Origin: Parcubacteria group bacterium GW2011_GWF1_45_5
GTDB taxonomy: Bacteria; Patescibacteriota; Minisyncoccia; UBA6257; Brennerbacteraceae
NCBI GenBank assembly: GCA_001001795.1
Contig: LCLB01000003.1
Coordinates: forward strand, 1-34,017
DNA length: 34,017 bases
Direction of reading: 5' to 3'
Positions 1 through 34,017 of this stretch are shown here, piece after piece. A model generated the notes under the pieces. The model did no database searches and had not been told where the DNA came from. It saw only the letters and a program-made list of their open reading frames with translations. How positions within the stretch are numbered: the stretch's first letter is position 1; the number at the start of each line of letters is the position of its first letter. Position numbers and translations under genes: made by a program.

Positions 1-327
1 TTCGGTTCGCATGGTATCCAGGCGCTTGAAGCATCATGGATGACCGGGAATCAAATCGAGGCGGTGAGACGTGTTTTGACACGTTACACGAAAAAAGGAG
101 GGCGTGTGTGGATTCGCATTTTTACCGATAAGCCGGTCACCAAGAAACCTCCCGAGGTGACCATGGGAGGGGGAAAGGGTGCCGTTGACCATTATGTGTT
201 TGCCGTAAAGCCGGGACGGATTCTTTTTGAAATGGGGGGGATCAGTGCCGCATCCGCCAAAGAGGCATTAACCGCTGCGGGATATAAACTTCCGATCAAG
301 AGCAGGGTTGTTACCAAAGAAGAATAA
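1..327 (+). CDS. rplP: 50S ribosomal protein L16 (5' truncated by window edge)
   Basis: Frame 1 is open from base 1 (FGSHGIQALEASWMTGNQIEAVRRVLTRYTKKGGRVWIRIFTDKPVTKKPPEVTMGGGKG...), L16 signature; followed by L29. Confidence 0.97.
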   Translation, partial: FGSHGIQALEASWMTGNQIEAVRRVLTRYTKKGGRVWIRIFTDKPVTKKPPEVTMGGGKGAVDHYVFAVKPGRILFEMGGISAASAKEALTAAGYKLPIKSRVVTKEE

Positions 328-342
328 GTTGTCAATTATTTT

Positions 343-552
343 ATGAAGATACGCGATATTAAACAGAAAACCGAAAAAGAGCTTAAGGATGCTCACGCTC
401 AACTGACGATAAAGCTGCGAAGCTTGCGTTTTGACCTAAAATTAGCTAAATTACAAAGTACTCATGTAATCCGGCAAACTAAACAGGATATTGCCCGGGT
501 TCTTACAGTATTACAAGAAAAACATGGATCAAGCGAAACTAAAACAGAATAA
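343..552 (+). CDS. rpmC: 50S ribosomal protein L29
   Basis: Short protein MKIRDIKQKTEKELKDAHAQLTIKLRSLRFDLKLAKLQ..., between L16 and S17. Confidence 0.93.
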   Translation: MKIRDIKQKTEKELKDAHAQLTIKLRSLRFDLKLAKLQSTHVIRQTKQDIARVLTVLQEKHGSSETKTE

Positions 553-787
553 AAAGAGGAGCCTCATAGGACAGGTGGTTTCGAACAAAATGGCGAAAAC
601 CGTTGTGGTTTCTATTGAGCGTGTTGTGATGCATCCCTTATACCGTAAGCGCAGGCACGTTAACAAGCGTCTAAAGGCGGATACGGGGTCAAAAACATAT
701 CAGGTTGGTGACCGCGTCAGTATCGAAGAATGCCGTCCCTTGTCCCACGACAAGAGATGGCGTGTAACCGGTAAAGCTAGGGCATAA
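524..787 (+). CDS. rpsQ: 30S ribosomal protein S17
   Basis: GQVVSNKMAKTVVVSIERVVMHPLYRKRRHVNKRLKADT... S17 motif; likely ATG at 524 inside the ORF listed from 491, overlapping the end of rpmC. Confidence 0.95.
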   Translation: MDQAKLKQNKKRSLIGQVVSNKMAKTVVVSIERVVMHPLYRKRRHVNKRLKADTGSKTYQVGDRVSIEECRPLSHDKRWRVTGKARA

Positions 788-793
788 AATATT

Positions 794-1162
794 ATGGTAC
801 AGTTGCGAAGCATGTTGAAAGTTGCCGATAACAGCGGCGCCCGTCTGGTGCAGTGTTTTCGCGTGTATGGAGGGTCTGCCAAGCGTTACGCCGAGATCGG
901 GGATATTATGATGGTTGCGGTAAAGGTGGCGGAACCACGGAAGGCGGTTAAAAAACATGACAAAGTAAAGGCGGTGCTTGTGCGACAGCGCAAGCCGTTG
1001 CGCAGGAGCGACGGTTCGTATATCAGGTTTGACGATAATGCGGTGGTGATACTTGATAAAGGTAAAGAACCTAAGGGCGGTAGAATCTTCGGGCCGATTG
1101 CGCGAGAGTTGAAAGAGCTCGGATACGATAAAATTATTTCTTTGTCCCCGGAAACATTATAA
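794..1162 (+). CDS. rplN: 50S ribosomal protein L14
   Basis: [27 protein letters not shown]... L14 signature. Confidence 0.98.
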
Positions 1163-1169
1163 ATACGCC

Positions 1170-1493
1170 ATGTCAGCAATTGTAAGAAAATTGAAGAAAG
1201 GGGATATGGTCCAGGTTTTGTCAGGAGTAGAGCGTGGTAAACAGGCAAAGGTCACCCATATTTATCCCGAATCCAGACGCGTTACGCTTGAAGGTCTTTT
1301 CGTTTCCCATAAGCATCGTAAGCCGAGAAAGTCAGGCGAGAAAGGTGAAATCGTCACTGTGGCCCGTTCCGTGTCAGTGAGTAAGCTTCAGGTGGTGTGT
1401 CCTCGATGCAAAAAGCCGGCTCGCATCGGTTTTGTTACGGAGGCAGGAAAGAAAAAACGCGTGTGCAAGAAATGTAACGCTCCATTCGTATAG
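1170..1493 (+). CDS. rplX: 50S ribosomal protein L24 with C-terminal CxxC...CxxC zinc-ribbon-like tail
   Basis: KKGDMVQVLSGVERGKQAKVTHIYPESRRVTLEG (KOW); C-term CPRCKKPARIGFVTEAGKKKRVCKKC. Confidence 0.96.
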   Translation: MSAIVRKLKKGDMVQVLSGVERGKQAKVTHIYPESRRVTLEGLFVSHKHRKPRKSGEKGEIVTVARSVSVSKLQVVCPRCKKPARIGFVTEAGKKKRVCKKCNAPFV

Positions 1494-1513
1494 CTTCGGT
1501 TCTAATTTTTAAT

Positions 1514-2071
1514 ATGACGTCTCCAGAAAAAAAACAGAATAATATACAGGCATTATTGAAGAAAGAGCTGGGTATCGCCAATATCCACCAAGTTCCCTGT
1601 GTGGAAAAAGTCGTCGTCAACATGGGTATCGGGAAAACCCTTTCGGGAGCCGATAAGCAGCAACGTGAATCATTATTGGCAGAGGCGACAAAGTGCATCA
1701 CCTTAATAACCGGTCAGAAGCCCGAGACCCGATTGGCGAAACAGTCTATTGCGGGATTCAAACTTCGCGAAGGGGAAGTGGTCGGGTTGCGTGTTACTTT
1801 AAGAAAACAGCGGATGTACGATTTCATTGATCGGCTTGTGAAAATGATATTTCCCCGGGTGCGTGATTTTCGCGGTTTGCCGTTGACCATCGTTGACCCC
1901 AGGGGGATTTTGAATATCGGGATGAAAGAGCATGTGGTATTCCCCGAATTATCCCAAGAGGAGTTCCGGAAAATTTATGGTATTGAAATTACGGTAGTAC
2001 CAAGCACCCGAAAACGCGATCACGCGATCGCCCTTTACCGGGCACATGGATTTCCCCTCCGGCACGAATAA
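1514..2071 (+). CDS. rplE: 50S ribosomal protein L5
   Basis: VVNMGIGKTLSG...TGQKPETRLAKQSIAGFKLREGEVVGLRVTLRKQRMYDFIDRLV. Confidence 0.98.
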   Translation: MTSPEKKQNNIQALLKKELGIANIHQVPCVEKVVVNMGIGKTLSGADKQQRESLLAEATKCITLITGQKPETRLAKQSIAGFKLREGEVVGLRVTLRKQRMYDFIDRLVKMIFPRVRDFRGLPLTIVDPRGILNIGMKEHVVFPELSQEEFRKIYGIEITVVPSTRKRDHAIALYRAHGFPLRHE

Positions 2072-2089
2072 ACAAGAAATAAAAGAAAT

Positions 2090-2275
2090 ATGGCCAAAAA
2101 ATCAGTTATTGCGCGAGCACAAAAAAAACCAAAATACAGCACCCGTTTGGTACGGCGATGTTTTCGTTGCGGCAGACGGCGTGGATACGTGCGCGATTTC
2201 AACATATGCCGTATTTGTTTCAGGGAATTAGCGTCACAAGGGCTTATCCCCGGAGTGAAGAAATCAAGTTGGTAA
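2090..2275 (+). CDS. rpsN: 30S ribosomal protein S14, zinc-binding type
   Basis: 61 aa; [39 protein letters not shown] with two CxxC pairs. Confidence 0.97.
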
Positions 2276-2285
2276 TATACATGAT

Positions 2286-2672
2286 ATGAGCGATCCTATT
2301 GCACAAGCACTTACCGCAGTTTTGAATTCTCAGGCAGTTCGCAAGCCGACCGCCAAGGTTGTCTATTCGAAAATTAATTACGCAGTATGCAAAATCCTCG
2401 AGCAATATGGATTTGTCGACGGCGTTGAACGGGCAGGTAAAAAAGATAAAAAATATCTTGAAGTAACGTTGAAGTATGGAGCCGATCGGTTAGGGGTTAT
2501 TCATACGGTGCGACGTGTCTCCAAGCCCGGGAAACGAGTGTACGCTGGATACCGCGAACTGCATTGGCCTCAAGGAGTGCTGATTGTTGTTTCGACGCCG
2601 GATGGTATTATGGCGGCTCACGAAGCGAAAAAGAAAAAATTGGGAGGAGAATTGATTTGCTCTGTTTCATAA
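2286..2672 (+). CDS. rpsH: 30S ribosomal protein S8
   Basis: MSDPIAQALTAVLNSQAVRKPTAKVVYSKINYAVCKILEQYGFVDG...; position in operon. Confidence 0.95.
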   Translation: MSDPIAQALTAVLNSQAVRKPTAKVVYSKINYAVCKILEQYGFVDGVERAGKKDKKYLEVTLKYGADRLGVIHTVRRVSKPGKRVYAGYRELHWPQGVLIVVSTPDGIMAAHEAKKKKLGGELICSVS

Positions 2673-2677
2673 TCAAT

Positions 2678-3235
2678 ATGTCAAAGATAGGAAAAAAAAT
2701 ATTATCCCTTCCACCGAAAACCGAACTCATTTGCGCCGGTGACGAAGTGACGGCACGCGGGCCACACGGCGAAATTGTCACGAAACTAGCTTTGCACGGT
2801 TTTTCGGTTATTCAAGACAAGGACGCCAATACGGTTCAAATTGTGCCGCCCGAGCGACTCGATAAACGGTCCCGTTCCTTGTGGGGAACGAATACCGCGG
2901 TGATCGCGAATATGATTCAGGGAGTGAATAAGCCATTTGAAAAAGTTCTTGAATTCGAGGGGATTGGATATAAGGCCGAGATCCAGGGGGCGGAGTTGGT
3001 TATGGTACTTGGGTTTTCTCACCCGGTACGTGTAAAGATTCCCGAGGGGTTAACCGCGAAAGTAGAGAAAAATCAAATCGCTATTTTTGGGATAAGAAAA
3101 GAGCAGGTGGGTAGTTTTGCGGCCTCTATCAGGAAGATTCGGAAGGTTGAACCGTATAAGGGAACCGGAATCCGCTATAAAGGAGAAATAATCAAAAAGA
3201 AGGCGGGTAAGAAGCTCGCCGGAGCGACTGCGTAA
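2678..3235 (+). CDS. rplF: 50S ribosomal protein L6
   Basis: MSKIGKKILSLPPKTELICAGDEVTARGPHGE...; likely ATG at 2678 rather than the ORF-track start 2564. Confidence 0.96.
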   Translation: MSKIGKKILSLPPKTELICAGDEVTARGPHGEIVTKLALHGFSVIQDKDANTVQIVPPERLDKRSRSLWGTNTAVIANMIQGVNKPFEKVLEFEGIGYKAEIQGAELVMVLGFSHPVRVKIPEGLTAKVEKNQIAIFGIRKEQVGSFAASIRKIRKVEPYKGTGIRYKGEIIKKKAGKKLAGATA

Positions 3236-3246
3236 TCATTATTACT

Positions 3247-3627
3247 ATGGCACAGGAGCGAATGAAACAAAAAACAAGCAGTCGGTCACGGCGTATCGTA
3301 CGCCATCACCGGGTGCGTCAGAAGATTTCGGGTACGGCGAATCGTCCTCGGCTCTGTGTTTTCAAGTCCAGGGCTCATTTTTGGGCACAAATCATCGACG
3401 ATGTTGCAGCCAAAACCATTGTCTCCGGCACCGATGTTTCAAAGGAAGTTCGCGAGATGTTGAAAGGAACAAAACAGGAAAGTGCGTACCTGTTGGGGAA
3501 ATATATCGGCGAACGGGCAAAATCAAAAGGAATTTCCAAGGTGGTATTTGATCGCGGCGGATTTGTTTATCAGGGTCGTATTCGTAAATTTGCGGAAGGC
3601 GCTCGCGAAGGAGGATTAATATTCTAA
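3247..3627 (+). CDS. rplR: 50S ribosomal protein L18
   Basis: RRIVRHHRVRQKISGTANRPRLCVFKSRAHFWAQIIDD...VVFDRGGFVYQGRIRKFAEGAREGGLIF. Confidence 0.97.
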   Translation: MAQERMKQKTSSRSRRIVRHHRVRQKISGTANRPRLCVFKSRAHFWAQIIDDVAAKTIVSGTDVSKEVREMLKGTKQESAYLLGKYIGERAKSKGISKVVFDRGGFVYQGRIRKFAEGAREGGLIF

Positions 3628-3636
3628 TTATCGAGT

Positions 3637-4131
3637 ATGGAACGAAGACAACGAGTGACGGTTTCACGGACGAAAGACGACCGGTTCGACCAGAAACTTC
3701 TTGAAACAAGGCGGGTTACCCGTGTGGTCGCGGGCGGTAAGCGGATGAGTTTCCGTGTCGTCATGGTCATCGGCGATCACGCCGGAACCGTGGGTATCGG
3801 GGTGGCGAAAGGTAAAGATGTCCAGCAAGCTATCGCGAAGTCACTCTTTCAGGCGAGGAAACATATGATCAAGGTTCCGTTGGTGGGCGACACCATCCCT
3901 CATGAGATCATAGCCAAGCATTCGAGCGCACAAATCATTCTAAAACCCGCGCGGAAAGGTCATGGGCTTATTGCCGGTGGTGCGGCCCGTATTGTTTTGT
4001 CGTTTGCGGGAGTTAAAGACGTAACCGCGAAACTACTCGGGAGAACCCCTAATAAACTTACTAATGCTATGGCAACCATGAAGGCTTTGGAGAAGTTGCG
4101 TGCGCTTAAAGAATCCACACCTAAAGTATAA
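3637..4131 (+). CDS. rpsE: 30S ribosomal protein S5
   Basis: VTRVVAGGKRMSFRVVMVIGDHAGTVGIGVAKGKDVQQAIAKS. Confidence 0.98.
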   Translation: MERRQRVTVSRTKDDRFDQKLLETRRVTRVVAGGKRMSFRVVMVIGDHAGTVGIGVAKGKDVQQAIAKSLFQARKHMIKVPLVGDTIPHEIIAKHSSAQIILKPARKGHGLIAGGAARIVLSFAGVKDVTAKLLGRTPNKLTNAMATMKALEKLRALKESTPKV

Positions 4132-4137
4132 AACATC

Positions 4138-4581
4138 ATGACACTCATGCATGAAATAGAGACGACCCATCCGAACAGGAAAAAACGGCGTATCGGCCGT
4201 GGTGGAAAGCGTGGTACTTACTCCGGTCGGGGGCAAAAGGGTCAGCGCGCGCGCGCCGGCCGAAATATCAAATCCCAAGAGAGAGAGGCTCTTTTAAGGA
4301 TACCGCAGAAAAGAGGAACGGGGTTTGACCGTCGTTCCAAAAACCGCGGGCGTAATCTTGTCGTCATAAATATCGCGGTCATTAATCGTGCCTATACCGA
4401 AGGGGAAATAGTGTCCCCCAAGACATTGATGGCAAAGAAAGTCATTACCCGTCGCTTTTCACGTATGCCGTTGATCAAAATCTTGAGCCAAGGAGAGGTT
4501 ACCAAGCGCCTTATTTTAAAAGGGTGTGATGTCTCGAAATCCGTCCGGGAGAAGATTGAGCGGGCAGGCGGTACGTGTTAA
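4138..4581 (+). CDS. rplO: 50S ribosomal protein L15
   Basis: RIGRGGKRGTYSGRGQKGQRARAGRNI; directly follows rpsE with no L30. Start could be 4147. Confidence 0.95.
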   Translation: MTLMHEIETTHPNRKKRRIGRGGKRGTYSGRGQKGQRARAGRNIKSQEREALLRIPQKRGTGFDRRSKNRGRNLVVINIAVINRAYTEGEIVSPKTLMAKKVITRRFSRMPLIKILSQGEVTKRLILKGCDVSKSVREKIERAGGTC

Positions 4582-4598
4582 TCTAACATAAGAATAAT

Positions 4599-5876
4599 AT
4601 GGCTGGTTTTGGTGTCATCAGAACATTGGTGCGAGATAGGGATTTGCGAAAAAAGGTTCTTATAACCATAGGACTCCTTTTAGTATTTCGTTTATTCGCG
4701 TCATTACCGATTCCCGGGGCAAATCAGGAGCAGTTGCGTTTGTTTTTCGAACAAAATCAATACTTAGGACTGGTGAACATATTTTCCGGAGGTGCATTGG
4801 CTAATTTTTCTCTTGCCATGTTGGGCGTGGGGCCCTACATTAATGCCACGATTATCCTTCAGTTGTTAACCATGATTTTCCCGTCGTTCAAGCAGTTGTA
4901 TTACGAGGAAGGAGAGGCTGGTCGCGCGAAATTCAATCAATACGCCCGTTATCTTACCGTGGCTCTGGGGTTGCTCCAAGCGTTCGGACTTCTGAATCTT
5001 TTGCGCGCCAACGGTATTATCGGAGCCCTTGGCCCATTGGATACGATTCGGCACATTACTTTGGTTACCGCCGGATCCATGTTTTTGATGTGGATAGGAG
5101 AACTTATCAGTGAACAAAAAATCGGTAACGGTATCTCACTTCTTATTTTTGCCGGTATTGTCACCGAGATTCCTTTAGCGCTTCGTAACAATATTGCAAC
5201 ATTCGATCCTTCAAAAATTCCCATGTATCTGGTATTTTTGGGGATTGCTCTGATTACCTTGGCGGGAGTTGTTGTCATTAACGAATCGGAACGCCGCATC
5301 CCCGTTAATTACGCCAAACGTGTTCGCGGTATGAAGGTGTATGGTGGAGCGAGCAGCTATCTGCCGCTCAAGGTTAACCAGGCAGGTGTTATCCCGATTA
5401 TTTTTGCGCTTTCATTGCTCATGCTTCCGAGTATGATAGGGCAGATTTTCGGCGCCTCGAAAAACCCGGCTCTTCTCAATATTGCCATTCAAATTCAAAA
5501 TATCACCAACAACCAGTTGGTATACGGGCTTTCATACTTCGTGCTGGTGTTCGCTTTTACCTATTTTTATACAGTGATTACATTCGAGCCCCATGAGTTG
5601 GCCAATAACCTTCAGAAACAAGGAGGATTTATTCCTGGTATTAGGCCCGGGGATACAACCGCGCAGTTTTTGAGTAAAACACTGTATCGCATTACTTTTC
5701 TTGGAGCCCTGTTCTTGGCCGCAATTGCGGTGCTTCCATTGGCGGTTCAAGGTATTACTGGGGTTACCAGCTTGAGTCTTGGCGGCACCTCGCTTTTGAT
5801 CGTTGTTTCGGTAGCCCTTGAAACAATCCGTCAATTAAGAGCTCAGCTGGTCATGCGCGAATACGACACATTCTGA
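4599..5876 (+). CDS. secY: Preprotein translocase subunit SecY
   Basis: LRLFFEQNQYLGLVNIFSGGALANFSLAMLGVGPYINATIILQLL...GGFIPGIRPGDTTAQFL; multi-pass membrane protein. Confidence 0.98.
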   Translation: MAGFGVIRTLVRDRDLRKKVLITIGLLLVFRLFASLPIPGANQEQLRLFFEQNQYLGLVNIFSGGALANFSLAMLGVGPYINATIILQLLTMIFPSFKQLYYEEGEAGRAKFNQYARYLTVALGLLQAFGLLNLLRANGIIGALGPLDTIRHITLVTAGSMFLMWIGELISEQKIGNGISLLIFAGIVTEIPLALRNNIATFDPSKIPMYLVFLGIALITLAGVVVINESERRIPVNYAKRVRGMKVYGGASSYLPLKVNQAGVIPIIFALSLLMLPSMIGQIFGASKNPALLNIAIQIQNITNNQLVYGLSYFVLVFAFTYFYTVITFEPHELANNLQKQGGFIPGIRPGDTTAQFLSKTLYRITFLGALFLAAIAVLPLAVQGITGVTSLSLGGTSLLIVVSVALETIRQLRAQLVMREYDTF

Positions 5877-5886
5877 TTCGCTTTAT

Positions 5887-5915
5887 TTGACATTAGGTTG
5901 AGAGGTTTTTATACT
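5887..5915 (+). promoter_or_regulatory. Sigma70-type promoter upstream of the SPFH gene
   Basis: TTGACA (5887-5892), 17-nt spacer, TATACT (5910-5915); a second TATAAT at 5921-5926. Confidence 0.65.
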
Positions 5916-5951
5916 ATTACTATAATAGGTAATTAATTTTCATATTGTCAT

Positions 5952-6707
5952 ATGACATTAGTATGGATTATTCTTGGTGCCGTCGGGTTTATCGTGATTT
6001 CCGGTATCCGGGTGGTAGACCAGTACGAGCGGGGTATCGTTCTCACTTTGGGTAAGTTTTCGCGGATCACCAACCCCGGTCTTACTTGGATTTTTTCTCT
6101 TTTAGAGATCCAGCGGATGCTCAAAGTGGATATTCGTATCAAAACCGTTGACATCCCGCAGCAGGAAGTCATCACCAAAGATAACGTCACTGTCGGGATT
6201 AATGCCGTGGTGTATTTCAAAGTGATTGATCCTTCGAAAGCGATTCTTGAAGTCGAAAACTATGTCCGTGCAACCTCGAATTATGCGCAATCGGCGCTTC
6301 GTGATGTCGTGGGTGGATTCGAGCTTGACACTTTGCTTTCCGAGCGCGATAAGATAGCGCAAGAGATCCGCAACGCGGTTGATGTCGCTACCACTGGTTG
6401 GGGTATTGATGTTACCGACGTGAAAATGCAGGATATCGAACTTCCTGCGGACATGAAGCGCGCCATGGCAAAGCAAGCAGAGGCCGAGCGTGAACGCCGT
6501 GCCGTTATTATTACCGCGCAGGGTGAACTTTCCGCATCCGAAAACCTTAAGGCAGCTGCGATGAACTTAAGTTCCGTCCCCGGCGGTATGTCGTTGCGCA
6601 CCTTGAAGACGGTTGAGGCGGTTAATCCCGATCCTTCGAAAACAGTTTTGTTCGTATTACCGATTGAAATACTTGATTCTTTCAAGAAATTCACCGGAAA
6701 AGAATAA
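5952..6707 (+). CDS. SPFH/Band 7 (stomatin/slipin) family protein
   Basis: N-terminal TM then VVDQYERGIVLTLGKF...NPGLTWIF...VDIRIKTVDIPQQEVITKDNVTVGINAVVYFKVIDP...AMAKQAEAERERRAVIITAQGE. Confidence 0.93.
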   Translation: MTLVWIILGAVGFIVISGIRVVDQYERGIVLTLGKFSRITNPGLTWIFSLLEIQRMLKVDIRIKTVDIPQQEVITKDNVTVGINAVVYFKVIDPSKAILEVENYVRATSNYAQSALRDVVGGFELDTLLSERDKIAQEIRNAVDVATTGWGIDVTDVKMQDIELPADMKRAMAKQAEAERERRAVIITAQGELSASENLKAAAMNLSSVPGGMSLRTLKTVEAVNPDPSKTVLFVLPIEILDSFKKFTGKE

Positions 6708-6726
6708 TTTTTCCCGAAGAAGTTGC

Positions 6727-6770
6727 ATAAACAAAACAACCCCGACGTACGTCGGGGTTGTTTTGTTTAT
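6727..6770. terminator. Bidirectional terminator (44-nt perfect palindrome) between convergent genes
   Basis: ataaacaaaacaaccccgacgtacgtcggggttgttttgtttat: perfect self-complementarity with T-rich tract on each exit side; lies between the SPFH stop and the stop codon (6767-6769) of the convergent gene. Confidence 0.85.
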
Positions 6771-7459
6771 TGGACGAGTTCCAGAAATTTCTGTGTCAGC
6801 TTGGGGATATTGCTGTCGCCTTGGTAAAATGCTTTCCATACCATGACAATGTCGGCATCGTTAAAGATTGCCGATTGGATTTCTTTAAATTCGTCTCCGC
6901 CACCGATATCGATAAAAACAGAGCTGTAATTTCCTTTGATTTGTTTAATTTGATAGAAAGGTATCTGTTTTTCCTTGTTGTTTTGTGTTTCATCCACCCC
7001 GCGATGGAGCATGACAATAGTGGGTTGAGTAGGGAGTTCGCGCAGAACCGTAAGCGGATCCTTGATATTCATCATATCTATCAAGGAATCCATACGGTAC
7101 TGTGCAGAGAGTGAGATAAAGGCATTGAGCGTCGCTGTCGGTGCGGTTCCTACCGCGGTTACCGCATCCGCACCTGCGGCCTGGGCGAGATTAATCTCTT
7201 TTTCCGAAAGATCGGCGCATTTGATATCCGCTATGACATACAGATCCGGACGCCGGATTTTAAGCGCGCGCACCGCATCGATACCGAATTGTTTAATGAG
7301 GGGAGTTCCCGCTTCGAGCAGGATCCGATCCGAAGGCGGGATTTGGCCTGTGATGCGCAAAGCCTCATCCATCGTGTTATTCAGGGCGATGTGCAGATAC
7401 CGGGTGTGTGCCCTGAGTTTTTCCGAAAATGCCTCGAATGTTTTATGGTATTGCGCCAT
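6767..7459 (-). CDS. OMP decarboxylase/HUMPS superfamily protein, 3-hexulose-6-phosphate synthase-like (paralog 2)
   Basis: LEAGTPLIKQFGIDAVRAL...VIADIKCADLSEKEINLAQAAGADAVTAVGTAP (DxKxxD motif), MLHRGVDE. Confidence 0.75.
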   Translation of the reverse strand: MAQYHKTFEAFSEKLRAHTRYLHIALNNTMDEALRITGQIPPSDRILLEAGTPLIKQFGIDAVRALKIRRPDLYVIADIKCADLSEKEINLAQAAGADAVTAVGTAPTATLNAFISLSAQYRMDSLIDMMNIKDPLTVLRELPTQPTIVMLHRGVDETQNNKEKQIPFYQIKQIKGNYSSVFIDIGGGDEFKEIQSAIFNDADIVMVWKAFYQGDSNIPKLTQKFLELVQ

Positions 7460-7460
7460 A

Positions 7461-8117
7461 TTATATCTTAAGAGTACTTAAAAACTGATTTGCCAATACA
7501 GTTGTTTCGCGAGGATTGGTGTTAATTGCTTCCCAAATAACCGCTATGTCTCCGCCGTTAAAAAATACCCGGCGGACGTCACGGGGCGTTTCTCCTCCCG
7601 CAATCGCAATTGTAGTTGTATAACTTCCTTTGATACGACCACAATCCTGATAGGGAATTTGTTTTTCAGTATGGAGCCGCTCTTCCACTCCCAGATGCAG
7701 CATTACATACGGCGGTATGGTTTTAAGTGATCCTAAAATTTCAAACGGGAACGTCACGTTGAGCATGTCCACGATGGCGTCTATACCGAGTTCGGCACTC
7801 TTTTCTATGAACTCATTCAGAGTCTCTACAGGAGCGGTTCCCAGAACCGTGGCCGCGTCGGCCCCCGCATTTTTGGCTATAAAGATCTCTTGTCCTCCGC
7901 GATCCATGCATTTCAAATCAGCGACGACATAGGCGACCGATCCGACTTTCTGTTTCCAGGTTTGTTTTATGAGCGAGATACCGCGGCTGCCATAGCGTTT
8001 GATAAATGAGGTTCCCGCCTCCAAGATGATTCGTTTATCTGCAGGGAGGGATCCGATAATCGACTGTACTGTTCCAAGGTCATTATTTAAGGAGATTTGG
8101 AGTTTCTGTTTGCTCAT
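7461..8117 (-). CDS. OMP decarboxylase/HUMPS superfamily protein, 3-hexulose-6-phosphate synthase-like (paralog 1)
   Basis: LEAGTSFIKRYGSRGISLI...VVADLKCMDRGGQEIFIAKNAGADAATVLGTAPVETLNEF (DxKxxD motif), MLHLGVEE, AIAGGETPRDV. Confidence 0.75.
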   Translation of the reverse strand: MSKQKLQISLNNDLGTVQSIIGSLPADKRIILEAGTSFIKRYGSRGISLIKQTWKQKVGSVAYVVADLKCMDRGGQEIFIAKNAGADAATVLGTAPVETLNEFIEKSAELGIDAIVDMLNVTFPFEILGSLKTIPPYVMLHLGVEERLHTEKQIPYQDCGRIKGSYTTTIAIAGGETPRDVRRVFFNGGDIAVIWEAINTNPRETTVLANQFLSTLKI

Positions 8118-8123
8118 AGGGGT

Positions 8124-8153
8124 ATTATATCAAACTTCAGCCTGTGCTAAAAT
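8124..8153. promoter_or_regulatory. Putative overlapping divergent promoters (HPS-like pair / adk)
   Basis: Minus-strand TATAAT (revcomp of 8124-8129) 7 nt from the minus ATG (8117); plus-strand TAAAAT (8148-8153) 8 nt from the plus ATG (8162). Whole intergenic gap is 44 nt. Confidence 0.5.
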
Positions 8154-8161
8154 GGAGTTAT

Positions 8162-8848
8162 ATGACGAGAAAAAATTTCAGGATTTTTGTGGTTCTTGGC
8201 CGTTCAGGGTCGGGAAAGGGGACGCAGGTGGAAATGCTGCAAAAGAAAGTAAAGGGGTTGCGCCATATCGAAACCGGTGCTTTGCTCCGGGAACTTTCCC
8301 GCGAGAAGAACAGTTTGGGGAAAAGGGTGAAAGATACCCTGAACCAGGGGGAATTGGTGCCCTATTCGTTTGTGGCGTATTTGTGGACAAAGGAATTACT
8401 GAAAGTGTTTTCTCAGGGAAATCGTTGGTCAGGGATTGTTTTTGAAGGTTCTCCGCGGAAACTTATAGAAGCCAAAATGATGGATCAAGCCATCCGTTTC
8501 ATCTTCGACACGGAGCCGATCGCCGTCTACATCGAGGTTTCCCGCAAAGAGGTTGTGCGCCGTCTTTTGAAGCGAGTGGTTTGCGAAAAATGCTCCAATC
8601 CGATTCCTTATCGTCTCCTTGAAAATAATATTACGAAGTGTCCCGTGTGTGGAGGCAGAGTAACCCGGAGACCGGACGATACCCCAAAGGCAATCCGGGA
8701 ACGGATGGAATTCTTCAAGCGGAACGTTATGCCGTCGATCCGTCATTACCGGAAAGATAATCGCCTGATCTCCATTAACGGAGATCAGCCTGCGGAAAAA
8801 GTATCCCATGAGCTGTGGGGAAAACTGAAAAAGAATCGGTTTATTTAG
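8162..8848 (+). CDS. adk: Adenylate kinase family protein with Cys4 zinc LID
   Basis: GRSGSGKGTQ P-loop, IETGALLRE, FEGSPRK, CEKCSNPIPYRLLENNITKCPVCGGRVTRRPDD; likely start 8162 (MTRKNFRIF). Confidence 0.88.
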   Translation: MTRKNFRIFVVLGRSGSGKGTQVEMLQKKVKGLRHIETGALLRELSREKNSLGKRVKDTLNQGELVPYSFVAYLWTKELLKVFSQGNRWSGIVFEGSPRKLIEAKMMDQAIRFIFDTEPIAVYIEVSRKEVVRRLLKRVVCEKCSNPIPYRLLENNITKCPVCGGRVTRRPDDTPKAIRERMEFFKRNVMPSIRHYRKDNRLISINGDQPAEKVSHELWGKLKKNRFI

Positions 8849-8855
8849 ATCAGTT

Positions 8856-9614
8856 ATGATTTCTTTGAAAACGGAAAAAGATATAGAGTTGTTGCGAATC
8901 GGCGGAAAAATTTTATCCCGTGTTTTACGCATGACTTCCAAAAAGATCAAACCAGGAGCCACCGCACGCGAGCTTGATGAAATAGCGCGTTCAATTATGA
9001 AAGAGCAGGGAGTGAAACCGTCATTTCTTGGATATCGCTCCATGCGCCATAGCGACCCTTTCCCCGGGGCGCTTTGCGTTTCGGTCAATGACGTTATCGT
9101 ACACGGTGTTCCGACACAGGATCTTGTCTTGCGCAACGGCGATATCGTTACTATTGACGGGGGGTTGATTTATAAAGGGAGGTTTGTTGATGCTGCGACC
9201 ACCGTGGCAATCGGGAAAGTTCCGCGTGCCGTAGGGAAGTTGATACGGGTTACCCGTGAAGCATTGAACCGCGCCATAAAAGTGTGTGTACAGGGGAATG
9301 CGTTGGGAGACATCGGGTATGCAGTTCAGTCGTATGTCGAGGCACAGGGATTTTCCGTATGCGAAGAGTTGGTTGGCCATGGCGTCGGCTATGGGGTGCA
9401 CGAGGATCCGGCAGTGCCAAACCGTGGCAGACGCGGAGAAGGTATGAAACTGGAACCAGGAATGGTTTTAGCGTTGGAGCCAATGGTGTGCATGGGGTCG
9501 GGGAAAATCATTGAAAATTCCGACGGGAGTTTCGCTACCGCAGACAGGTCTATTGCCGCTCATTTCGAGCATACCGTGGTGATTACCGGGAAAAAACCAT
9601 TGGTGGTGACTTAA
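8856..9614 (+). CDS. map: Methionine aminopeptidase type I
   Basis: SFLGYRSMRHSDPFPGALCVSVNDVIVHGVP...VTIDGGLIYKGRFVDAATT...VGHGVGYGVHEDPAVPN...LEPGMVLALEPM. Confidence 0.96.
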   Translation: MISLKTEKDIELLRIGGKILSRVLRMTSKKIKPGATARELDEIARSIMKEQGVKPSFLGYRSMRHSDPFPGALCVSVNDVIVHGVPTQDLVLRNGDIVTIDGGLIYKGRFVDAATTVAIGKVPRAVGKLIRVTREALNRAIKVCVQGNALGDIGYAVQSYVEAQGFSVCEELVGHGVGYGVHEDPAVPNRGRRGEGMKLEPGMVLALEPMVCMGSGKIIENSDGSFATADRSIAAHFEHTVVITGKKPLVVT

Positions 9615-9618
9615 TAAT

Positions 9619-10020
9619 ATGCGTTTTATCGCCTTGGATTACGGTAAAAAGCGCATTGGTGTTGCGTACGCCGATAGCACCAACGATGTGGTCCTCCCTC
9701 TTGGAATCATTTCAAATCTTAATATTCGAACCGTAATCTCCGATTTGAGTAATTTTATACACGAGCGCGCAATCGAACGTATTATCATCGGTCTTCCGCT
9801 AAGTTTCAAATTTGAAGAAACGGAAATCTGTTCGGAAATCAGGGATTTCGGAACAAACTTGGAAGAAACTACAGGAGTGGGGGTTGTTTTTGTCAACGAA
9901 GTGATGAGTACCGACCTAAGCAAGAAAATGACCGGGAACAGCGGGAAAGACGATTCCGTAGCGGCCCAGATCATTTTAAGCGATTACCTGTTAAAATATC
10001 ATAAAGATTTAGGAAAATAG
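9619..10020 (+). CDS. ruvX: RuvX/YqgF family Holliday junction resolvase-like protein
   Basis: FIALDYGKKRIGVAYADS...RIIIGLPLSF...VNEVMSTDLSKKM...DDSVAAQIILSDYL. Confidence 0.88.
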   Translation: MRFIALDYGKKRIGVAYADSTNDVVLPLGIISNLNIRTVISDLSNFIHERAIERIIIGLPLSFKFEETEICSEIRDFGTNLEETTGVGVVFVNEVMSTDLSKKMTGNSGKDDSVAAQIILSDYLLKYHKDLGK

Positions 10021-10023
10021 CCT

Positions 10024-10767
10024 ATGAACGAGAATCGAAAACCGTCTATTTCCGTTATTATTCCGGTTTTTAACGAGGAAAAGACAATTCAAAGCACTAT
10101 AGAATCGGTATGCGCGTATTGTGACGCCAACGGATTTCCGTACGAAGTGGTCGTGGTGAACGACGGATCGCAAGACGGGACGGCGGGAGTTGTGGAGAGT
10201 CTTTTGGGCAGGTACCCGATGCTACGCATGCTCGATAATGGAATAAACACCGGTAAAGGGTACGCGGTGCGTAACGGCATGTTGCATGCGACCGGTGACC
10301 TGGCACTATTTATGGATGCGGATGGTTCGACTAAAATTTCGGAACTTGGGAAGGTGCTTGAAAAATATACGCAAGGGTACGGGGTTATCATGGGGTCGCG
10401 GAAAATCCCTGGGGCATACATTGCGGTTCATCAACCAAAGTTCCGTGAGCTTTCGGGACGTATGATGAATGTCTTTATCAGGGTGGCAACCGGGTTACCC
10501 TTTGAGGATACGCAAGTGGGGTTTAAGGCGTTTTCGCGCCAAGCGCGGGAAACCATATTTCCGCTTCAGCGTACGTCGCGCTGGATATTCGATGTCGAGC
10601 TTTTGGTTATCGCGGCGCAAAATCGAATTTCTGTCGCGGAAATTCCGATTACCTGGGAGAACAACTCCAATTCAAGGGTAAAGGTTGTTCATCTGGGAAG
10701 AACGATTGCGGAGTTAGTTATTATTCGGCTTAACAAAATGCGCGGGTGGTACGTGAAACGTTCATAA
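10024..10767 (+). CDS. Glycosyltransferase family 2 (dolichyl-phosphate glucosyltransferase/DPM1-like)
   Basis: ISVIIPVFNEEKTIQSTIESV...VVVNDGSQDGT...NTGKGYAVRNGMLHATGDLALFMDADGSTKISEL. Confidence 0.92.
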   Translation: MNENRKPSISVIIPVFNEEKTIQSTIESVCAYCDANGFPYEVVVVNDGSQDGTAGVVESLLGRYPMLRMLDNGINTGKGYAVRNGMLHATGDLALFMDADGSTKISELGKVLEKYTQGYGVIMGSRKIPGAYIAVHQPKFRELSGRMMNVFIRVATGLPFEDTQVGFKAFSRQARETIFPLQRTSRWIFDVELLVIAAQNRISVAEIPITWENNSNSRVKVVHLGRTIAELVIIRLNKMRGWYVKRS

Positions 10768-10783
10768 ATTTATAAATAACCAT

Positions 10784-11560
10784 ATGAATCACAAAAAAAT
10801 TATTGCCTTCAATTGGAAAATGAACCCGGGCTCCCTGAAGCAAGCCCGTGCACTTCTTAATGTCGCCAATCACGCCGGTTTAAAATCCAAGAACAGCAGG
10901 GTTGTCGTTTTCCCGCCGTTCGAGTATGTTTTTTCCTATGATTTTTGGGGTCATGCTGCGAAGATAACGAAGGGGGCTCAGGACTGTTTTTGGCAGGCAA
11001 GAGGTCCCTACACCGGGCAGATTTCTCCGCGTAGCCTTAAGCAAGCGGGTATTTCATGGGTCATAATCGGACATTCCGAAAAAAGAATTCATGGCAATGA
11101 AACAAATCTTCAGATTGCGAAGAAATTAAAAACAGCGGTTCGTACAGGATTGCAGCCATTGCTGTGTCTTGGTGATGATGCATTTAGTCATAAACAGGGA
11201 ATAATCAGGACGAAGCAGTGCATCAGGAAACAATTGCACGAATCCCTGTCTTTACTGTCGTCGGCCGATATAAAGGAGATTGTGTTCGTGTACGAACCGA
11301 TCTGGGCAATCAGCGCCGTGAGCCATGGTAAAACCGACGATCCGGTCCATGCCGCGCGCATGGTTTCATACCTGAAAGAGTTGCTTGTAAAAGAGTTCCG
11401 GTTTCCTGATTCGCGGGTTCTGTACGGAGGGTCGGTTAACGCCAAAACCGTTTCGAAATTTCTCGGATTCGACGACATTAACGGTTTTCTCGTCGGTGCC
11501 GCATCACTGAAACCCGATCAGGTATCTGGTATAATACGGGCTATAGAAAATAACTCTTAA
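10784..11560 (+). CDS. tpiA: Triosephosphate isomerase
   Basis: FNWKMNPGS, GAQD, WVIIGHSEKRIHGNE, YEPIWAIS, LYGGSVNAKT, GFLVGAASLKPD. Confidence 0.93.
   Translation: MNHKKIIAFNWKMNPGSLKQARALLNVANHAGLKSKNSRVVVFPPFEYVFSYDFWGHAAKITKGAQDCFWQARGPYTGQISPRSLKQAGISWVIIGHSEKRIHGNETNLQIAKKLKTAVRTGLQPLLCLGDDAFSHKQGIIRTKQCIRKQLHESLSLLSSADIKEIVFVYEPIWAISAVSHGKTDDPVHAARMVSYLKELLVKEFRFPDSRVLYGGSVNAKTVSKFLGFDDINGFLVGAASLKPDQVSGIIRAIENNS
11530..11535 (+). promoter_or_regulatory. Possible extended -10 promoter for the SIMPL-domain gene, inside the end of tpiA
   Basis: TGGTATAAT (TGn-TATAAT) about 33 nt before ATG 11568; no strong -35. Confidence 0.35.
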
Positions 11561-11567
11561 TACGTCT

Positions 11568-12332
11568 ATGGAAGCGCTTTTCAAGAAAACACTTTTTGTT
11601 TTACTTTCGTTGTTCTTATGCGTAATGACGATTACGGGAATCGTGGTGGCCGTCCGCTTAGCCAATCACCAGGCGGTCTGGGTTGGCCAACCGGCAAGCA
11701 TCATGGTTTCCGGGACAGAGAAGGTTCAGTATACCCCCGATATTGCCATCATGGGCATTGCGGTTATTGCTAAAGGCACGGATCCTGTTCAAGTACAGGA
11801 CGAGAATAACAAAAATATGCAGGGCGTGATTGCCTACCTGAAGCAATCGGGTATTGCTTCGGAAGACATACAAACGACGACATATAATCTGTATCCCGAA
11901 TACGCGTATACCGACAGAGGAGCCGATACCGCAAAAATAATCGGTTACACCTTGCATCAGAGTATTGTCTGTAAGATACGTAAGGATTTAAGTAAGGTCG
12001 GGAGTATTATCGGCGGTCTTACCGATGCGGGCGCAAACAGTATTGAGAGTATCCAGTTTTCTTTGAGCGATGAAGCAAAAATAGAACTCGAGACACAAGC
12101 AAAATCAAAGGCTATTAGCGACGCGAAAGTGCGGTTTGAGGGCCTGCGGAAGGAATTTAAATTCCGGGTATTGCGCCTGACAAACGTTCAAGACACTCCT
12201 GCGTGGGCTTCGGATACGATGCGCTCCTATGCTATGAAGGAAGGGATTGAGGGAGGGGGAGCTCCTGCGCCAATCGAGCCGGGATCCGGCGAATTGACTT
12301 CGTACGTCACCCTGACATTTGAAATCAAATAA
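11568..12332 (+). CDS. SIMPL domain (DUF541) protein, membrane-anchored
   Basis: N-terminal TM; IMVSGTEKVQYTPDIAIMGIAVIAKGTDPVQVQDENNKNMQGVIAYLKQSGIASEDIQTTTYNLYPEY. Confidence 0.9.
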   Translation: MEALFKKTLFVLLSLFLCVMTITGIVVAVRLANHQAVWVGQPASIMVSGTEKVQYTPDIAIMGIAVIAKGTDPVQVQDENNKNMQGVIAYLKQSGIASEDIQTTTYNLYPEYAYTDRGADTAKIIGYTLHQSIVCKIRKDLSKVGSIIGGLTDAGANSIESIQFSLSDEAKIELETQAKSKAISDAKVRFEGLRKEFKFRVLRLTNVQDTPAWASDTMRSYAMKEGIEGGGAPAPIEPGSGELTSYVTLTFEIK

Positions 12333-12348
12333 ACCTTTCGGGTTGGAT

Positions 12349-13542
12349 ATGAAACACAAAAGTATGCGTCTTTTGCCGGAGCGTTCTTATTTTCAAGGAA
12401 AACGGACGATTATTCGGGCTGATCTAAACGTCGATATCGTGGCAGACAAAATTATCGATGATTTCCGTATTCGCAGGGCGCTTTCAACCATCAAGGAGAT
12501 TTCCCCTCGTGCGCGATATACGCTTTTGGTAAGCCATCGGGGGAGCTTCGAGTGTCCGAATGATTATACCGAAACTTTAGAGCCAGTTGCAAAACATTTG
12601 AGTAGGCTCTTGGGCCGTAATGTTTATTTTCTCGAAGGGTCCGTGGAGTCGGTTCGTTATGCGCTTGAGAAGCTTCCGGATCACGCCATAGCTCTTTTGG
12701 AAAATATCCGTTGGTATAAAGGAGAGCGCGAAAACAGTACCAAGTTTGCGAAACAGTTGGCTCAATTAACGGACGTGTTCGTCAACGATGCCTTTGGCGA
12801 GATTCATCGGCGAGAGGCATCAATCGTAGCGATTACCAAGTTCGTACCGAGTTTTGCGGGGTTACTTTTACAGGATGAATTGCGTCATTTGGATAATTTG
12901 AGCACAAGCCCTCGCAGGCCATTCGCCGTATTAATGGGCGGGGCGAAACTATACACGAAGCTGCCTTTGATTAAGAGGTTCTTGCGAATTGCTGATGCGG
13001 TGTTAGTCGGTACGGCGCTTGCCAATACGTTTATTGCGGCGCAAGGAAACAGGATAGGGAAATCGCTTCAGGAAAAAAAGTTCATTTTTAAGGCAAAAGC
13101 CATGCTTCGCAATCAATCATTAATCATCCCCGACGATTATGTGGTTTCCCCTAGGGTATTAGCGGGTAAGGGGAAGGTTACGCGGGGAAGTTTATCCTCA
13201 AACAGCTATATTGTCGATATTGGTCCGGAAACAGCGAAAACATTCTCCAGTTTGCTTGAAAAAGCGGGTACGATTTTTTGGAACGGTCCGGTCGGATGCT
13301 TCGAACATGCACCCTTTGCCAACGGGTCGCGCGCCGTTGCTAAGGCCATACTGGGCAATACAAAAGCCTTTAAGGTCATCGGCGGTGGCGACACCTTGGA
13401 GCTATTGAAGCCGTTGCTTCGTCGAAAGCCAAAGGTCAAAAATTTTTTCATCAGTACGGGCGGTGGCGCTATGGTTTCTTATCTGGCCGGTATAAAACTT
13501 CCCGGGATAGAGGCCTTGAAAAAACAATATGAAAGGCGATAA
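12349..13542 (+). CDS. pgk: Phosphoglycerate kinase (divergent)
   Basis: RADLNVDIV, ALLENIRWYKGERENSTKFAKQLAQLTDVFVNDAFGEIHRREAS, MGGAKL, FWNGPVGCFE, VIGGGDT, STGGGAMV. Start could be 12364. Confidence 0.93.
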   Translation: MKHKSMRLLPERSYFQGKRTIIRADLNVDIVADKIIDDFRIRRALSTIKEISPRARYTLLVSHRGSFECPNDYTETLEPVAKHLSRLLGRNVYFLEGSVESVRYALEKLPDHAIALLENIRWYKGERENSTKFAKQLAQLTDVFVNDAFGEIHRREASIVAITKFVPSFAGLLLQDELRHLDNLSTSPRRPFAVLMGGAKLYTKLPLIKRFLRIADAVLVGTALANTFIAAQGNRIGKSLQEKKFIFKAKAMLRNQSLIIPDDYVVSPRVLAGKGKVTRGSLSSNSYIVDIGPETAKTFSSLLEKAGTIFWNGPVGCFEHAPFANGSRAVAKAILGNTKAFKVIGGGDTLELLKPLLRRKPKVKNFFISTGGGAMVSYLAGIKLPGIEALKKQYERR

Positions 13543-14410
13543 AAAGGTAAAAGGGAAGGTGATCGTTTTTTACGATAATGATCCCGACGGATTCGGGGCC
13601 GCATGGGCTGCATGGAAGAAGTTCGGCAACCAAGCTTTTTATTTCCCGGAAAAGCACTCCATGAGGTCATCTGCACTGCGCAATATCGACATTACTGATT
13701 CGATCGTTTACTTTCTTGATTTTTGTCCAAATCCAGCACCTTTTGAATCTATCACAAAAAAGGCAAAACAGGTCGTGGTGATAGACCATCATGGCACCGT
13801 CGCTTCGGTCGTGAAATCAACTCCAGGTTGCATATATTCATTAAGGAATTCCGCCTGTATTTTATCATGGAAATATTTTCATAAAAACAAAAAAGTTCCC
13901 CGTATTCTGAAACATGTAGAGGATGTTGACCTTTGGAAGTATCGTATACCCGGAACCCGTGAATTATTCGTGTCTTTATCCTGGAAATTTAATTTCAGGC
14001 ACTGGAATACGATTGCCCGGATTATAGAAAATACGGGCACAAGGAATCGGTATATACGGAAAGGAAGGATCATCATCGGTTACCAGAACGAACTGGTGGC
14101 AAGAATGTCTGACGAAGCCGAACGTGTTCGGTTGGGCGGGCACACTGCCTTTGCGGTAAACGGTTCGCGTTATTTTAATTCTTTAGTGGGCAACCATCTT
14201 CTTCGTTTGGATAAACGTATTCATGTGGGTATTGTTTTTTACTTTGTGGACAAGAATAAGTATATACGTTTTTCGTTGCGTTCAGACGGAAAAGTCGATG
14301 TTGGGAAAATTGCCCATAAATTAGGAGGTGGCGGGCACGAGCGTTCGGCTGCGTTCCAGTGGCCCTCTCATAAACCCCTCCCGTTCAAGACCATAAAACA
14401 GAAGGTATAA
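13529..14410 (+). CDS. DHH/DHHA1 family phosphoesterase
   Basis: VIVFYDNDPDGFGAAWAAWKKFG, VVVIDHHGT, C-term HKLGGGGHERSAAFQ. Confidence 0.88.
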   Translation: MKGDKKVKGKVIVFYDNDPDGFGAAWAAWKKFGNQAFYFPEKHSMRSSALRNIDITDSIVYFLDFCPNPAPFESITKKAKQVVVIDHHGTVASVVKSTPGCIYSLRNSACILSWKYFHKNKKVPRILKHVEDVDLWKYRIPGTRELFVSLSWKFNFRHWNTIARIIENTGTRNRYIRKGRIIIGYQNELVARMSDEAERVRLGGHTAFAVNGSRYFNSLVGNHLLRLDKRIHVGIVFYFVDKNKYIRFSLRSDGKVDVGKIAHKLGGGGHERSAAFQWPSHKPLPFKTIKQKV

Positions 14411-14420
14411 ATTTTTTCAT

Positions 14421-14858
14421 ATGTCCGAAGTTGTTATTCATACCGATGGTGGTTCGCGCGGGAATCCGGGCCCCAGTGCCATTGGGGTCGTGATTGATCT
14501 GGGTGTTCGCGGGGTAAAAGAATACGGAGAATCGATCGGTAGGCGAACCAACAATGAGGCCGAATACGAGGCCGTTATCTTCGCGCTCAAGAAAACAAAG
14601 GTGCTCCTTGGCTCTCTAAAATCGAGCAAGACAGGTATCATGGTTTGCATGGATTCCGAGCTTATCGTAAAGCAGTTGTGCGGAGAATACAAAATCAAGG
14701 AAAAAGAATTTTATCCCTTGTTTATAGCGGTTTGGAATGCCCAACAGGATTTTCACGAGGTTCGGTTCAAGGCTGTCCCCAGGGAACAGAATACCCGAGC
14801 CGACAGCATTGTTAATCGAACCCTGGACCAAAATACCCGTAAACAGCTTGCGTTTTGA
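14421..14858 (+). CDS. Ribonuclease HI-like protein
   Basis: VVIHTDGGSRGNPGPSAIGVVI...RTNNEAEYEAVIFALK...MDSELIVKQLCGEYKIK. Confidence 0.92.
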   Translation: MSEVVIHTDGGSRGNPGPSAIGVVIDLGVRGVKEYGESIGRRTNNEAEYEAVIFALKKTKVLLGSLKSSKTGIMVCMDSELIVKQLCGEYKIKEKEFYPLFIAVWNAQQDFHEVRFKAVPREQNTRADSIVNRTLDQNTRKQLAF

Positions 14859-14876
14859 CCTGTATTCATTTATAAT
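14848..14876 (+). promoter_or_regulatory. Putative promoter for rpsB
   Basis: TTGCGT (14848-14853), 17-nt spacer, TATAAT (14871-14876); 43 nt to ATG 14920. Confidence 0.45.
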
Positions 14877-14919
14877 GTCTTTTACCTGATAAAAAGGGCA
14901 ATTTTATTATCTGAGCAGA

Positions 14920-15660
14920 ATGGATCAACAAGAGCTTACTCAACGAATGATTGATGCTGGCATGCACATCGGAGTGCGGAGGTTTCTCGTACACCCGAGG
15001 ATGCGCCCATTCATCTTTACCTACAAGGAAGATTTGGCATTGATCAATCTTGCCAAAACCGTAGAATTGTGGGAGAAAATGTTTCAAGAACTGAGGACGC
15101 TGATTGCGGCAAAGAAGACGATACTTTTCCTGGGTACGCAACCCGCAGCCAAGAAGCTATTGGCGCAGTACGGGGAAGAGCTGGAACTGCCCTACATGAC
15201 CCAACGTTGGCTCGGGGGTACACTCACTAATTTTTCTACATTTCGGGCCCGTTTGGACCATCTAAAAGATCTTCAAGCGAAAGCCAGCTCTCCGGAATTC
15301 GCGAAATATACCAAAAAAGAACAAGGACAGATGGTTGAAGAAGCCAACGAGATTAAGAAGAAATTTGACGGGCTGACGAGACTTTCCGTATTACCAGATG
15401 CTTTATTCGTATTTTGCGGTCGCAAACATCGTACAGCCATCATGGAAGCAAAACGTGTGGGGATTCCCGTCTTCGGGATATTCGGACTCGACGATAATTT
15501 TGAAGACGCTACCCATTGCATAGTGATTAATGATAACGCCCAATCCGCACTTGCTTTGGTTATTGGAGAGGTTCGTTCCTTATATCAGGAGTTGCGTGCC
15601 ATTCCTTCCGTAACCGAGAAGGCCGATGTCCCTGCGACCCAGGCAAAAGAAGAGAAATAG
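14920..15660 (+). CDS. rpsB: 30S ribosomal protein S2
   Basis: MIDAGMHIGVRRFLVHPRMRPFIFTYKEDLALINLAKT...TQRWLGGTLTNFSTFRARL...AIMEAKRVGIPVFGIFGLDDN. Confidence 0.96.
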   Translation: MDQQELTQRMIDAGMHIGVRRFLVHPRMRPFIFTYKEDLALINLAKTVELWEKMFQELRTLIAAKKTILFLGTQPAAKKLLAQYGEELELPYMTQRWLGGTLTNFSTFRARLDHLKDLQAKASSPEFAKYTKKEQGQMVEEANEIKKKFDGLTRLSVLPDALFVFCGRKHRTAIMEAKRVGIPVFGIFGLDDNFEDATHCIVINDNAQSALALVIGEVRSLYQELRAIPSVTEKADVPATQAKEEK

Positions 15661-15695
15661 TCGCGTTTTGTCATTAAGATTAAGATTATTCTTCT

Positions 15696-16289
15696 ATGTA
15701 TACTGCATCTTTAGAAGATATAAAAAAACTGCGGGAGACGAGCCTGGCTTCTATCGTGTATTGTAAGCAGGCGCTTGAAGAGGCTGGTGGGGATTTTAAT
15801 GAGGCCTTAAAGATCTTGGAGCAAAAAGGCTTGGCAAAAGCAGCTTCAAAATCAGAACGGACCGTTGGAGCGGGTGTAATCGATTCTTATATTCATTACA
15901 ACAAGCAACTAGGGGTTCTTCTTGACATTCGATGTGAAACCGATTTCGTCGCCCGTAATGAGGAGTTTCAGAAATTGGCACACGAGCTTTGTCTGCAAAT
16001 CGCAGCCATGAATCCGTTATGGGTTTCCCGTGCCAATATTCCTGCCGAAGTAATGGAAGAGCGCAGGTTAATGTACGTCAAGGAAGCGTCAGCAGAAGGA
16101 AAGAAACCAGAGGAAATTATCGGGAAAATAGTGAACGGCAAGCTCGAGAGTTTTTTTTCGGAAACCTGTCTGCTTGACCAGGCGTATATCAAAGAGAATG
16201 ACAAGAAAGTGAATGATTTGGTGGCCGGCGCTATTGCAAAGCTCGGAGAAAACATCAAGGTCAATTCATTTGCGAGGCTTTCCTTATGA
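15696..16289 (+). CDS. tsf: Elongation factor Ts (short form)
   Basis: SLEDIKKLRETSLASIVYCKQALEEAGGDFNEALKILEQKGLAKAASKSERTVGAGVIDSYIHYNKQLGVLLDIRCETDFVARNEEFQKLAHELCLQIAAMNP; follows rpsB. Confidence 0.95.
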   Translation: MYTASLEDIKKLRETSLASIVYCKQALEEAGGDFNEALKILEQKGLAKAASKSERTVGAGVIDSYIHYNKQLGVLLDIRCETDFVARNEEFQKLAHELCLQIAAMNPLWVSRANIPAEVMEERRLMYVKEASAEGKKPEEIIGKIVNGKLESFFSETCLLDQAYIKENDKKVNDLVAGAIAKLGENIKVNSFARLSL

Positions 16290-16954
16290 TTATCGGTTTT
16301 ATTTCCATGGGATGCATTCTGCTCGGCGCAGGGGCGGTCTTATTGCTTTTGTCCAAGAAAGCCAAATCGTTATCCGATGATGACATCACGCGTTTGGTAA
16401 AAGATGCGATGTGGTATCGGCGCCTGGAGCGTTGGTGGCACGAGAGGGTCAGAGAAAATCTCGAATCGGGAACCTTCGAGCAACAGATAAGCATTCTATT
16501 GGAGAAAGTATTGCGTCAGGCTCATGTCATGCTTCTGCGTGCCGATAACCGTTTGCATGCGCTTATCCAACGAACCAGGGAAAACAGATCCCAGCATGCC
16601 ATCGATAAGGAGTATTGGGCCACTATTCAGAATTTTTCCCTGGAAAAGAAGATAGAAAAGCTGTTCCACGATATCAAGAAGAATTATCGCCGTGATGCCC
16701 TTGATCCTGTCCATGAAGAACATCTTCTTATTGAAGATGGGATAAGCGATCCGGAGAGGTGGTTTAACCTGATACGCTTCTATATCGCCAAAGATCATGT
16801 TTCCGAAGCGCGGCGCATTATTATTCAGTATTGGCTACAAAACAAGCAAGATGAGAATGTATTTATTCTTCTTGAGGGAGTTTTGGCCCAGATGGAAATA
16901 CAAAAATCAAAAACAGAAACCCCTTCTTCCCAAGGTTCGGGAACCGAACTATAA
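16286..16954 (+). CDS. Hypothetical protein, N-terminal TM plus helical/TPR-like region
   Basis: ATGA overlap with the tsf stop; MIIGFISMGCILLGAGAVLLLLSKK hydrophobic segment; helical C-terminal region (DPERWFNLIRFYIAKDHVSEARRIIIQYWLQNKQDENVFILLEGVLAQME). Confidence 0.75.
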   Translation: MIIGFISMGCILLGAGAVLLLLSKKAKSLSDDDITRLVKDAMWYRRLERWWHERVRENLESGTFEQQISILLEKVLRQAHVMLLRADNRLHALIQRTRENRSQHAIDKEYWATIQNFSLEKKIEKLFHDIKKNYRRDALDPVHEEHLLIEDGISDPERWFNLIRFYIAKDHVSEARRIIIQYWLQNKQDENVFILLEGVLAQMEIQKSKTETPSSQGSGTEL

Positions 16955-16977
16955 TGTGAGGTGGTAAAATTAATTAT

Positions 16978-17010
16978 GCCAGAGCAGCTCAATGGCGGAC
17001 TTGCCCGCCA
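16978..17010 (+). pseudogene. Apparent 5' portion of a decayed tRNA gene
   Basis: GCCAGAG (16978-16984) + CAGCTCAATGG resembles acceptor 5' strand and D-arm; runs into palindrome TGGCGGACTTGCCCGCCA. Preceded by TGG-TAAAAT at 16962-16970. Confidence 0.5.
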
Positions 17011-17020
17011 GTCGCCCAGT

Positions 17021-17092
17021 GCCGAGGTAGCTCAGTGGTAGAGCAACTGTTTTGTAAACAGTAGGTCGTGGGTTCGAATCCCTCCCTCGGCT
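17021..17092 (+). tRNA. tRNA-Thr (anticodon TGT)
   Basis: GCCGAGG/CCTCGGC acceptor, TAGCTCAGTGGTAGAGC D-arm, ACTGT-TTTGTAA-ACAGT anticodon arm, TTCGAAT T-loop. No full CCA encoded (discriminator T then CA). One U-U mismatch in the T stem. Confidence 0.93.
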
Positions 17093-17122
17093 CATCGGTA
17101 TTTCTAACAGGGTAAATGGGTC

Positions 17123-17147
17123 GTCGGTCCGAGTCCGACTATCGGCT
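17123..17147 (+). pseudogene. Apparent 3' remnant of a second tRNA (T-arm + acceptor strand)
   Basis: GTCGG-TCCGAGT-CCGAC perfect 5-bp T-stem followed by TATCGGC-T; matching GCCGATA 5' strand not found upstream. Confidence 0.55.
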
Positions 17148-17152
17148 TCAGA

Positions 17153-17204
17153 CGCTTGGCAGGCGGGGCAGCGTTTTCCGCCAAAGGCGGATAAATTCCA
17201 AGCG
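17153..17204. repeat. Structured palindromic element
   Basis: Outer stem CGCTTGG (17153-17159)/CCAAGCG (17198-17204); internal hairpin TCCGCC-AAA-GGCGGA (17177-17191). Confidence 0.65.
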
Positions 17205-17210
17205 AAGGTT

Positions 17211-17235
17211 GGGGGGTCGACTCCTCTCTCTGGCT
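17211..17235 (+). pseudogene. Apparent 3' remnant of the decayed tRNA starting at 16978
   Basis: GGGGG-GTCGACT-CCTCT T-arm (wobble pairs, degenerate loop) then CTCTGGC (17228-17234), exact complement of GCCAGAG at 16978-16984. Confidence 0.5.
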
Positions 17236-17245
17236 CCCCTTAATA

Positions 17246-17274
17246 TTGTTTAGCTGAAGTTTTCTTGCTATTCT
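17246..17274 (+). promoter_or_regulatory. Promoter for tRNA-Tyr
   Basis: TTGTTT (17246-17251), 17-nt spacer, TATTCT (17269-17274); tRNA begins at 17284. Confidence 0.5.
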
Positions 17275-17283
17275 GATTGTATT

Positions 17284-17370
17284 GCCGAGGTGGCGGAGTG
17301 GTCAATCGCACCTGTCTGTAAAACAGGGGCCCATGCGGCTGCGAAGGTTCGAACCCTTCCCTCGGCACCA
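17284..17370 (+). tRNA. tRNA-Tyr (anticodon GTA), class II variable arm, encoded CCA
   Basis: GCCGAGG/CCTCGGC acceptor, CCTGT-CTGTAAA-ACAGG anticodon arm, long variable arm, GAAGG-TTCGAAC-CCTTC T-arm, ACCA end. Confidence 0.93.
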
Positions 17371-17495
17371 GTAAGGAATTTGCAAGATGTTTCGGTTCGT
17401 CTCGCTTCGCTCGGCGACCAAATTGTATTGAATTTTGGGGGTAAAAATGAATTGGCGATTCTGCATTTTGGGGGAAGAAAATTTTTTAATCATTT

Positions 17496-18125
17496 ATGAA
17501 ACTTAAATTTATTATTGATAAAAATTATGAAAAGCAATTTGTTAAAGACAAAAAGATTTGGCAATATATTGACGAGCAACACAAAACTTCTTTGAAATTT
17601 ATTGAATTGACCAAGAGTCTTTATCAAAAATCCTGGGACGAAATTAACGATGAATTTTCTGATTACATAGAAAAGACAACTGGCTATAAATGGTTTTACG
17701 ATACTTATGAATGTGTGGTGTCCGTGGTCCATAGCGGAATTTCTAACTGGGGTAGTGCGCCAAAAATTATTCGCGGTTGGAAAGAAAATCCCTATTCTAT
17801 GCGAAGAATTACCGCTCACGAATTGATACTTTCTCATTATTTTGAAATTCATAAAAGATATTATAAAGATTCGAAACTCACCGATGGACAAATTTGGGCA
17901 TTAGCAGAAATTGCAGCGTTCGCATTAACTTCTTTAACCCCAACCGTAAAAAATTTTTGGCCCTGGAATACGGAATACTACACAAACCATAACTATCCTC
18001 ATATCGTAAATCTCCAGAATGAACTAAAAACCATTTTCTTATCAACGAAAAACTTCGATGATTATATTAATAAAGGAATATCATTGGTTAAGAAATATCC
18101 CAATATGAGTCCGGACCAAAAATGA
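17496..18125 (+). CDS. Hypothetical protein (209 aa), AT-rich gene downstream of tRNA-Tyr
   Basis: MKLKFIIDKNYEKQFVKDKKIWQYIDEQHKTSLKFIEL...RITAHELILSHYFEIHKRYY...; no family recognised with confidence. Confidence 0.75.
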   Translation: MKLKFIIDKNYEKQFVKDKKIWQYIDEQHKTSLKFIELTKSLYQKSWDEINDEFSDYIEKTTGYKWFYDTYECVVSVVHSGISNWGSAPKIIRGWKENPYSMRRITAHELILSHYFEIHKRYYKDSKLTDGQIWALAEIAAFALTSLTPTVKNFWPWNTEYYTNHNYPHIVNLQNELKTIFLSTKNFDDYINKGISLVKKYPNMSPDQK

Positions 18126-18244
18126 ATTTGCCGCCAAAGAAAAACTTGAAATTGTCAGCGGTGCGGCTTCGCCGCCTTTCCGAATTTTCGCGGGGGGAAT
18201 TCCTCGCCGCCGCAGGCGGCGAAATGCGTTCGAACTATCTTTAA
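18122..18244 (+). CDS. Possible small ORF (40 aa) overlapping the previous stop codon; uncertain
   Basis: ATGA overlap; MNLPPKKNLKLSAVRLRRLSEFSRGEFLAAAGGEMRSNYL*. Contains two GC-rich hairpins, so may be noncoding. Confidence 0.25.
   Translation: MNLPPKKNLKLSAVRLRRLSEFSRGEFLAAAGGEMRSNYL
18163..18222. repeat. Two GC-rich hairpins
   Basis: GCGGC-TTC-GCCGC (18163-18175) and TCGCCGCC-GCA-GGCGGCGA (18204-18222). Confidence 0.65.
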
Positions 18245-18255
18245 AATACAGCACC

Positions 18256-18489
18256 ATGAAAAATTATGTTTTTTCCGTTCTTGGTTGGTTTGGAGCGGGA
18301 GCAATCCTCTGCGCATTCGGGCTCCTTAATTTTGGAGTTGTCGGAAGCAGGGACACGATTTACCATGTTTTTAATATGCTTGGTGCGCTGGGGGTACTTA
18401 TTGATGCTTTGCACGAAAAAGACTGGCCACCGGCATTTTTAAATATTGTCTGGTTTTTGGTGGCGTTGGTAAGCTTAGCGATAAGGTAA
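18256..18489 (+). CDS. Small membrane protein, CBU_0592-like
   Basis: 77 aa, three hydrophobic stretches; VLGWFGAGAILCAFGLLNFGVV...YHVFNMLGALGVLIDALHEKDWPPAFLNIVWFLVALVSL. Confidence 0.7.
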   Translation: MKNYVFSVLGWFGAGAILCAFGLLNFGVVGSRDTIYHVFNMLGALGVLIDALHEKDWPPAFLNIVWFLVALVSLAIR

Positions 18490-18509
18490 GCAATATAGGG
18501 TTTCTGTAG

Positions 18510-18543
18510 TATAATGAGGATTAAGATCAAAGTCCTTATTTTT
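18510..18543 (+). promoter_or_regulatory. Putative promoter -10 plus attenuator-like hairpin at the head of the polysaccharide locus
   Basis: TATAAT (18510-18515), then AGGATT (18517-18522)-8 nt-AGTCCT (18531-18536) stem followed by TATTTTT. Confidence 0.35.
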
Positions 18544-18554
18544 AAGCTATATTT

Positions 18555-19223
18555 ATGATTTCCGTAGTTATCCCGTGTCATAACGAAGAACAAGGAATCC
18601 AAAAGGTTATTCCGAAGCTTCCCCAGGGCGCCGAAATCATCGTGGTAGACAATAATTGTACCGACACTACCGCTAGCGTGGCCCAAGGGCTCGGAGCACG
18701 GGTAGTCAAAGAAAAAACCCCGGGGTACGGTATAACGATCAGAAAAGGGCTTCAAGAAGCGACAGGGGATATTATCGTGGTTCTCGACGGGGATGGGCAG
18801 TATCCGGCGGAGAGAATCCCCGAGGCAATCTCTTTTCTCGAACAAAAAGCGTTTGATTTTGTTTCCTGCAGCAGGTTTCCTCTTAAACAACCGGATGCCA
18901 TGAGTTTTACCAGGGTTTTAGGTAATAGGCTTTTGACGGTTGCGGCAAATATAATGTTCGGGTTGCGCTTACGGGATTCCCAGTCCGGTATGTGGGTATT
19001 CAAAAAAAAGGTGCTTGAGATGATTCGTTTCGAGAATAGTAGTATGCCGTTTTCCGAAGAAATAAAAATCAAAGTCGCCAAGCATCCGCAGTTGCGTCTC
19101 GGGGAGTATCATATTTCCTATGCACCGCGCGTTGGCGATTCCAGTTTATTTCCTTTGAAGCACGGCTGGCAGAATTTAACTTATTTATTAAAATTGAGGA
19201 CACAATTATGGTTCAAAAAATAA
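18555..19223 (+). CDS. Glycosyltransferase family 2
   Basis: ISVVIPCHNEEQGIQKVIPKLPQGAEIIVVDNNCTDTTASVAQ...TGDIIVVLDGDGQYPAERIPEAI. Confidence 0.93.
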   Translation: MISVVIPCHNEEQGIQKVIPKLPQGAEIIVVDNNCTDTTASVAQGLGARVVKEKTPGYGITIRKGLQEATGDIIVVLDGDGQYPAERIPEAISFLEQKAFDFVSCSRFPLKQPDAMSFTRVLGNRLLTVAANIMFGLRLRDSQSGMWVFKKKVLEMIRFENSSMPFSEEIKIKVAKHPQLRLGEYHISYAPRVGDSSLFPLKHGWQNLTYLLKLRTQLWFKK

Positions 19224-20725
19224 GCGCAAAGGGAATGCCTAGTTTTTTCGTTCGTCACCAGGCCATTATATTAGGCGTTGTGGTTATCGCGCTTTACGTT
19301 TTTCTTGGATGGCAGCATATTCATGATCCCTTTATTCATGTCAGTGAAGATACTAACGGATCGAACGGCATGGCGGCCTATAACTGGTACCGTTTTGGAA
19401 TTAAGGACCTTAAGGGTGGGCTCGTGGTGCATTGGTTGCCCGAACAGGACTTCCTGAACGGGAAGATTGTTTATTACGCCGACCATCCGTCGGGATTTTT
19501 GCTGCCGACTTATTTTGCCTACAAACTTTTCGGAATTCACGAATGGACAACCCGCGTGGGACCATTAAGTCTCGTGGTGCTTGGTTTGATTCTGTTTTAC
19601 GGGGCGCTCTTAAAAATCTTTCAGGATCCCGCGAAAGCGTTTTTAAGTATTCTTGGTTTTGTTTTGTTGCCCGGATCGGTCTACTACGGCAAACACCTGG
19701 ACATGCAGTCGCCGGCGTTAGGTTGGGCTTTAATCACATTCTCCTTATTTATTTTTTACTACTATCGGCAAAATCGTACTCATTTAGCCGCCTTTCTTAT
19801 TTCTGCAATTATCGGTTGTTTCGTAGCGTGGCATTATTACTTTATTCTGCTGGGGATCTGGCTCGTCGTACTCTTCGGTAAGTTCGGTAAAACAATAATC
19901 CATCGTAAAGCCATCCTTATCGGTCTACCGATTATCGTCACAACAGGTTTTCTTGTAAACCTCTTGCACATTTATACTTTGGGAGGATGGGAGGCTCTCC
20001 AAACGCTTCGTGGTTCGTTTTTCAATCGTTCGGGCGGAATCTTTATTTTTGCTTCTAAATGGTATAAGGATGTGTGGTCCCGTTTCGATCTTAATGTTAC
20101 CTGGTACTGGATGCTTGCGGCGTGCGCAGGCGGTATTGTGTTTATCCGGAACCAAGTACGCGCCATAGAAAAAGAACTTTTGGCGCCGATCTGGATTATG
20201 CCCGTAGGAGTTATTTTGGTATTCCAAAGTTGGTCCACTCACCCGTTTGGTCCTATTTATTTTTTGCCGATTATCGGGGTGTTCATAGGGATTTTGTGTT
20301 TTTCACTTTTGAGACGGTTCAGGGTATATGGTGCGGTATTAACCATTATTATTATTGTCGTCGGCGGGATGTTGTCTATACAAAAACTAAACTTTTTTTA
20401 TCAGGATTTTTTGATTTTGTCCCAGGTTGACATTAATCTGTTGACACAGCGGATTGCTCCGTCGATTAAAGACAAGGAGCTGTGCGTGGGACAGAACGAT
20501 TTCGGGCTGTATTACGGAGGGATTATCGGATGGTATATCCATCATCAGCCGCTTTTCTCTCCGCAATGTTTCGAAGAAAACGGAGATGCCCTTGGTTTTG
20601 GTTTGCTTTTTCGGGGTCCCCGCGAATTTTATCAGCAGGAGGCGCAGCGGTTTTTAGGAACCGGATTCAAACTCGATCCCAATGATTGCGCGGGACTGTG
20701 GTGTTTGGTAACCCGTTCTCGATAG
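19208..20725 (+). CDS. Multi-pass membrane protein, GT-C/PMT (ArnT-like) glycosyltransferase candidate
   Basis: 505 aa, many TM segments, N-terminal EDTNGSNGMAAYNWYRFG acidic loop and YADHPSGFLLPTYFAYKLFGIHEWTTRVGPL typical of GT-C enzymes. Confidence 0.75.
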   Translation: MVQKISAKGMPSFFVRHQAIILGVVVIALYVFLGWQHIHDPFIHVSEDTNGSNGMAAYNWYRFGIKDLKGGLVVHWLPEQDFLNGKIVYYADHPSGFLLPTYFAYKLFGIHEWTTRVGPLSLVVLGLILFYGALLKIFQDPAKAFLSILGFVLLPGSVYYGKHLDMQSPALGWALITFSLFIFYYYRQNRTHLAAFLISAIIGCFVAWHYYFILLGIWLVVLFGKFGKTIIHRKAILIGLPIIVTTGFLVNLLHIYTLGGWEALQTLRGSFFNRSGGIFIFASKWYKDVWSRFDLNVTWYWMLAACAGGIVFIRNQVRAIEKELLAPIWIMPVGVILVFQSWSTHPFGPIYFLPIIGVFIGILCFSLLRRFRVYGAVLTIIIIVVGGMLSIQKLNFFYQDFLILSQVDINLLTQRIAPSIKDKELCVGQNDFGLYYGGIIGWYIHHQPLFSPQCFEENGDALGFGLLFRGPREFYQQEAQRFLGTGFKLDPNDCAGLWCLVTRSR

Positions 20726-20731
20726 GATTGT

Positions 20732-21985
20732 ATGTTGAATTTTAGGTCACTTTTATTTTTCAATCTTCACCCCCGCCAGACGGTCATAAAGAATGCAGTA
20801 TGGCTTGGTCTGGCGCAAGTATTGAGCAAGTTGCTTAAACTCGTTTTGGTTATCGTTTCGGCACGGCTTCTGGGACCCCGCGGCTTCGGCACCTTTAACT
20901 ACGTGCTCTCCATTATGTCCGTATACTTTATTTTTTCTGATTGGGGTATTAACACTTTAATTGTCAGGGATTATCAACAGAAGCCCGATATAGCGCGCTA
21001 TATAAACAGCGGTGCCGTCTTAAAAACCATACTCGCTTCGATTGGATTTATCGTGGCATCTATAGGAGTATGGGTTTTCGAGAATCAAGAATTTCGCGCA
21101 ATAGGAATAGTGCTGGCATTTTATCTTTTGTTCGAAAATATTCGTGAGTTCTCCGCAACATTTTTCCGGGCGACGCAAAAAATGGAAAAAGAATTTCTCG
21201 TTATTTGCGTGGAACTTGCGAGCACCACTATTATCGGTGTCGGACTGCTTTTTATTTATCAACACGTGCTTTCTTTGGCGTATGCCTATGCCCTAGGGGC
21301 TGCCATAAGCGTCGTGGTCGGGATATTCGTAGTGAGGCGGTCATTCGCCATCAAGTGGGAATATGATCTCGAAACCGTGCGTTATTTCCTGATTCAAGGG
21401 ATGCCCTTGGTATTGTTTGGGTTGCTTGGATTCGTGTTTTTCTCAACTGATCAGATTATTCTGGGGCATTTCCGTGGCACCGAAGAGGTGGGCTATTACA
21501 GTATCGCGAGCAAAATCGTGTACTTTGCGATTTTATTACCGACCATTGTTGTCGGCGCTCTGTCGCCGTATATTTCCGGTCGCGTCGGTGACCGCGCTTT
21601 AATGAAGAGAATTTTCGATAAAATTACCGGTGGGCTGATTCTTCTTGGGGTTGCCACGGCGGGGCTAGGGACAACTCTCTCTTTTCTTATTCCGATTTTG
21701 TTCGGCGTGCAATATGCTCCTGCTATTCCGTTATTCAATATTTTGATTTGGGTTTTGGTAAGCATGTTTCCGACAGCCCTGCTTGATACCATACTGGTTT
21801 CCCACCATAAACAATGGCAGGATTTTTGGGCAACCGCGTTGTGCGCCGTCATAAATCTCTTTTTGGCCCTTGCTCTTGTCAGGACGCATGGCGCATGGGG
21901 GGTCATTGTTGCCACCATGGTGGCGCAAAGTTTTAATTTTCTTTTGACCTTTTTATTGAGCCGTAAAGTCATATACGCTTCATGA
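20732..21985 (+). CDS. Oligosaccharide flippase (Wzx/MATE-like polysaccharide export)
   Basis: NAVWLGLAQVLSKLLKLVLVIVSARLLGPRGFGTFNYVLSIMSVYFIFSDWGINTLIVRDYQQ; multi-pass. Confidence 0.93.
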   Translation: MLNFRSLLFFNLHPRQTVIKNAVWLGLAQVLSKLLKLVLVIVSARLLGPRGFGTFNYVLSIMSVYFIFSDWGINTLIVRDYQQKPDIARYINSGAVLKTILASIGFIVASIGVWVFENQEFRAIGIVLAFYLLFENIREFSATFFRATQKMEKEFLVICVELASTTIIGVGLLFIYQHVLSLAYAYALGAAISVVVGIFVVRRSFAIKWEYDLETVRYFLIQGMPLVLFGLLGFVFFSTDQIILGHFRGTEEVGYYSIASKIVYFAILLPTIVVGALSPYISGRVGDRALMKRIFDKITGGLILLGVATAGLGTTLSFLIPILFGVQYAPAIPLFNILIWVLVSMFPTALLDTILVSHHKQWQDFWATALCAVINLFLALALVRTHGAWGVIVATMVAQSFNFLLTFLLSRKVIYAS

Positions 21986-22764
21986 AAAACCAAACCCATG
22001 GGAAATATAATTCTTTGTTATTCGGCATTATCCGTATTAAAGTTCTTTCCTGGAGATCGTTGTGCGTCTTACGGGGCAATATGTGGCGGTGGCTATGCGC
22101 CTGGGCTATATTTCTTAAGTCATACGGTATCCAGAAGAGAAACAAGAACTTTACGAGATCGGTGAGTTTATGGTATCCTGTGCTCCACGAACAGTCGTAT
22201 TATGCCGATATTGATCCGGTATATTTGTACCAGAATGCGTGGTGTGCCGGGAAAGTTTTCGAAAGCAGTCCGAAACAACACATAGATGTCGCTTCAAGCC
22301 TGCAATTTGTTTCAATGATCGGTCAGTATCTACCCGTTACTTTCATAGATATCCACAATCCGGAGCTTTCCTTTTATGGGGTTTCGTATCAAAAAGGAGA
22401 TGTTTGCGAACTCCCGTTCGCCGACAGCTCGGTTGTTTCATTAAGCAGTCTGTGTGTTATTGAACATATTGGACTGGGGCGTTACGGAGATACCCTTGAT
22501 GCATTCGGATCCGAGTCCGCCGCTCATGAGCTTAGCCGGGTTATTGCTCCTGGCGGGCACCTGTACATCAGTGTTCCGGTGGACGAGGGGAACCGCATTT
22601 ATCATAATGCACATCGGGCCTTTACCAGGGAATATATTGTTAAAGAATTGTTCAGGAACCTCAAATTGGTAAGTGAACAATATATTTACGGACGAAAAAT
22701 GGAATCAAGTTATGTTTCTTCGAAAGGATTCGGGACGGGATTGTTTGAATTTACGAAACCATGA
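21982..22764 (+). CDS. DUF268-family protein (methyltransferase-like)
   Basis: YADIDPVYLYQNAWCAGKVFESSPKQHIDVASSLQFVSMI...GDVCELPFADSSVVSLSSLCVIEHIGLGRYGD. Confidence 0.8.
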   Translation: MKNQTHGKYNSLLFGIIRIKVLSWRSLCVLRGNMWRWLCAWAIFLKSYGIQKRNKNFTRSVSLWYPVLHEQSYYADIDPVYLYQNAWCAGKVFESSPKQHIDVASSLQFVSMIGQYLPVTFIDIHNPELSFYGVSYQKGDVCELPFADSSVVSLSSLCVIEHIGLGRYGDTLDAFGSESAAHELSRVIAPGGHLYISVPVDEGNRIYHNAHRAFTREYIVKELFRNLKLVSEQYIYGRKMESSYVSSKGFGTGLFEFTKP

Positions 22765-23768
22765 GATCTCGCAAACGGATTATTATTCTTGAGCACGGGG
22801 GAGGAGAGCTTTCCAATCAGCTTTGGAATTTTATAAGCATATATGCGCATTGTTGCCAGCAGGGTTATAACCTTGAGAATTATTCGTTTTCTGAATATGC
22901 GCCATGGTTCAAGATTCCCCTTAAGAAGCCATTATTGTTTATATTTTTCTTTTTTCCCTTTTGGGTTCTTGAAAAATTAGGAGGATATGAGACGGTTGCC
23001 GCAAGCTTTCTCTTTCGAGCACTCAAGAAATACATCCGGTTTGTTTATGGGTGGTACGCGGCCGCCATAAAGGTTCTTTATACCGACCGTATCGTATCGT
23101 CCGATTCGGGGGTGATCCGTTTGGATAACACGGCTTTACAGAATCCTTTTGAAAAAATTTTAGCCCATCACGCATCGGCGTACGGTACCGGATGGTTGTT
23201 CCGCAATTACACAGGGATGAAAACCTATCGTAAAGAGATACAGGAATATTTCGAACCGCAGGAAAAGCATAAGAGGAAAGCGTCGGCGCTGGTGAATGGT
23301 TGTCGCGAGAAGTACCGTTACATTATCGGAGTCCACATACGGCAGAGAAATCAATGGGACACCCGGGTTTCTTTCGAAGAGGATTGCGAAGCTTGGAAAA
23401 CCTATGCCGCAAAACCGTTTTTTTATCCTTTACATTTCTCGTTTGTTCGGGTATTTTTGAAATCCTATTGCGACTTTTTTCATAAGAACCCGAATGAAAC
23501 TTGTTTTGTCATCTGCTCCAATAAGTCCGTTCCAGAAGAAGACTTTCCGGGCATGCATTGCGTTTTGAGCAAGGGAAACTGCATCGAAGACATGCTGACC
23601 CTTGCCTCATGTGATTGCGTTATCGGGAGTGATTCCACATTAAGTGCGCTTTCGTCGTGGTGGGGAGACATTCCCTTGATAGCTATGCAAGAAAACCCCG
23701 ATTGGGGCTATTATACGGACAAAAAAGGATATTTCGAAAATAAGTATGTGACGGCAGTACATTATTAA
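22761..23768 (+). CDS. Fucosyltransferase-like (GT11-type fold) protein
   Basis: LEHGGGELSNQLWNFISIYAHC, YIIGVHIRQRNQWD, CVIGSDSTLSALSSWWGDIPLIAM. Confidence 0.65.
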   Translation: MRSRKRIIILEHGGGELSNQLWNFISIYAHCCQQGYNLENYSFSEYAPWFKIPLKKPLLFIFFFFPFWVLEKLGGYETVAASFLFRALKKYIRFVYGWYAAAIKVLYTDRIVSSDSGVIRLDNTALQNPFEKILAHHASAYGTGWLFRNYTGMKTYRKEIQEYFEPQEKHKRKASALVNGCREKYRYIIGVHIRQRNQWDTRVSFEEDCEAWKTYAAKPFFYPLHFSFVRVFLKSYCDFFHKNPNETCFVICSNKSVPEEDFPGMHCVLSKGNCIEDMLTLASCDCVIGSDSTLSALSSWWGDIPLIAMQENPDWGYYTDKKGYFENKYVTAVHY

Positions 23769-23775
23769 AATCACT

Positions 23776-25511
23776 ATGTGCGGAATTTTGGGCGTAGCAC
23801 AATTTGAAAAACATGGCGTGACCCGGGAAGTGTTCGAAAGAGCGTTGGATACGCTGTCTCATCGAGGTCCGGACAGTTTCGGTATATTTTCCGATCAAGA
23901 AGTGTATTTGGGAAACAGGAGGCTGTCCATTATTGATTTGAGTCCCGGAGGCGGTCAGCCCATGAGCCTGAGGTGTAAAAAAACCCGGAAAAAATTTCAA
24001 CTAGTGTTCAACGGCGAGCTGTACAATTTTAAGGAGTTGCGGGTAATCCTGGAACAATCGGGACATGTCTTTCGGACCGGTTCCGATACCGAAGTTGTTC
24101 TGCATGCATTTGAACAGTGGGGAACAGATTCTTTTGAAAAATTAAGGGGGATGTTTGCTTTGGCCCTGTGGGATGAAGAAAAAAAGAAATTATTTCTTGC
24201 CCGGGATCGTTTTGGGATAAAACCGTTATATTTTTCGCAGAATCACGATTACTTTGCCTTTGCCTCGGAAATCAGAGCTTTGAAATCACTTATCGGGAAT
24301 CATGTTTCGATCCGTCAAGAGGCAATTTACGAGTTTTTAAGACAAGGTTATATATCCCAGCCCGGAACGTTTTATCGTGGTATCCGAGCCTTGGAGGCCG
24401 GGTCATTTCTTGTCGTTTCTTCTGACGGCATTGAGGCGGGGAAATTTTTCGATCTTATTTCGTATTATGATCAGGAAAAATATCCGCATTCTTTTGGAGA
24501 AGCGGTCGGCGAAGCGCGGAGCGTTCTTCAAGACAGTGTGCGTCATCATATGCTTTCCGATGTTCCTGCCGGTCTGAATCTCCGAACATACACGCGCTTG
24601 CAAGTTCTTTCAAAACAGATCACTACGACGTTCCGATCAGTGGTCTGGATTTTCTTGTTTTTCTTGAGAGGATTTTCGAATACATGGATCAACCAACCAG
24701 CGACGGGGTCAATACGTTTTTTGTATCTTTGGCGGCGAAACAAGCCGGATTGAAGGTGGTGCTTTCCGGGCTTGGAGGAGACGAAATTTTCGGAGGATAC
24801 CCGTCTTTTATTGATATTCCCCGTTTACGGAAAATAAATTTTGGTTTGCGTTCTTTCCGCAACTTGGGCGGGTTCGACGTTATGGCAAGATATCGCCCAT
24901 TCTGGGGGAAGGCTTCGAAATTGGAAGAGTTTTCGGGTGAACGTTGCGTTTCTGATATGTGGCGGGCTTATCGTTCCCTCTTTACCGGAAGGCAGATAAG
25001 AATGATTATGCCGGATACGCCGGGCGATATGGACGATGGCTCCGGGAAAGAAACTTTTTGCGAGAAAAAGCATTCCGTACAAAGCACGATTTCATACTAC
25101 GAGATGACCAGGTACATGAAAAATCAGCTTCTGCGCGACAGCGATGTATTTTCTATGGCGCATAGCGTTGAGCTCCGGGTTCCTTTTGTGGACGATTTTG
25201 TCATGAAGTTCGGTACTGCCCTGCCGGATTCCTATAAGATTTCCGGAGGCAAGACAAAACTAATTTTGAAGGAAGTGTTGCGTTCTTCCGTCCCGCGATC
25301 CATCCTGGAAGCTCCCAAGAAAGGATTTGTTTTACCGATTTCCCTGTGGATGAAAAATGAAGCCCAAGGGATTATCTGGGATGAGCTTGGATCTTCGGAG
25401 TTCTTCGATAAAAAAACCATACGGGATGTTTTGGGATTGTTCAAGAACAACCGAATTCATTGGTCGCGGGTTTGGTCATTATTTGTTTTACAGAGATTCT
25501 TACGGAAATGA
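23776..25511 (+). pseudogene. Asparagine synthase (glutamine-hydrolysing)-like gene, internally deleted and frameshifted
   Basis: N-terminal GATase domain (MCGILGVAQFEKHG...HRGPDSFGIF...FNGELYNF...DTEVVLHAFEQWG) in the frame of 23776; homology continues in the frame of 24684 from about 24579 (IHALASSFKTDHYDV...EYMDQPTSDGVNTFFVSLAAKQAGLKVVLSGLGGDEIFGGYPSF). The expected SGGxDS segment is absent. Confidence 0.88.
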
Positions 25512-26575
25512 TGAAGATTCTGTTTGTTTCTAATGATTTTTCGGGATTCGGCGGGATACAACAGGTAGTCCGTGATTTTCTCGCTATGGTTGAACCGTTA
25601 GCGGACCTTCGCGTTGCCATGTGCAAAGGGAACAGTTTTGTTCAAAAGGTCTTTTTTGTGTTAGAAGTCTTTTGTCAGTCATTGTTTCACCCCCCGGAAT
25701 TCATTATCTATAATCATATTAATTATTCTCCCGTTGCTCTTGTTTTATTCCGAATCACTAAAATTCCGTACGCATTAATGATATACGGGACAGATGCCTG
25801 GGACCTAAGAAACAAGATGAAAGTGCAAGCGATGCGGAAAGCACACTCCATTATTTCTTCTTCACGTTTTACCCAGTCCGTAGTGGAAAAGCAGCCGGGT
25901 ATCCTCTCAACGAAGTTCTTTATTATGGAGCCGACCATTGATACCGGCGTGTTTTCAGTGAAGAACGATTCTGAGATTATGGCATTGCGCGCATCACAGG
26001 GGTTATCCGATAAAAAGATTATTCTTTATGTAGGTCGGCTTTCGAAAAAAGATCAATACAAGGGATATGATTTAGTGGTAAAGGCGCTGCCGGCCGTACT
26101 AAAAAGGATACCTAATGCGATGTATGTGATTTTTGGCGCTGGCGACGATATGGGGCGAGTCAAAGAATTGGTTACGGAAAGAAGCTTGGAAGGCAAAGTT
26201 GTTTTTTCCGGAATATCGGATGAGAAGAAAATTCAGTATTATCAATCGGCCGACGTATTTATTATGCCTTCAACCGGAGAAGGATTTGGTATAGTATATC
26301 TTGAGGCCTTATCGTGCGGGACGCCTGTTATCGCGGGGGACATTGATGCTTCTTCCGAGCCGCTTTTAGGCGGAGAGCTGGGATTGCTGATTGATCCCCG
26401 GGATGTTCAACAAATTGCGAATTCTCTTATTACCGTATTGAGCGGAGAAGCGAACCCCCTTTTCTACCGTAAAGCATATCTTCACGATCAGGTCGTAAAA
26501 TATTTCGGACATTTGGCGTTCCAAGAGCGGGTACGTCATTATGTGCGCATTATCGAACATGAATTACAAAGATAA
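25508..26575 (+). CDS. Glycosyltransferase family 4
   Basis: MMKILFVSNDFSGFGGIQQVVRDFL...IILYVGRLSKKDQYKGYDLVVKALP...ADVFIMPSTGEGFGIVYLEALSCGTPVIAG; likely start 25508. Confidence 0.93.
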   Translation: MMKILFVSNDFSGFGGIQQVVRDFLAMVEPLADLRVAMCKGNSFVQKVFFVLEVFCQSLFHPPEFIIYNHINYSPVALVLFRITKIPYALMIYGTDAWDLRNKMKVQAMRKAHSIISSSRFTQSVVEKQPGILSTKFFIMEPTIDTGVFSVKNDSEIMALRASQGLSDKKIILYVGRLSKKDQYKGYDLVVKALPAVLKRIPNAMYVIFGAGDDMGRVKELVTERSLEGKVVFSGISDEKKIQYYQSADVFIMPSTGEGFGIVYLEALSCGTPVIAGDIDASSEPLLGGELGLLIDPRDVQQIANSLITVLSGEANPLFYRKAYLHDQVVKYFGHLAFQERVRHYVRIIEHELQR

Positions 26576-27278
26576 AATATACGATCGGTATGTCTCTTTG
26601 CAAACCAGCAACATACTTAAAATTCAAACATTTGCCGAATTTGAGAAGCAATTCCCTGTGTGGGACAAATATTTCGGGGATATCCTGACTTGTAAAGACG
26701 CGGCGATTGTTGATGTCGCCTGCGGGAATGGAGATCTTGTTCATTGGCTCAATACCAGAGGTTATAAGAATGTCGTCGGCATAGATATCAGTGAAGAGCA
26801 GGTTTCGGTTGCGCAAGGGTTGGGTTTGGGTAACGTTTCCCGGGCGGATTTTCGGGAATATCTGAAAGAGAAAATCGATTATTTCGATGCTGTTTTCGCT
26901 CTGGATATTTTGGAACATTTTCCCAAGGCAGAAATGCTGGAGGCGGTAGACCTGTTTTTCCGTTCTTTAAAGAAAGGCGGTCTTTTAATAATCAAAATGC
27001 CCAACGGCGATAGTCCGTTTTTTGGCAGATACGCGTTTGGCGATTTTACCCACGAAACTATCATGACGGACAGGAGCTTTAAAGAGGTTTTCTCTTTTAT
27101 CGGATTTAGAGAATATCAATTCAAGGAAGCGGGACCGATTCCCCACGGGGTATTTTCTTTTGTGCGATATTGTTTATGGCAATTGTCGCGTTTGGTGGTG
27201 AATGTTTATCTTCTGGCGGAAACAGGCAGGAGGGGCAACGTGCTTACGCAAAATATTATCGCGATCGCAAAAAAATGA
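26559..27278 (+). CDS. Class I SAM-dependent methyltransferase
   Basis: AAIVDVACGNGDLVHWLNTRGYKNVVGIDISEEQVSVAQ...YFDAVFALDILEHFPKAEMLEAVDLFFRSLKKGGLLIIKMPN; likely start 26559. Confidence 0.93.
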   Translation: MNYKDKIYDRYVSLQTSNILKIQTFAEFEKQFPVWDKYFGDILTCKDAAIVDVACGNGDLVHWLNTRGYKNVVGIDISEEQVSVAQGLGLGNVSRADFREYLKEKIDYFDAVFALDILEHFPKAEMLEAVDLFFRSLKKGGLLIIKMPNGDSPFFGRYAFGDFTHETIMTDRSFKEVFSFIGFREYQFKEAGPIPHGVFSFVRYCLWQLSRLVVNVYLLAETGRRGNVLTQNIIAIAKK

Positions 27279-28441
27279 AACGGCTTGGCATTTTCATTTC
27301 TCACCCCATTCCGTACCATATTTTGGTCTACCGGGAGCTTGCGCGCCGTATTGATCTTAAAGTTTTTTTTTATTCTCGCTTCGGGGTAGAGAAATATTTT
27401 GACCCGCAGTTTAAGAAAGAGATTAGCTGGGACATTCCTTTACTGGATGGATATCAATATGTCTTTTTGAAGAACCGGAGTCCGGGTAAAAATTTTTCCT
27501 TTTGGGATTTTATAAATTTTGATATTTTAAAGGTTTTGAAACAAGAAAAATTCGACGCGGTATTATTAAATTCTTGGTCTTATGCGAGCGATTGGATCGC
27601 ACTGTTCTTCTGTTTATTTTCAAGGATTCCAGTATTGTTTCGGGTCGAAAATGCCTATATCCACGAACTACAGAAACCGAAATGGAAGATTTATTTGAAA
27701 AAAATCGTTTTGGGAAAGTTTATTTTTTCTTTCGTGAACACTTTTTTGTATATCGGAGAACAAAACAGAAAATTTCTTCGTTACTATGAAGTCCCGGAGC
27801 GAAAACTTTTTCCGGCTCTTTATTGCATTGAAAACGATCGTTTTGCGAATGCATACGACAGGTTGTGCTCAAAACGTCGGGAGCTGCGGGATAAATGGGA
27901 TATTCCCCAAGATGCGGTAGTGATATTTTCCGGCGGCACGAAGCTTTCCCGGAAAAAGAGATCCATGGATCTTATCAGGGCGTTTGCCGATCTTCCAACT
28001 GACCCCAAAGCCGTTTTGGTGCTTATCGGAGAAGGAGAATTGAAAGAAGAGGCACGTGCCTATATAAAGGAACGCAAGATTCGGAATATTGTGTTTACCG
28101 GTTTTGTCAATTATAGCGAAATGCCGGAACTTTACATTGCTTCGGATATATTGGTATTACCTTCCGGAGCAGGAGAGACATGGGGGGTAGTGGTCAATGA
28201 AGCAATGTGCTGTCGTCTCCCTGTGATTGTTTCCGATTTGGTTGGTTCGGGAGAAGATTTGGTTCATAACGGAGAAAACGGTTTTGTGTTCAAGTGCGGG
28301 GATATTACGGAATTGACCAAGAACATTCAGGCTTTGGTGGGAGATGAGAATATGCGGCGCCGTTTCGGAGAAAAATCTTTTGAAATCGTTAAAAAATATT
28401 CATGCAGTGCCGTAGCCGAAGCTATAGAAAAAGCATTATGA
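27275..28441 (+). CDS. Glycosyltransferase family 4
   Basis: MKRLGIFISHPIPYHILVYRELARRIDLKVFFYSR...VIFSGGTKLSRKKRSMDLIRAFADLP...LYIASDILVLPSGAGETWGVVVNEAMCCRLPVIVSD; likely start 27275. Confidence 0.92.
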   Translation: MKRLGIFISHPIPYHILVYRELARRIDLKVFFYSRFGVEKYFDPQFKKEISWDIPLLDGYQYVFLKNRSPGKNFSFWDFINFDILKVLKQEKFDAVLLNSWSYASDWIALFFCLFSRIPVLFRVENAYIHELQKPKWKIYLKKIVLGKFIFSFVNTFLYIGEQNRKFLRYYEVPERKLFPALYCIENDRFANAYDRLCSKRRELRDKWDIPQDAVVIFSGGTKLSRKKRSMDLIRAFADLPTDPKAVLVLIGEGELKEEARAYIKERKIRNIVFTGFVNYSEMPELYIASDILVLPSGAGETWGVVVNEAMCCRLPVIVSDLVGSGEDLVHNGENGFVFKCGDITELTKNIQALVGDENMRRRFGEKSFEIVKKYSCSAVAEAIEKAL

Positions 28442-29481
28442 AAGTTTTGTTTGGTGGACACATTAAAATAGGAAACCAAGAAGCATCTTTGTTTAAGGCT
28501 TTTACGGAGTTGAGGGTTGATCTTTCGATAATCAATTTTGAAGACCATTTTAAGCTTTCTTTTTTGAACAGAGCGTTTAATAAGGCTGGTTTCACCAAAG
28601 TCCCCCGTTATTTTGGAGTACGGTCTCTTAATGAAAATTTGATAAAACAAGCGCTTACGTCGCGTCCAGACTTCATTTTGTTGTTTAAGCCGATTTTGAT
28701 TTTGCCGGAAACAGTCAGGCGGCTGGCTCGGGTAGCCAAGGTATATTCATGGTATCCGGATTATATATTGTTTCCCAAGACCTGTAGCTCTTATTTCTAC
28801 GAAGCCATCCCTCTTTACGATTGTCATTTTTCCTTCAGTCCGGAGAATGCAAACGGATTATTGGAATATGGGGCGAAGAAATCGATCTTTCTGCCCTGTG
28901 CTGCCGATATATCCTGTCATATGCCGGTAAAGGTTACCGAGGAGGAGAAAAAATCATTGGGTGCCGATATCGTTTTCGTTGGCACTTTTGTCAATGAAGA
29001 AAGATTCTGGTACTTGGAAAAATTATGTCAAGAGGGTTATAATCTCAAAATTTACGGTAATTCATGGAGAAAATGTGCTCCAAATTCTTGTTTGGTAAAA
29101 ACCGGGTGCATCCAGTTTAGGCAAGTCTGTTGCAAAGAAATGTCTAAAGTCTTCAATGCAAGCAAAATCGTGCTGTCTTTTCTCCGTAAACACAACAAAG
29201 ACGTTTTGACCTGTCGTAGTTACGAGATTCCGGCTTGCGGAGCATTTATGCTTCACGAAAGGACTCCCGAAGCCGTCAAGCTTTTCCGGGAAGATCAAGA
29301 AGCGTCCTTTTTTGATTCATACGAAGAAATGAAGAAAAAAATCGATTTTTTTCTAAAAAACGAAGATTTGCGTTTGAAGGTTGCGCAGGCCGGCTATAAG
29401 AAGATTGTTGAAGGAGGACATTTGTTTACCAACAGAATTCAGGATATCATTACCGCTCATCACAAACTATCAAGGGGATAA
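28438..29481 (+). CDS. CgeB-like glycosyltransferase family protein
   Basis: MKVLFGGHIKIGNQEASLFKAF...YSWYPDYILFPKTCSSYFYEAIPLYDCHFSFSPENANGLLEYGAKKSIFLPCAAD...SYEIPACGAFMLHERTPEAVKLFREDQEASFFDSYEEMKKKIDFFL. Confidence 0.8.
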   Translation: MKVLFGGHIKIGNQEASLFKAFTELRVDLSIINFEDHFKLSFLNRAFNKAGFTKVPRYFGVRSLNENLIKQALTSRPDFILLFKPILILPETVRRLARVAKVYSWYPDYILFPKTCSSYFYEAIPLYDCHFSFSPENANGLLEYGAKKSIFLPCAADISCHMPVKVTEEEKKSLGADIVFVGTFVNEERFWYLEKLCQEGYNLKIYGNSWRKCAPNSCLVKTGCIQFRQVCCKEMSKVFNASKIVLSFLRKHNKDVLTCRSYEIPACGAFMLHERTPEAVKLFREDQEASFFDSYEEMKKKIDFFLKNEDLRLKVAQAGYKKIVEGGHLFTNRIQDIITAHHKLSRG

Positions 29482-29487
29482 AAAGAC

Positions 29488-30642
29488 ATGAATGTTACCA
29501 TTTCCGTTCCGGGCAGGTTCCATCTTTTCAATCTCGCCCAACAGTTACTCAAGAGGAGTTATTTAAAACAGCTGATTACCTCGTATCCGAAATTCGAAGT
29601 GAGTAAGTATGGTATTCCGACAAACAAAGTCAGTTCAATCGTGATTAAGGAGATTCTATTCCGTGGATGGCAAAAGCTGCCCCGGGTAGTGCAGGAAGCT
29701 TATAATCCCCAGTATTTCATCCATCATCTTTTCGACATTTTGGCGCGTCAAGCTCTTCAGGAGACCGATATTATTGTCGGAAGTTCTTCGTCTTTTTTAG
29801 AAACCCTAAGGAGGGCAAAGAGATTCGGTGCGAAAACCATTGTCGAGAGGGGGAGTTCCCACATAACATATCAGAACTTTGTTTTAAAAGAAGAATACGA
29901 AAGATCCGGCATTCCGATTAAGTCTTTCCAGGTGCCGCATCCCAAAATCATCGAGCAGGAACTGTGCGAATATGAGGAGGCGGATTATATCGGCATTCCT
30001 TCGTCTTTTGTCCGAAAAACATTTTTAGAGCGGGGTGTACCGGAAAGTAAGCTTATTCAGGTTCCTTACGGCGTTGACCTTTCCCAGTTTAGGCAACTAC
30101 CTAAAGAAGATGCCATATTCCGGATTGTGTTTGCCGGGACCATGACCATACGTAAAGGCGTTCATTATTTGCTCCGGGCATTTTCCGAGCTTAACCTCCC
30201 TCATGCGGAACTTTTATTGATAGGGTCATTAAGCAGTGAAGTAAATGAATTATTCAAAAAGTACGAAGGTGCGTTCAGATGGATTGGACGAATTCCCCAA
30301 TCGGAATTACATAAGTATTATTCCCAGGGTTCTGTTTTCGCGATGATGTCGGTTGAAGAAGGATTGGCTATGGTTATTCCCCAAGCAATGGCGTGTGGGC
30401 TACCGGTTATCGCGACCACCAATACCGGTGCGGAAGATATTGTCGAAAACGGGAAACAGGGATTTATCATTCCGATCCGCGATATTGACGCCTTAAAGGA
30501 AAAGATTCTTTATTTCTACGAACATCGGGATAAGATCGAGGAAATGGGTCGTTGTGCCAAGGAAAGGGTTTCGACAGGTTTTACGTGGGACGATTACGGT
30601 GACAAGATTATTGCTGCGTATGGGAAAATTTTTAAATCATAA
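29488..30642 (+). CDS. Glycosyltransferase family 4
   Basis: RIVFAGTMTIRKGVHYLLRAFSELNLPHAELLLIGS...YSQGSVFAMMSVEEGLAMVIPQAMACGLPVIATTNTGAEDIVENGKQGFIIP. Confidence 0.92.
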   Translation: MNVTISVPGRFHLFNLAQQLLKRSYLKQLITSYPKFEVSKYGIPTNKVSSIVIKEILFRGWQKLPRVVQEAYNPQYFIHHLFDILARQALQETDIIVGSSSSFLETLRRAKRFGAKTIVERGSSHITYQNFVLKEEYERSGIPIKSFQVPHPKIIEQELCEYEEADYIGIPSSFVRKTFLERGVPESKLIQVPYGVDLSQFRQLPKEDAIFRIVFAGTMTIRKGVHYLLRAFSELNLPHAELLLIGSLSSEVNELFKKYEGAFRWIGRIPQSELHKYYSQGSVFAMMSVEEGLAMVIPQAMACGLPVIATTNTGAEDIVENGKQGFIIPIRDIDALKEKILYFYEHRDKIEEMGRCAKERVSTGFTWDDYGDKIIAAYGKIFKS

Positions 30643-32020
30643 ATTTTGGGGGATCATCAGGCAGGCGATAACAACCTTCGATTACTTTGAGATTAGGGCG
30701 ATTTTTGCCGCGTGGTATTTTTTTGCGTATATGCTGGTTCCCGTAATTATCCCGTTAGGAGTTCGTTCTGCATATGTCCGGTATGTTGTCGGTCAAGAAT
30801 TATACCTTTATACGTTGCCGGTTTTTTTGATCATTATGTTGGGTATAGCAAGTTTCTTAATTGGTTATCAGGTAATCATCTCTGTTTTAAAGAAAAACAA
30901 TAAAGAACTTAGGGAAGGATCGGGGAATATTTTGATGTCAAAAATCATTGTTTTATTCTGTTTCGGGACGGGTCTTGTGGGCAAGATTGTTAAGATTTTC
31001 GGCGGTACATTTTTTCATCTGAATAAGAATCCACTTGTCACGACCTCGGTGTACTCTGGCCTTATCGGTGTTGCGGATAGCGTTGCTATTCTGGGGCTTG
31101 GTGTTGCGTGCGGGATATATTTTTCATTAAGGCGCAATGGATTGAAGTATCAAACATGGCAACTTATTGCTTACGCGTTGTTTTGTTTCGAGTTTTTGTT
31201 GGGATTTTTATCATTGGGAAAATTCGAGGTCTTTACCTCATTATTCATCTTTCTTTTTATCCGTCATTATTTGTATAAACCAAACATAAGAATCGTATTC
31301 GCATGGGTGTTTGCCCTGTTTCTCGTATTTTTTCCGATTCAGAGTTATATTGGAACACCGTCAAATATAGACAGTTACAAATCGTATTGGGCGTCTCGCA
31401 ACGTCCAAAATACTACTTCCAACACTGCTGTTTCCGACATAACTACCCCCAGTACAATTATTCCAATAATGGATTTTATTAGTGATGGCGTGTTTGGTAG
31501 ATTCGATTTGTCGAGGACCCTAGGAAAGATCGTTCTTATAACCAATGAAACAGGAAAGTTTTGGAACGGTAAATCATTGAAGAATTTCTTTATCAGTCTG
31601 GGGCCTCCGCGGATCTTGTGGCACAGCAAACCAGCGGTGAATACGGGGCATAATGAGTTCGGCAGGGAGTTCGGTATAATTGCACCAAATAACTACACCA
31701 CTGCGGTTGCTCCGGGGTTGCTGGGTGATTGGTACTTGAACTTTGGTTTATGGGGGATAGCAATGGGCCTGATGATACACGGAGTTTTTTTGGGTTTTTT
31801 GGTCGGTTTTCTGTATCGGCACAGATGGTCCGTGTATTGGGTTGCGGCGTGCGGGACGCTTGTACCCAATATTCTCATTGCCGGCGAAGGGTGGGTGGGT
31901 GCGAGTATGGCGGGGGTAATCAAACTAATAATTGTATTTTGTGTGTTGTTTTTTGCATCGCGCACTGGTGTACAATGGGTTATGAACCGTAGACTCGCCA
32001 ATAGAAGCATTCATTTTTGA
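30620..32020 (+). CDS. Multi-pass membrane protein, candidate O-antigen/polysaccharide polymerase (Wzy-like)
   Basis: About 10 hydrophobic segments with one large loop before a C-terminal TM block; embedded in glycosyltransferase/flippase operon; likely start 30620. Confidence 0.65.
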   Translation: MGKFLNHKFWGIIRQAITTFDYFEIRAIFAAWYFFAYMLVPVIIPLGVRSAYVRYVVGQELYLYTLPVFLIIMLGIASFLIGYQVIISVLKKNNKELREGSGNILMSKIIVLFCFGTGLVGKIVKIFGGTFFHLNKNPLVTTSVYSGLIGVADSVAILGLGVACGIYFSLRRNGLKYQTWQLIAYALFCFEFLLGFLSLGKFEVFTSLFIFLFIRHYLYKPNIRIVFAWVFALFLVFFPIQSYIGTPSNIDSYKSYWASRNVQNTTSNTAVSDITTPSTIIPIMDFISDGVFGRFDLSRTLGKIVLITNETGKFWNGKSLKNFFISLGPPRILWHSKPAVNTGHNEFGREFGIIAPNNYTTAVAPGLLGDWYLNFGLWGIAMGLMIHGVFLGFLVGFLYRHRWSVYWVAACGTLVPNILIAGEGWVGASMAGVIKLIIVFCVLFFASRTGVQWVMNRRLANRSIHF

Positions 32021-32037
32021 ATTCATCGGAAATATTT

Positions 32038-32814
32038 ATGGATCCGGGATTTTTGTGGAAAAAGGAATTACGCACAAAGGGGTATGAATATCGGGCGTCC
32101 GCGAGATCGGTGCGCAAACTCGGTCGTTTCAGCAGGGTCTGGCACAGGATACTGAAATTGTCGGATATGGGCCCCCGAACAAAAAGGAGAACAGTCTTTG
32201 AGGTTGGTTGCGGAGGAGGGATACACCTGGTGCAGTTTGCCCTTCAAGGATGGAACTGTTTCGGTTTGGATGTGTCATCCGAAGTGCTTGACCGTGCCAA
32301 AAGGTTCATTGGTGAAATCGAACAATATGCAGGGAGGAAATTATCGATTCATTTATATACCGGCGATATTATAGATTTTGAAGTCGGTTCGTTCGAAAAA
32401 TCTGATCTTGTTTTCCATGTCGGTGTTTTGGAGCATTTTTTGGATGACGCGCAACGGCTGCTTGCTCTCAAGAAAATGTTTGCCTTTGCCAAACCGGGAG
32501 GCTATGTTGTTTCCGTTGTGCCAAACGGAATGCATCCATGGAGGAAACCAATGAAAGAACAGCGGCTGGGAGGGTACAATATACCGGAAATCGATTATAC
32601 TAATGTATTGATGGAACATGAATTCAAAGAATGTGGCGCGACAGACATCGTGATCCTTCCGCACAACCTATTTGATTATATGCGTTTAAAGAAAAACTTC
32701 TTATTTAAGATTGTTTACTATTTTGCGCAGATAGTTCCTCTTAGTTGGATTCCGAAAAGTTTTGCGTTTCGACATTCCGGGACTATTATAGGTATCGCAC
32801 GAAGAATATCGTAG
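32038..32814 (+). CDS. Class I SAM-dependent methyltransferase
   Basis: TVFEVGCGGGIHLVQFALQGWNCFGLDVSSEVLDRAK...SDLVFHVGVLEHFLDDAQRLLALKKMFAFAKPGGYVVSVVPN. Confidence 0.92.
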   Translation: MDPGFLWKKELRTKGYEYRASARSVRKLGRFSRVWHRILKLSDMGPRTKRRTVFEVGCGGGIHLVQFALQGWNCFGLDVSSEVLDRAKRFIGEIEQYAGRKLSIHLYTGDIIDFEVGSFEKSDLVFHVGVLEHFLDDAQRLLALKKMFAFAKPGGYVVSVVPNGMHPWRKPMKEQRLGGYNIPEIDYTNVLMEHEFKECGATDIVILPHNLFDYMRLKKNFLFKIVYYFAQIVPLSWIPKSFAFRHSGTIIGIARRIS

Positions 32815-32832
32815 ACATTTTATTGAACAATT

Positions 32833-34014
32833 ATGAAGATTCTCCATATTACTCCCGCATATCACCCCGCTATTCAGTGGGGCGGTCCGGTTGTCTCGGT
32901 TCGGATTCTGGCAAAAGAGCAGAAAAAACTTGGGCATTCGGTTGAGGTGTACACTACAACACTCGGATTATCTTCGCGTAAAACGCAATCGGTTGAGGTC
33001 GACGGTTTGACGGTTCACTATTTCGATTTTTTCACCATTAAGCGCTGGTTTGTTTCATTTCCATTACTGCGAGCGCTTTGGAAGAACCGGGATACGTTCG
33101 ATGTTTTTGATATTCACTTGGTTTGGGATCCCGTGTGCTGGATGTCGGGATTGATCTTGGCGATGACGGGCAAAAAGATTGTTATTTCTCCGCACGGAAC
33201 CGTGGAAAAAACCCTCATCGACCGCCGGAGTAAAAATCTGAAACTTTTTGTGTACTACGTTTTCTTGCGTCCTATGTTTAAGCGCGTGGCCGGGTTTCGT
33301 TTTACCGCCCCCGATGAGCGCGATAAATTTTTCCAATTTACCGGTTTGGAAGCAGTACACCAGGCGGTAGTCATCAACCCGTTTAAGCGTGAATTATTCG
33401 AAAGTCCCGCCCAGAGCGAAGAATTCGACGAGCTCGGCCTGGAACATCGGAGATATTTCCTTTGTCTCTCTAGGGTAAATTGGAAAAAACGCCTTGAAAT
33501 ATTCATTGATGCCTTTTCATTGTTCGTTAAAAGATATCCGGAGCACAAACTTGTTATTGCCGGGGCAACGGATGAAGAATATGGTTATTTTTTAAAAAAA
33601 AGAGCTGAAGAAGCAGGGATTTTTGATCATTGCGTGTTCGTATTCCGACCGATTCCCGGTGATTCTCCTTTAAAAGTTGCCTTGTTTCAGAATGCTTACG
33701 CGTTTGTTTTGCCGTCATTTTCGGAAAACTTCGGGTTTGTTGCAGTCGAGGCATTGGCGTCCGGAACGCCCCTCATTGTCTCGGATGGCGTTGCTATAAA
33801 AGACCTCATTACCAAGTACGGGGCCGGTTGCGTATTCAAAGGCAGTAATCTGGATGATCGCGAGGCGGGGAATAATCTGCTGCAGGAAATGGAGAAGGTG
33901 GTTGTCCCGCGCCATCGGGAAAAAATGATTGCCAATGGCAAATTGTTGGTCAAGGCCGAGTTCGACAATGCCCGCATTGCCCAGCAGGTCATTGATTTAT
34001 ATCAAGGCAATTGA
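32833..34014 (+). CDS. Glycosyltransferase family 4
   Basis: MKILHITPAYHPAIQWGGPVVSVRILAKEQKKLGHSVEVYTT...FLCLSRVNWKKRLEIFIDAFSLFVKRYPEHKLVIAG...FVLPSFSENFGFVAVEALASGTPLIVSD. Confidence 0.94.
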   Translation: MKILHITPAYHPAIQWGGPVVSVRILAKEQKKLGHSVEVYTTTLGLSSRKTQSVEVDGLTVHYFDFFTIKRWFVSFPLLRALWKNRDTFDVFDIHLVWDPVCWMSGLILAMTGKKIVISPHGTVEKTLIDRRSKNLKLFVYYVFLRPMFKRVAGFRFTAPDERDKFFQFTGLEAVHQAVVINPFKRELFESPAQSEEFDELGLEHRRYFLCLSRVNWKKRLEIFIDAFSLFVKRYPEHKLVIAGATDEEYGYFLKKRAEEAGIFDHCVFVFRPIPGDSPLKVALFQNAYAFVLPSFSENFGFVAVEALASGTPLIVSDGVAIKDLITKYGAGCVFKGSNLDDREAGNNLLQEMEKVVVPRHREKMIANGKLLVKAEFDNARIAQQVIDLYQGN

Positions 34015-34017
34015 TTA

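Follow-up and report, generated by a model that had tools for sequence, protein, structure and literature searches.

The window analyzed here, a 34,017-nt stretch comprising the entire contig C3 of a 657-kb genome assembly (51 contigs, 96.6% complete), carries a single asnB-type glutamine amidotransferase gene that lacks approximately 109 nt relative to its family and changes reading frame at the same point. The missing segment includes the PP-loop (SGGxDS) of the ATP pyrophosphatase domain, and the gene as assembled encodes no working enzyme; it is either a broken gene of an ordinary kind or the result of a local error in assembly. We give an even chance to one very recent deletion of approximately 109 nt, fixed or segregating, that removed the PP-loop segment and shifted the frame, and this explanation and a local assembly error are about equally balanced. 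Under either cause, the synthetase function is lost, which is an ordinary outcome and nothing new in kind.

Translation revealed that frame 1 from position 23776 reads MCGILGVAQFEK...HHMLSDVPAGL on the forward strand, encoding an intact class-II glutamine amidotransferase domain (GATase_7, E = 3.6e-44) and the linker up to DVPAGL (23776–24576), an assignment also based on TIGR01536 and homolog alignment. This glutaminase half starts with MCGILG and possesses the catalytic Cys2. It is followed by an out-of-frame nonsense tail (24577–24753, forward strand) that terminates at the stop codon at 24751–24753. The family sequence resumes in the -1 frame at SESPNIHALASSFKTDHYDV, from 24573/24579, and the rest of the Asn_synthase domain (24573–25511, forward strand) runs from SESPNIHAL to the stop codon at 25509–25511, with alignment and translation revealing the LSGLGGDEIFGGY and SMAHSVELRVPFVDD motifs and Pfam matching positions 61–353 of the 354-position profile PF00733 (E = 1.5e-49). 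TIGR01536 was covered over positions 1–258 by the first half and 300–517 by the second half. No single continuous frame spans both domains: the -1 change falls at 24571–24580 (forward strand), a junction located by TIGR01536, alignment, and codon usage, where a strand, the PP-loop, and the following helix and strand (approximately 36–37 codons) were expected and are absent. The second called ORF (24684–25511, forward strand) begins at an internal ATG that aligned with the conserved Met of EYMDQPT and is not an independent gene start; the ORFs at 23776 and 24684 should be read and annotated as one interrupted asnB-type gene rather than as a separate glutaminase and synthetase. The sequence-only reading had described a clean class-II amidotransferase domain through HHMLSDVPAG followed by nonsense, and a synthetase domain in the 24684 frame from about 24579; the translations and the two Pfam matches agree with both descriptions.

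The length of the missing segment was measured from the last L of VPAGL to the S of SPN in an alignment of the best 25 of the full-length homologs taken from 97 loci. This interval contained 37 residues in 18 of the 25 homologs, 36 in three, 40 in three, and 52 in one; the three nearest homologs (L018, L019, and L002) each had 37. With 2 bases left at the junction in the window, approximately 109 nt (3 × 36 + 1) are missing, and since this equals 1 mod 3, the -1 frame change is explained. The lost segment reads FLSGGIDSSAxVALA...TxSIxF in homologs and comprises the PP-loop together with the adjoining strand and helix. All 98 AsnB-type ORFs examined among the relatives retained the PP-loop; the first pattern detected it in 92, and inspection showed it as [VI]SGGLDSS in the other 6. 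Loss of the PP-loop segment and a net length change not divisible by 3, both proposed from the sequence alone, were thus borne out, whereas the accompanying figure of 40–60 missing residues was a mild overestimate of the 36–37 measured here.

Outside the gap, 85 of 89 near-invariant positions (conserved in at least 95% of homologs) were retained, in keeping with the earlier impression that both flanks look conserved, and the four altered positions (I/L, Y/F, Y/W, and L/V) were all conservative. Within the Asn_synthase remainder, 38 of 40 such positions were retained. The 577 codons contained no stops, and in a simple neutral model this absence bounded unconstrained divergence at approximately 0.045 substitutions per site. 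The retained positions and the absence of stops therefore indicate either a very recent event or an artefact. Among 60 relatives, even the nearest AsnB genes showed no more than 44% identity over the second half.

Codon usage was analyzed with a Viterbi procedure over the window and approximately 157 kb of the same genome (approximately 190 kb in total). A frame switch was placed within asnB between 24532 and 24607; the stop of the old frame lies 218 nt downstream, and this was the only clear mid-gene switch in the 190 kb sampled; the other flagged places had an old-frame stop at most 137 nt away and resembled ordinary gene ends or overlaps. The frame break is far beyond chance, with the codon-usage result in independent agreement, and the finding of a single clear switch indicates that the assembly is not generally indel-ridden. 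Nearby genes of the locus gave full-length domain matches where families exist. No N run was present at the junction, no junction repeat of 12 nt or more was found elsewhere in the contig, and the direct and inverted matches around the junction were short and at chance level; there is therefore no obvious repeat-collapse cause. Elsewhere in the window, a gene that we read from its translation as ribosomal protein S5 is directly followed by one that we read as L15, with no room between them for an L30 gene, and two tandem OMPdecase/HUMPS-family genes (6767–8117, reverse strand) lie beside the ribosomal protein operon. Together with the small genome and the comparable genome sizes across its order, the S5–L15 arrangement suggests that the bacterium belongs to the Candidate Phyla Radiation (CPR).

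A local assembly or consensus error, in which the organism's asnB is intact and approximately 109 nt were skipped during assembly, falls only just short of an even chance. A clean skip without overlap usually requires at least some reads carrying the junction, which counts against an error, as do the lack of an N run or long repeat at the junction and the absence of the segment from the rest of the assembly. Neither a second or intact asnB copy nor a displaced segment was found in the organism's own assembly; the Asn_synthase profile matched only one other protein of the genome, MnmA, an unrelated tRNA enzyme on contig C22, whose gene (SGGVDSS, positions 1–630 of locus L099, reverse strand) is truncated by the contig end. 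However, the complete absence of secondary decay is predicted equally by an artefact, and the conserved order of asnB, a GT4 glycosyltransferase gene, and a methyltransferase gene in two distant relatives bearing intact asnB genes suggests a functional cassette. Furthermore, metagenomic CPR genomes commonly contain local assembly errors, and one of 1.13 Mb had 13 of them before curation (PMC7111523); at that rate, approximately two errors would be expected in the 190 kb sampled, where one frame switch was seen, so an artefact is quite likely a priori.

The gap relative to the family and the frame change are shown by the sequence; under the deletion explanation, the short form would also be present in the cells. 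The parent, one asnB-type glutamine amidotransferase gene, would have belonged to a surface-polysaccharide locus, beside the GT4 and methyltransferase genes, and a very recent loss of approximately 109 nt would have taken out the ATP-pyrophosphatase segment and shifted the frame. The gene could then yield no more than a free glutaminase domain followed by nonsense residues, which would be incapable of ATP-dependent amidation. It is very unlikely that this putative CPR bacterium carries a genuine short allele segregating as an on/off variant for surface-glycan amidation. The causes put forward in the sequence-only reading, namely recent loss, a population variant, or an assembly error, fit everything measured.

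We consider it highly improbable that the gene is a functional variant, whether translated as two separate proteins or bridged by frameshifting into one protein that works without a PP-loop of its own. The intact glutaminase domain, a purine-rich stretch upstream of the ATG at 24684, and a weak -1 slippery heptamer (T_TTT_TTG) at 24717 are consistent with such a variant, but conserved residues of the parent protein account for this ATG and the T-run, which need no other explanation. Moreover, the PP-loop is present in all 98 relatives examined, the ATP site would be restored in neither product, and MnmA is the only other profile match in the genome. Programmed frameshifting would still leave the protein without its ATP loop and was rejected for that reason. 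Least probable of all is that two different asnB genes were joined into a chimera: the frame change does fall at a domain-internal point, but L018 (Nitrospirae) is the best full-length relative of both halves (41.7% and 41.3% identity), the 3' flanking genes also match its locus, and no second asnB exists in the genome, which together indicate one gene rather than a join of two.

Regarding function, the intact parent would be an AsnB-superfamily amidotransferase that depends on both glutamine and ATP. The missing PP-loop implies loss of ATP-dependent synthetase activity, since part of the core is gone and the synthetase half would be unable to bind ATP in the manner of the family. The sequence-only reading had predicted that sugar/uronate amidation would be abolished; the loss of the synthetase follows from the missing PP-loop, but a uronate (UDP-HexA) substrate is unsupported, with no member of the UDP-sugar dehydrogenase family UDPG_MGDP_dh_N (PF03721) found in the 96.6%-complete genome by a search that was positive in 13 of 14 control genomes. 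Literature searches on amidotransferases of O-antigens, the PP-loop of AsnB, and pseudogenes in Patescibacteria returned nothing. The AsnB homolog at L006 (contig C1 of G030), from a genome that is listed under the window genome's order, contained six in-frame TGA codons and gave an intact 628-residue frame under table 25 (TGA = Gly); that genome likely uses the Gracilibacteria-type code, whereas the window's genome uses TGA as a stop.

The window gene shares with AsnB-type amidotransferases (TIGR01536; GATase_7 + Asn_synthase), such as E. coli AsnB (PDB 1CT9), the N-terminal Cys2 glutaminase, the conserved linker, and the C-terminal motifs after the PP-loop; it differs in lacking the SGGxDS segment (approximately 36–37 residues) and in its broken frame. 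It also scored as a generic asparagine synthase. Both halves partially matched the XrtA/PEP-CTERM amidotransferase (TIGR03108) and N-acetylglutaminylglutamine amidotransferase (TIGR03104) profiles, but with scores far below the cut-offs, and on this evidence the gene belongs to neither family.

The closest comparison is with the asnB genes of Nitrospirae JdFR-85 (L018) and Aenigmatarchaeota CSMAG_516 (L019), which are alike in both halves (approximately 41–42% identity) and, unlike the window gene, full-length. In both loci, asnB is followed in the same order by a GT4 gene (25508–26575 in the window, forward strand; 38% identity to L018 and 33% to L019) and a SAM-dependent methyltransferase gene (26559–27278, forward strand; 47% and 40%), the ordered set spanning 23776–27278 in the window, 1109–5915 in L018, and 4080–10560 in L019. 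That this set recurs in one MAG each of Nitrospirae and Aenigmatarchaeota as well as in the window's small-genome bacterium suggests horizontal transfer of a glycan cassette, within which the deletion, if real, would represent a fresh gene loss. Between asnB and the GT4 gene, L018 and L019 have nucleotide-sugar genes of the GDP-mannose dehydratase or UDP-sugar epimerase type, which the window lacks.
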